A DNA stretch of 44,657 nt from Verrucomicrobiota bacterium (GTDB lineage: Bacteria > Verrucomicrobiota > Verrucomicrobiia > Limisphaerales > UBA9464), in assembly GCA_016871615.1 (NCBI GenBank), contig VHCX01000026.1, positions 1 to 44,657 on the forward strand, read 5' to 3'. The position numbers and the translations under genes are program-made. Numbering within the stretch: the first letter of the stretch is position 1; each line of letters opens with the position of its first letter. Shown piece after piece: positions 1 to 44,657 of this stretch. The notes beneath the pieces are model-generated. The model made no database searches. It saw nothing but the letters and a program-made list of their open reading frames with translations, and was not told the DNA's origin.

Positions 1-140
1 TCGACGATGTCGCCCTGCTCGAGCGCATCGGCCGGCGAGTGGATGCCGACGGAGGTCAGGTCGAAGATGTCGACATTGTCTACGGTGACCCCCGTGCGGA
101 GGATGGGGTCGGTGGGCGTGTGGTAGCAGCCGATCTTCAT
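1..140 (-). CDS. N-terminal fragment of an unidentified protein (possibly fumarylacetoacetate hydrolase family)
   Basis: An ATG at 138-140 on the minus strand opens a frame that stays open for 46 codons to the window edge, so the 3' part is missing. The peptide begins MKIGCYHTPTDPILRTGV and continues with VDIFDLTS and ADALEQGD. The short beta-rich start followed by a V-x-D-L-T-type strand resembles the N-terminal domain of fumarylacetoacetate hydrolase-like proteins, but the catalytic C-terminal domain lies outside the window, so this is a guess. It lies 105 nt downstream of the cysA stop on the same strand and could be read from the sulfate transporter transcript. No strong ribosome binding site is visible. 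Confidence 0.45.
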   Translation of the reverse strand, partial: MKIGCYHTPTDPILRTGVTVDNVDIFDLTSVGIHSPADALEQGDIV

Positions 141-245
141 GAGACCAAGCCAACACGCTTTCGGCGTCGGACTCAACCTCCCCGGCGTGGGATCGTCCGG
201 TCGTCCGGTGAATCCGTCAGGGTCGACGCCGGCGCGGCTGCCGCC

Positions 246-1346
246 TCAGATGCCCTCGGCCCAATGCGACGCCGTGTGCACGGTGGACACCTCCGGGGCC
301 AGCCCGTCCGAGCCGGTCGACAGGACGCGGTATTCGCGGATCTGGAAGCTCACCGGAATGCCCTGCTCGAGCCCGCGTCGCAGGAACTCGTCCTTCGAGA
401 TCCGCGTCCGCAGCACCAGGCCCGAGGGGGTCTCCAGTTCCAGGCGCATCTGCACGCCCAGGAAATACACCTGCCGGATGACAGCCCTCAGGGGGTGTTC
501 GGCGGGATCTGCGGAGACCTGCACGGCATAGGGACGGAAGCCAACGCGCAAGGTGCCTCCCTCGGGCACGCCGTGCGCCGGAAAGGCCAGCTCGTTGAGC
601 CGGGCCACGCCCTGCCGGACGGTCAGTTCGAGCACGTTCAGCACGCCAATGAAGCGCGCCACGAACTCGTTGCGCGGCCGCTCGTAGACCTCGCGCGGGC
701 TGCCCACCTGCTCGAGCCGTCCGCGGCTGAAGATCACGATGCGGTCGCTGACCTCCATCGCCTCCTCCTGGTCGTGGGTGACGAAGAGCGTGGTCACGTG
801 CAGCTCCCGGTGCAGCCGCACCAGCCATTCACGGAGCTCCTGCCGGATCTTGGCGTCGACGGCGCCGAAGGGTTCGTCGAGCAGCAGCACCGATGGCCTC
901 GGTGCTAGCGCCCGGGCGATGGCCACGCGCTGGCGCTGGCCGCCGGACAACTGGTGGGGCAGCCGGCGCCCCAGGCCCTCGAGCCCGAAGAGCCGGAGCA
1001 GTTCCCCGACACGAGCCTCGATCTCGGCCTTGGGGGTCTTCCGGATCTTCAGCCCGAAGGCGATGTTGTCGAAGACGCTCATCGTCTTGAAGAGGGCGTA
1101 GCTCTGGAAGACGAACCCGATGTTGCGCCGCTGGACGGGCACGTCGTTGACGCGCTCGCCCCGGACCAGAAGGTCGCCCGAGGTGGGCACCTCGAGGCCG
1201 GCGATCATGCGCAGCACGGTGGTCTTGCCGCCGCCGCTGGGGCCCAGCAAGGCCACCAATTCGCCGTCGCCGACCGTCAAGGATACGTCCTCGACGGCGG
1301 CCATGTCGCCGAATCGTTTGGAGACCTGTCGCAACTCGATGCTCAT
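246..1346 (-). CDS. cysA: Sulfate/thiosulfate ABC transporter ATP-binding protein CysA
   Basis: This is the ATPase subunit that powers sulfate or thiosulfate import at the inner membrane; 366 aa, the usual length for CysA. The ABC domain has Walker A GPSGGGKT at residues 35-42, Q-loop VFQSY near 80, signature LSGGQRQR from 133, Walker B LLLDEP at 154-159 and the H-loop His at 191. A C-terminal TOBE-like regulatory domain follows (about 240-350). The ATG overlaps the cysW stop by 4 nt (ATGA), which fixes the start and indicates coupled translation. With cysT and cysW it forms a complete membrane and ATPase core. No periplasmic sulfate-binding protein gene (sbp or cysP) is adjacent, so it must be encoded elsewhere. 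The assignment to sulfate rather than molybdate rests on the CysT/CysW type of permeases. Confidence 0.93.
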   Translation of the reverse strand: MSIELRQVSKRFGDMAAVEDVSLTVGDGELVALLGPSGGGKTTVLRMIAGLEVPTSGDLLVRGERVNDVPVQRRNIGFVFQSYALFKTMSVFDNIAFGLKIRKTPKAEIEARVGELLRLFGLEGLGRRLPHQLSGGQRQRVAIARALAPRPSVLLLDEPFGAVDAKIRQELREWLVRLHRELHVTTLFVTHDQEEAMEVSDRIVIFSRGRLEQVGSPREVYERPRNEFVARFIGVLNVLELTVRQGVARLNELAFPAHGVPEGGTLRVGFRPYAVQVSADPAEHPLRAVIRQVYFLGVQMRLELETPSGLVLRTRISKDEFLRRGLEQGIPVSFQIREYRVLSTGSDGLAPEVSTVHTASHWAEGI

Positions 1347-2245
1347 GGAAGGGAAGGGGAATCGTTCTGGCCGCGGGCGTGCTCGATGGCCTGACGGCGT
1401 TCCAGCCACGTCTTCAGGCCAAGGGTCACCAGCGCCAGGATGGCCAGCAGGCTCGCCGCGCTGAACGCGCCCACGGCCTGGTACTCCTGATGCAGTTTCT
1501 CGATGCGCAGCGGCAGGGTCTCGGTGACGCCGGAGATGTGGCCGCTGACCACCGAGACGGCCCCGAACTCGCCCATGGCCCGGGCGTTGCAGAGGATGAC
1601 CCCATAGAGCAGGCCCCATTTCACCGAGGGCAGGGTCACGTGGCGGAAGGTCTGCCATCCGCTGGCCCCGAGGGTCAGGGCCGCCTGTTCGGCGTCGCTT
1701 CCCTGGGCCTCCATGAGCGGGATCAGTTCGCGGGCCACGAAGGGAAAGGTCACGAAGAGCGTGGCCAGCACGATGCCCGGCATGGCGAAGATGATCTGGA
1801 TGTCGCGGGCATCGAGCCATGGCCCGAGCACTCCCTGCGCCCCGAACATCACGACATAGATCAGGCCCGAGACCACGGGCGACACCGAGAAGGGCAGGTC
1901 GATGAGCGTGATCAGCAGGGCCTTGCCCCGGAACTGGAACTTGGCCACCGCCCAGGCGGCGATCACGCCGAAGACGAGGTTCAGCGGCACGCAGCAGGCG
2001 GACACCAGCAGGGTCAGGCGCACCGAGGCCAGCGTATCGGGGTGCCCGAGGGACTTCTGGTAGGCCGGCCAACCCTTGGCCATCGCCTGGGCGAAGACGT
2101 TGGCCAGCGGCACCAGGAGGAACACCCCCACGAAGGCCACGGCCAGGCCGATCAGCACGCGGCGCATCCAGGCCGGTTCCTCGATCCCGCGTCGGGACTT
2201 GGCATCGCCGGCCGCTCGGGCCGTCCTGGGAATTCCTCCGGCCAT
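1343..2245 (-). CDS. cysW: Sulfate ABC transporter permease CysW
   Basis: Second permease of the sulfate importer; 300 aa, inner membrane. A basic N-terminal tail of about 25 residues precedes the first membrane helix (VLIGLAVAFVGVFLLVPLA). The binding-protein-dependent permease domain follows, with the CysW-type stretch FQFRGKALLITLIDLPFSVS and the EAA cytoplasmic loop EQAALTLGASGWQTFRHVTLP that docks onto CysA. GEFGAVSVVSG is also characteristic of CysW. The start chosen is the ATG 2 nt after the cysT stop (TGA CC ATG). A longer in-frame extension exists upstream but would overlap most of cysT and is not credible. The 3' end overlaps cysA by 4 nt. Confidence 0.92.
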   Translation of the reverse strand: MAGGIPRTARAAGDAKSRRGIEEPAWMRRVLIGLAVAFVGVFLLVPLANVFAQAMAKGWPAYQKSLGHPDTLASVRLTLLVSACCVPLNLVFGVIAAWAVAKFQFRGKALLITLIDLPFSVSPVVSGLIYVVMFGAQGVLGPWLDARDIQIIFAMPGIVLATLFVTFPFVARELIPLMEAQGSDAEQAALTLGASGWQTFRHVTLPSVKWGLLYGVILCNARAMGEFGAVSVVSGHISGVTETLPLRIEKLHQEYQAVGAFSAASLLAILALVTLGLKTWLERRQAIEHARGQNDSPSLP

Positions 2246-2247
2246 GG

Positions 2248-3072
2248 TCAGCGCTGGAATCGGCTCGCCCAGCGTTCGAGCAGGTTGATGGTGACGAGGA
2301 TGGCGAAGGAGGCGGCCAGCATGACGACGGCGACCGCCATGGCGCTGGCGTACTCGAACTGGTCGAGCCATCCCATGATGACCTGTGGTGTGATTTCCGA
2401 GACGTAGGGCTTGTTCGTCGAGATGAAGATCACCGAGCCGTACTCGCCGACCGCCCGGGCGAAGGCCAGGGCGAAGCCGGTCAGGAGGGCCGGCAGGAGG
2501 GCCGGCAGCACCACGCTGCGGAAGGTCCGCCAACGCCCGGCCCCCAGGGTGGCGGCCGCTTCCTCAAGCTCGACCTCGAAGTCCTCGAGCACCGGCTGCA
2601 GCGTTCGGACGACGAAGGGCAGGCTCACGAAGGTCAGGGCCATCACGATCCCGCCAGTCGTGTAGGCCAGCCGGATGTCCAGCGGCACCAGGAAGCGGCC
2701 CAGCCAGCCGTTCTGCGAGAAGAGGTTGGCCAGGGTGAGCCCGGCCACCGCCGTGGGCAGGGCGAAGGGGAAATCCACCAGTGCGTCCAGGAACTTCCGC
2801 CCCGGGAACCGGTACCGCGTCAACACCCAGGCCAGCAGGGTGCCGAGCACCGCATTCAGGCTCGCGGCGAGGAAGGACGCCCCGAAGGTGAGCCGGTAGG
2901 CCGCGAGCGCCCGGTCGCTGAAGGCCACCTTCCCGAAGTCGGCCCAGGTCATCGAGGTGACGCGGATCAGCAGGGCCCCGAGCGGCAGGAGCACCACCAG
3001 GCCGAGGTAGGCGAGGGTGTATCCCATCGTCAGCCCGAAGCCGGGCAGGGCGCTGGCTCGTGAAGTCGCCAT
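2248..3072 (-). CDS. cysT: Sulfate ABC transporter permease CysT (CysU)
   Basis: First permease of the sulfate importer and first gene of the minus-strand cysT-cysW-cysA operon; 274 aa, inner membrane. Helix 1 is YLGLVVLLPLGALLI, followed by the CysT-type block RYRFPGRKFLDALVDFPFAL and PTAVAGLTLA. The EAA loop EEAAATLGAGRWRTFRSVVLP contacts the ATPase. The end GEYGSVIFISTNKPYVSEI is typical of CysT. The ATG at 3070-3072 is the natural start. The 148-nt gap upstream is shared with the divergently transcribed ppnP and should hold the operon promoter. No characterised riboswitch fold was recognised there. Confidence 0.93.
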   Translation of the reverse strand: MATSRASALPGFGLTMGYTLAYLGLVVLLPLGALLIRVTSMTWADFGKVAFSDRALAAYRLTFGASFLAASLNAVLGTLLAWVLTRYRFPGRKFLDALVDFPFALPTAVAGLTLANLFSQNGWLGRFLVPLDIRLAYTTGGIVMALTFVSLPFVVRTLQPVLEDFEVELEEAAATLGAGRWRTFRSVVLPALLPALLTGFALAFARAVGEYGSVIFISTNKPYVSEITPQVIMGWLDQFEYASAMAVAVVMLAASFAILVTINLLERWASRFQR

Positions 3073-3220
3073 GAGCGAGAGCCCAGAACGGTACCGGCAT
3101 CACCGGAGGGCTGTAAACCATCAAAGACAACCGGCTTTGTAGGGTTTTCAGACCCATCTGGGCGCCGTACCAGAGAGTTGGCCGTTGAAGCGGGGCGCCG
3201 CTTCAAGGACGATCCGTGGA

Positions 3221-3547
3221 ATGTCGATTCCAAGCGAATTCAGCCACGTCACCGCCGTCACCAAGGCCAACGTCTACTTCGAGGGCAAGGTGGTGTCCCA
3301 CACCCTCCGGTTTGCCGACGGCTCCAAGAAGACCTTGGGGCTGATCTATCCGGGCAAGTTCCACTTCGGCACGGATCTCGCCGAGCGCATGGAGATCGTG
3401 GCTGGCCATTGCGTCATCCGTCTCGACGGAACCGAGGAGACGCGCACCGTGGCGGCCGGGGCGTCCTTCGATGTGCCGGCCAAGTCGGGCTTCGACATCG
3501 AGGTGGCGTCTGGCATCTGCGAGTATATCTGCTCGTTCCTGCCCTGA
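3221..3547 (+). CDS. ppnP: Pyrimidine/purine nucleoside phosphorylase PpnP
   Basis: Small single-domain cupin of the DUF1255 (YaiE) family. Its E. coli member cleaves a range of nucleosides with phosphate to base and ribose-1-phosphate, in the cytoplasm. The 108 aa encoded from the ATG at 3221 match the family length (about 95-105). Family-typical stretches are NVYFEGKVVSHTLRFADG, GLIYPGKFHFGTDLAERMEI and VPAKSGFDIEV, with CEYICSFLP at the C-terminus. An in-frame ATG 36 nt upstream is possible, but family members start near MSIPSEFSHVTAVTKAN. The gene is isolated: divergent from cysT and convergent with waaA. A purine nucleoside phosphorylase gene lies 1.4 kb away, but on the other strand and in another transcript. 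Confidence 0.9.
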   Translation: MSIPSEFSHVTAVTKANVYFEGKVVSHTLRFADGSKKTLGLIYPGKFHFGTDLAERMEIVAGHCVIRLDGTEETRTVAAGASFDVPAKSGFDIEVASGICEYICSFLP

Positions 3548-3615
3548 ACCGGTCGTCCGGTGGTCCGGTCACCCGTCCGTTCGGGGTGCGCGTCTGCCCG
3601 TCCGCGGACTCCGGC

Positions 3616-4911
3616 TTAAATCGCCTCAAGGATCATCGACACCGTGCGGCCGATGCTGCCCTGGTTCTCGCGGACCACGGCCTGAGCGCGTTGTCCCATC
3701 GCACGGCCCTCCTCCGGATCCTCCAACAGGCGCACCACCGCGGTCTCGAGTGCGGCCGCGTCGGGCACCTGAAGGGCACCTCCGGCCCGGACGAACGCCG
3801 GAGCGATGTCGGGGAAGTTCTCCATGTGCGGCCCGAAGACCACCGCCTTGCCCAAGGCCGCCGGTTCGATCGGATTCTGACCGCCCTCCGCCGTGAGGCT
3901 CTTGCCCACGAAGACGATGTCGGCCCGGCCGTAGAAATGGCGCAGCTCCCCGGTGGTGTTGACCAGCAGGCAGTCCAGGGTCCCCGCCGGGTGCCGGGGG
4001 GAGGCCCGCAGGTCCTTTCGGAAGACGAACCGCACGCCCAGGGCGCGAAGTTCCTCGCCCACGGCGGCGCCGCGTTCGTGGTGCCTGGGCACCAGCACCA
4101 GGAAGAGGTTCGGGAACCTCGCCTTCAACCGCAGGCACAGGGCCGCAAGGAGGCGCTCCTCGCCGTCATGGGTGCTGCCCGCCACGAGCACGGTCGTGTC
4201 GGGCCCGACCCCGAGCGGCCCGAGCAGGGCGGGGACGTCGAGGGGGCTGGGATCGTCGATCCGCGCCGCATCGAACTTCAGGCTGCCGACGACATGGATG
4301 GCCTCCGGGCGGCATCCCAGCTCCCGAAGCCGGAGGGCGTCGGCCTCGTTCTGGGCGCCGACGCCGGAGAAGCCCGCGAACAGTTCCCGGAAGAGGAAGC
4401 CATACCGGCGGTACCCGCGGAAGGACCGCTCCGACAGGCGCGCGTTGACCAGGAAATGCGGGATGCCCCGCCGTTGCAGGCCCCAGAGGAAATTCGGCCA
4501 GATCTCGGCCTCGATCAGGACCACGACCTCGGGGTTGATCAACCCGAGGGCCCTCTGGACGTGCTTCCGCCGGTCGATCGGGTAGTAGATCCTGGTGATG
4601 TGGGCCGGGAGACGGTCCCGCAGCAATCCCATGCCCGTCGAGGTGGTGGTGGACACCACGATCTTGTGCAGGGGAAGCAGGGGCTCCATGGCGCGGATCA
4701 ACTGGGTGCACAGGTTCACCTCCCCGACGCTTACGGCGTGGAACCAGATCACCTGCCGGTTGGTCAGGGCCTGCTTGAGCTTGCCGTCGTAGAGCCCGAA
4801 GCGCTCGCCGAAGCCCGCCTGCCAGGCCCCGCGCCGGTACATCTTGAGGAAGTACCAGGGAGCCGAGAGGGCGAAGCCCAGTTGGAACAGAAGATTGTAG
4901 ATCGCACGCAT
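3616..4911 (-). CDS. waaA: 3-deoxy-D-manno-octulosonic acid (Kdo) transferase
   Basis: Transfers Kdo from CMP-Kdo to lipid A precursor on the cytoplasmic face of the inner membrane, an essential step for LPS, so the organism has a lipid A-based outer membrane. 431 aa, typical. The N-terminus has a membrane anchor (LLFQLGFALSAPWYFLKM), then GFGERFG with the conserved active-site Glu (residue 36 by analogy). The GT-B N-domain carries WFHAVSVGEVN and IEAEIWPNFLW, and the C-domain VAGSTHDGEE, LVPRHHERG, FVGKSLTAEGGQNPIEPA and GPHMENF. It is the last gene of the long minus-strand run, 72 nt after the nucleoside phosphorylase. Whether it adds one or more Kdo residues cannot be told from sequence. 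Confidence 0.95.
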   Translation of the reverse strand: MRAIYNLLFQLGFALSAPWYFLKMYRRGAWQAGFGERFGLYDGKLKQALTNRQVIWFHAVSVGEVNLCTQLIRAMEPLLPLHKIVVSTTTSTGMGLLRDRLPAHITRIYYPIDRRKHVQRALGLINPEVVVLIEAEIWPNFLWGLQRRGIPHFLVNARLSERSFRGYRRYGFLFRELFAGFSGVGAQNEADALRLRELGCRPEAIHVVGSLKFDAARIDDPSPLDVPALLGPLGVGPDTTVLVAGSTHDGEERLLAALCLRLKARFPNLFLVLVPRHHERGAAVGEELRALGVRFVFRKDLRASPRHPAGTLDCLLVNTTGELRHFYGRADIVFVGKSLTAEGGQNPIEPAALGKAVVFGPHMENFPDIAPAFVRAGGALQVPDAAALETAVVRLLEDPEEGRAMGQRAQAVVRENQGSIGRTVSMILEAI

Positions 4912-4943
4912 TCCGTGGCTCGTGGGAGGGTCGCGGACGGCGT

Positions 4944-4959
4944 CCGGGGCTTGCCCCGG
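4944..4959 (-). other. GC-rich hairpin between nucleoside phosphorylase and waaA
   Basis: CCGGGG and CCCCGG arms close on a CTTG tetraloop in the 72-nt gap between the two genes, and more GC-rich sequence with partial self-complementarity follows. There is no T-run, so it is not a standard intrinsic terminator. It could reduce read-through into waaA or protect a processed mRNA end. It is seen directly, but its role is unknown. Confidence 0.3.
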
Positions 4960-4983
4960 TCGACGCCCGGGGCGCCCTTCAGG

Positions 4984-5889
4984 TTACCGGGTTCCGGGCC
5001 GCCGTTTCGCGGGCCTGGCCACCGGGGAGCCCGGGGTGTCCGTCGTCGCCACATTGCCCACGCGCGCCACGAAGGCCCCGATCCAGTCGCAGGCGAGCCG
5101 CTCCCGGGACCTCGCCACCTCCAGCACCTCGTCCGACGACACCACCTGGGCCTTGCCGCCGAGGCCGGCCGCCGCGTTGGTGATGCAACTGCAGGCGGCC
5201 ACGCGCATCCCCGCCTGCCGCGCGGCGATGACCTCCGGCACCGTGCTCATGCCGACGGCGTCGGCACCCCACCGGCGGAAGGCGCGGATCTCGGCCGGGG
5301 TCTCGAAGCTGGGACCCGGCACCGCGAGGTAGACCCCCTCGTGGACCGCCAGTCCGATCGAGCCCGCGGCCTTCTTCAGGTCCGAACGGAGCCCGGGATC
5401 GTAGGCCCGGGTCATGTCCACGAATCGCGCCTCGCCCGGGCCCGTCGGCCCGCGCAGAGGGTTCATGCCCATGAAGTTGATGTGGTCGGACAGGATCATG
5501 AAGTCGCCCACGCGATGCCTGGGATGGATCCCCCCGGCGGCGTTGGTCGCCAGGAGGGTGTCCACGCCCATGGCGGCGAGCACACGGGTGGCGAAGACGA
5601 CCTCGGCCGGCTCGAACCCCTCGTAGTAATGGGCCCGGCCGCTCAGCACGGCCACGGGCACGCCGTGCCACGACCCGAGGCGCAGGCATCCCTCGTGGCC
5701 CGGGGCCCGGCCGACCGGGAAGCCCGGCAGGTCCCGGTACGGGAACTCCCGTTCCGGGTCGATCGCCCGGGCGACGGGCCCGAAGCCGCTTCCGAGGATG
5801 ATGCTCAGGCGCGGCCGCTGGCGGGTGCGCCCGAGGATGAGGGCGGCCGTGGACGAGGGGTGCGGCAGGGAATGCGGGCGTCGGGGCAT
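4984..5889 (-). CDS. punA: Purine nucleoside phosphorylase (trimeric PNP/MTAP family)
   Basis: Phosphorolysis of purine (deoxy)nucleosides to free base and ribose-1-phosphate, cytoplasmic; 301 aa. Family motifs in order: ILGSGFG (phosphate site, about residue 31), GRAHYYEG, LLATNAAGGI, SDHINFMGMNPLRGP, VPGPSFETPAEIR (the Glu contacts purine), GADAVGMSTVPEVIAARQAG and the base-site SCITNAAAGL. The Asn in ITNAAAGL is typical of 6-oxopurine PNP; methylthioadenosine phosphorylases usually carry Asp, so PNP is favoured. The N-terminal 25 residues are Pro/Arg/Ser-rich and not conserved in the family. The gene is 35 nt downstream of the Gfo/Idh/MocA gene on the same strand. Confidence 0.92.
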   Translation of the reverse strand: MPRRPHSLPHPSSTAALILGRTRQRPRLSIILGSGFGPVARAIDPEREFPYRDLPGFPVGRAPGHEGCLRLGSWHGVPVAVLSGRAHYYEGFEPAEVVFATRVLAAMGVDTLLATNAAGGIHPRHRVGDFMILSDHINFMGMNPLRGPTGPGEARFVDMTRAYDPGLRSDLKKAAGSIGLAVHEGVYLAVPGPSFETPAEIRAFRRWGADAVGMSTVPEVIAARQAGMRVAACSCITNAAAGLGGKAQVVSSDEVLEVARSRERLACDWIGAFVARVGNVATTDTPGSPVARPAKRRPGTR

Positions 5890-5924
5890 GGCGGGAGGAA
5901 TCTTGGGGGTTGGCGTGGGTGGGC

Positions 5925-7052
5925 TCAGCCGGGCACGACGGCGGACCGGCGCTCGTGCGAGGCCAGCGCCGCCTCGAACACCTCATGGCTGCGGACCGCC
6001 TCGTCGGGCGTCACGCACCCGAAGCGCGAACCCAGCAGGCCCATGCGCTCGGCGGCGAAGGCGGCCCACATCTGGAGGAAGCAGTCCGGGAATCCGGGCT
6101 CGAAGATGCCCCCGGTGATGGTCGGGAACGGGGTCTGGAACCCCAGGTCGGTGCGGCTCCACCACTGGTCCTTGGCGCGTTCGAACCTCCACAGCGTCTT
6201 GGGCTCGGCCGTGGAGTAGCGCATGCCGCCGTCGGTCCCGAGAATCTCCAGGGACCAGGTGTTGGTGGCTCCCGGTGCGAGCCGCTTCATCTCCAGGCGC
6301 ATCGGCGTCTCGATGCCCTGGATCTCCACCTCGGTGTGCAGCATGGCGTTGTCCCACGTGTCGCAGGCGGCGGTGCCGCCTTTGCCGTCCGGACGCTGGT
6401 GGTAGACCTTCTGGAGCTGGGCGTAGACGCGGGTCGGGTACCATCCCAGCCGGAACGGCACGTGGACGACATGCATGCCGAGGTCGCCCATCACGCCGAT
6501 GGCCCCGCAGGTGCGCACCTGCCGCTTCCAGTTGACCGGCTTGGACGGGTCCAGGTCGCTCGCGTGCCAGAAGCAGGAACGCACCTCGAGGGGCTTGCCC
6601 ATCGCCCCGGAACGCACCCACTCGACGATGCGCTGCACCCCGGGCAGGAAGGGGAACTCCGAACTGCACCGGACGAAACGCCCGGACTTCGCGGCGGCGT
6701 CGCGGATGCGGCGGGCGCTGTCGAGGTCGATGCCGAAGGGTTTCTCGGCGAGCAGGTCCTTCCCGGCGGCGAGCACGTCGAGGTAGATCGCCTCGTGCAG
6801 GTTGTGCGGGACCGCGACGTACACCACGTCCACGTCGGGTGATGCCAGCAACGCACGGTGGTCCTGCGTCAGGAGCCGGACGGTGGGGATCTGCCGGAAC
6901 CAGTCGAGCAGGGCCGGTTGCAGGTCGCACACGGCGACCAGCTCGACGGTCACGGGGAAGTCGTTGAGCACGAACCAGCGGGCGAAGGCGCTGGCGGCCT
7001 CGCGGCCCATGAGGCCGCCGCCGATGATTCCGACACGGAGGGTGGGTTTCAT
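5925..7052 (-). CDS. Gfo/Idh/MocA family NAD(P)-dependent oxidoreductase
   Basis: 375 aa. The N-terminal Rossmann fold has the dinucleotide loop VGIIGGGLMG at residues 7-16, then VYVAVPHNLHEA and the family signature AEKPFGIDLDSA. The C-terminal substrate domain contains GDLGMHVVHVPF, whose His is usually catalytic, and a long region with CDTWDNAMLH and LEILGTDGGMRYS. Unlike the second family member at 35.8-37.1 kb it has no export signal, so it acts in the cytoplasm. Substrate is unknown; relatives oxidise sugars, inositols or amino sugars. The ATG overlaps the stop of the upstream hypothetical gene by 4 nt (ATGA), which fixes the start and ties the two genes functionally. Confidence 0.88.
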   Translation of the reverse strand: MKPTLRVGIIGGGLMGREAASAFARWFVLNDFPVTVELVAVCDLQPALLDWFRQIPTVRLLTQDHRALLASPDVDVVYVAVPHNLHEAIYLDVLAAGKDLLAEKPFGIDLDSARRIRDAAAKSGRFVRCSSEFPFLPGVQRIVEWVRSGAMGKPLEVRSCFWHASDLDPSKPVNWKRQVRTCGAIGVMGDLGMHVVHVPFRLGWYPTRVYAQLQKVYHQRPDGKGGTAACDTWDNAMLHTEVEIQGIETPMRLEMKRLAPGATNTWSLEILGTDGGMRYSTAEPKTLWRFERAKDQWWSRTDLGFQTPFPTITGGIFEPGFPDCFLQMWAAFAAERMGLLGSRFGCVTPDEAVRSHEVFEAALASHERRSAVVPG

Positions 7053-7753
7053 GAAAGGGTGCGGGGTTCGGGCCCCGGGGGCCGGCCGAGCCGCTCGCGC
7101 AGCTCCCGGAAGCGCGGCGCCTCCTTCGGGTGGGCCTCGAGCAGCGACAGCACGTCGCCAATACCCAGGCCGGCCGATTCGAGCAACGGCTCCAGCGGCC
7201 GGCCCCGGACGACCTCGGCCTGGGCCTGCTGCAGGAAGCGGAAGGCGGCGGCCGAGCCCCGCCGCCCGAGCACCGCCGATCGCGGGGCCGCCTTCAGGGT
7301 GCGCGCCGACTCGGCGAATCCCAGCGCGGAATGTTCCGGATCGGCGGGCCGGTCCACGGACGCCTTCACGGCGTTCCATGCGGCGACGACCGCCTCGGAG
7401 CGTCCCCGCATGCCGATGGACCTCCGGAAGCTCAGTTCGACGAAGCGCAGGTGGACCAGGTCCTGGGCCGCCGCGTTGACCTCGCGTCCGGTCCGCGACG
7501 GGGCCGCGTTGCGGATCACCTCGAGTTCCGCGGCGAAGATCGCCGGGTCGATCCAGTGGCTCAGGGCCGCCAGCGGCCGGAACGGCCAGGGGATGATGCG
7601 CAGGAGCAGGTGACGTTCGAAGGCCCCGGCGCTGCAACCGTGATGGTGGCAGTACGCGTCCCGGAAATTGGCGTGGAGCGCTCGGGTTGGAGGCATGGGT
7701 CGGACGGGATCCGCTCGGGTCCCGCACAAGGTTCCGGTCTGGCCCGAAGGCAT
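7049..7753 (-). CDS. Conserved hypothetical protein coupled to the Gfo/Idh/MocA gene
   Basis: Not recognised. 234 aa from the ATG at 7751-7753, or 215 aa from the ATG at 7694-7696 (MPPTRALHANFRDAYC), which may be the better start because the first 19 residues look random. The body begins with a Cys/His cluster (YCHHHGCSAGAFERHLLLR) that could bind metal, then a hydrophobic and aromatic stretch (IIPWPFRPLAALSHWIDP). The rest is alpha-helical and rich in Arg and Ala, without signal peptide or clear membrane helix. The stop overlaps the oxidoreductase start (ATGA), so the two are probably co-translated. No function is proposed. Confidence 0.7.
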   Translation of the reverse strand: MPSGQTGTLCGTRADPVRPMPPTRALHANFRDAYCHHHGCSAGAFERHLLLRIIPWPFRPLAALSHWIDPAIFAAELEVIRNAAPSRTGREVNAAAQDLVHLRFVELSFRRSIGMRGRSEAVVAAWNAVKASVDRPADPEHSALGFAESARTLKAAPRSAVLGRRGSAAAFRFLQQAQAEVVRGRPLEPLLESAGLGIGDVLSLLEAHPKEAPRFRELRERLGRPPGPEPRTLS

Positions 7754-7822
7754 GTCAACGATGGCGACGATCGATCCGGCAGGTGGCTGTCGGCGAATGC
7801 GGCCAGGCCGACGGGAGCCGGA

Positions 7823-9046
7823 TCAGGATTTGACCCGGTACAGCGTCTCCCCGGCCTTCGGCACGTACAGGATGCCTTCGGCCTCGCGACCCTGGTAGTC
7901 GGCGGGATCCAGGGTGCGCCAGTCGCGGTAGCCGAGATTGATCTCGCGGCAGATCGATTCGGGAATGCCGGTCGCAAGCGTGACCCGGGCCCGTCGGGTC
8001 TCGATGCCGTTCTCGTAGGTTCCCTGGCCGAAGACGTGGGTGCTGTGGGCAAGGGTTCCCCAAGGGAAGTGCCGGAAGTGCTCCCATTGCTTGAGGAAAT
8101 AGTCGCGGCAATGGTAGCCGACCTGCCGGATGAGGGCCCCATGGACCACGCTGACCTCGTGCAGGTGCGGGGCGTAAATGATGAGTTCGCCCCCGGGCGC
8201 GAGCACCGGCTCCAGCTTGTACATGCACTTGGCCCCCACCCAAAGCTCGTCGTACATCGGCGGGGCGCAGCTCAGGATGGTGTGGTATTGGCGGTCCTTC
8301 CACTCGATGTGCGTCCGCGCGGACAGGTCGGCGGCCTGGTCCCAGGCCTCCTCCGGCGTGCCGCTGAAGAGGCCCGCCAACCCGTCGCCCCCGGGCTTCA
8401 CGACCAGCGCCAGGCACAGCTTGGGGATGGGCACCATGGCCCCGGCCCGGTCCACGACCCGGCGCACCGGGGTCCACTTCTGGCCGATTACGCCGACGGT
8501 GGTGATCACCGCCCCCAGCCAGTGGAAGAAGTTCAGGATCTCGGGTCCGCTCACCCCGGGGAACAGGTACTTGTTGCCGCCGCTGAACCCGACCACCTCA
8601 TGCGGGAACACCGGTCCGACGATCACGATCCGGTCGTAGTCGAGCACCCGCCGGTGGATCGAGACCGGCACGTCCATGGCGAAGAGGCCGTCCGAGAGGG
8701 CGCGGATCTCCTCGGCGGGAATGGTCCCGAGGGTGGTGAGGGCCGCGGGATTGTCCCACTCGTGGTTGAAGAGCCCGACCGAGGCATAGCGCGTGCGCCG
8801 CTCCTCAAGGCTGATCTCAAGACGGCCGCAAATGGCCTCCTCGGACATCGGCGGGTGGGTGCCCAAGGCCACCAGCACATCGAGGGCGGCCACGGCCCCG
8901 GACCACTCCGCATGCAGGGCCCTGAAGACGGCACCGATGGGCGCGGTGCGGGTCCCGTCCGGGATGATCAGCAGGATGCGCTGGCCGCGGACCTGGCTGG
9001 CGGGGTGGCGTTGGGCGATCCAGGGGGCGATCTCGGCGTCGTTCAT
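7823..9046 (-). CDS. LarA family nickel-pincer racemase/epimerase homologue (DUF2088)
   Basis: 407 aa, homologous to lactate racemase LarA, which interconverts 2-hydroxyacid stereoisomers using a covalently bound nickel-pincer nucleotide. Residues matching Lactobacillus plantarum LarA are all present: PDGTR (D30, R33; D72/R75), THPP His64 (H108), PHEVVGFSGGNK (H149 and K159; H174 and the cofactor-bearing K184, 10 apart) and FFHW His175 (H200, 16 after the Lys). The cofactor site therefore looks intact. Substrate need not be lactate: the family includes malate, glucose/mannose-type and phenyllactate enzymes. No larB, larC or larE is in the window. The ATG at 9044-9046 has GGGAG about 7 nt upstream; a 26-residue extension from another start is unlikely. 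Confidence 0.85.
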   Translation of the reverse strand: MNDAEIAPWIAQRHPASQVRGQRILLIIPDGTRTAPIGAVFRALHAEWSGAVAALDVLVALGTHPPMSEEAICGRLEISLEERRTRYASVGLFNHEWDNPAALTTLGTIPAEEIRALSDGLFAMDVPVSIHRRVLDYDRIVIVGPVFPHEVVGFSGGNKYLFPGVSGPEILNFFHWLGAVITTVGVIGQKWTPVRRVVDRAGAMVPIPKLCLALVVKPGGDGLAGLFSGTPEEAWDQAADLSARTHIEWKDRQYHTILSCAPPMYDELWVGAKCMYKLEPVLAPGGELIIYAPHLHEVSVVHGALIRQVGYHCRDYFLKQWEHFRHFPWGTLAHSTHVFGQGTYENGIETRRARVTLATGIPESICREINLGYRDWRTLDPADYQGREAEGILYVPKAGETLYRVKS

Positions 9047-9190
9047 CGATCGTGCTCCCGGCAGGCCACCGACAGGGAGGACGCCGAGGGCCTCAGGATG
9101 ACGCGGGAGCCGGCCCGATGACAAACGCCATGTCGAAGGCCGTGAGGTTGGAAAACGTCCGACCCGGGTGCGGGTGTGGCGTCGCCTCCG

Positions 9191-9220
9191 GGGGCGGTCC
9201 GGTGCGGTTGGGACCGCCCC
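9191..9220 (-). terminator. Perfect 10-bp GC hairpin downstream of bcp
   Basis: Arms ggggcggtcc (9191-9200) and ggaccgcccc (9211-9220) are fully complementary, with a 10-nt loop, 70 nt past the bcp stop and 145 nt before the larA-like start. No T-run follows on the minus strand, so termination would be non-canonical. It could equally be a processing or mRNA-stability element. The rest of the 243-nt gap (9047-9289) shows no convincing gene. Confidence 0.4.
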
Positions 9221-9289
9221 GGTTGCTGCTGGGGTCGTCGTCGACCCTGGAACCGTAGCCGGACCCCCAGAGCCTGGCCGCGCACCGGC

Positions 9290-9919
9290 TCAGGAGGACC
9301 TCACGGCCGCGAGCACCTCGGCGGCGTGGGTCTCCGGCTTCACCGTGTCCCAGATCCGGGCCACCTTGCCGTCGGCCCCGATCAGGAAGGTCATCCGGTG
9401 CATGCCGAGATACCGGCGTCCCATGAACACCTTTTCGCCCCAGGCCCCGAAGGCTTGCGCGACCGACGCTCCGGAATCGGAGACCAGCGCGAAGGGCAAC
9501 TGGTACTTCTCGGTGAATTTCACATGGGATTTCACCGGGTCGGCGCTGACGCCAAGCACCACCGCCCCGGCCTTCCGGAGGTCGGCGTGGGCATCGCGAA
9601 ATCCGCAGGCTTCCTTCGTGCATCCGGGTGTGTCGTCCCTTGGGTAAAAATACACGACCACCGGTTTCCCGAGCAGGTCCTTCGAGTGGAGGGTCGACCC
9701 GTCGGTGATCGTCGCGCTGAAGGAGGGTGCGGGGTCCCCGACCCGCAGCTGCACCCGTGCCACGGGAGCGGGGGAGGTCTTTGGCGCCGCAGCCGCCTTG
9801 GACGCGGCGGCCTTGGCTGGGGTGGCCTTGGCTGGCTTGGCCTTTGCGGTGGTGGGCTGGACGGCGGCGGTCTTGGAGGCCTTGGCGGTCGGTGCCTTGG
9901 GTTTCTTGGGATCTGCCAT
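9290..9919 (-). CDS. bcp: Peroxiredoxin of the Bcp/PrxQ type with a Lys/Ala/Pro-rich N-terminal tail
   Basis: Thiol peroxidase reducing H2O2 and organic peroxides with thioredoxin; 209 aa against the usual 150-160. The enzyme domain starts near residue 56 (VQLRVGDPAPSF). It holds the peroxidatic Cys100 in DTPGCTKEAC, with the resolving Cys105 five residues later, the atypical 2-Cys arrangement of Bcp. The first 55 residues are a low-complexity tail of AKP, AKA and KAAA units, strongly basic, resembling bacterial histone H1-like tails. The ATG at 9917-9919 begins this tail and lies 8 nt downstream of coaX, so the tail is inside the natural reading frame. It could bind nucleic acid or an anionic surface; this is inference. 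Confidence 0.92.
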   Translation of the reverse strand: MADPKKPKAPTAKASKTAAVQPTTAKAKPAKATPAKAAASKAAAAPKTSPAPVARVQLRVGDPAPSFSATITDGSTLHSKDLLGKPVVVYFYPRDDTPGCTKEACGFRDAHADLRKAGAVVLGVSADPVKSHVKFTEKYQLPFALVSDSGASVAQAFGAWGEKVFMGRRYLGMHRMTFLIGADGKVARIWDTVKPETHAAEVLAAVRSS

Positions 9920-9927
9920 GTGGGATC

Positions 9928-10695
9928 CTAGGCTCGAACCTCCGGTCCGCAATGGGCCAGGGCCGTCAACCGGAGCCCCTCGAGGGTCAGGCCCGGGACC
10001 ACCGCGTCGAGTTCCGGCAGGCCGCGGGCGATCAGCCGGGCGTAGCCGCCGGTGGCGATGACCGGCAGGCGTCGGACCCCCAGTTCCCGCTTGAGTTCCC
10101 GGACGATGCCCGAGACGAGGCCCCGATAGCCGAACACGGCTCCCGACAACATGGCCTCCTCGGTGTTCCGGCCCACGACCCGCCGGGGCGCCCGGATGCG
10201 GATGCGCGGCAGCAGCGCCGTCTTTTCGTGCAGGTAGTCGGTCATCGCCGAAAGCCCCGGCGCGATGATGCCGCCGGCATAGTTCCCGGCCCGGTCGACC
10301 ACGTCGAAGGTGACGGCCGTGCCGAAGTCGACCACCAGCGCCGGAGCCCCGTGGTGGTGCCGCACGGCCACCGCATTGGCGAGCCGGTCCTGGCCGATGG
10401 TCTCGGGCCTGGGATAATCGATGCCGACCCCCCGGAGGGTCGAGGGATTCAAGGACAGGGCCGCGAACCCGAACCGCCGACGGACCCACTGCTGAAGCCT
10501 CTCGTCCACCGCGGGCACGACGCTGCAGAAGCAGGCCCCCGTCACCGGCCGATCGGGCAGCAGTGCCTCCAGCCGGCGTGGCGCCTGCCCGTCGGCCCAG
10601 GCCGGCGTGGGGATGTCGCCGAGGGAGCCGAGGCGCTTGTCCGTCCCCCACCCGACATGGGTGTTGGTGTTGCCGACATCGAGCAGGAGGATCAA
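9928..10695 (-). CDS. coaX: Type III pantothenate kinase
   Basis: Catalyses the first committed step of coenzyme A synthesis, ATP-dependent phosphorylation of pantothenate, in the cytoplasm; 255 aa, normal for CoaX. ASKHA-fold motifs: DVGNTNTHVG at 6-15 (phosphate-binding loop), the YPRPETIGQDRLANAV region with the conserved GxDR-like pantothenate site, DFGTAVTFDV, GGIIAPG and TGGYA. The start is a TTG at 10693-10695 that overlaps the birA stop (TTGA), preceded by a GGGGGTGG purine run about 6 nt upstream. No ATG fits the conserved N-terminus. Third in the nadC-birA-coaX coupled series. Confidence 0.95.
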   Translation of the reverse strand: MILLLDVGNTNTHVGWGTDKRLGSLGDIPTPAWADGQAPRRLEALLPDRPVTGACFCSVVPAVDERLQQWVRRRFGFAALSLNPSTLRGVGIDYPRPETIGQDRLANAVAVRHHHGAPALVVDFGTAVTFDVVDRAGNYAGGIIAPGLSAMTDYLHEKTALLPRIRIRAPRRVVGRNTEEAMLSGAVFGYRGLVSGIVRELKRELGVRRLPVIATGGYARLIARGLPELDAVVPGLTLEGLRLTALAHCGPEVRA

Positions 10696-11684
10696 GACGC
10701 CACCCCCCGGAGCAGCGACACGTCGCCGCCGATGATGTGCTCGAGCCGGCCGTGGTCGGTGCGCACCAGCAGGGCGCCATCCTCATCGAGGGACTCGGCG
10801 CGGCCGACCACCACGCGGTCGCCGGTCCGGATCGAGACGCGCTTGCCGAGGGTGCAGCAGCGCCGCATCCACTCGTCGCTGATCTCGTGGAAATCGCCCC
10901 GCCTGAGCCTGCCGTAGGCGCTCTCCAGTTCCGTGAGGACCGATGCCGCGAGGTCGGCGCGGTCGAAGGCCCGGCCCGCCTCGATGCGCAACGACGTGGC
11001 GATCGGGCGGAGTTCCCCGGGCAGTTCGTCCTCCGTCTGGTTCACATCGATCCCGATGCCGAGGACGACATGGCGGATGTGGTCGAGTTCCGCGCCCAGT
11101 TCCAGCAGGATGCCCGCGGCCTTGCGGGTGCCGAACACGATGTCGTTCGGCCACTTGATCGACGGCCTCAGGCCCGTCTGCCGCTCGATGCCCCGCGCGA
11201 CGGCGACCGCGCTCACCACGGTGAGCTGGGTGGCGGCCGTCGGCGGGAGCTTCGGCCGCAGCAGCACCGAGAACCACAAGCCCTTGCCCGAGGGGGAGAC
11301 CCAACGTCGTCCGAGGCGGCCGCGCCCCTTGGTCTGCGACTCGGCGAACACGACGACGCCCTCGCGGACCTCGTCCCGGGCGAGCTTCTCGACGATGTCG
11401 TTGGTGGAGGCCGTCTCCTGGAAGACCTGGATCTCCCGGCCGATCCCGGTGACCCGGCCGAGGCGCGCCACGAGGTCGTCAGAGTGGAGTCGGTCGGGAC
11501 AAGCCCTCAGGCGGTACCCGTGGTGCGGGCTGGCCTCGATGTCGTAGCCCGATCTCCGCAGGTCCTCGATGCGCGCCCAGACGGCCGCCCGCGACACACC
11601 CAGCTCCTTGGCCAGCGCGGCGCCGGAGATGCCGGACTCCCCGGCGGTCCTCAGTCTGGCCAGGATGCGTGCGTCGGGGTTCAC
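10692..11684 (-). CDS. birA: Bifunctional biotin-protein ligase/biotin operon repressor BirA
   Basis: Attaches biotin to the carrier protein of acetyl-CoA carboxylase through biotinyl-AMP. 330 aa. The N-terminal winged helix-turn-helix (residues 3-60, with GISGAALAKELGVSRAAVWA) marks a class II BirA that may also repress biotin genes. The catalytic domain shows TNDIVEKLA, the biotinyl-AMP loop GRGRLGRRW, KWPNDI, the Lys-containing GTRKAAGILLE and GIGIDVNQ; the C-terminal SH3-like domain ends the protein. The start is a GTG at 11682-11684 overlapping the nadC stop (GTGA). No biotin synthesis genes are in the window. Confidence 0.93.
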   Translation of the reverse strand: MNPDARILARLRTAGESGISGAALAKELGVSRAAVWARIEDLRRSGYDIEASPHHGYRLRACPDRLHSDDLVARLGRVTGIGREIQVFQETASTNDIVEKLARDEVREGVVVFAESQTKGRGRLGRRWVSPSGKGLWFSVLLRPKLPPTAATQLTVVSAVAVARGIERQTGLRPSIKWPNDIVFGTRKAAGILLELGAELDHIRHVVLGIGIDVNQTEDELPGELRPIATSLRIEAGRAFDRADLAASVLTELESAYGRLRRGDFHEISDEWMRRCCTLGKRVSIRTGDRVVVGRAESLDEDGALLVRTDHGRLEHIIGGDVSLLRGVAS

Positions 11685-12577
11685 GGCAGGAAATCCAGCC
11701 CGATGTCCACGGCCCGGGCCGAGTGGGTGATCGCACCGACCGAGATGAACTGCACACCGGTCGCGGCCACCGCCCGGATCGTCGCCCCGGAAATGCCTCC
11801 GCTGGCCTCGGTCTGGCACCGGCCGGCGATGCCTGCCAAGGCCTCGCGCAGCCTCTCCGGCGGCATGTTGTCCAGCAGCACCCCGTCGGCGCCGGCGTCG
11901 GCGGCCTGGCGTGCCTGTTCCGGGGTGTCGGCCTCGACCTGGACGAACAGGCCGGGGAACTGCTCCCGGGCCCTTCGGACCGCCGCGGTCACCGGATCGG
12001 GCGGCGCATCGGCGAGGGCCGCAAGGTGGTTGTCCTTGATGAGGATGCGGTCGTGCAGGCCCATGCGGTGGTTCAGTCCGCCGCCGCAGCGTACGGCATA
12101 CTTCTCGAAGAGGCGCCATCCCGGGGTGGTCTTGCGCGTGTCGAGGATGCGGGTTCCGGTGCCCGCCACGACGGCCACATGGCGGGCGGTGGCGGTGGCG
12201 ACGCCAGATAGGCGCTGGACGAAGTTCAACGCCACCCGCTCGGCCGACAACAGGGCCCGGGAAGGGCCGGAGACCTCCATCAGCACGGTTCCTGCAGGGC
12301 ACTCTGCGCCGTCGACGACGTGCCGACGGATCACGGCATTGGGGGCCATCTCCCGGAAGGCCTCCTCGGCGAAGTCGAGCCCGGCCACCGTCAGGCGCTC
12401 ACGCGCCCTCATGACGGCCGTCGACTTTGCCTCGGGCGGAAGGCAGGCGAGGCTGGTGACGTCCCCGGCGCCGAGGTCCTCCTCGAGGGCCTGCAGCACG
12501 GCGGCCCGGATCCGTTGGCCATCCAGCGATTCCACGTGCCAAGGCTGCGGAAGCCCACCGGGCCGCGCAACCGGCAA
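11681..12577 (-). CDS. nadC: Nicotinate-nucleotide pyrophosphorylase (carboxylating)
   Basis: Makes nicotinate mononucleotide from quinolinate and PRPP in de novo NAD synthesis, releasing CO2; 298 aa from a TTG at 12575-12577. An in-frame GTG at 12533-12535 would give 284 aa and is a credible alternative. Neither has a clear ribosome binding site. Motifs: EDLGAGDVTS, LNFVQRLSGVAT, the active-site run TRKTTPGWR, CGGGLNHRMGLHDRILIKDNH and EADTPEQARQA, with EASGGIS and GAITHSA at the C-terminal phosphate site. No nadA or nadB lies nearby. The 4-nt overlap with birA indicates a cofactor operon (NAD, biotin, CoA). Its product is also upstream of NaAD, the precursor of the LarA cofactor. Confidence 0.94.
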   Translation of the reverse strand: MPVARPGGLPQPWHVESLDGQRIRAAVLQALEEDLGAGDVTSLACLPPEAKSTAVMRARERLTVAGLDFAEEAFREMAPNAVIRRHVVDGAECPAGTVLMEVSGPSRALLSAERVALNFVQRLSGVATATARHVAVVAGTGTRILDTRKTTPGWRLFEKYAVRCGGGLNHRMGLHDRILIKDNHLAALADAPPDPVTAAVRRAREQFPGLFVQVEADTPEQARQAADAGADGVLLDNMPPERLREALAGIAGRCQTEASGGISGATIRAVAATGVQFISVGAITHSARAVDIGLDFLP

Positions 12578-12623
12578 AGAGCCCCGTCCGGGAGGCCCAG
12601 AGGGCAGGGGGTTCGGGATGGGC

Positions 12624-13229
12624 CTACTGCAGGGCCTCGAACACCTTGCCGACCATGTCCTTGTTGGGGGTCAGGGTGCGGGAACCGGGCCTCCACTTCG
12701 CCGGACAGGCCTGCTCGGGATGGCGGACGAGGTAGGTATTGGCCTCCATCTTGCGGAGGAGTTCGGAGGCGTCGCGGCCGACGTTGTAGAAATTGACCTC
12801 GCTCGAGACCAGGACCCCCTCCGGATTGAGGATGAAGGTGCCGCGAAGGGCCAGGCCGCTGGCCGGATCATAGACCCCGAAGAGCTTGGACACGGCCCCG
12901 GTGGGGTCGGCCGCCAGCGGGTAGCGCACGTCGGCGAGGAGTTTCTCGGAGTTGCGCCAGGCCAGGTGCGCAAACTTGGTGTCGGTGGAGACGCCGTAGA
13001 CGTCGCAGCCCAGATCTTTGAGCTTGGGGGCCATCTCGGCCAGATCGGCCAGTTCGGTCGGACAGACGAAGGTGAAATCGGCCGGGTAGAAGACCAGTAC
13101 GGTCCATCGTCCGTCCCGCTTGGCCTGCTCCAGCGAGAACTTGCCGAACTCGCCGGCGGCGGGATCGTATGTTTCCATCTCGAGATTGGGAACGCCTTGG
13201 CCGACGCGGAGGGTGATGGATTCGCTCAT
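12624..13229 (-). CDS. ahpC: Typical 2-Cys peroxiredoxin (AhpC/Prx1 family)
   Basis: Peroxide reductase of the cytoplasm; 201 aa. The peroxidatic Cys56 lies in YPADFTFVCPTEL, and the resolving Cys175 in ACPAKWRPG near the C-terminus, so this is a typical 2-Cys enzyme working as a dimer or decamer. The start ATG 13227-13229 agrees with the family. No ahpF reductase is adjacent, so a thioredoxin or alkyl hydroperoxide reductase elsewhere must supply electrons. It is the first gene of the minus-strand run, 46 nt ahead of nadC. The 160-nt upstream gap is shared with the divergent PQQ-propeller gene and contains the perfect palindrome ttgaattcaa at 13269-13278, a possible operator. Confidence 0.93.
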   Translation of the reverse strand: MSESITLRVGQGVPNLEMETYDPAAGEFGKFSLEQAKRDGRWTVLVFYPADFTFVCPTELADLAEMAPKLKDLGCDVYGVSTDTKFAHLAWRNSEKLLADVRYPLAADPTGAVSKLFGVYDPASGLALRGTFILNPEGVLVSSEVNFYNVGRDASELLRKMEANTYLVRHPEQACPAKWRPGSRTLTPNKDMVGKVFEALQ

Positions 13230-13389
13230 GACAGCAGTTGGGATGACGGTGGGATTGGGAGTACAAGGTTGAATTCAAGGTCCACGGCGCAGCCGACGAA
13301 CCGGGCAAATCGATAGCATCTCCGTCGGGCGGTGCAATCCGTCGGCGCGGGTTTTTTGACGGAAGGCTGATGCGGAGTAGTTTACGTTC

Positions 13390-14631
13390 ATGACGTTTCT
13401 CCCGTGGATCTCCCTGCTGGCCTGCGGATCGTTGTTGGCTGCCGAATCGTGGAACCAGTGGCGGGGTCCTTCCCGGGATGGCCGCACGTCGGGGCAGTCG
13501 TGGCCCGGGAGCCTCGACGAACCGTCGCTGCATCGTCGCTGGCGCGTGCCCCTCGGGCCCGCCTATTCCGGGCCGGTGATGGATGCGGACCGGGTCTTCA
13601 CCACCGAGACGGTCGACAAGAAGCGGGAGCGGGTCACCGCCCTGAAGCGCTCGGACGGTTCGGTCCTTTGGAAGCGGGATTGGGAGGGGGCGATGTCGGT
13701 GCCCTTCTTCGCCCGCTCCAACGGCGACTGGATCCGCGCGACCCCGGCACTCGATGGCGACATCCTGTATGTCGCCGGCATGCGGGATGTGCTGGTGGCG
13801 CTCGATACGAAGGACGGTTCGGAGCGGTGGCAGCTCGATTTCGTGCAGCGGTTCGGTTCCGACCTGCCGACCTTCGGCTTCGTCTCGTCGCCCTTGGTCG
13901 ACGGGGACAGCGTCTACGTTCAGGCCGGTGGCGGGGTGGCCCGCCTGCGGAAGGCCGACGGCCAAGTGGTCTGGCATGGCGTGAAGGACGGCGGTGGCAT
14001 GATGGGCAGCGCCTTCGGGTCGCCCGTGATCCTCACCTTGGCCGGACGCCGGCAGCTCGTGGTGCAGTCGCGCACCCGGCTGGTCGGCGTCTCGCTGGAG
14101 GACGGGTCCGAGTTGTGGGCCCTGCCCGTCGAGTCCTTCCGGGGCATGAACATCCTCACGCCGACGCAGGCGGGTCCTGACCGGCTCTTCACGGCGACCT
14201 ATGGCGGGAAGACCTTGGGCATCGACCTGAAACCCGAGGGCGGTCGGTTGCGGGCGGTTCCCGCCTGGGAGTTCAAGGCGCAGGGTTACATGACGTCCCC
14301 CATCGTCCATGGCGGACACGCCTACCTGCAATTGCGCAGCCAGCGGGCGATGTGCATCGACGTGGCCACGGGGGCCGAGAAGTGGACCACGGGCGAGAGC
14401 TTCGGCAAGTACTGGAGCATGGTCTCCCATGGGGACCGCATCCTGGCGCTGGACCAGCGCGGCGAGCTCATCCTCTTCCGGGCGACCCCGGAGAAGTTCG
14501 ACGTCGTCTCACGCCGCAAGGTCGCCGACTCCGAGACGTGGGCCCACCTCGCCGTCGATTCCGGTTCCCTGTACCTGCGCGAACTCGACGGACTGTCCGC
14601 CTGGGACTGGTCCGAGGCAAAGGCCCGTTGA
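13390..14631 (+). CDS. Exported PQQ-like beta-propeller protein
   Basis: 413 aa. Residues 1-18 (MTFLPWISLLACGSLLAA) form a signal peptide with likely cleavage after LLAA, so it is periplasmic or outer-surface. The mature part begins ESWNQWRGPSRDGRT, the WxxxRGPxxxG opening common to planctomycete and verrucomicrobial PQQ-like proteins. At least six blade repeats follow with the W-x-x-x-[DT] and G-x-x-x-W pattern (ALKRSDGSVLWKRD, ALDTKDGSERWQLD, RLRKADGQVVWHG, GVSLEDGSELWALP, CIDVATGAEKWTTG, ALDQRGELILFRA). No catalytic PQQ-ligand set is evident, so it is probably a structural or BamB-like propeller rather than a dehydrogenase. It stands alone, convergent with the MCE gene. Confidence 0.85.
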   Translation: MTFLPWISLLACGSLLAAESWNQWRGPSRDGRTSGQSWPGSLDEPSLHRRWRVPLGPAYSGPVMDADRVFTTETVDKKRERVTALKRSDGSVLWKRDWEGAMSVPFFARSNGDWIRATPALDGDILYVAGMRDVLVALDTKDGSERWQLDFVQRFGSDLPTFGFVSSPLVDGDSVYVQAGGGVARLRKADGQVVWHGVKDGGGMMGSAFGSPVILTLAGRRQLVVQSRTRLVGVSLEDGSELWALPVESFRGMNILTPTQAGPDRLFTATYGGKTLGIDLKPEGGRLRAVPAWEFKAQGYMTSPIVHGGHAYLQLRSQRAMCIDVATGAEKWTTGESFGKYWSMVSHGDRILALDQRGELILFRATPEKFDVVSRRKVADSETWAHLAVDSGSLYLRELDGLSAWDWSEAKAR

Positions 14632-14664
14632 ATGAGGCCGTTGGAATGAGACCGTTGGAATGAG
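14631..14664. repeat. 14-bp tandem repeat, 2.4 copies
   Basis: Copies aatgaggccgttgg (14631-14644) and aatgagaccgttgg (14645-14658), then aatgag (14659-14664). The array begins at the last base of the PQQ-propeller stop codon, in the 83-nt gap between two convergent genes. One G/A difference separates the units. Probably slippage; no function is apparent. Confidence 0.6.
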
Positions 14665-14714
14665 TTACCGGCTGCGTCCGATGCCGTGCGCCGATTCCCG
14701 AATCGCGGCCGAGG

Positions 14715-15686
14715 TCAGAAGATGCTGCCGGCGGCCGTGCCGATGACCTGCAGCGGTCCGGCGTCCTCAAGGGTCTCGGTGACTTTTTCGACCTTCTGGA
14801 GGGTCAGCTTGAGATTCCGCAGGAAGGCGTCGTCGTTGATCAATTGCCCGACCGTGCCATTGCCCCGGTTCAGCTTTTCGGCCACCTCGCGCAGGTTGGT
14901 CATCATGTTGGTCGTCTCCCGGAAGAGCGAGTCGTCCACCATCAGGCGTCCGAGGGTTCCCTTGCCGGAATTCAAGTCGGCCACCATCTGACGCGTCGTC
15001 GACAGGGTGACCTTGAGATCCTCGGACGAGGCGATGAGGTTGGTCACCGCCTGGAGGGTCTGGACATAAAGCACGTCCTCCCGCATCAGGCGACCGAGGG
15101 TGCCCTCGCCCTTGCCCATGCCGGTGGTGAGGCTGTCGATGTTGCCGAGGATGGACGCGATCTTCGGCTGGTTGTCCTTGATCAGGTCGGTCATCGGGCC
15201 CAGAAGCTTGGTGAACTCCTCGCCGCTGAAGCTCTTGCTCATGTTCTGCATGCCGTCGGCGGCGCTCTCGAGCTTGGCCATGATGGCCGCGAGGTCGGGT
15301 TGTTCACGGCTTTCCAGCAGGGCCCCCGTGGAGACCACCGGCGAGGCCTGCTTGCCGAACTCCAGGGCGACGAAATTCTGGCCCATGAGGCCGGTGAACT
15401 TGATCGAGGCCTTGCTGTCGGTGCGGACCCCGGCGGCGGGCTCCACGGTCATGGCCACCTCCACCTTGCCGTCGGCGATGCGGATGGCCTGAACCCGGCC
15501 CACGTCGACGCCCGCGAGCTTGACCGGGTCTCCAACCTTCAGGTCGCCGGCCGTGTTGAACCGGGCCTTGATCGGCACGCCGGACGAGAAAAACCGCCCG
15601 CCCCCGACCATCTCGAAGAGCACGAAGGCGGCGACGAAGACGAGGGCGAAGAAGATCCCGAGCCGGGTTTCCAGTGAGTTTTTCAT
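14715..15686 (-). CDS. MCE (MlaD-type) family lipid-transport protein
   Basis: 323 aa. One N-terminal membrane helix (residues 10-27, IFFALVFVAAFVLFEMVG) anchors it in the inner membrane facing the periplasm. The MCE domain spans about 36-115, with VPIKARFNTAGDLKVGDPVKLAGVDVGRV and FTGLMGQNFVALEFG. Relatives form hexameric rings or tunnels that move phospholipids between membranes. The C-terminal half is a long helical region with three copies of a G-x-GT-[LV]-G-[RQ]-L-[MI]-x-[DE]-D motif at residues 193, 241 and 275. No mlaE permease or mlaF ATPase lies beside it; it is monocistronic here. The first codon is ATG 15684-15686. Confidence 0.88.
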   Translation of the reverse strand: MKNSLETRLGIFFALVFVAAFVLFEMVGGGRFFSSGVPIKARFNTAGDLKVGDPVKLAGVDVGRVQAIRIADGKVEVAMTVEPAAGVRTDSKASIKFTGLMGQNFVALEFGKQASPVVSTGALLESREQPDLAAIMAKLESAADGMQNMSKSFSGEEFTKLLGPMTDLIKDNQPKIASILGNIDSLTTGMGKGEGTLGRLMREDVLYVQTLQAVTNLIASSEDLKVTLSTTRQMVADLNSGKGTLGRLMVDDSLFRETTNMMTNLREVAEKLNRGNGTVGQLINDDAFLRNLKLTLQKVEKVTETLEDAGPLQVIGTAAGSIF

Positions 15687-15828
15687 TTAGTCCGATGTCG
15701 GGATGGGAATCCCGTCCCTGATGTGTGCCCCGGAACGCTAGGAAGGCAACCCTCCCGGGTCAACGGGCGAGGCGACCTTGAGTGCCGGCCAAGCAGGGGC
15801 GTGGGGACCGATCCGGCAGGACACGAAA

Positions 15829-15862
15829 CCGCCCCGGGGCGCGGGTTCGCGTCGCGGGGCGG
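15829..15862 (-). terminator. GC hairpin downstream of the cupin gene
   Basis: Arms ccgcccc (15829-15835) and ggggcgg (15856-15862) give a 7-bp stem starting 26 nt past the cupin stop. The sequence also includes the 12-bp self-complementary stretch cgccccggggcg. No T-run follows. It is a possible terminator or mRNA-end structure; the rest of the 202-nt gap (15687-15888) shows nothing else. Confidence 0.28.
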
Positions 15863-15888
15863 AGCCACGGCGGGTCTGGATGACCGGA

Positions 15889-17157
15889 TCAGGCGAAGGT
15901 GTTCTTCCGGTAGGCACCCATGGCCGGGGCATCCGGGTTCACCTCGGGGCCGAAGTAGCGCAGGCAGACCAGGGGCTCGGTCTCGCTGGTGTTCTCGAAG
16001 GTCACACCCGCCTTCGCGCCGTCTTCGGTGCAGAAGTATTCGTCCTCGGTCAGCTCGTGGAAGCGGATGAGCTTCGGGCTGTTCAACGGCAGTCCGTTGA
16101 TCTTGCCGCTGCCCTGCACGCAGATGAGGCCGTAGGCGCCGTTGTCTTGGATGGTGGCCTTCATGCCCGGGTCCACCGTGAGTTCCTTGGCGGTGAACAG
16201 CTGCTCACCATCGACCTTGCCGTACACGATCCAGCGGTCCACGAAGCCTTCCTTGCGGGTGTCGGCCACCGGCACCGGTTCGAGGTAGTGGTTGTCCTTG
16301 AAGTTCGGGTCGACGTTCTTGTCCCAGTCGAGCTGCTCGACGATGAAGTCGAGGTCCTGATGGTACTTCTTGGGCATGTCCTTCACCAAGAGGCTCCAGG
16401 GCACGTAGCGGCCCTCGACCATGCTCTGGTACATGCCGAACACGTCACTGCCCCACTGCGGCTCATAGGTGCAGAGGCTGCCCGGGGCGTGGAGGATGCA
16501 GGGGTCGATCAGCCAGCCGGTGCCGGGCTTGAGGCGGTAGGCCTTGGAGAGGTCCAGGATGCCGTTGTCGCCCCGGTTCCAGTCCTCGAGGCACCTGCGC
16601 ACCTGGGCCTTGGTCGTGCCCGGCTCGAAGCCCATGAAGGTGTAGGGGAAATGGTTTCCGACGTTGTTGTGCTGGGGCGGGAAGTAGTAGCTCTCGGGCT
16701 TGCCTTCGTGGCCCACCAGCTTGGCCTGCTTGGCCGACTGGTGCATGTGGTGGGGGATGGGGCCCATGTTGTCGAAGAACTTGGAGTAGACAGGCCAGCG
16801 CCCATACTTCTTCCAGATCGACTTGCCCACCAGGGTGGCCCCGGTGTCTTCGACGGCCTGGCGCAGCGTGAAACGCTCCTTGCCGACCACCACATAGCTC
16901 AGACCCTCGTCCGGGACCCGCCCTTCGTTGGCGGCCTCGGTCGTCGAGGCGAACCAGCGTTCATCGATGCCGCCGCGGTTGGCACCGTACGCGTAGGTGT
17001 CGTCCGGGTGGAGCTTGAGGCGGAGGCCCGGCTGCAGGAAGGCGCGCGGGACCCAGGCGGGCGCGAGGCGGAGCAGGCCGCCGGTGCGTGAAAGTTCGCT
17101 TTCGACCCTGAACTGGGTGTTTTTCCGGAGGGTCTTCAGTTGCGTGACAGTGTTCAT
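15889..17157 (-). CDS. Two-domain cupin, mannose-6-phosphate isomerase-like
   Basis: 422 aa from the ATG at 17155-17157; a longer frame upstream is not supported. The N-terminal cupin has a metal-site-like segment PIPHHMHQSAKQAKLVGHEG followed by ESYYFPPQ, then GNHFPYTFMGFEPGTTK and a helical insert (VRRCLEDWNRGDNGILDLSKAY). This architecture recalls type I phosphomannose isomerases. A second cupin lies near the C-terminus (YGLICVQGSGKINGLPLNSPKLIRFHELTEDEYF). The predicted role is sugar-phosphate isomerisation or sugar binding, but the substrate is unproven. It lies 213 nt downstream of the full flagellin frame on the same strand; no terminator was seen between them, so co-transcription is possible. 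Confidence 0.72.
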   Translation of the reverse strand: MNTVTQLKTLRKNTQFRVESELSRTGGLLRLAPAWVPRAFLQPGLRLKLHPDDTYAYGANRGGIDERWFASTTEAANEGRVPDEGLSYVVVGKERFTLRQAVEDTGATLVGKSIWKKYGRWPVYSKFFDNMGPIPHHMHQSAKQAKLVGHEGKPESYYFPPQHNNVGNHFPYTFMGFEPGTTKAQVRRCLEDWNRGDNGILDLSKAYRLKPGTGWLIDPCILHAPGSLCTYEPQWGSDVFGMYQSMVEGRYVPWSLLVKDMPKKYHQDLDFIVEQLDWDKNVDPNFKDNHYLEPVPVADTRKEGFVDRWIVYGKVDGEQLFTAKELTVDPGMKATIQDNGAYGLICVQGSGKINGLPLNSPKLIRFHELTEDEYFCTEDGAKAGVTFENTSETEPLVCLRYFGPEVNPDAPAMGAYRKNTFA

Positions 17158-17370
17158 CGACAGGCTTTTCAGATTTGGTCCCCCTCGACGGTCGACGGGC
17201 TTCCGGCACAAGACTGCCCTACGTGCCGCGATCGGCGAAGGAACGACGAACAATAGTCGCGACGGATGGTCTCGGGCCAAGGGAAATCCTAGCACGAGGC
17301 TGAGGAACGGAAGGCTCATCCGCCTGTTGGACCCTTCGCGGTCGCCTGATCCGACGCGGGCTGCGTTGTT

Positions 17371-17547
17371 TCAGTTCGGCAGCAACCGGAGGACGCCCTG
17401 CGAGAGCTGGTTGGCCTGGGCGAGCATGGCGGTGGTGGTCTGGTTGAGGATGTTCTGCTTGGAGAACTCGGTGCTTTCGGTCGCGACGTTGACGTCCTTG
17501 ATGGCGGAGGTTGCGGCCGAGACTGTCTCGGTGGTCGCCGCGAGGTA
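17371..17547 (-). pseudogene. Flagellin C-terminal D0/D1 segment beyond the in-frame amber codon
   Basis: Reading past the TAG at 17548-17550 in the same frame gives 58 more residues and a TGA at 17371-17373. The peptide starts YLAATTETVSAATSAIKD and continues NVATESTEFSKQNILNQ, then TAMLAQANQLSQGVLRLLPN. This is the classic flagellin C-terminus (compare the usual S-A-x-S-x-I-x-D-x-D-x-A-x-E and MLAQANQ). The frame and length are those of an intact gene, so only the one codon is wrong. Either the gene carries a nonsense mutation, the TAG is read through, or the base call is an error. Confidence 0.85.
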
Positions 17548-18189
17548 CTACGAGGCCATGTTGAGACGGGATTGGTTGGCACCGAGCAAGGCCCGGTCGG
17601 CGGCCAGCTGGTCGATCGCGGTGCGGATGCTGGCGATCGCGGTCGTTGCGGCTCCGGTGGTCGCGATGTTGGTGGCGGACTGGGTGACCGCGTTGTAGGT
17701 GGTCGAGGTCGCCCCGAGGTCGATGCCTGTCATCGTGAGGGTGGTTCCCTCCGGATCGATCACCGACGAAAGGCCGGACGACGAGAACAGGGAGACCCCG
17801 TTGAACTCCTTGGTTGCGATGTCCGTGATGAAGCTCTTGAGCTGCAAGAACTCGCTGTTGTATAGGTCCCGCTCGGCGTTGGCCTTGGTGCCGTCGAGCG
17901 AGAGCATGGCCAGCTCGCTCATGCGGTTGAGCGTCTTGGCGACGCGCTTGAGGTAACCGTCCTGGGTGATCGAGAAGGACTGGGCGTTCGCGACGTTATC
18001 CTTGGCGGAGTTGGCGCGATCGAGCTTGGCGTCGAAGCGCAGGCTGATCGCAAGACCGGCGGCATCGTCGAAGGCGTTCACGATGCGTGATCCCGAGCTC
18101 AGCTTGGCCAAGGACTTCGTCAGCGCGGCCGACGTCCTGGTGAGGTCCTTGGCGGCTAATTGCGCCGCCAAGTTGGAACTGGTGATCAT
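17548..18189 (-). CDS. fliC: Flagellin, cut short by an in-frame TAG
   Basis: Filament subunit exported by the flagellar type III system. The 213-aa open part carries the N-terminal D0/D1 region (residues 1-140: LTKSLAKLSSGSRIVNAFDDAAGLAISLRFDAKL, the LSSGSRI and DDAAGLAIS hallmarks, then TKEFNGVSLFS), a short variable middle and the start of the C-terminal D1 helix (ALLGANQSRLNMAS). It then stops at TAG (17548-17550). The remaining 58 residues are intact in frame to 17371, so the whole gene would encode 272 residues counting the TAG position, a compact flagellin. Without the C-terminal D0 helix the subunit should not polymerise. The ATG overlaps the csrA stop (ATGA); no Shine-Dalgarno sequence is visible. 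Confidence 0.93.
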   Translation of the reverse strand: MITSSNLAAQLAAKDLTRTSAALTKSLAKLSSGSRIVNAFDDAAGLAISLRFDAKLDRANSAKDNVANAQSFSITQDGYLKRVAKTLNRMSELAMLSLDGTKANAERDLYNSEFLQLKSFITDIATKEFNGVSLFSSSGLSSVIDPEGTTLTMTGIDLGATSTTYNAVTQSATNIATTGAATTAIASIRTAIDQLAADRALLGANQSRLNMAS

Positions 18190-18527
18190 ACAGTTCTACT
18201 GTGCTTTTGGTTGGCGGCAGGACTGAAATCGGAAGGGGCCGCAGACAGGATCGCGTCGGACGGTTTGGAAGGCAGGGAGGGCTTGGAGGCCAGGAGTGAC
18301 TTGCCCTGGGGACCGAGGAGCGGGGGAATCTGGCCGTGGGGGGCGCGCGTCGCCGCCTCGCGGTTGGCGCGCTGGATCTCCTCGTAGACCTCCTGACGGT
18401 GTACGGGGATGCTCGAGGGGGCCTCGATGCCCACCTTATCCGTGTCGCCGTCGGTGCGGATGATCTTGACGACGATCCGACCGTCGATGATGACGCTCTC
18501 CCCGGTTTTTCTTGAAAGTATCAGCAT
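18186..18527 (-). CDS. csrA: Translational regulator CsrA with an extended C-terminus
   Basis: Dimeric RNA-binding protein that blocks ribosome access at GGA-containing hairpins; in bacteria with FliW it represses flagellin translation. 113 aa against the usual 60-75. The canonical domain fills residues 1-60: MLILSRKTGESVIIDG, KVGIEAP and VHRQEVYEEIQ, where the Arg in VHR is the RNA-contacting residue by homology. The extra 53 residues are Ser/Pro/Ala-rich and probably disordered. FliW-partnered CsrAs commonly have a lengthened C-terminus that binds FliW; whether this tail does is unknown. The start ATG 18525-18527 has a strong AAGGAAGG site 5 nt upstream. The stop is fused to the flagellin ATG, so the tail codons double as the flagellin leader. 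Confidence 0.95.
   Translation of the reverse strand: MLILSRKTGESVIIDGRIVVKIIRTDGDTDKVGIEAPSSIPVHRQEVYEEIQRANREAATRAPHGQIPPLLGPQGKSLLASKPSLPSKPSDAILSAAPSDFSPAANQKHSRTV
18187..18202 (-). promoter_or_regulatory. Hairpin abutting the flagellin start codon
   Basis: On the transcript, ACAGT-AGA-ACTGT (18190-18202) forms a 5-bp stem whose last base touches the flagellin ATG (18187-18189). No AGGAGG-like site and no GGA triplet occurs in the preceding 40 nt, so direct CsrA binding of the usual kind is not evident. The start probably depends on ribosomes finishing csrA. Confidence 0.4.
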
Positions 18528-18563
18528 GGCACCTTCCTTGGTTCGTGGACTCCTCGTGGCGTT

Positions 18564-18980
18564 TCAGGACGTTCGGATCGGATGCTTGATCGCGCAGTCC
18601 TGCTGGCTGAGCACCAACTGCTTGCCGATCATCGTGTGGCGGTTGATCACGACCGGCCCCTTGAGGTTGACCGTCGCGGAGCCATCGGACTTGAGGGTCA
18701 CGATGTTGAGGACCAGGGCGTCGTTCGGATTGCGGATCTCGAGGAAGTCCGCATCCTCATCGCTCAGTTCCGGGGCATAGTCGGGGAGCATCAAGTTGGG
18801 TGGGACCATCAGGAAGGCAAGATCCTCCCCCTCGGGAACGGCCAACCATAGGAAGGGTTCCTGATCGGGCTTCGTGACGAGCGAGTAGGTCTTGATGCGC
18901 TCGAAGCCGAGCAAGCCCAAGGGCAACTGGACCTGGACCTGCAGGGTCTTGGTGATGTCAATTTCTGCGACGCTACTCAT
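18564..18980 (-). CDS. fliW: Flagellar assembly factor FliW
   Basis: FliW binds either flagellin or CsrA; free FliW removes CsrA from flagellin mRNA, so secretion of flagellin is sensed and synthesis adjusted. 138 aa, the usual size. Family features: VQLPLGLLGFERIKTYSLV near the N-terminus, FLWLAVPEGEDLAFLMVPP, and the C-terminal run VNLKGPVVINRHTMIGKQLV ending QDCAIKHPI. The start ATG 18978-18980 is the only one that fits. A longer frame upstream is not conserved. It is the first gene of fliW-csrA-flagellin, 36 nt ahead of csrA. All other flagellar genes must lie elsewhere. Confidence 0.94.
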   Translation of the reverse strand: MSSVAEIDITKTLQVQVQLPLGLLGFERIKTYSLVTKPDQEPFLWLAVPEGEDLAFLMVPPNLMLPDYAPELSDEDADFLEIRNPNDALVLNIVTLKSDGSATVNLKGPVVINRHTMIGKQLVLSQQDCAIKHPIRTS

Positions 18981-18994
18981 GGCGAGATCCCGTG

Positions 18995-19010
18995 AGCACC
19001 GGGCGTGCCA
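18995..19010 (-). promoter_or_regulatory. Sigma-54-like promoter element upstream of fliW
   Basis: On the minus strand the sequence tggcacgcccggtgct matches the sigma-54 consensus TGGCAC-N5-TTGCW at 10 of 11 defined positions (G for the first T), with the invariant GG and GC correctly spaced. The predicted start would be near 18984, only about 4 nt before the fliW ATG, which is unusually short. It could be chance; flagellar genes are often sigma-54 controlled, which raises its prior. Confidence 0.35.
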
Positions 19011-19036
19011 GCCTCTGGATCGTGCCAAAAAACGCG

Positions 19037-19103
19037 GTTTTTGCCGCTTGCCGGACTGAAACGTCCCATTTGTTCCCTGAAAACAAGAGGGTGCGGCAAA
19101 AAC
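19037..19103. repeat. 11-bp inverted repeat in the fliW/ceramidase divergent gap
   Basis: Arms gtttttgccgc (19037-19047) and gcggcaaaaac (19093-19103) are exact reverse complements, 45 nt apart. They are the A/T-richest patches of a 233-nt divergent intergenic region (18981-19213). A local 6-bp stem (aaaaac/gttttt, 19027-19042) overlaps the first arm. Could be a paired regulator site or an RNA hairpin. Confidence 0.5.
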
Positions 19104-19213
19104 GACCGGCACCGATGTCACCCGGGCAACCGGGTTCCGAGGGGGAGGTTTTTCCGGGGGAACCGGCTTCCCGGGACTGGATATCCGGTGGCTTCCGGGG
19201 AACACTTCCTGGG

Positions 19214-20635
19214 ATGATTTCCCGTTGGCGCCCGTGGGTGAGGGGATTCTCCGGGCTTTTGGCCGCGGGGGTCACGGTACTTCTGGCCGTGCTAGGCCCG
19301 GTCGATGAGCCCGCCCCCTGGCCGGGTCAGCCTGCAAGAATCTCCGCCCAGGCGGCCCTTGCGGCCCAGCGCGCGTCCGCTCGGGTCGAGGTCGGCCCGC
19401 CCCGGGCTGGTTGGGCGCGTGCCCGCCTCACGCCGACCCTCGGTGCACCGTCCGACGACGGCCGATCGGGTCGTTTCCGCGAACTCCCCCTGGCCGGCTA
19501 TGGCGCGAGGCGGGGTCGACCCGCCTCCGGGGTGCAGCAGGACCTCTGGACCAAGGCCTTGGCCCTCGGGGTGGGCGGCCAGAGGGTTGTCCTGATCGCC
19601 TCGGACCTTCTCATCGTGCCGAGGGAGGTGGCCGAGGAGGTCTTGGGCCAACTGGCGATCGACCCGGGCCTGCGGAGGGATCAGGTGTACTTCACGGCGA
19701 CCCACACCCACGGAAGCCTTGGCGGCTGGGGGGAAGGATGGGTGGCAGAGCAGTTCGGGGGCGCCTACGTCCCGGAGGTCCGGATCTGGCTGGCGCTCCG
19801 GCTGACCGAGGTTGCCCGGCAAGCGATCGCCGGGATGGGACCGGCGCGTCTTGGGTTCGATGCCTTCGCGGCACCCGATGGTGTCCGCAATCGGCTCGTG
19901 GGGGAGCTTGGTGGCGTGGATGCCGAATTCGCCTTCCTCAGGATCCGTCGCGACGACGGACAGGAGGCCCTCTGGGGAAGCTACGGCGCCCACGCGACCG
20001 TGCTCGGGGCGGGTGAGATGCGCTTCCATGGCGACTACCCGGGCGTCTGGCAGGAGGCCGTCGAGTCGGCCACCGGCGGGATGGCCCTCTTCGCCGCCGG
20101 CGCCGTCGGAAGCCATGGCCCCCGGACGACGCAGCCGGGGTGGGAGGGCGCGCGCCAGTTGGGCGAATCGCTGGCCCGGCGGACGGTCGAGCGCAGCCGC
20201 GCGTGCCGCCTCGAGTCCGAGGTGGCGCTGGGCTCGGCCTCGGTGACCTTCGCGCTGCCTCCATTACGGGTGCGCCTCGGCGACCATCTGAGGCTGCGGG
20301 AGTGGGCGGCCGGCCGCCTGCTGCCGGTCTCCGATCGGACGACCCTCCAGGGTCTGCGCATCGGACCATGGGTCTGGCTGTCGACCCCGTGCGACTTCTC
20401 CGGCGAACTGGCTCTTGATCTCAAGGAGCGTGCGCGGTCGGTCGGCCTCCGGTGCGCGGTCACCAGCTTCAATGGCGACTACCTCGGCTATGTCATCCCC
20501 ACCCGTTACGCCTCGATGGACAGCTACGAGTCCCGGACCATGTCCTTCTATGGGCCGGTGCTGACCGAAGGTTTCCTCGAGACGCTGGAAGGTCTGATGG
20601 ACCTGTTGGGGACCTCCCCGGGTCCGGGGCGTTGA
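19214..20635 (+). CDS. Neutral/alkaline ceramidase-like protein, membrane-anchored or exported
   Basis: 473 aa from ATG 19214. A basic N-terminus (MISRWRPWVRG) and a hydrophobic helix (FSGLLAAGVTVLLAVLG, residues 12-28) give a signal peptide or anchor, so it acts outside the cytoplasm. The body has the N-terminal ceramidase fold: ARLTPTLG, PLAGYGARRG, VVLIASDLLIV, YFTATHTHGSLGGWG (Zn-binding THTH motif), SYGAHATVLGAGEMRFHGDYPG and GAVGSHGP. The last may stand where ceramidases have the amidase motif GDVSPN. The C-terminal immunoglobulin-like domain of full neutral ceramidases is absent. Many verrucomicrobial relatives are unassigned hydrolases, so N-acylsphingosine may not be its substrate. 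It may start further upstream in frame, but the ATG before the helix fits best. Confidence 0.78.
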   Translation: MISRWRPWVRGFSGLLAAGVTVLLAVLGPVDEPAPWPGQPARISAQAALAAQRASARVEVGPPRAGWARARLTPTLGAPSDDGRSGRFRELPLAGYGARRGRPASGVQQDLWTKALALGVGGQRVVLIASDLLIVPREVAEEVLGQLAIDPGLRRDQVYFTATHTHGSLGGWGEGWVAEQFGGAYVPEVRIWLALRLTEVARQAIAGMGPARLGFDAFAAPDGVRNRLVGELGGVDAEFAFLRIRRDDGQEALWGSYGAHATVLGAGEMRFHGDYPGVWQEAVESATGGMALFAAGAVGSHGPRTTQPGWEGARQLGESLARRTVERSRACRLESEVALGSASVTFALPPLRVRLGDHLRLREWAAGRLLPVSDRTTLQGLRIGPWVWLSTPCDFSGELALDLKERARSVGLRCAVTSFNGDYLGYVIPTRYASMDSYESRTMSFYGPVLTEGFLETLEGLMDLLGTSPGPGR

Positions 20636-20642
20636 CCCGGCC

Positions 20643-20663
20643 GGACCCCGTGCGGAGGGGTCC
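20643..20663 (+). terminator. GC hairpin after the ceramidase-like gene
   Basis: Arms ggacccc (20643-20649) and ggggtcc (20657-20663) pair perfectly over a 7-nt loop, 7 nt past the stop codon. There is no T-run. Its position just after the gene and before the separate SRP RNA promoter supports a role in ending the transcript. Confidence 0.4.
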
Positions 20664-20758
20664 CGGGGCAGGCGCTTCCCGCTGGCGGCGCCCTCCGCGA
20701 TCCGGGCCGCCGTGCCGTTCCCTCCCACCGGGCGTCATCCCGATTGCGGGAATTCCCC

Positions 20759-20788
20759 TTGTTCCGTCCCGAGACCTCGGCCTAGGTT
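20759..20788 (+). promoter_or_regulatory. Putative sigma-70 promoter of the SRP RNA gene
   Basis: A TTGTTC hexamer (20759-20764), an 18-nt spacer and TAGGTT (20783-20788). The predicted start, 7 nt past the -10 box, falls on base 20795, the first base of the SRP RNA closing stem. The boxes match only moderately, but that agreement supports it. Confidence 0.5.
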
Positions 20789-20794
20789 GCCCGC

Positions 20795-20885
20795 GCCAGG
20801 GCCCATGGAACTCGGGCTGGTGAACCCCGCCAGGGCCGGAAGGCAGCAACGGTGCCTGCCCCGCGTCTGCCGTGGGTACCCTGGC
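20795..20885 (+). ncRNA. ffs: Signal recognition particle RNA, small bacterial type (4.5S)
   Basis: RNA scaffold of the bacterial SRP; with Ffh it targets nascent membrane proteins to FtsY. The diagnostic apical domain is present: ggtgaaccccgccagg, then ggccggaaggcagcaac, which holds the GGAAGGCAGCAAC asymmetric loop and Ffh-binding internal loop with its GGAA tetraloop. The closing helix pairs gccagggcccatgg (from 20795) with ccgtgggtaccctggc (to 20885), with small bulges. About 91 nt, normal for the Alu-less bacterial form. Ends are taken from the limits of pairing and may be off by a few bases. It lies between the ceramidase-like gene and the photolyase, and any longer photolyase frame would run through it. 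Confidence 0.95.
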
Positions 20886-20990
20886 ACTCTCGCCCCTTCC
20901 ACCCCGTTCGTTGTTTCCCTAGAAAGACGGAGCCCGAAGACGGCCAACAACCCGGTTGAACCCACCCGGCCTGGTGGCACCCTCACTCCC

Positions 20991-22448
20991 TTGAAAACGG
21001 CCCTCCATTGGTTCCGGCGCGACCTCCGCATCACCGACAACACCTCCCTCTGGCAGGCGTACACCGAAGGCAAGCAGTTGGTGAGCGTCTTCTGCTGGGA
21101 TGAGGTCATCCTGAAGTCCCCGGATGTCGGCCCGGCCCGCGTCCACTTCCTGCTCCGGTCCCTCGAGTCGTTGGCGCGCAACCTCGAGAGCCTCGGCCAC
21201 CGCCTGGTCGTGCGACAGGGCCCCCCGGAGCAGGTGATTCCCGGGCTGGCCCACGAGGTCGGGGCCGACGCGGTGTTCGTGAACCGCGACTACGAGCCCT
21301 ATTCGGTCGCCCGGGACCGACGGGTTGCCGAGGCCCTGGCCGGGCGGGCCCTCGTCCTGCGGTCCCACAAGGACTCGGTGATCCACGAGGAGCGCGAGGT
21401 GCTGACGCGCACGGGCACGGTCTTCAGCGTCTTCACGCCCTACTCACGCGCCTGGAAGGCCCGGCCGATGTCCTGGCCTGTTCCCCGGCTCGGCCCGCCC
21501 AAGGCCCCGCCTCCGGTGGTGCCCTCGCTGCCCCTCCCGGCCGACGGCCGCGAACTGGGCCATCCGCTCTCGCAGGAGGTGTTCCCCGCGGGCGAGCGTG
21601 CCGGTCTCGAGGCCCTCGACCGGTTCCTCGAGGCCCGGGTGTTCGCCTATGACCACGGGCGGAATGTCCTTTCGCTGGAACCGGGAACCTCCCAGTTGTC
21701 CCCGCATCTGCGCTTTGGGACCCTGGGCATCCGGACGGTGCTGGAACGCCTTCAGTCGGCCCGGGCGAAGGCCCCGACAGCCGCCGGGCAGAAGTCCTGC
21801 GACACCTGGCTCAGTGAATTGATCTGGCGCGAGTTCTATCTCCAGATCCTGGCCAATCACCCCCGCGTGGCCACGGGGGCGTTCCGTCCCGAGTACGAGC
21901 GGATCCAATGGGAGGGGACCGATGCCCAGTTCGAGGCCTGGTGCGCCGGGCAGACCGGATACCCCATCGTCGATGCCGCCATGCGCTGCCTGGCCTCGAC
22001 GGGATGGATGCACAACCGCCTCCGGATGATCGTGGCCATGTTCCTGACCAAGGACCTGCTGGTGTCGTGGCAGCGGGGCGAGCGTCACTTCATGCGGACC
22101 CTCGTGGACGGCGACCTCGCGGCCAACAACGGCGGGTGGCAATGGAGCGCCGGGTGCGGCACCGATGCCGCGCCGTACTTCCGGATCTTCAACCCGGTCA
22201 CGCAGGCCGAGAAATGCGATCCGGACGGGTCCTTCGTGCGACGCTGGGTGCCGGAACTGCGGGATGCACCCAAGGAATGCGTCCATGCGCCTTGGACCCG
22301 CCCGCTGTTCCTGTCGAGGACCGGCTATCCGGCGCCCATCGTCCAGCATGACGTCCAGCGGGGCCGATGCCTCGCCATGTTCAAGGCGGTCAAGGGATCG
22401 GCGGCCGAGGGAGATCCGGGATTGGCCTCGCCAGAATCGTCCGATTGA
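20991..22448 (+). CDS. phrB: Deoxyribodipyrimidine photolyase (class I CPD type)
   Basis: Light-driven repair of cyclobutane pyrimidine dimers; cytoplasmic flavoprotein; 485 aa. The N-terminal antenna domain opens with ALHWFRRDLRITDNTSL, the hallmark of the family, followed by VNRDYEPY. The C-terminal FAD domain shows ELIWREFYLQILANHPRV, GYPIVDAAMRCLASTGWMHN, RLRMIVAMFLTKDLL and GDLAANNGGWQWSAGCGTDA, then YFRIFNP. The Trp residues of the electron-transfer chain are in place (WREF, GWMHN, WQWS). The start is a TTG at 20991 (MKTALHW), the only initiator close to the conserved N-terminus; a frame extending upstream would overlap the SRP RNA. Antenna cofactor (MTHF or 8-HDF) cannot be told. Confidence 0.93.
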   Translation: MKTALHWFRRDLRITDNTSLWQAYTEGKQLVSVFCWDEVILKSPDVGPARVHFLLRSLESLARNLESLGHRLVVRQGPPEQVIPGLAHEVGADAVFVNRDYEPYSVARDRRVAEALAGRALVLRSHKDSVIHEEREVLTRTGTVFSVFTPYSRAWKARPMSWPVPRLGPPKAPPPVVPSLPLPADGRELGHPLSQEVFPAGERAGLEALDRFLEARVFAYDHGRNVLSLEPGTSQLSPHLRFGTLGIRTVLERLQSARAKAPTAAGQKSCDTWLSELIWREFYLQILANHPRVATGAFRPEYERIQWEGTDAQFEAWCAGQTGYPIVDAAMRCLASTGWMHNRLRMIVAMFLTKDLLVSWQRGERHFMRTLVDGDLAANNGGWQWSAGCGTDAAPYFRIFNPVTQAEKCDPDGSFVRRWVPELRDAPKECVHAPWTRPLFLSRTGYPAPIVQHDVQRGRCLAMFKAVKGSAAEGDPGLASPESSD

Positions 22449-22487
22449 TCCGTGAAGCGATCCTGCGACCATGCTCAGAGACCACCC

Positions 22488-23186
22488 ATGAATCCCCAAT
22501 TCCAGTCCCCGGTTCCTGCCGTTGGACTTCCGGCTGCCGAGCGCATCCGGCTCGAATACGACGCCCTGACCCGCCAGTTGGAGCGCATGCGGGCGATGCA
22601 GTACGCCTACAACCGCAAGTTCTTTGGGCTCCTGCTGGTGTCTACGCTGGTGTCGATCGGACTGTTGCTCTGGGACCATTGGCTGATGGGGTGGGTCGTG
22701 GCGTTCGGGTTGGTGACCACCGGGTTCACGGCGTCGTTCTTCCTGCACTTCTGTGATTTCGCACGCGTCCATGCACGTGCCCTGGAAGCCCGCATCAACG
22801 CCCTGCTCGGGGCCCGCGTGCTCATCGCCTCCGAACTGGAGGCCGACTATTTCTACCCGCATGCCCGGCCCAAGTTCAGCGGGTTCAGCTTCGACCGCCC
22901 GGGTTCGTTCTTCTCGGTGTACACCCTCCATTTCTGCGGGGTCTGGGGGGCGCTCATCGCCTGGGGTGGCTTCCGGTCGCACCAGCACATCTCCGAGGGG
23001 ACGTGGTCCGAGCGGACGTGGTTCAATGGGGTGATTCTTTGGGTGATCTGGACGGTCATCCACGCGGGCTATCTTCGGTGGTGGTTCATGGAATCGGGCG
23101 CCGAGCGCCACATGGCCGGGCGTCTCGCCGAGGCGTACGGTCTTTCCGGGGAAACCGATTCCAAGGCGGTTCCGTCGCAGCCTTGA
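22488..23186 (+). CDS. Hypothetical four-helix membrane protein
   Basis: Not recognised. 232 aa from ATG 22488, 39 nt after the photolyase stop. A charged N-terminal helix (ERIRLEYDALTRQLERMRAMQ, possible coiled coil) precedes a pair of membrane helices (KFFGLLLVSTLVSIGLLLW; LMGWVVAFGLVTTGFTASFFL). A soluble loop with ALEARINALLGARVLIASEL and DYFYPHARPKFSGF follows, then two more helices (YTLHFCGVWGALIAWGGF; WFNGVILWVIWTVIHAGYLRWWF). It looks like an inner-membrane protein with both termini in the cytoplasm. It may be co-transcribed with the photolyase, but nothing in the sequence suggests a role in repair. Confidence 0.75.
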   Translation: MNPQFQSPVPAVGLPAAERIRLEYDALTRQLERMRAMQYAYNRKFFGLLLVSTLVSIGLLLWDHWLMGWVVAFGLVTTGFTASFFLHFCDFARVHARALEARINALLGARVLIASELEADYFYPHARPKFSGFSFDRPGSFFSVYTLHFCGVWGALIAWGGFRSHQHISEGTWSERTWFNGVILWVIWTVIHAGYLRWWFMESGAERHMAGRLAEAYGLSGETDSKAVPSQP

Positions 23187-23248
23187 ACCGGCCCGGTGTT
23201 TCCGCTCTGGCCAAAGTCTCCGGTTCTTGCGGAAACTGGCGGCACACC

Positions 23249-24322
23249 ATGACTCGCCGCAACTTCCTGACGGCCGCCACCGTGGCCGGCGCCTCCGCCG
23301 TCGTCGCCCCTGCCACCCTCGCCGCCACACCCGCCCGCCGGGACGCCTCGGGCAACCGCATCGCCCTGGGCGTCGACAACTTCGCGGTCCGGGCCTGGGG
23401 GTGGAAGGGGCGCGAGTTGGTCGACTACGCGGCCGGCCTGAAGCTCGACACCCTCTTCATCACCGATCTGGCCTCCCTCGGATCGCTGGACACCTCCGTG
23501 GCCTCGGAACTCCGGAAGTACGCCGCCGACACGGGCGTGGAGATCCTGCTGGGGTCCTGGAGCATTTGCCCGACCTCCAAGAGCTTCAAGAAGGACTGGG
23601 GCACCGCCGAGGAACACCTGTCGCTGGGCCTGAGGCTCTCGAAGGCCGTCGGCTCGAAGGCGTTCCGCGTGGTGCTCGGTTCCCGCGAGGACCGGCGCAC
23701 GCCCGGGGGCATCGAGGCCCGCATCGCCGACACGGTCAAGGTGCTCAAGGCCTGCCGGTACCAGGCCCTGGATCTCGGGGTGAAGGTGTCGGTCGAGAAC
23801 CATGCCGGCGACATGACGGCCGACGAGCTCATCCTGCTCATCGAGTCGGCCGGCCGGGAATACGTCGGGGCCAACATGGACTCGGGCAACGCCGCCTGGA
23901 CCCTCGAGGACCCCATGGAGAGCCTCGAGAAGCTCGGGCCCTATGCCATCACCACCAGCCTGCGGGATTCGCGCATCTGGCAGACGGACAAGGGCTGCAA
24001 GGTCCAGTGGACGGCGATGGGGGACGGCGGCTGCGTGGACCTCGAGCGTTATTTCACCCGGTATGCCCAGCTGTGCCCGGGGGTGGCGGTCAACATCGAG
24101 ACCATCGGCGGCTTCGCCATGGAACTCCCCTACTACGAGGATTCGTTCTGGGAGGCCTTCCCGAAGAAGTCGGCCGTGGAGTTCGCCCGCTTCCTCGCGG
24201 TCGCCCGTCGCGGCCAGGCGATGGACCAATACAACGGCGGCGACAAGCAGCGCCAACGCGAGGACCTCGAGAAGAGCCTCCGCTACTGCCGCGAGACGCT
24301 GGGCCTCGGCCTCAAGGGCTGA
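23249..24322 (+). CDS. Exported sugar phosphate isomerase/epimerase-like TIM barrel
   Basis: 357 aa. The N-terminus MTRRNFLTAATVAGASAVVAP is a twin-arginine signal (TRRNFL), so the folded protein is sent to the periplasm. The rest is a xylose isomerase-like TIM barrel (AP endonuclease 2 superfamily): IALGVDNFAVRAW at strand 1, LDTLFITDLASL, KAFRVVLGSREDRRTPGG, VKVSVENHAGDMTADEL with the typical metal-binding Glu-x-His segment, GANMDSGNAAWTLEDP, and GVAVNIETIGGFAMELPYYE. Relatives act on keto-sugars or inositols; here the substrate is unknown. ATG 23249 lies 62 nt after the membrane protein gene. It belongs to the exported sugar-processing theme of the window, with the Gfo/Idh/MocA protein at 35.8 kb. 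Confidence 0.85.
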   Translation: MTRRNFLTAATVAGASAVVAPATLAATPARRDASGNRIALGVDNFAVRAWGWKGRELVDYAAGLKLDTLFITDLASLGSLDTSVASELRKYAADTGVEILLGSWSICPTSKSFKKDWGTAEEHLSLGLRLSKAVGSKAFRVVLGSREDRRTPGGIEARIADTVKVLKACRYQALDLGVKVSVENHAGDMTADELILLIESAGREYVGANMDSGNAAWTLEDPMESLEKLGPYAITTSLRDSRIWQTDKGCKVQWTAMGDGGCVDLERYFTRYAQLCPGVAVNIETIGGFAMELPYYEDSFWEAFPKKSAVEFARFLAVARRGQAMDQYNGGDKQRQREDLEKSLRYCRETLGLGLKG

Positions 24323-24430
24323 AGGCACCGGGTTGTCGGGGGCAGGCGCCGCACGGAGGAGCCGTCCCAGTCGCTTCGCAACGTTGCCAGATCGTCAGGT
24401 TGCCCGGATCTTCAGGTGGCCCGGATCCGT

Positions 24431-25864
24431 TCACAGACGGCGCCAAGCCGCCACGAACATCCCGTTGCCTCCGGTGTCCTGCGGCCAGAGGTGCATCTGG
24501 GTGACCGGGGGATCGTCGGGCTGGAAGGGGTTCACGACGGCCAGCGTGTCGAAGTCGCTCCGTTCCTCGGTGAAGGCGTCGGCGACCGCGGTGGTCTCGG
24601 CATGGCTCAGGGTGCAGACGGCGTAGATCAGCCGCCCCCCGGGCTTGAGCGAGTCGGCGACATGGCGCAGCAGCCGGGCCTGGATCGCGGCGAGTTCCTC
24701 GACATCCCGGACGGAGGTCGTCCAGCGGGCGTGCGGGTTCCGACCCCAGGTGCCCAGGCCGGAGCAGGGGGCGTCCAGCAGCACTCCGTCGAAGCGGGTC
24801 TTGGTGGGCGGGCGCTCGGATCCATCCCAGGCCACGGCGCGGTAGTTGAAGCACTTCGCACGCGCGGCGCGCTGCCGCAACCGGTCGAGGCGCCAGGCCG
24901 CACGGTCGCTGGCCCAGATGAGGCTCTTGCCCCCCATGAGCGCCGAAAGGTGCAGCGTCTTGCCGCCCTCGCCGGCGCAGGCGTCCCACCAGACCTCGCC
25001 GGGTCGGGGAGCGCAGATCCGGCCGACCGCCTGCGAGGCGATGTCCTGGATCTCGAACTGTCCGGCCTGGAATCCCCGGTCATGGAAGAGGTCCTCGCGG
25101 CCCAGGTACCGGTACGAGTCGGCAAACGGCCCGGGCTCGAGCGTCGGCAGCCGGCGGAAGAGTTCCTCGGTGAACTCCGGACGGCTCCGCAGCCAGAGCA
25201 CCGGCTCGGCCTGGAGGGACTTCGCGAAGTCCGCGCCGACCGGCAGGTGTGCCGCCGCCCAGTCCGGGACGCAGCGTTGCACCAGTTCGGCCTCCGGGAA
25301 CTCCTCCGGCCGCGAGGCGAAGCGGGCCGCCAGTCGGAGACCGTCCTCGATCCGCGCCTCGATCGGGAGGTCGTCCGCCAGCCACCGTTGCCAGCGGAAG
25401 AAGCTGAACACCGCCCGGCTCACCCAGGCCGCGTCGGAAGGCGGCAGGGATCGCCGGCGGAAGAGGGTCTGGCGGAGCACCAGATCCGCCGGGTTCTCCG
25501 GTGACGAACGCTCCACGATGCGCGCGGCCAGTTGCAGCGGGCTCATCTGGGAGGGCGGAATGCCTCCGGGCTCGTCGGTCCAGGCTTCGCGACCGGCCGG
25601 CGAGCCGCGACCTTCGGGCCGGTTGGGGCGGTCCGGTCGGTCGTGGGAGGGTCGCCCGCGTCGCGGGCCGTCTCCGGGGGGCGCGGGCCGGCGGGGCCCT
25701 CCCTCGGGAAGGGCGCCGCTACGGGGGGAGTCCGACCTCGGGCCGTCCGGTCGGGGTCGGAACGGGCGTCGTTTCTGGAAGAATCTGGGGCCGCGCGGCG
25801 GACGGCCGGAGCCTTGCCGGGGGCCGTTGCCGAAGTCGGGCGAATCGGTCGGGGGAGGGTTCAT
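24431..25864 (-). CDS. RsmB/NSUN-family RNA m5C methyltransferase with a disordered N-terminus
   Basis: S-adenosylmethionine-dependent RNA cytosine-5 methyltransferase; 477 aa. Residues 1-105 are low-complexity, rich in Arg, Pro and Gly (RPPRGPRFFQKRRPFRPRP and similar). An alpha-helical NusB-like or linker region follows (110-260), then the catalytic domain: WWDACAGEGGKTLHLSAL (SAM motif I), LLDAPCSGLGTWGRNPHARW (motif IV with the assisting PCS Cys) and YAVCTLSHAET (motif VI nucleophile TC-type Cys). Both catalytic cysteines are present. 16S rRNA C967 is the likely target by family, though this form is shorter in NusB and could modify another site. ATG 25862-25864 overlaps the TPR gene stop (ATGA). 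Confidence 0.88.
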   Translation of the reverse strand: MNPPPTDSPDFGNGPRQGSGRPPRGPRFFQKRRPFRPRPDGPRSDSPRSGALPEGGPRRPAPPGDGPRRGRPSHDRPDRPNRPEGRGSPAGREAWTDEPGGIPPSQMSPLQLAARIVERSSPENPADLVLRQTLFRRRSLPPSDAAWVSRAVFSFFRWQRWLADDLPIEARIEDGLRLAARFASRPEEFPEAELVQRCVPDWAAAHLPVGADFAKSLQAEPVLWLRSRPEFTEELFRRLPTLEPGPFADSYRYLGREDLFHDRGFQAGQFEIQDIASQAVGRICAPRPGEVWWDACAGEGGKTLHLSALMGGKSLIWASDRAAWRLDRLRQRAARAKCFNYRAVAWDGSERPPTKTRFDGVLLDAPCSGLGTWGRNPHARWTTSVRDVEELAAIQARLLRHVADSLKPGGRLIYAVCTLSHAETTAVADAFTEERSDFDTLAVVNPFQPDDPPVTQMHLWPQDTGGNGMFVAAWRRL

Positions 25865-26700
25865 TCCTTCAAACGGAGGGCGTGCACGCGGGCGACGTCG
25901 CCCATGTAGTCGCCTTGGGGAGCCATCCCGGCGGCGGCGCGGATGTGTTCGGCGGCCTTGGCCTGGTCACTGGTGGCCTCGAAATACAGTCCGAGGTAGA
26001 GCTTGGCGTAGAAGAGATGCCGCCGCTTGGCCCTGGGGTCGGCCGGCGTCTCCTCGGCCGCACGGATCACGTCTGCAGGGGTCGCCTTGCCGGCGAAGAG
26101 ACGGTGCACCTCCTTCATCGGCACGCGGGTGTCCCCCCGGATGGGAATCAGGGCCTCGCGGGCCGCTTCCGGGGACTTCTCGCGGGCGTGGCAGAGGAAA
26201 TGCCACACGGCGTTCTCCACGTCCTCCGGATTCACGGTCTGATGCCGCTCGAACTGACGGCGCCCGTCGGCGAATCGTCCGGCGTAGTACAGCGCGATGC
26301 CGCGCTGCCAGTTCTGGGGATCCATCCGCGGATCCAGCTCATTGGCCCGGTCGAAGTCGGCCAGGGCCTTGTCGAGATCGTTGCGCCGGAAGTGCATCAT
26401 CCCGCGTTCCTCGACGAGGTAGGGCGACTTGGGCTCCCGCTGGATCGCCTCGCCCAGGTCGGCGATCGCGCCGGCGGTGTCCCCGGTCATGCCGCGGATC
26501 TGACCCCGCAGGTGCCAGGCGCGCGAGTCGTCGGGCTTGTCCTTCAGCAGGGCCCCGAGGGTGGCGATGGCGTTGGTGGAGTCGCCCTTGCGCATCGACT
26601 GGAGTGCCGCGTCGACGCTCGGCGGCTCGGCCGCCATGGCCATCGAGATGGCCACCGGGAGGGCCAGGAGGAAGGAGGTCGGCCTGCGCATCCGATGCAT
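25861..26700 (-). CDS. Exported tetratricopeptide repeat protein
   Basis: 279 aa from ATG 26698-26700. The alternative ATG three codons later would also keep the signal peptide. MHRMRRPTSFLLALPVAISMAMAAEPP is a Sec signal with cleavage after AMA. Then about five TPR units: DAALQSMRKGDSTNAIATLG, SRAWHLRGQIRGMTGDTAGAIADLGEAI, SPYLVEERGMMHFRRNDLDKALADFDRA, PQNWQRGIALYYAGRFADGRRQFE and a later HLFYAKLYLGLYFEAT. It probably works as a periplasmic scaffold or lipoprotein-like factor; no lipobox is seen. The family resembles NlpI-like TPR proteins in organisation. The stop overlaps the start of the methyltransferase, suggesting one transcript. Confidence 0.83.
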   Translation of the reverse strand: MHRMRRPTSFLLALPVAISMAMAAEPPSVDAALQSMRKGDSTNAIATLGALLKDKPDDSRAWHLRGQIRGMTGDTAGAIADLGEAIQREPKSPYLVEERGMMHFRRNDLDKALADFDRANELDPRMDPQNWQRGIALYYAGRFADGRRQFERHQTVNPEDVENAVWHFLCHAREKSPEAAREALIPIRGDTRVPMKEVHRLFAGKATPADVIRAAEETPADPRAKRRHLFYAKLYLGLYFEATSDQAKAAEHIRAAAGMAPQGDYMGDVARVHALRLKE

Positions 26701-26854
26701 GACGGGCCCAGATTGGAGCCGGGAGCGGTTCCTGAGCCAGACGATTCTCGGGCGACGCCCCCGGAAGGACCTCCCGTGTCTCGAGGCGAAATCCCGGTGC
26801 CGGACTGGACTTCCGGAGCGATTCCCTGATTGTCTGCGGGCCGATCGATCCACC

Positions 26855-27856
<1,002 letters not shown>

Positions 27857-27948
27857 GGTGGACGCGGGGCCGGGCTGGATCGCAGGCCGGTTCCTGGGTG
27901 GACCCGGCGTTTTGGGGCGATCTTCGGGCGATCTCTACCGCGCGATTC

Positions 27949-29523
27949 CTACTTCGCGGCCAGTTTTGGCGCGAGATCCTTGCGCGGGAAGAGCGGGATG
28001 GGCGCACCGACCTGATGGCCCTGCCCGAGGCTGCCCCAGGCCGACTGCCGCCAGTCGGAGGGTTCACCCCCGGCCTGGAGCTGCGCAAAGATCTTGGCCG
28101 ACGTCCCCGGCATCACCGGGTGCACCAGCACCGCGAGGATGCGGCACGCCTCCACGAGGTTGTAGAGCACCGCGTCGAGGAGCCCCGCCTGGGAAGGATC
28201 CTTGGCCAGGTGGAATGGCTTGGTCTCCTCGACGAAGAGGTTCGCGCGGTCGACGAGCTCCCAGGTCGCGACGAGGGCGCCCTGGGGATCGTTGTCCAGG
28301 TAGCGTTCCCGGGCCGTGGCCACGGTGGCCGTCGCGGCGCCCTCGAGCGTCGTCGAGGGGGCCGGCACGATGCCCGCCCGGTATTTGTTGAGCATGTTCA
28401 CCGCCCGGTTGAGCAGGTTGCCCAGACCGTTGGCCAACTCGGAGTTGTAGCGCACCCGGAATCCCTCGTCGGTCCAGTTGCCGTCGGGACCGATGCCCAG
28501 CTCCCGCACCACGTAGTAGCGGAACGCATCGAGCCCCCACTCGGCGATGATGGCCAGGGGGTCCACGACGTTGCCGGTGCTCTTGCTGAGCTTGGCCCCG
28601 TCCTTCTGCCACCAGCCGTGCACCAGCAGCGTGCGGGGTAGCGGAGCCCCGAGCGCGTGCAGCATGATGGGCCAATAGACGGCGTGGAACTTCAGGATGT
28701 CCTTGCCGATGAGGTGGATGTCCGCGGGCCAGACCGACAGGGTCGGGTCGGCGGGTGCCGGGGCGCCCAGTGCGGCCAGCGCCACGGGGTCGCCGAGCGC
28801 GGCAGGGATGGAGAAGTAGTTCACCAGCGCGTCGAACCAGACGTAGGTGACATAGCCCGGGTCGAAGGGCAGGGGGATGCCCCACGACAGGCGCGAGGCG
28901 GGCCGGGAGATGCACAGGTCCTCGAGCTTCTGCGAGCGCAGGAAGCCCAACACCTCGTTGCGGCGATGGGCCGGCTGCACGAATTCCGGATGCCGCTCGA
29001 GATGCTCCACCAGCCAGGCCTGGTGCGCACCCAGCCGGAAGTACCAGTTCTCCTCGACGAGTTCCTGGACCACGCCCCATTGCGGGTCCCAGGTGCCGTC
29101 CGGGTTGCGGTCCTTCTCGGTCAGGAAGGTCTCCTCCTTGACCGAGTAGAACCCGCGGTAGGCCGACTTGTAGAAGTGCCTCGCGGCATGGAGGCGTTCG
29201 AGGAGCCGGGCGACGATGCGCCGGTGACGCTCCTCGGTGGTCCGGACGAAGTCGTCTTGGCTGAGCCCGAGGGCCTCGACGAAAGCCCGCCACTGGACGG
29301 CCAGGCCGTCGCAATACGCCTGTGGCGACTGACCCAGGTCCTGCGCCGCCTGCTGGACCTTCTGCCCGTGCTCGTCGAGCCCGGTGAGGAAGAACACCGG
29401 TTGCCCGAGGCTCCGGCGCGCCCGGGCGATGACGTCGGCCACGACCTTCTCGTAGGCATGCCCCAGGTGCGGGGCGCCGTTCACGTAGTCGATGGCCGTG
29501 GTGAGATAGAACCGCTTGTCCAT
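27949..29523 (-). CDS. metG: Methionyl-tRNA synthetase
   Basis: Charges tRNA-Met; cytoplasmic class I synthetase; 524 aa. HIGH motif PHLGHAYEK (HLGH at residues 19-22) and KMSKS motif KLSKSTGNVVDP near 310. Between them lie FLTGLDEHGQKV (substrate Asp), SWGIPLP and YVWFDALVNY, all standard. The anticodon-binding helical domain follows with NSELANGLGNLLNRAVNML and FVEETKPFHLAKD. There is no C-terminal EMAP-II-like tRNA-binding extension, so this is the short MetG form. The C-terminal 60 residues (WRQSAWGSLGQGHQVGAPIPLFPRKDL) are typical of that form. ATG 29521-29523 begins the conserved MDKRFYLTTAIDYVNG. Confidence 0.96.
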   Translation of the reverse strand: MDKRFYLTTAIDYVNGAPHLGHAYEKVVADVIARARRSLGQPVFFLTGLDEHGQKVQQAAQDLGQSPQAYCDGLAVQWRAFVEALGLSQDDFVRTTEERHRRIVARLLERLHAARHFYKSAYRGFYSVKEETFLTEKDRNPDGTWDPQWGVVQELVEENWYFRLGAHQAWLVEHLERHPEFVQPAHRRNEVLGFLRSQKLEDLCISRPASRLSWGIPLPFDPGYVTYVWFDALVNYFSIPAALGDPVALAALGAPAPADPTLSVWPADIHLIGKDILKFHAVYWPIMLHALGAPLPRTLLVHGWWQKDGAKLSKSTGNVVDPLAIIAEWGLDAFRYYVVRELGIGPDGNWTDEGFRVRYNSELANGLGNLLNRAVNMLNKYRAGIVPAPSTTLEGAATATVATARERYLDNDPQGALVATWELVDRANLFVEETKPFHLAKDPSQAGLLDAVLYNLVEACRILAVLVHPVMPGTSAKIFAQLQAGGEPSDWRQSAWGSLGQGHQVGAPIPLFPRKDLAPKLAAK

Positions 29524-29628
29524 GGGCGGGCATTCAATCGCAGAACGCCCCCCGAATCGAAGCGTTTCCTCGGCCGCCGTCCCCGTCCCCGGGCCGCGCG
29601 GGCCGGCGGTGTCCCGGTGGTGAGGGGT

Positions 29629-30615
29629 TCAGTGCGCCCGGCCCTGCCGCCACTTGTCCAGGCCCACGGCCATGACGATGACGGCCCCGATGATGATCTC
29701 CTGCACGTAGGAATCCCAGCCGAGCTGGTTGGTGCCATTGCGCAGCACCGCCATGAGCAGGGCGCCCAGCATCGAGCCGCTGATGCCCCCGATGCCCCCG
29801 TTGAGGCTGGCCCCGCCGATGACCACCGCCGCGATGATGTCCAGTTCAAGCCCCACCGCGACGGTCGGGTCGCCCTGGGCGAGGCGCGATTCCTGCATGA
29901 GCCCTGCCAGTCCGAAGAAGGCTCCGGCCAGCGTGTAGAGCCAGAGCTTCACCTGCTGGACCCGCACGCCGCACAGGCGGGCTGCGGCTTCGCTCGAGCC
30001 GATGGCGTAGACATGGCGCCCGAAGACGCTGCGTCGCATCACGAGACTGGCGACGACCGCGAGGCCGAGGGCGATCCAGACCCCGGGGGGCAGGGGCAGC
30101 AGGCCCTGGGGATTGGTCCGTTCCATCAGCGTGTTCAGCCCCGCGCCCTCGGGATGGTAGACGGCCTGCTTGCCGCTGATCCATTTCGCGCCGCCACGCA
30201 CCACGCCCATCATGCCGAGGGTGATGATGAACGGGGAGAGCCTCAGGCCGGCGATGAGGCTGCCATTGGCCAGGCCGATGAGCGCTCCGGTGCCGACCAC
30301 CGCCGCCCCGGCCACCCAGGAATTCTGGCCCGCCGCCAGCAGCTTGGCCCCGACCACGGAGCTGAACGCGACCGCCGCACCCACGCTGAGGTCGATCCCG
30401 CCGCTGACGATGATGAGGGTCATGCCGATGGCCCCGAGCGCCACGATGACCGTCTGCGTGAGCACGATCGCCGCGTTGCGCCCGGTGAAGAGCGTCGGCC
30501 GGGCCTCCTCGCTCAAGGCCAGCAGACCGAGGACGAAGACCAGACCCAGCAGGGGGCCGGCGGTCTGCAACAGACGACGCCAAGACGGATCGGAGGAGGC
30601 GGTAGGATGGGCCAT
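29629..30615 (-). CDS. Ribose/sugar-type ABC transporter permease
   Basis: 328 aa integral membrane protein of the RbsC/branched permease family that imports ribose, autoinducer-2 or other monosaccharides. A 17-residue tail precedes about ten hydrophobic helices. RbsC hallmarks are TLIIVSGGIDLSVGAAVAFSS, GLRLSPFIITLGMMGVVRGGA, GRHVYAIGSSEAAARLCGV (the cytoplasmic loop that meets the ATPase) and VVIGGASLNGGIGGISGSMLGALLM. ATG 30613-30615 is preferred to a longer in-frame start. No cognate ATPase (rbsA) or binding protein (rbsB) is adjacent: downstream is the edge of the gap to metG, upstream the divergent CPA2 gene. Either the partners are elsewhere or this is a remnant operon. Confidence 0.85.
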   Translation of the reverse strand: MAHPTASSDPSWRRLLQTAGPLLGLVFVLGLLALSEEARPTLFTGRNAAIVLTQTVIVALGAIGMTLIIVSGGIDLSVGAAVAFSSVVGAKLLAAGQNSWVAGAAVVGTGALIGLANGSLIAGLRLSPFIITLGMMGVVRGGAKWISGKQAVYHPEGAGLNTLMERTNPQGLLPLPPGVWIALGLAVVASLVMRRSVFGRHVYAIGSSEAAARLCGVRVQQVKLWLYTLAGAFFGLAGLMQESRLAQGDPTVAVGLELDIIAAVVIGGASLNGGIGGISGSMLGALLMAVLRNGTNQLGWDSYVQEIIIGAVIVMAVGLDKWRQGRAH

Positions 30616-30770
30616 CGCAAGATTCGGTGAATGGACCGATCGTGCCCGCTCCGCCCGGTTCCGCCAATCTCCGATCGCCTGGCCGGATCGGGTCGACAGC
30701 TCGGCGGGCACTGGGGCGGGAGAAATGGGAGCGGGGCGGTGTCGATGGATCGCGGCTCCGGGTTGGTGGA

Positions 30771-30799
30771 TTGACTTCTCCGGGGAGATGAATTAGTAC
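30771..30799 (+). promoter_or_regulatory. Putative promoter of the CPA2 antiporter gene
   Basis: TTGACT (30771-30776, 5 of 6 to consensus), a 17-nt spacer and TAGTAC (30794-30799, 3 of 6). The predicted start lies near 30806, giving a leader of about 7 nt before the ATG at 30813. The -10 box overlaps the palindrome described separately. Confidence 0.4.
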
Positions 30800-30809
30800 G
30801 CATGCGTAC
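30796..30809. promoter_or_regulatory. 14-bp perfect palindrome (operator candidate)
   Basis: gtacgcatgcgtac reads the same on both strands and sits 3 nt before the CPA2 ATG, over the end of the proposed -10 box. This is the expected place for a dimeric repressor site. It also lies in the divergent gap with the sugar permease gene, so it might serve either. No regulator gene is adjacent. Confidence 0.5.
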
Positions 30810-30812
30810 GAT

Positions 30813-32081
30813 ATGTCCCTCGAGAAACTCGCCGCCGCATTCTTCCTGCAGATGGCGATCATCCTCGCGGCTTGCCGGGTCGCCGGGCTCGTCGGACGGC
30901 GCTTGGGTCAACCGCAGGTGGTGTGCGAGATGGTGGCCGGAGTCTGCCTTGGGCCCTCGCTGCTCGGGTGGCTTGCGCCGGGGCTGCAGGCGCAGTTGTT
31001 CCCGCCCGAGTCGCTGCGGGTGCTCTATGTCGGGGCGCAGCTCGGGGTCGGCCTGTACATGTTCCTCGTCGGGGCCGATTTCCGGGTCGACCTGTTTCAG
31101 GGCCGGGTGCGCAGCGCCCTCTCGGTTTCGCTTGCCGGCATGCTGGTGCCTTTCCTCCTCGGGGCCCTGCTCACGCCCTGGCTGATGACCATCCCGGGCC
31201 TGTTCTCGGCGAAGGCCACCCTCTGGGAGGCCACGCTCTTCCTCGGGGCCGCGATCGCCATCACCGCCTTCCCGATGCTAGCGCGGATCATCCACGAACG
31301 GGGCCTGGGCGGCACCCCCCTCGGCACCCTTGCCTTGGCGGCGGGGGCCATCGATGACGCGGCCGCGTGGTGCGTGCTCGCCGTCGTGCTGGCCAGCTTC
31401 GGCAAGGGGGCCCACCTCGCCTATCAGGCCATCGGTGGGGGCATCGCCTATGGCCTGTTCCTGGTGTTGGTCGGCCGGCGGTTGCTGGTTCCCCTGGGCC
31501 GGGCCGTCGAGCGCGCCGGCCGCCTGACCCAGGCCCATCTCGCGATCCTGATGACGCTCTTCGCGCTCGGGGCCTGGGCGATGGAGGCCGTCGGTATCCA
31601 CGCCGTGTTCGGTGGCTTCCTGCTCGGTGCCTCGCTGCCCCGCGGCCTGCTCACCCGGGAGTTGCAGCGCCTGGTCGAGCCGTTCGCAGTCGTCTTCCTG
31701 CTGCCCATGTTCTTCACCTTTTCCGGCCTGCGCACCCGGCTCGACACGGTGGACTCGCTCCAGATGTTGATGGTCGCCCTGGTGGTCCTGGCCGCCTCGG
31801 TCCTCGGAAAAGGGGTGGCCTGCTGGGGCGCGGCGCGCCTCAACGGCGAGGACTCGGCCACGTCGCTCGCCGTGGGCACGCTGATGAACGCCCGTGGCCT
31901 GATGGAACTCATCATCCTCAACATCGGGCTCCAGAACGGGTTCATCGAATCCGGGCTCTTCTCGGTGATGGTGGTGATGGCCATCGTCACGACCCTGATG
32001 GCCTCCCCGGTCTTCGAGTGGGTGTATGGCCGGAGGGCGCGGCTGGAGGGACGCCTCGGAGCGGCGGGCGGGCCGGATTGA
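30813..32081 (+). CDS. CPA2-family cation/proton antiporter
   Basis: 422 aa, about 12-13 membrane helices. Sodium or potassium to proton exchange at the inner membrane is the family role. Signals: GRRLGQPQVVCEMVAGVCLGPSLLG, YMFLVGADFRVD, the ATLFLGAAIAITAFPMLARII block, and GAIDDAAAWCVLAVV, which contains the two adjacent Asp residues that carry the ion in electrogenic CPA2 proteins. Later ones are HAVFGGFLLGASLPRG and LMNARGLMELIILNIGL. No C-terminal RCK/TrkA-N domain is present, so it is not the KefB/C type. The ATG at 30813 fixes the start; no ribosome binding site is seen, consistent with a very short leader. Confidence 0.87.
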   Translation: MSLEKLAAAFFLQMAIILAACRVAGLVGRRLGQPQVVCEMVAGVCLGPSLLGWLAPGLQAQLFPPESLRVLYVGAQLGVGLYMFLVGADFRVDLFQGRVRSALSVSLAGMLVPFLLGALLTPWLMTIPGLFSAKATLWEATLFLGAAIAITAFPMLARIIHERGLGGTPLGTLALAAGAIDDAAAWCVLAVVLASFGKGAHLAYQAIGGGIAYGLFLVLVGRRLLVPLGRAVERAGRLTQAHLAILMTLFALGAWAMEAVGIHAVFGGFLLGASLPRGLLTRELQRLVEPFAVVFLLPMFFTFSGLRTRLDTVDSLQMLMVALVVLAASVLGKGVACWGAARLNGEDSATSLAVGTLMNARGLMELIILNIGLQNGFIESGLFSVMVVMAIVTTLMASPVFEWVYGRRARLEGRLGAAGGPD

Positions 32082-32182
32082 GATGGCAGGGTGCCCCTTG
32101 GGGAACGCCGCGGGGGGTGCTGCGGGGACAAGGCCGGCCGAGAGAGCCTGACAAATCCCCGGCCTCGGGTAGCCTTAGACCC

Positions 32183-32860
32183 ATGAGCCAGGCCATGGTG
32201 GAGGTCCGGGGAGTCTTCAAGTCGTTCCCGGCGGCGGATCACCCGGTGAGGATCCTCGACGGAGTCGACCTGACGGTCGCCCCGGGGGAGCGGGTGGCGA
32301 TCGTCGGGCCGAGCGGGTCCGGAAAGAGCACCCTGTTGAATCTCCTCGGCACCCTGGACACCCCCGACCAGGGAACGGTCGTCATCGACGGCATGGACTT
32401 GTCGAGGATGGCCGGCGACGCGTTGGCCACCTTCCGGAATGCGAACATCGGCTTCGTCTTCCAGTCGCATCATCTCCTGCCGCATTTGACCGTGCACGAG
32501 AACGTCCTGGTCCCGGTGCTGGCACGGGAGTCCCGGATCGGTCCCGAGGTGCTCGCCCGGGCCGGGGCCCTGCTGGAGCGGGTGGGCCTCACGCCCCGTC
32601 AGGGCCAGTTGCCGGGACGCCTCTCCGGGGGGGAACGTCAACGCGCCGCCGTCGTCCGGGCCCTCATCAACCGCCCCAAGCTGCTGCTCGCCGACGAACC
32701 CACCGGGGCGCTCGACCGCGCCTCCGCCGGCGAGATCGCCACGCTGCTGGGCGAGTTGAACCGGGAGCAGGGGGTCACGCTGGTGGTGGTGACCCATTCC
32801 GACGATCTCGCCTCCCGCATGGAACGGGTGCTCCGGATGCAGGACGGCCGTCTGGTCTAG
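32183..32860 (+). CDS. LolD/MacB-type ABC transporter ATP-binding protein
   Basis: 225 aa, a single ATPase domain. Walker A GPSGSGKS (42-49), Q-loop FVFQSHHLLPHLTVHENV, signature LSGGERQR (from 147), Walker B LLLADEPTGALD and H-loop His205 in VVVTHS. The DEPTGALD run and the HHLLPHLT segment are typical of the lipoprotein-releasing LolD and MacB group, which extract lipoproteins or export macrolides with FtsX-like permeases. No lolC/E or FtsX-like permease is next to it. The ATG at 32183 is 101 nt past the antiporter gene, on the same strand. Substrate remains open. Confidence 0.88.
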   Translation: MSQAMVEVRGVFKSFPAADHPVRILDGVDLTVAPGERVAIVGPSGSGKSTLLNLLGTLDTPDQGTVVIDGMDLSRMAGDALATFRNANIGFVFQSHHLLPHLTVHENVLVPVLARESRIGPEVLARAGALLERVGLTPRQGQLPGRLSGGERQRAAVVRALINRPKLLLADEPTGALDRASAGEIATLLGELNREQGVTLVVVTHSDDLASRMERVLRMQDGRLV

Positions 32861-32927
32861 GGGTGGGTTTCCCCGGGGTTCGCCTTTGGGCGTCGCCAAG
32901 ACAGGGCCGGTTCCCCACGATGGACGC

Positions 32928-33635
32928 ATGATCGAGCGCCGCGACTGGAGGCCCGAGGAGGTGGTCCGCCTGGTGATGCGGGTGCTCATCGCCTTCGTCG
33001 TCTCCGGTCTGGCGCAGGCCTTGGCGACTCCGCTGCTCGGCTCCGGCGGCTGGCCGTCGATGGTCCTCGGCCAGGTCTGCCTGCACGGGGCGGTGATCGC
33101 CTCCCTGGGGCTCTTCCTGCGCAGCCACCGCATGGGTTGGTGCGAGGGCTTCGGACTCCAGGTGGGCGGGGTCGCCCGGGCCATCGGCACAGGCGTGCTC
33201 GCGGGCCTCGCGTTCCTGCCGGCGGCCTACGGGTTGCAATGGGCCATCGGCACGTGGCTCGAGAGCCTCGGCGTCCGGATGCCGTCCCAGACGGCCGTCC
33301 GGATCCTCGTCGAGGCCGATGCGCTGGGGCGTTCGGCGATCTTCGCCACGGCCGCCCTGGTCGCCCCGTGGGTCGAGGAGATGCTCTTCCGCGGGGTCGT
33401 CTACCCGTCCCTGCGGGACCTCGGCTGGCCGCGCCTTGCGCTGTGGGGCACGGCGCTGGCCTTCGGGCTGGTCCATGCCAATCGCAGCGTCTTCGTGCCG
33501 CTCACCGTCTTCGGGTACCTGCTGGCGCTTCTTTACCGGCATTCGGGCAACCTGCTGGTCCCTGTCGCCGCCCACGTCACCTTCAACACGGCGCCCTTCG
33601 TGCTGCTGGCCCTGGGGATCCGCGTGGATCGTTGA
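32928..33635 (+). CDS. CPBP (CAAX/Rce1-like) intramembrane metalloprotease
   Basis: 235 aa, about six to seven membrane helices. Conserved motifs of the family: EEMLFRG (Glu150, Glu151, Arg155), AFGLVHAN (His183) and AHVTFN (His216, Asn220), in the normal order and all inside membrane segments. Family members cleave membrane-bound substrates; in bacteria they are linked to bacteriocin immunity or peptide maturation. A prenylated protein substrate is not expected. The ATG at 32928 lies 67 nt after the LolD-like ATPase. Another in-frame start 42 nt upstream is possible. The gene stands between the ATPase and mtnB, and the hairpin following its stop suggests it ends the transcript. Confidence 0.86.
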   Translation: MIERRDWRPEEVVRLVMRVLIAFVVSGLAQALATPLLGSGGWPSMVLGQVCLHGAVIASLGLFLRSHRMGWCEGFGLQVGGVARAIGTGVLAGLAFLPAAYGLQWAIGTWLESLGVRMPSQTAVRILVEADALGRSAIFATAALVAPWVEEMLFRGVVYPSLRDLGWPRLALWGTALAFGLVHANRSVFVPLTVFGYLLALLYRHSGNLLVPVAAHVTFNTAPFVLLALGIRVDR

Positions 33636-33650
33636 CGCGGACCCGGCCAG

Positions 33651-33681
33651 CGGTGCCCCCGGTGCGTCCAAGGGGGCACCG
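33651..33681 (+). terminator. Perfect 10-bp GC hairpin between the CPBP gene and mtnB
   Basis: Arms cggtgccccc (33651-33660) and gggggcaccg (33672-33681) with an 11-nt loop, 15 nt past the CPBP stop and 50 nt before the mtnB ATG. It has no T-run. Its position suggests a transcription end or a leader structure of the mtn operon; no known SAM riboswitch fold was recognised around it. Confidence 0.42.
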
Positions 33682-33731
33682 GACGGGAGTTCCGGCTCGA
33701 CCCGCGAACCGGCCGCCGACACCGTGGAGAC

Positions 33732-34367
33732 ATGACGGATCTGCCGCCCCGTGACCCAAGGGGCGAACTCATCGAGACCGGCCGGGATTTCCACCGGCGC
33801 GGCTGGTCGCTGGGCACCAGCAGCAACTACAGCGTGGTCCTCGGCCGTGACCCGCTGCGCCTGCTGATCACCGGCAGCGGCTTCGACAAGGGGCGCCTCG
33901 GGCCGGACCACTTCGTCGAGGTGGACGACCAGGGGCGTCGTCTCGACCCCGCCCAGCCGAAGCCCTCGGCCGAGACCCTCCTCCACACCCTATTGGCACG
34001 CCGGGCCGGGGCCGGCGCCGTGCTGCACACCCATTCGGTCTGGGGGACGATCCTCTCGCAGAGCCACCAGCCGGCCGGCCGGCTGCAGATCGCGGGCTAC
34101 GAGATGCTCAAGGGCCTGGCCGGGATCTCCACCCACGAGGCCCGGGTGTCGATCGCGGTGGTGCCCAACACCCAGGACATCGCCGGATTGGCCTCGGAAC
34201 TCGACGCCCGGTTCGCCGCGGGCGATCCGGATCTCCGCCATGGATTCCTGATGGCCGGGCATGGTCTGTACACCTGGGGCGCCCATCTGGCCGAGGCCCG
34301 TCGCCACCTCGAGGTGCTCGAGTTCCTCATGGAGGTGGTGGGAACGCGACGCGGTTGGGCGCTCTGA
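33732..34367 (+). CDS. mtnB: Methylthioribulose-1-phosphate dehydratase
   Basis: Methionine salvage enzyme removing water from methylthioribulose-1-phosphate to give 2,3-diketo-5-methylthiopentyl-1-phosphate; 211 aa, class II aldolase fold. Zinc-site residues: AVLHTHSVW (His99, His101) and a third His near MAGHGLYTWG, with Glu81 as probable base in PSAETLLH. Other signatures are WSLGTSSNYSV and LITGSGFDKG. First gene of mtnB-mtnD-mtnC, all on the plus strand. No mtnA isomerase or mtnK kinase is in the window, so the upstream part of the pathway must be elsewhere. The start ATG fits the family. Confidence 0.93.
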   Translation: MTDLPPRDPRGELIETGRDFHRRGWSLGTSSNYSVVLGRDPLRLLITGSGFDKGRLGPDHFVEVDDQGRRLDPAQPKPSAETLLHTLLARRAGAGAVLHTHSVWGTILSQSHQPAGRLQIAGYEMLKGLAGISTHEARVSIAVVPNTQDIAGLASELDARFAAGDPDLRHGFLMAGHGLYTWGAHLAEARRHLEVLEFLMEVVGTRRGWAL

Positions 34368-34457
34368 GGCGGTCCGCCGGTGCCCGGGAGTCCCGCCCCA
34401 TGACGGGTTCCGACCGGGGGCTTGCCCGCCGGTGCGGTGGCGGTAGCCTTCGGCGCC

Positions 34458-35048
34458 ATGGCAGTGTTGCGCATCCCCGACGAGGGCAGGGTGGTCACCG
34501 ACCCCGAGGCCATCCGGTCCCACCTTTCCCGGCACGGCATCTGGTACGAACAGTGGCCCGTGGCCGGGCGGGTGGACCGGCAGGCGACGGCCGAGCAGAT
34601 CCTCGCGGCCTATGCGCCCGAGGTGGACCGCCTCAAGGCCCGGGGCGGGTACATCACGGCCGACGTGATCGATGTCACGTCCGACGTGCCCGGACTGCAG
34701 GCCATGCTCGACAAGTTCAACCGGGAACACATCCATGCGGAGGACGAGGTGAGGTTCATCGTCCGGGGCAGCGGGGTGTTCCACATCCATCCGCCCGAGG
34801 GCCCGGTCTTCGCCATCGAGGTGCTGGCCGGGGACCTGATCAACGTGCCGGCCGGGACGCTGCATTGGTTCGACCTGTGCGCGGACCGCGACATCCGGGC
34901 CATCCGGCTCTTCCGAGAAAAGGCCGGGTGGACCCCGCAGTACAGCGGCAGCGACATCGCCACCGGGTATCAGCCCCTCTGCTTCGGGCCGAGCCACCTG
35001 CCGCGGGGCACGGCCATCTCGGGCGCCTTCCTGGGTCAATCGGCATGA
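34458..35048 (+). CDS. mtnD: Acireductone dioxygenase
   Basis: Oxidises the acireductone of methionine salvage with O2 to formate and 2-keto-4-methylthiobutyrate (Fe form) or to CO-releasing products (Ni form); 196 aa cupin. Metal ligands by homology: His91 and His93 in HIHAEDE, Glu97 and His136 in PAGTLHWFD, matching the 3-His/1-Glu pattern of the family. Which metal is bound cannot be read from sequence. The start is the ATG at 34458 ([10 protein letters not shown]); an in-frame ATG upstream is less likely. It overlaps mtnC by 4 nt (ATGA). Confidence 0.95.
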
Positions 35049-35782
35049 TCGGGTTCGCCGGGCGCCTCATCCTGCTCGACATCGAGGGCACGGTCGCGCC
35101 GCTGGCCTTCGTGCATGAGGTGCTCTTCCCGTATGCCCGGAGCGGGGTCGCCGACTTCCTGTCGCGGCACCGGGACTCCACGGAGGTCCTGAAGGCCCTC
35201 GAACAGGTCGCCCGCGATTCCGGCCCGGTGACGGAGCCCGGGACGACCGCCGCCGTCGCCCGACTCGACGCCGAGACCGGGCGCGCGGCCTGGGTGGCGC
35301 GCATCCAGGGTCTCATCGACGCCGACGCGAAGCAGACCGGCCTCAAGGCCCTTCAGGGGCTCATCTGGGCGGAGGGATACCAGTCCGGCCGGATCCGCAG
35401 CCACCTCTTTGACGATGCCGCCGAGGCGCTGCGGATCTGGCATCGCGGGGGCATGCGGCTGAGGATCTACTCGTCGGGGAGCATCGCCGCGCAGCGCCTC
35501 TTCTTCGGCCACGCCGAGGGCGGCGACCTGACCGGCTGCCTCGACGCCTACCACGACACGACCACCGGACCCAAGCGCGAGGCCGCCAGCTACCGCGCCA
35601 TCGCCGAGGCGGCGGGCCTGCCGGCGCAGGACATCCTCTTCCTGAGCGATGTGACGCAGGAACTGGACGCCGCACAGGACGCGGGTTGCCGGACGGCCTG
35701 GGTCGTCCGCCCCGGGAATCCTGCCGGAAGCACCGATCGTCACCCGCTCCTGCGCCATTTCGCCGAGATCCGGCTCAGCTGA
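35045..35782 (+). CDS. mtnC: Enolase-phosphatase E1
   Basis: Bifunctional HAD enzyme of methionine salvage: enolises and dephosphorylates 2,3-diketo-5-methylthiopentyl-1-phosphate to acireductone, the MtnD substrate; 245 aa. HAD motif [10 protein letters not shown] (Asp12, Glu14 of the DxEG variant), motif [12 protein letters not shown], the Lys in [12 protein letters not shown] and motif [15 protein letters not shown]. The ATG overlaps the mtnD stop. The gene ends inside a palindrome it shares with the convergent Gfo/Idh/MocA gene. Confidence 0.94.
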
Positions 35783-35784
35783 GC
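35773..35784. other. Palindrome supplying both stop codons of two convergent genes
   Basis: gctcagctgagc is self-complementary. Its TGA at 35780-35782 ends mtnC on the plus strand, and its TCA at 35775-35777 is the TGA ending the Gfo/Idh/MocA gene on the minus strand. The two coding regions thus overlap tail to tail by 8 nt. Confidence 0.85.
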
Positions 35785-37058
35785 TTCCAGTTGCCGCGCA
35801 TCGGTTGGTCGAGGTAGGCGTTGGCAGCCTTGTCGCCGATGAAGGTCTCCTTCCTGGAGTCGTAGCGCAGCACGCGGCCCGTCTGAAGGGCGATCTTGGC
35901 GAGGTTCACCAGGGTGCAGGAACGGTGGCCGTTCACCTCGTTCAGGGCGAACTTCGACCGCGTCTTCACGGCCTTCACGAAGTCGGTGACCATGGGCTCC
36001 GGATCCTTCAGGCCCTTGAGCTTCTCGGTGAAGTCCGGGATGTCGGTCTTCATGCCCTTGAAGATCCTGCCCTTGGAACCGGCGATGAACGCGGCCTGCT
36101 TGTCCTTGTTGTCGCCGTCCAGGATGATCTCCGTGCCGTCCTTGTACTTCAGGCGGACGGTCCGGAAGGTGCCCACCGCATCGGCGTCCTGGACGGGCGC
36201 GTCGGACTCGATCTCCACCGGGCTTTCGTCGTCCTTGCCGAGGATGTACTGCACGGGGTCGAGGTAGTGCTGGCCCATGTCGCCGAGGCCGCCTCCATCG
36301 TAGTCCCAGTAGCCGCGGAAGGTGCCGTGCACGCGGTGCGGGTGGTAGGGCTTGTACGGGGCGGGCCCGAGCCAGAAGTCGTAGTCGAGCTCGGCCGGGA
36401 CGGGCTGCGGCTTCAGGTCCGTGCGGCCGATCCAATAGAACTTCCAGTCGAAGCCGGTCGAGGCGTTGAGGGTGACCTTGAGCGGGCCGTCGCCCAGCAT
36501 GCCATGCATTACGGCCTTGCGGATGTCCTTCACCGGCACGCCCATGCCGTAGAAGTTGTCCTGGAAGCGGAACCAGGTGTTGAGGCGGAAGATGCGCCGG
36601 TGCTTCTTGACCGCCGCCACGACCGCGCGGCCCTCGGCGATGGTCCGGGTCATGGGCTTCTCGCACCAGATGTCCTTGCCCGCCTTGGCCGCCGCGATGG
36701 AGATGATGGCATGCCAGTGCGGCGGCGTGGGCACGTGGACGATGTCGATGTCCATCCGGGCCAGGACCTCGCGGAAGTCCTTGTAGCCCTTGCAGTCGGG
36801 GCCGCCGGCCTTCACCGCCTGGGCCAGGTGGTTGGAGTCCACGTCGCAGACCGCCAGCAGCTTGCAGGTGGTGTTGATCGAGTTGACGTGGCCCATGCCC
36901 ATGCCCCCGGTGCCGATGACGGCGCGGGTGAGGATCTCGCTCGGGGGCGTGTGGCCCGGCCCGCCGAGCACATGCCGTGGCACGATGGCCACGGTGGCCA
37001 TGGCGGCGATGGAGTTGCGCAGGAAGGTCCGACGGGTCAACGGATTCTGGGTGTTCAT
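35775..37058 (-). CDS. Exported Gfo/Idh/MocA family oxidoreductase
   Basis: 427 aa. A twin-arginine signal (PLTRRTFLRNSIAAMATVAI, residues 7-26) exports the folded protein with its cofactor. Rossmann loop RAVIGTGGMGMGH, VHVPTPPHWHAII and WCEKPMTRTIAEG give the family signature. The C-terminal domain has FWLGPAPYKPYHPHRVHGTF, YWDYDGGGLGDMGQHYLDP with the likely catalytic His, and FALNEVNGHRSCTLVNLAKIA. This exported branch is abundant in Planctomycetota and Verrucomicrobiota, where it is tied to sugar processing and NAD binding is tight. ATG 37056-37058 is the start. It lies 66 nt downstream of the DUF1501 gene and may be the last gene of that transcript. Confidence 0.9.
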   Translation of the reverse strand: MNTQNPLTRRTFLRNSIAAMATVAIVPRHVLGGPGHTPPSEILTRAVIGTGGMGMGHVNSINTTCKLLAVCDVDSNHLAQAVKAGGPDCKGYKDFREVLARMDIDIVHVPTPPHWHAIISIAAAKAGKDIWCEKPMTRTIAEGRAVVAAVKKHRRIFRLNTWFRFQDNFYGMGVPVKDIRKAVMHGMLGDGPLKVTLNASTGFDWKFYWIGRTDLKPQPVPAELDYDFWLGPAPYKPYHPHRVHGTFRGYWDYDGGGLGDMGQHYLDPVQYILGKDDESPVEIESDAPVQDADAVGTFRTVRLKYKDGTEIILDGDNKDKQAAFIAGSKGRIFKGMKTDIPDFTEKLKGLKDPEPMVTDFVKAVKTRSKFALNEVNGHRSCTLVNLAKIALQTGRVLRYDSRKETFIGDKAANAYLDQPMRGNWKLS

Positions 37059-37123
37059 GCTCGGAAGATTCGGTGCAGGGACGGTGGGATGGGGAAGATG
37101 GAAACCGAAACCGGGTGGGCGGG

Positions 37124-38584
37124 TCACGCGAGGATTTGCCGGATCACCTCGCCTTTGACATCGGTGAGCCGGATGTCGCGCCCACCGAAGCGGTAGGTCA
37201 GGCGTTCGTGATGGATCCCGAGCTGGTGGAGGATCGTGGCGTGCAGGTCGTGCATCTCGAGGCGATCCACCACCGACTTGTAGCCCCAGTCGTCGGTCTG
37301 CCCGAGGGCCATGCCCCCGCGGACACCCCCGCCGGCCAGCCAGACCGAGAACCCGTATTCGTTGTGGTCCCGGCCGTCGCTGCCCTGGGCGAAGGGGGTA
37401 CGGCCGAACTCGCCGGCCCACACGACCAGCGTCTCGTCGAGCAGGCCGCGTTGCCTGAGGTCGATGAGCAACCCGGCGATCGGCTGGTCCACGGCGCGGG
37501 CGTTGTCACCGTGGTTCTTCACCAGTCCGCCGTGGGCGTCCCATCGGCTGTAGCCGTCGACCATCGGGATGGTGAGCTCCACGAAGCGCACGCCGCGCTC
37601 GACCATGCGGCGCGCCAGGAGGCATTCGCGGGCGTAGGTCCGCGTGTGCTCGTAGGGCGCATCGAGGCCGTACAGGGCGCGGGTGGACGCCGTCTCTCGG
37701 GAGACGTCCATCAGCTCGGGGATGGTCACCTGCATCCGGGCGGCCAGCTCGTAGTTCCGGATCGCCGACTCGAGGGCGTCGACCGGGCCGGCCTGCTCGA
37801 GCCCGTGGTCGTTCAACCGGCGGACGAGGCGCCGCTTGGTCTCCTGCAATCGCGCCTGCTTCTCCGAGGGGACGACATTGGCGAGTGGCGTGCCAAAGGC
37901 CTGGAGCAGGGAGCCCTGGTGGGTCGCAGGCAGGAACCCGCTGCCGAAATTGTCGAGCCCGCCCGAGGGGATCTGCCCGCCGTTGAGCACCACGTAGCCG
38001 GGCAGGTCGTCATTGAGCGAGCCCAGGCCGTAGGTGACCCAGGCGCCCAGGCTCGGTCGTCCCTGCAGGCCGATGCCGCTGTGGAGGAAGTAGTTGGCGC
38101 TGGTGTGTTCCGGGAAGGTGGAGGTCATCGACCGGAGTACGCAGAGATCGTCGGCCTGCCGGGCGATGTGCGGAAAGAGGTCGCTGATCCAGAGCCCGCT
38201 CCGGCCATGCTGGCGGAAGGTCCAGGGCGACTTGAGGATCTTGCCGATGCTGTCGAACTGGGTCTTCTCGATCCGGCCCATGGCCTTGCGGGCGTCTTGT
38301 CCGTGGTACTTCTCGAGCAGGGGCTTGTGGTCGAAGCTGTCCACCTGCGAGACGGCCCCCTCCATGAAGAGGAAGATCACGCTGCGGGCCCGGACCCGAT
38401 GGTGCGGCACCGGGACCGCCGGGGTGGCGCCGGAAGCCGCCGCGGCCAGGGCCTGCGTTCCGGAGGAGCGTGCAAGCAGGGCCCCAAGCGCCACGGTGCC
38501 GAAGCCGTTCGAGGCGCGCCGAAGCAATTCGCGGCGGCTCATCCGCGGCCCGGAAAACCCGTCGTGGTGGGGGAACGGAATCAT
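37124..38584 (-). CDS. DUF1501 family exported protein
   Basis: 486 aa. An RR motif (MSRRELLRRASNGFG, about residues 15-29) marks a twin-arginine signal. The remainder is a DUF1501 protein with an alkaline phosphatase/sulfatase-like fold: VIFLFMEGAVSQVDSFDHKP near the mature N-terminus, LFPHIARQADDLCVLRSM, FPEHTSANYFLHSG, WDAHGGLVKNHGDNARAVDQ and VVWAGEFGRTPFAQGSDGRDH with NEYGFSVWLAGGG. The GEFGRTP and GRDH segments are the family hallmarks. Such proteins travel with PSCyt/DUF1553 proteins; their activity is undetermined. The gene starts 2 nt after the stop of the DUF1549/DUF1553 gene (TGA CC ATG), so it is translationally linked. Confidence 0.92.
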   Translation of the reverse strand: MIPFPHHDGFSGPRMSRRELLRRASNGFGTVALGALLARSSGTQALAAAASGATPAVPVPHHRVRARSVIFLFMEGAVSQVDSFDHKPLLEKYHGQDARKAMGRIEKTQFDSIGKILKSPWTFRQHGRSGLWISDLFPHIARQADDLCVLRSMTSTFPEHTSANYFLHSGIGLQGRPSLGAWVTYGLGSLNDDLPGYVVLNGGQIPSGGLDNFGSGFLPATHQGSLLQAFGTPLANVVPSEKQARLQETKRRLVRRLNDHGLEQAGPVDALESAIRNYELAARMQVTIPELMDVSRETASTRALYGLDAPYEHTRTYARECLLARRMVERGVRFVELTIPMVDGYSRWDAHGGLVKNHGDNARAVDQPIAGLLIDLRQRGLLDETLVVWAGEFGRTPFAQGSDGRDHNEYGFSVWLAGGGVRGGMALGQTDDWGYKSVVDRLEMHDLHATILHQLGIHHERLTYRFGGRDIRLTDVKGEVIRQILA

Positions 38585-38586
38585 GG

Positions 38587-41500
38587 TCAGGGCAGGTAGA
38601 GGAACTCGTTGGCGTTGAGCAGCGCGTGGCAGAGATCGGTCCAGGGCCCCGGATCCGATGGACTCGCGGGCTTCGCCGCATGGAAGGCCTTCAGTTCGGA
38701 CAGCGTCGCCTGGCAGGATGCGAGTTCGGTCGGCGTCGGAGGCCGGTTGTACGCCTGGGCGAACAGCGCCTGGATCCGCGTGGGAACGTCGGCCTCCGGC
38801 CATTCGGCCAAGAGCCTCCGGGCCCACACCTCGGCCTGCTGGTGGAAGAACGGATCGTTCATCGCAGCCAGGGATTGCGCCGGCACATTGGTGACATTGC
38901 GCCGGCCCACGGTGCTGAAGGGCGTGGGGAAATCGAAGGCCTGGAGGGTGGTCGGCAGGAAGTTGCGCCGAAGGGCCGTGTAGAGGCTGCGGCGCCCGTC
39001 GCCGTCGAGCGGTCCGCTCTGGTCGGGACGTCCGCGGCCGATCACGAACTCGGTGAGGTGCACCGGCACCGGCGTGCCCGCCATCGCGGGATTGAAACGT
39101 CCGGAGACGACGAGCAGCGCATCGTGGATGGCCTCGGCCTCCAGACGCCGGACGGGCATCCGGTGCCACCACCGGTTCGCCGGGTCCAATTCGGGCGCGC
39201 GGGTGTCGCTGTCACGGCTGCCCATGGCGTAGGTCTGGGTGAGCAGCAGGCGACGGATGAGCCGCTTGGTGGACCAACGGTCGACGTGGACGAATTGCCA
39301 GGCCAGGTGATCGAGCAACTCGGGATGCGTGGGGCGTTCTCCGAGGGCGCCGAAGTTGTCCACCGTGGGTACCAGGCCGCGGCCGAACAGGTGATGCCAT
39401 ACCCGGTTGACCCAGACGCGGGCGACCAGCGGATTGCCCGGGTCAGCCAACTGGCGGGCGAGTTCCAGGCGACCGCTGCCACCCGTCGGCTGGATGGGCT
39501 TGGCTCCCGTGAAGGCGGCCGGAAGGCTGCGCGGGGCCAGGATGCCCGGCTTGAAGGGCTTGCCGCGGACCAGCACCTGCTCGTCGACCCCGGTGCCGTC
39601 CATCCAGGCGACCGCGGTCCGGCTTTGCCAGGCGACCTTGCCGGCCAGCGCCTCCTGCTCGCGGACGAGTTGCCGGGAGAGTTTGCGGTACTCGGCATCC
39701 GTCGCCAGGCCCGACAGTTCCGGGTGTTGGAGCCACCAGTCGGCCCATCGGAGGACCGCGGTGGGCGGCGTGTTCGTGCTGCGGCCCTCGAGCCAGTCGC
39801 AGGCCTCCAGCGCGCGCTTCTGGAGCGCATCCACCAGGTCTTTCGCCAGGGTGTCACGGCGGGCTCCGGCCATCAGGGCCACGGGCTGCCACGTCGGGAC
39901 CGTCTCCGATTCCACCACCTGGAGGATCTCGAGTTCCCGATCCCCGTCGGGACCGAACTCGAGGTGGGCCCGATGACCGGAATACGCTTCAAGCCCTTGG
40001 CTGACCCATTGGGGCTCCAGCGAATCTCCGGTGTCGAAGGTCTGGTTCAGCGCTCCATGCAGCGGTCCCTCGACCATCAGGTGCGAATCGACCGAGGCGA
40101 AGACCTTGACGCGGCCGCGGAGGAGGTAGTGCAGTCGACCCGATTGGAGCGTGACCGTGGGGGTGCGGAGCATGCGGCCGGCACGGGCGGCCGATCCGAT
40201 GCGGCCGGAGTCGTTCTCATTGCCGGGAGTGTTGGACAGGCGGTTCCAGAAGGCGTCGCGCCGGGCCGCCCCGAGGTCCACGACGCGGGCGATAGGACGT
40301 CCCTCGGTCAGCCCCGCCACCAGGGTGCCCGCCGGCAGGGGGCCCGGTCCGAAGGCCTCGCCATCGGCCTTCCACGGCTGGGCATCGGGTCGGGTGAAAT
40401 CGGCGATGATCCGCCGGGCCGGCAGCACCTCCGCGTCCGTGACCGAGGGGGTCCCGATGCGGGCCTCCGGCTGGACCAGCGGGTGCAGCAGGTGTTGGCG
40501 GTTGGTCTTGGCTCGTTGCAGTTCGGCGACCCAGGCCGAGATCTCTGGGGTCGTGGATTCGCCCTCCAGCGCTTGGTTCAGCGTCGAGCCCAGGCGTTGG
40601 GCGGTGGGCCGAAGCACCGTGCCTGCGCGCCGGGCCAAGGCGGGCAGGTGTCGGCCTCGGAGTTCCTGGAGTTCGTGGGCCATGCACCGGTTGTTCTCCA
40701 TGGCCTCGAAGCGGACCTGCCGGTAGTTCGAACTCAGGATGAATCCCGACATGGCGTAGTAGTCCTGGCTCCGGATGGGGTCGAACTTGTGGTCGTGGCA
40801 ACGGGCGCAGGCGACGGTCAGGCCCAGGAACGACTTCGTGAAGACGTCGATCTTGTTGTCGATGCGGTCGCATTCGTCCTGGCGGATGTCCACGGGCGAG
40901 TGGACCTCCTCTCCCAGGAAGGCCCACCCGGTGCCCAGCACCGATTCGTTGTGGTCGGTCCCCGGGCGGAGGCGCGGCGGTTGGAGCAAGTCGCCGGCGA
41001 GGTGCTCCATGAGGAAGCGGTCGTAGGGGACATCCTGATTGAAGGCCCGTACGAGGTAGTCGCGGTATTGCCAGGCGTTGGCGATGGCGAAGTCGGACTC
41101 GTGGCCGCGCGACTCGGCGTAGCGCATCAAGTCCATCCAGTGGCGGGCCCAGCGTTCGCCGAAATGGGGCGACGCCAGCAGCCGGTCGACGGCGTTCTCC
41201 CGCGCCTGAGGGCTGGCCTCCCGGTCGAGTCGTTGCTGGTCTTGAGGCGTCGGTGGCAGCCCTGTCACCGCGAAGCTGGCCCGCCGCAGCCACACCGAGT
41301 CTGGCACGGGATCGGCGGGGCGGAGCCAGCGCTCCTCGAGGGGTTTCAGGATGAAGTGATCGATGGGGTCCGCGGCCCACTGCGTCCGGCGGATCGCCGG
41401 GATTTCCTGACGTTGGGGCGGCTCCCACAGCCAGGCCTGCGCGTTGCGGCGTTCCTCGAGGTTGAACGTGTCCTTGGCCGGGGCCTCCGCGGTGTCACCG

Positions 41501-41883
41501 CCGGGCCACGGCGCACCGGCCGCCACCCAGCGGCGGAAATCCTGCCGCACCGCCGCGGGCAGTTGGGCCTGTTTCGGCGGCATGGCCAGATCGCGGTCGG
41601 AGTGGTCGAGGGCGCGGATCAGCCAACTCGACTCCGGCTTGCCGGGCACGACGGCGGGACCGGTGTCACCGCCAGCGAGGAGTGCGGCGCGGGAATCCAC
41701 CCGCAATCCACCCTGAATCTTCTTCGCCGTGGCGCTGTGGCACTCGTGGCAGTGTTCGACCAGCGCCGGCCGGATCCGTTGTTCGAAGAACTCGAGGCGG
41801 GCCGCGGGGTCGGCGTCCGGGCCCTCGGCGAGCAGCCTCCCGGTGATCGAGGCCAGCAGGGCGAGGCGCAGCAAGGGTTTCAT
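38587..41883 (-). CDS. PSCyt1-DUF1549-DUF1553 exported c-type cytochrome protein
   Basis: 1098 aa. Signal peptide [19 protein letters not shown]. The PSCyt1 domain follows with a haem-binding CHECH at 45-49 and a likely distal Met in [11 protein letters not shown] (near 101). DUF1549 (about 170-370) has [35 protein letters not shown] and a second haem motif CARCH (359-363). A long insert follows, with a possible carbohydrate-binding region. DUF1553 fills the C-terminal third: [67 protein letters not shown] and [20 protein letters not shown]. Proteins of this type are abundant in Planctomycetota and Verrucomicrobiota and linked to electron transfer at sugar or sulfated polysaccharide degradation; the exact reaction is unknown. 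Confidence 0.93.
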   Translation of the reverse strand: [1098 protein letters not shown]

Positions 41884-42049
41884 GCAGGTGACAGGGTGCA
41901 ACGGTAGGCTCAGGAGCCATCCGGCGGGGAGGTCTTTTTTGGGCCGGCGGCGCCTGCCGCCGACCGCAGGCCGCCCCACCGCTTCCGGACCCTCCAGAAC
42001 TTTTGCCTTGGGCTCGCGGGCAAGGGGTTGGAAGGTTTCCATCAGTCCC

Positions 42050-42988
42050 ATGAACTTCGCTCCTCGCATTCCATTCCTGTCTTCCACCGCCTGGGTCCTC
42101 GTCCTCGCGGCCGCTTCCACCGGCCTGGCCGAAGACAAGGCCGCGTCATCGATCCGCCATTCGTACCTCGTGATGGGGGCCAAGACGGCCATCATCGGTG
42201 AAGACGGGAACGCCCACTGGGAATACCGGGGTGGAACGCGCGACGGATTCGTGCTGCCCAACGGGAACGCCCTGCTGGCCTGGTCGGACCGGGTCGAGGA
42301 GGTGACGCCCGCCAAGCAGGTGGTCTTCTCCTACACCCGCAATCCGGAGAACTCCGAGATCGGCACGGTGCAGCGCCTCTACAACGGCAACACGCTGGTG
42401 ACCGAGTTGGGCAAGCGCCCCCGATTGCTGGAGGTCGATGGACGTGGCGCGATCGTCCATGAGACGACCCTTCAGCCCGAGACCGACAACGCCCACATGC
42501 AGACCCGCATGGCCCGGCAGTTGAAGAACGGCAACTACCTCGTGCCGCACCTGCTGGCCTTCGCGGTCAAGGAATACACCCCGGATGGGAAGATCGTGGC
42601 CACGCTGCGGACCGACCTGGCCGAGCTGGGTGGTCGTCCGGCCGAGAACTGGCCCTTCACCGCCATCCGTCTCGACAACGGCAACACCCTCGTTTCGCTG
42701 ACCCATGGCAACCAGGTGGCCGAGTTCACCCAGAGCGGTGCGATCGCCTGGAAGGTGACCAACGACGATGTGGGCGGCCTTTTCAAGGATCCCTGCGGCT
42801 CCCAGCGCCTGGCCAACGGCAACACCGTGGTCGGCAGCCATGCGGCCAACGAGGGCACCTCGATGGTCGAGCTGAACCGCGATCGCAAGATCGTCTGGAC
42901 CAGCGACCACCCGCTGGCCGCCGGCGTGCACCACTTCCAGATCCTCACGACCAATGGCCGCCAGGAGCCGGGCGTTCCGATGAAGTAG
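42050..42988 (+). CDS. Exported beta-propeller protein (PQQ-like/arylsulfotransferase-like)
   Basis: 312 aa. Signal peptide MNFAPRIPFLSSTAWVLVLAAASTGLAE, cleavage near LAE. The mature protein repeats an N-G-N-[TAY]-L-[VL] blade motif: LPNGNALLAW, LYNGNTLVTE, LKNGNYLVPH, LDNGNTLVSL and LANGNTVVGS, each followed by a strand ending in an aromatic or charged core (VVFSYTRN, IVHETTL, GAIAWKVTND, KIVWTSDH). It is therefore a five- to six-bladed propeller. No enzyme residues are recognised. It is transcribed divergently from the DUF1549/DUF1553 operon, 166 nt away. The upstream gap contains a 6-bp T-run (41935-41940) and GC-rich inverted repeats but no clear promoter. Confidence 0.8.
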   Translation: MNFAPRIPFLSSTAWVLVLAAASTGLAEDKAASSIRHSYLVMGAKTAIIGEDGNAHWEYRGGTRDGFVLPNGNALLAWSDRVEEVTPAKQVVFSYTRNPENSEIGTVQRLYNGNTLVTELGKRPRLLEVDGRGAIVHETTLQPETDNAHMQTRMARQLKNGNYLVPHLLAFAVKEYTPDGKIVATLRTDLAELGGRPAENWPFTAIRLDNGNTLVSLTHGNQVAEFTQSGAIAWKVTNDDVGGLFKDPCGSQRLANGNTVVGSHAANEGTSMVELNRDRKIVWTSDHPLAAGVHHFQILTTNGRQEPGVPMK

Positions 42989-43036
42989 GCGGGTGATATT
43001 CGTCACCTGAACGCCAACTCCGCCGGCATCAGATGC

Positions 43037-43612
43037 TCACGGCTCCTGAGTCAGTCCAGCGGGGAGGACGCCGGTTTCGCCACTCGGTGGAGCACCGGGC
43101 TGGGGTTGCGCATCCATCACTTTCACCAGGTTGAGGTATCCGCCATGACCGGTGGCGAACTGACGGAAGCCGAATCGGGTGTATAGCTTGATGTCGGCGT
43201 GGTTCTCGGGATGGACGCCGAGCGACACCCGAGGAAACCGGTTGGAAGCAGCGGCGAGATACCGGGCGAGCAAGGCGGTGCCGAGCCCCTGTCGCTGGAA
43301 GGCTGGGAACACCGCAATCCCCAACTGGGGTGTGTGCTCGTCATGGAAGGCACCGCCCTGCAGCGGAGGAAGCATCAACCGGCTGAGGATGCCTCCGGCG
43401 ACGGAGCCATCGCTCGCGATGGCAAGAAACCCGAGGTCCGTTCCGTTGGAGCCCCAGTCCTGGACATAAGCGGCAACCTGCGGGTTCGACAGAACGGATC
43501 TCGGCCGCCTTGGGCCGGTGGGGGGATCCCAGAGCGCCTCGTAGAGCAGATCCCAGAGAATCGGCTGATCGGCGGCCACGATCTCGCGAATGGAGTGGAG
43601 CAGGGAGTTCAA
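43037..43612 (-). CDS. GNAT family N-acetyltransferase
   Basis: Acetyl-CoA-dependent acetyltransferase of unknown substrate; 191 aa from the TTG at 43610-43612, just before SIREIVAADQPILWDLLYEALW. The acetyl-CoA site is in LGIAVFPAFQRQGLGTALLARYL (motif A, R/Q-x-x-G-x-G/A), followed by VSLGVHPENHADIKLYTRFGF, the usual end of the fold. The frame is open upstream to an ATG at 43702, which adds 30 residues of lower third-position GC with no family resemblance. Either could be the real start. A run of five T on the coding strand at the junction (43611-43615) leaves a frameshift possible. A proline-rich tail (AQPQPGAPPSGETG) ends the protein. Confidence 0.78.
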   Translation of the reverse strand: MNSLLHSIREIVAADQPILWDLLYEALWDPPTGPRRPRSVLSNPQVAAYVQDWGSNGTDLGFLAIASDGSVAGGILSRLMLPPLQGGAFHDEHTPQLGIAVFPAFQRQGLGTALLARYLAAASNRFPRVSLGVHPENHADIKLYTRFGFRQFATGHGGYLNLVKVMDAQPQPGAPPSGETGVLPAGLTQEP

Positions 43613-43811
43613 AAATGGTTTCGGCGACCCAGCCCTCCTGCTGGGAGGGTCGTCGGATGTCCAGGAGGATGGAATCGGTCGCCGCCATGGATCCAGACGC
43701 ATCGTTGTTCCAAGCGCGCCGGAACCAACGGAGGATCCGGGATGGTGTCCAGTGGTTCCGGAACGTTCCGGCGCAAGGGTTGGCCGAGGATCCGTTATGG
43801 TGCCCCGGGCG

Positions 43812-44657
43812 TCAGTTGCCCGCAGTCTGGCGGGCGGGGGTGAGGGGGACGGGGTACAGGATGACCTCGAGAGACCCGGAGCCCGGGTCGAAGGCGCGGA
43901 CGATGCCCTCGAAGCCCGCGGTGTAGAGTCGCTTGCCGTCGGGTGAGAAGCGCAGGGCGAAGATCGGACCGGCATGACCCTTGAGGGTCGCCCGGCGCTT
44001 TCCGGTGGCGGTCTCGTACACGCGGACCTCGGTGCCGGTGCCGCCGGCCGCCAGCAGCGTGCCGTCGGGGCTGAAGGCGACCGCATGCACCGGGCCGGGC
44101 TGACGCTCGAACTCGCGCGCCAGGTTCACGTCGTTGTTGCCGGCGGTGCGGTCCTGGTTCTCCTTGGCCCGATAGACCCGCAGGCCGCCCTCGGCACCGC
44201 CATAGGCCGCCAAGTCCTCACGCGGGTGGCGCACCATGCAGTCGATGGGCTCGAGCAGCTTGTTGATGTCGTCGATGAACTGGCCGCTGCCCGCATCGAT
44301 GAGCTTGATGGCCCGATCGCGGCTGGCGCTGAGGAACCGCGATCCGTCGGCCAACCAGGCGGTGCGGAAGACCCAGTCGCTGTGGTTGTCGAACTTCACC
44401 AGTTCCTTGCCGTCGAAAACACGGGTCACCCGCACGCTCTTGTCGGCGCCACCGGTGGCGACCCGGGTGCCGTCGGGCGACCAGGACAGGCCGAACACCG
44501 AATCGGTGGCGAGGCGGAACGACTGGGCCTGGCGGGCCTCGGCGACGTTCCACACCTGGATCTCACCGAATCGGGCGGGGGCGCCGCCGCTGACGCCGAG
44601 GGATTTGCCGTCGGGCGAGAAGGCCAGGGACTCGATGCGGGGCGATTCGCCGACCAA
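43812..44657 (-). CDS. WD40-repeat protein, C-terminal part
   Basis: 281 residues to a stop at 43812; the frame is open at the right edge, so the N-terminus lies outside the window. Repeats with the FSPDG core and closing V-W/V-Y or D-x-A-hydrophobic strands: LAFSPDGKSLGVSGG, LSWSPDGTRVATGGADKSVRV, AWLADGSRFLSASRDRAIKL, VAFSPDGTLLAAGGTGTEVRV and LRFSPDGKRLYTAGFEGIVR. The protein would form a beta-propeller scaffold. In this phylum such blades are often fused after a c-type cytochrome domain in exported proteins, which may be the missing part. Function unassigned. The 109 nt between the stop and the upstream limit of the acetyltransferase frame hold nothing evident. Confidence 0.85.
   Translation of the reverse strand: MVGESPRIESLAFSPDGKSLGVSGGAPARFGEIQVWNVAEARQAQSFRLATDSVFGLSWSPDGTRVATGGADKSVRVTRVFDGKELVKFDNHSDWVFRTAWLADGSRFLSASRDRAIKLIDAGSGQFIDDINKLLEPIDCMVRHPREDLAAYGGAEGGLRVYRAKENQDRTAGNNDVNLAREFERQPGPVHAVAFSPDGTLLAAGGTGTEVRVYETATGKRRATLKGHAGPIFALRFSPDGKRLYTAGFEGIVRAFDPGSGSLEVILYPVPLTPARQTAGN

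Follow-up and report, generated by a model that had tools for sequence, protein, structure and literature searches.

A flagellin gene with an in-frame amber codon is probably a pseudogene in a Verrucomicrobiota genome without matches to core flagellar motor genes

The window analysed here, a stretch of 44,657 nucleotides on contig C26 of the draft genome of an uncultured bacterium (G000; 183 contigs totalling 3.83 Mb, completeness 95.59%, contamination 3.51%) from a genus that we infer to belong to the Verrucomicrobiota, contains a flagellin gene that is interrupted by an in-frame amber codon. It is very likely that this gene is a pseudogene, most likely formed by ordinary decay in a lineage in which the flagellum has been lost. 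The stop was absent in all 23 orthologues compared, and the pathway in which the protein would act appears to be lost, with no match to the FliG_C, YscJ_FliF and FliMN_C families in the genome and a deletion of ~15 kb in the main flagellar operon. What looked like a tempting candidate for recoding is thus most likely a case of ordinary gene decay, and the clue lay in the motor genes missing elsewhere in the genome rather than in the stop codon itself.

Flagellin pseudogenes occur in bacteria that have lost motility. The window gene shares with them the premature stop, the open copies in close relatives and the missing motor genes, but differs in that it seems to combine the two members of a tandem pair and lies next to open fliW and csrA genes. 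The portions of the literature available to us on premature stops in flagellin, hybrid flagellins, flagellins of Verrucomicrobia and readthrough contained no description of this case.

Interruption of the flagellin frame

Translation of the minus strand from 18189 to 17371 gave 213 residues, a TAG at 17550-17548, a further 58 residues in the same frame and a TGA. Both the amber codon in the frame from 18189 and the flagellin C-terminus of 58 residues behind it, as described in the first-pass annotation, were therefore borne out. The Flagellin_N domain was found before the stop and the Flagellin_C domain after it, indicating that the frame behind the TAG is not a chance one; with Flagellin_C behind the in-frame TAG, however, no single open frame holds both domains. 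The start codon of the gene overlaps the stop codon of csrA. The upstream genes fliW and csrA, which had been called intact, are indeed both open and match their families (Table 1).

Table 1. Features at the flagellin locus of the window
Feature	Position	Strand	Evidence
Probable flagellin pseudogene, 5' part: 213 codons and TAG stop	17548..18189	-	Translation; Flagellin_N PF00669, E 1.3e-22
3' remnant: 58 codons of flagellin C-terminus and TGA	17371..17547	-	Translation; Flagellin_C PF00700, E 8.6e-15
flaA-like segment, ~codons 1-50	18040..18189	-	Identity to G003 flaA; diagnostic sites
Mostly flaB-like segment, from ~codon 56	17371..18024	-	20 of 24 scorable diagnostic sites flaB-like
csrA, 113 aa, open frame with a long C-terminal tail	18186..18527	-	PF02599, E 7.6e-20; TIGR00202 over cut-off
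fliW, open, 138 aa	18564..18980	-	PF02623, E 3.9e-34
Conserved ORF, 476 aa, downstream of flagellin	15889..17319	-	tblastn

The ancestral state of the stop codon was sought, as the first-pass annotation had proposed, by aligning relatives. The codon alignment comprised 24 copies, namely the window copy and 23 from relatives. It included neither the copies of G012, G006 and contig C45 nor the third tandem copies from G009 and G015, the broken pair in G004 and the fragments from G002 and G017. At the stop column, 18 of the 23 relative copies encoded Asp and five Glu (GAC in 13, GAT in five, GAA in four and GAG in one, the outgroup copy of G014), and none of them had a stop or ended there. The proposed origin by one substitution in GAG, CAG or AAG was thus poorly matched by the relatives, in which CAG and AAG did not occur. 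Since TAG lies two positions away from the commonest state, Asp, an intermediate codon is likely.

The locus in related genomes

The flagellin query matched all 19 genomes of the genus, the window genome included. Flagellin genes stood beside fliW and csrA in 12 of 13 relative loci, the exception (L047) being a 42% match that lacks this pair. Of the 12 fliW-csrA loci, 11 carried two or three consecutive flagellins, and G005 a single one. A photolyase gene lay upstream in 11 and an mlaD-type gene downstream in 10 of these loci, the remaining contigs ending earlier. In the stretches covered from the more distant G006, G007, G012 and G014, a single flagellin gene followed fliW-csrA. The order in close relatives is fliW-csrA-flaA-flaB, as opposed to the single flagellin of the window, and a tandem flagellin pair is the usual state around the closest relatives of the window. 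In a tree of the flanking genes, the window genome and G003 were grouped with a support of 100, and G003 was nearest to the window in the mlaD, photolyase, PQQ-type and fliW genes; for csrA, G008 was slightly nearer than G003 by nonsynonymous differences.

The 476-aa ORF downstream of the flagellin gene gave tblastn matches of 77-96% in 11 of 12 relative loci searched and was also present in four more distant loci (in G011 the match runs off the end of the contig, and that of G018 was too short). It matched no Pfam or NCBIfam family, and it is a syntenic neighbour, not part of the flagellin locus proper.

Apparent hybrid structure of the flagellin genes

The single flagellin of the window looks like a hybrid of flaA and flaB. 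Over the first 30 alignment codons, its nucleotide identity was 0.91 to flaA of G003 and 0.76 to flaB of G003. When ten windows of 30 codons were compared, flaA was nearer in the first two and in the short last one, flaB was nearer in five, and two were about even. At the sites diagnostic for the two genes, seven of eight were flaA-like up to gene position 148, and the flaB-like majority given in Table 1 began at position 166. The best breakpoint lay between positions 148 and 166, and the contrast between the two parts was reached by 4 of 2,000 label shuffles. Measured against G003 alone, a sizeable minority of the later sites was flaA-like; because the later part is more mixed in this comparison, further conversion or parallel change is possible. 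In the trees, the window copy was placed next to the flaB group, though only weakly (support of 69 for nucleotides, 47 for protein), and was not the sister of G003 flaB, a placement compatible with a hybrid without proving one. A deletion between tandem flaA and flaB would leave one hybrid gene; the pattern is visible in the sites, and recombination would be its presumed source.

A check for other flagellin copies in the genome led to contig C45 (L093, 5295-6098), which carries an open flagellin gene of 268 aa with both flagellin domains. It also appeared to be a hybrid, whose parents are the first and second copies of another tandem pair known from relatives: all 21 scorable sites up to position 176 were first-copy-like, and 34 of the 38 thereafter were second-copy-like.

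Probable loss of flagellar motor genes

A FliG_C match was found in 17 of the 19 genomes of the genus, and the two without it were the window genome and G002. Family searches of the window genome, a 95.6% complete draft, with YscJ_FliF and with FliMN_C gave no match either, and the three models each gave a signal in the same four control genomes, those of E. coli, B. subtilis, C. vibrioides and T. maritima. Comparison of contig C65 of the window genome (L131) with contig C43 of G003 (L120, L133) showed the two to be collinear on both sides of a gap, with 79% identity over 4,355 bases before it and 87% over 7,685 bases after it. The junction at 9630-9702 of C65 skips positions 8318-23369 of C43, or ~15 kb, and links position 8317, at codon 24 of flgC, with ~23370, in the middle of an M13 peptidase gene; the name flgC rests on Flg_bb_rod and Flg_bbr_C matches and on position. 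A DNA query covering G003 from flgC to the export ATPase gene matched the middle of C65 with its first 73 bases; as 40 of 292 initial candidates were scored, it is by itself weak evidence of absence. A second hit of this query, at the end of contig C2, was discarded as a low-complexity GGC/ATG stretch.

None of the 13 ORFs of C43 in the skipped stretch had a match in C65. Ten of them match FliE, FliF, FliG, FliH, a FliI-type ATPase, FliJ, an FlgE/F/G-type protein, FliL, FliM and FliN, and the other three comprise one with a weak match below the cut-off, one with no match and one that was unscanned. The absence of FliE, FliH, FliI, FliJ and FliL refers to C65, while the whole-genome family searches covered FliF, FliG and FliM/N. 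Both flanks of the C65 junction are neighbours in G003, which makes a random chimera unlikely. The window genome thus lacks core components of the flagellar base. In the assembly, ~15 kb of the main flagellar operon with the genes for the MS ring, the switch, the rod and the export ATPase has been lost. As flagellin would be useless without a basal body, the nonsense codon and the changes at invariant positions could then have been tolerated. Translation would stop at the TAG and yield a stump of 213 residues that lacks the C-terminal D0 helix; by published mapping, such a stump should neither build a filament nor bind FliS.

Three options had been offered for the stop, of which a null allele with loss of motility was upheld by the operon deletion on one contig together with the family searches for FliF, FliG and FliM/N, while readthrough was not (see below). 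Other export genes are still present. The flhA gene on contig C20 is open, and contig C93 (L116) carries a second, open export set of FliP, a FliR-type protein, FlhB and FlhA, the last ~62% identical to FlhA of the second system of G008. That these genes are open suggests either that the loss was recent or that the assembly of a second system is incomplete. Motility had at first seemed likely to us, as both flhA genes and the C45 flagellin gene are open, and this view was reversed by the absent FliG match.

Signs of decay and of constraint in the window flagellin

The description of the gene as otherwise intact did not hold, owing to the apparent hybrid structure and to unusually many changes at positions that are invariant elsewhere. 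The window copy had 26 private states including the stop, and 12 of its 25 private residue changes fell at columns invariant in the others, whereas the 21 other copies together had 12 such changes among 81 private ones (Fisher p 0.0017; the comparison is uncorrected for relatedness and is no formal test of rates). These counts exclude the outgroup copies G014 and G007, and the other copies had 0 to 4 such changes each when scored without the window copy and 0 to 3 each when scored with it. The changes at invariant columns in the window copy fall both before and after the stop. The C45 flagellin showed six changes of this kind, compared to 0 to 2 in 16 of 18 copies, with 11 and 6 in the other two.

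Two-ratio codon models lent no support to relaxation on the branch of the window copy. For codons 57-272, omega was 0.037 in the foreground and 0.056 in the background (LRT 3.22), which is lower and not higher; for the codons after the TAG, it was 0.027 and 0.023 (LRT 0.13); and for codons 1-50 compared with flaA, it was 0.092 and 0.026 (LRT 2.60). This test is weak because the branch length was at its bound in the flaB comparisons and synonymous sites were saturated, and we therefore relied on the count at invariant columns. Among the controls, the only strong signal of a raised omega was on the G010 flaB branch (0.237, LRT 17.1). The csrA gene on the branch of the window had an omega of 0.270 compared to 0.106 (LRT 3.66).

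Pairwise comparison of codons 57-213 gave a pN/pS of 0.31-0.36 between the window copy and three flaB copies, as opposed to 0.19-0.22 in three pairs among flaB copies, and the nonsynonymous differences from the window copy to the three were ~1.6 times those among the three. These ratios are raised but far from neutral, suggesting that selection acted on the gene along most of the branch. Decay of codon usage was not seen, the codon adaptation of 0.741 and third-position GC of 0.908 being inside the ranges of the 21 other copies (0.571-0.807 and 0.703-0.933, respectively). The pattern of substitutions reads as a late relaxation on a branch that was probably constrained for most of its length.

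An assembly or base-call artefact as an alternative

Alternatively, the cells could hold an intact flagellin gene, or flaA and flaB, with the TAG and the hybrid arising from consensus error or from collapse of the tandem copies. This is unlikely, although the assembly is a draft of the metagenome type, in which the deletion and the hybrids could partly be artefacts. Two collapsed pairs in one assembly, as the hybrid C45 gene would imply, are suspicious, the contigs of several relatives start or end inside flagellin genes, and, with the mixed later part noted above, the window copy does not divide cleanly into two pieces. However, the in-register exact runs shared by flaA and flaB in ten relatives were at most 56 bases long (26 in G003), which is short for merging by an assembler; in nine tandem pairs of the C45 type, the longest shared runs were 18 to 54 bases. 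The unusual residues are found in both the flaA-like and the flaB-like parts, most of them away from the junction, and 15 other window genes that were checked had no internal stops. Furthermore, the missing motor genes are separate evidence that an error at the TAG alone would not explain.

FliW, CsrA and the truncated product

Decay of the filament gene would be compatible with a remaining role of its product. According to the available part of PMC6070490, Bacillus flagellin needs no more than its first 72 residues to bind FliW, and the segments protected by FliW are 11-34, 50-72 and 240-260. In Campylobacter, the N-terminal part of flagellin is essential for FliW and an intact C-terminus for FliS, as given in the available part of PMC5466977. 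Based on this mapping, and as the first-pass annotation had suggested for FliW, the stump could retain FliW binding, whereas binding to FliS would be lost. It is conceivable, albeit very improbable, that the stump of 213 residues has been kept as a regulator that binds FliW and frees CsrA. Besides the published mapping, the state of the neighbouring genes speaks for such a role, as fliW and csrA are open in the window and stop-free in G002 (residues 15-138 of FliW and 1-70 of CsrA align without stops). The G002 flagellin beside them (L021, C182 1501-2172) has a TAG at codon 74 and a TAA at about codon 224, so that in both genomes without fliG matches the pair adjoins a flagellin truncated past the residues that suffice in Bacillus. 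However, a stump with a kept fliW-csrA pair was seen in only these two genomes, and the retention of the pair may reflect other roles of CsrA or a recent loss. In addition, the otherwise invariant columns 11, 14 and 61 are changed in the window copy and lie within the Bacillus segments 11-34 and 50-72 (from the same part of PMC6070490) by plain numbering, unaligned. That flagella-less members of the genus generally keep an N-terminal stump as a soluble FliW ligand tuning CsrA appears just as improbable. If it were true, the regulatory half of the flagellin checkpoint would outlive the filament, and the presence of fliW-csrA beside a broken flagellin in two genomes without fliG matches raises the question of the role of the pair without a flagellum.

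Like the FliW-CsrA-flagellin homeostasis module of B. subtilis and C. jejuni, the window has neighbouring fliW, csrA and flagellin genes, and the long C-terminal tail of its CsrA, known here from sequence alone, is of the kind tied to FliW in the available part of PMC5466977. Unlike in that module, the flagellin is truncated and core genes of the flagellar base are missing, and the feedback loop should therefore be idle in the window genome. The accessible part of a paper on FliC-FliW-CsrA in Clostridioides difficile (PMC11898703) held nothing on a truncated flagellin.

Readthrough of the amber codon

Programmed readthrough or amber suppression that yields some full-length flagellin is the least probable explanation and can be set almost entirely aside. 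Behind the TAG, the frame runs on unbroken and retains its Flagellin_C match, and readthrough has been proposed for in-frame stops of bacterial genes with a low dN/dS in the available part of PMC7918605. The window gene resembles those suspected genes in its in-frame stop and the conserved-looking frame behind it, but its stop is not shared by any of the 23 relatives and its pathway is broken elsewhere. An amber suppressor tRNA or PylS had been suggested as something to look for. The 45 tRNA genes typed by ARAGORN in the draft genome all had sense anticodons and none had CTA, and RF1 was present above its cut-off. As the general tRNA model might miss tRNA-Pyl, a PylS search was added, which gave two weak hits, both below the cut-off; this model gave a signal in 13 of 14 controls, one of them over the cut-off. 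Moreover, the export base was lacking by the searches for FliF, FliG and FliM/N, and no in-frame stop was present in the C45 flagellin, the other flagellin of the genome. TAG ends 2 of the 16 window genes checked.

Broken flagellins in related genomes

A search of 50 genomes of the family yielded 101 flagellin matches with an E of at most 1e-30, three of which contained in-frame stops, namely that of the window, one in G002 and one in G036. Among the weaker flagellin matches in the genus, one more piece of G002 contained a TGA. No match to flhA or fliG was found in G002, which with its broken flagellin forms a parallel to the window genome; as G002 is ~86% complete, these absences are weaker evidence. 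In G004 (L045, C309 4249-5710), both tandem flagellins showed an internal deletion and a frame shift, which may be assembly error or decay, and fliG matches were present. Unless the G004 frame shifts are assembly errors, a broken flagellin is therefore not strictly tied to the loss of the motor. In G036 (L124, C152:1500-6500), a member of the family outside the genus, one flagellin has a single in-frame TAG and the adjoining copy is stop-free.
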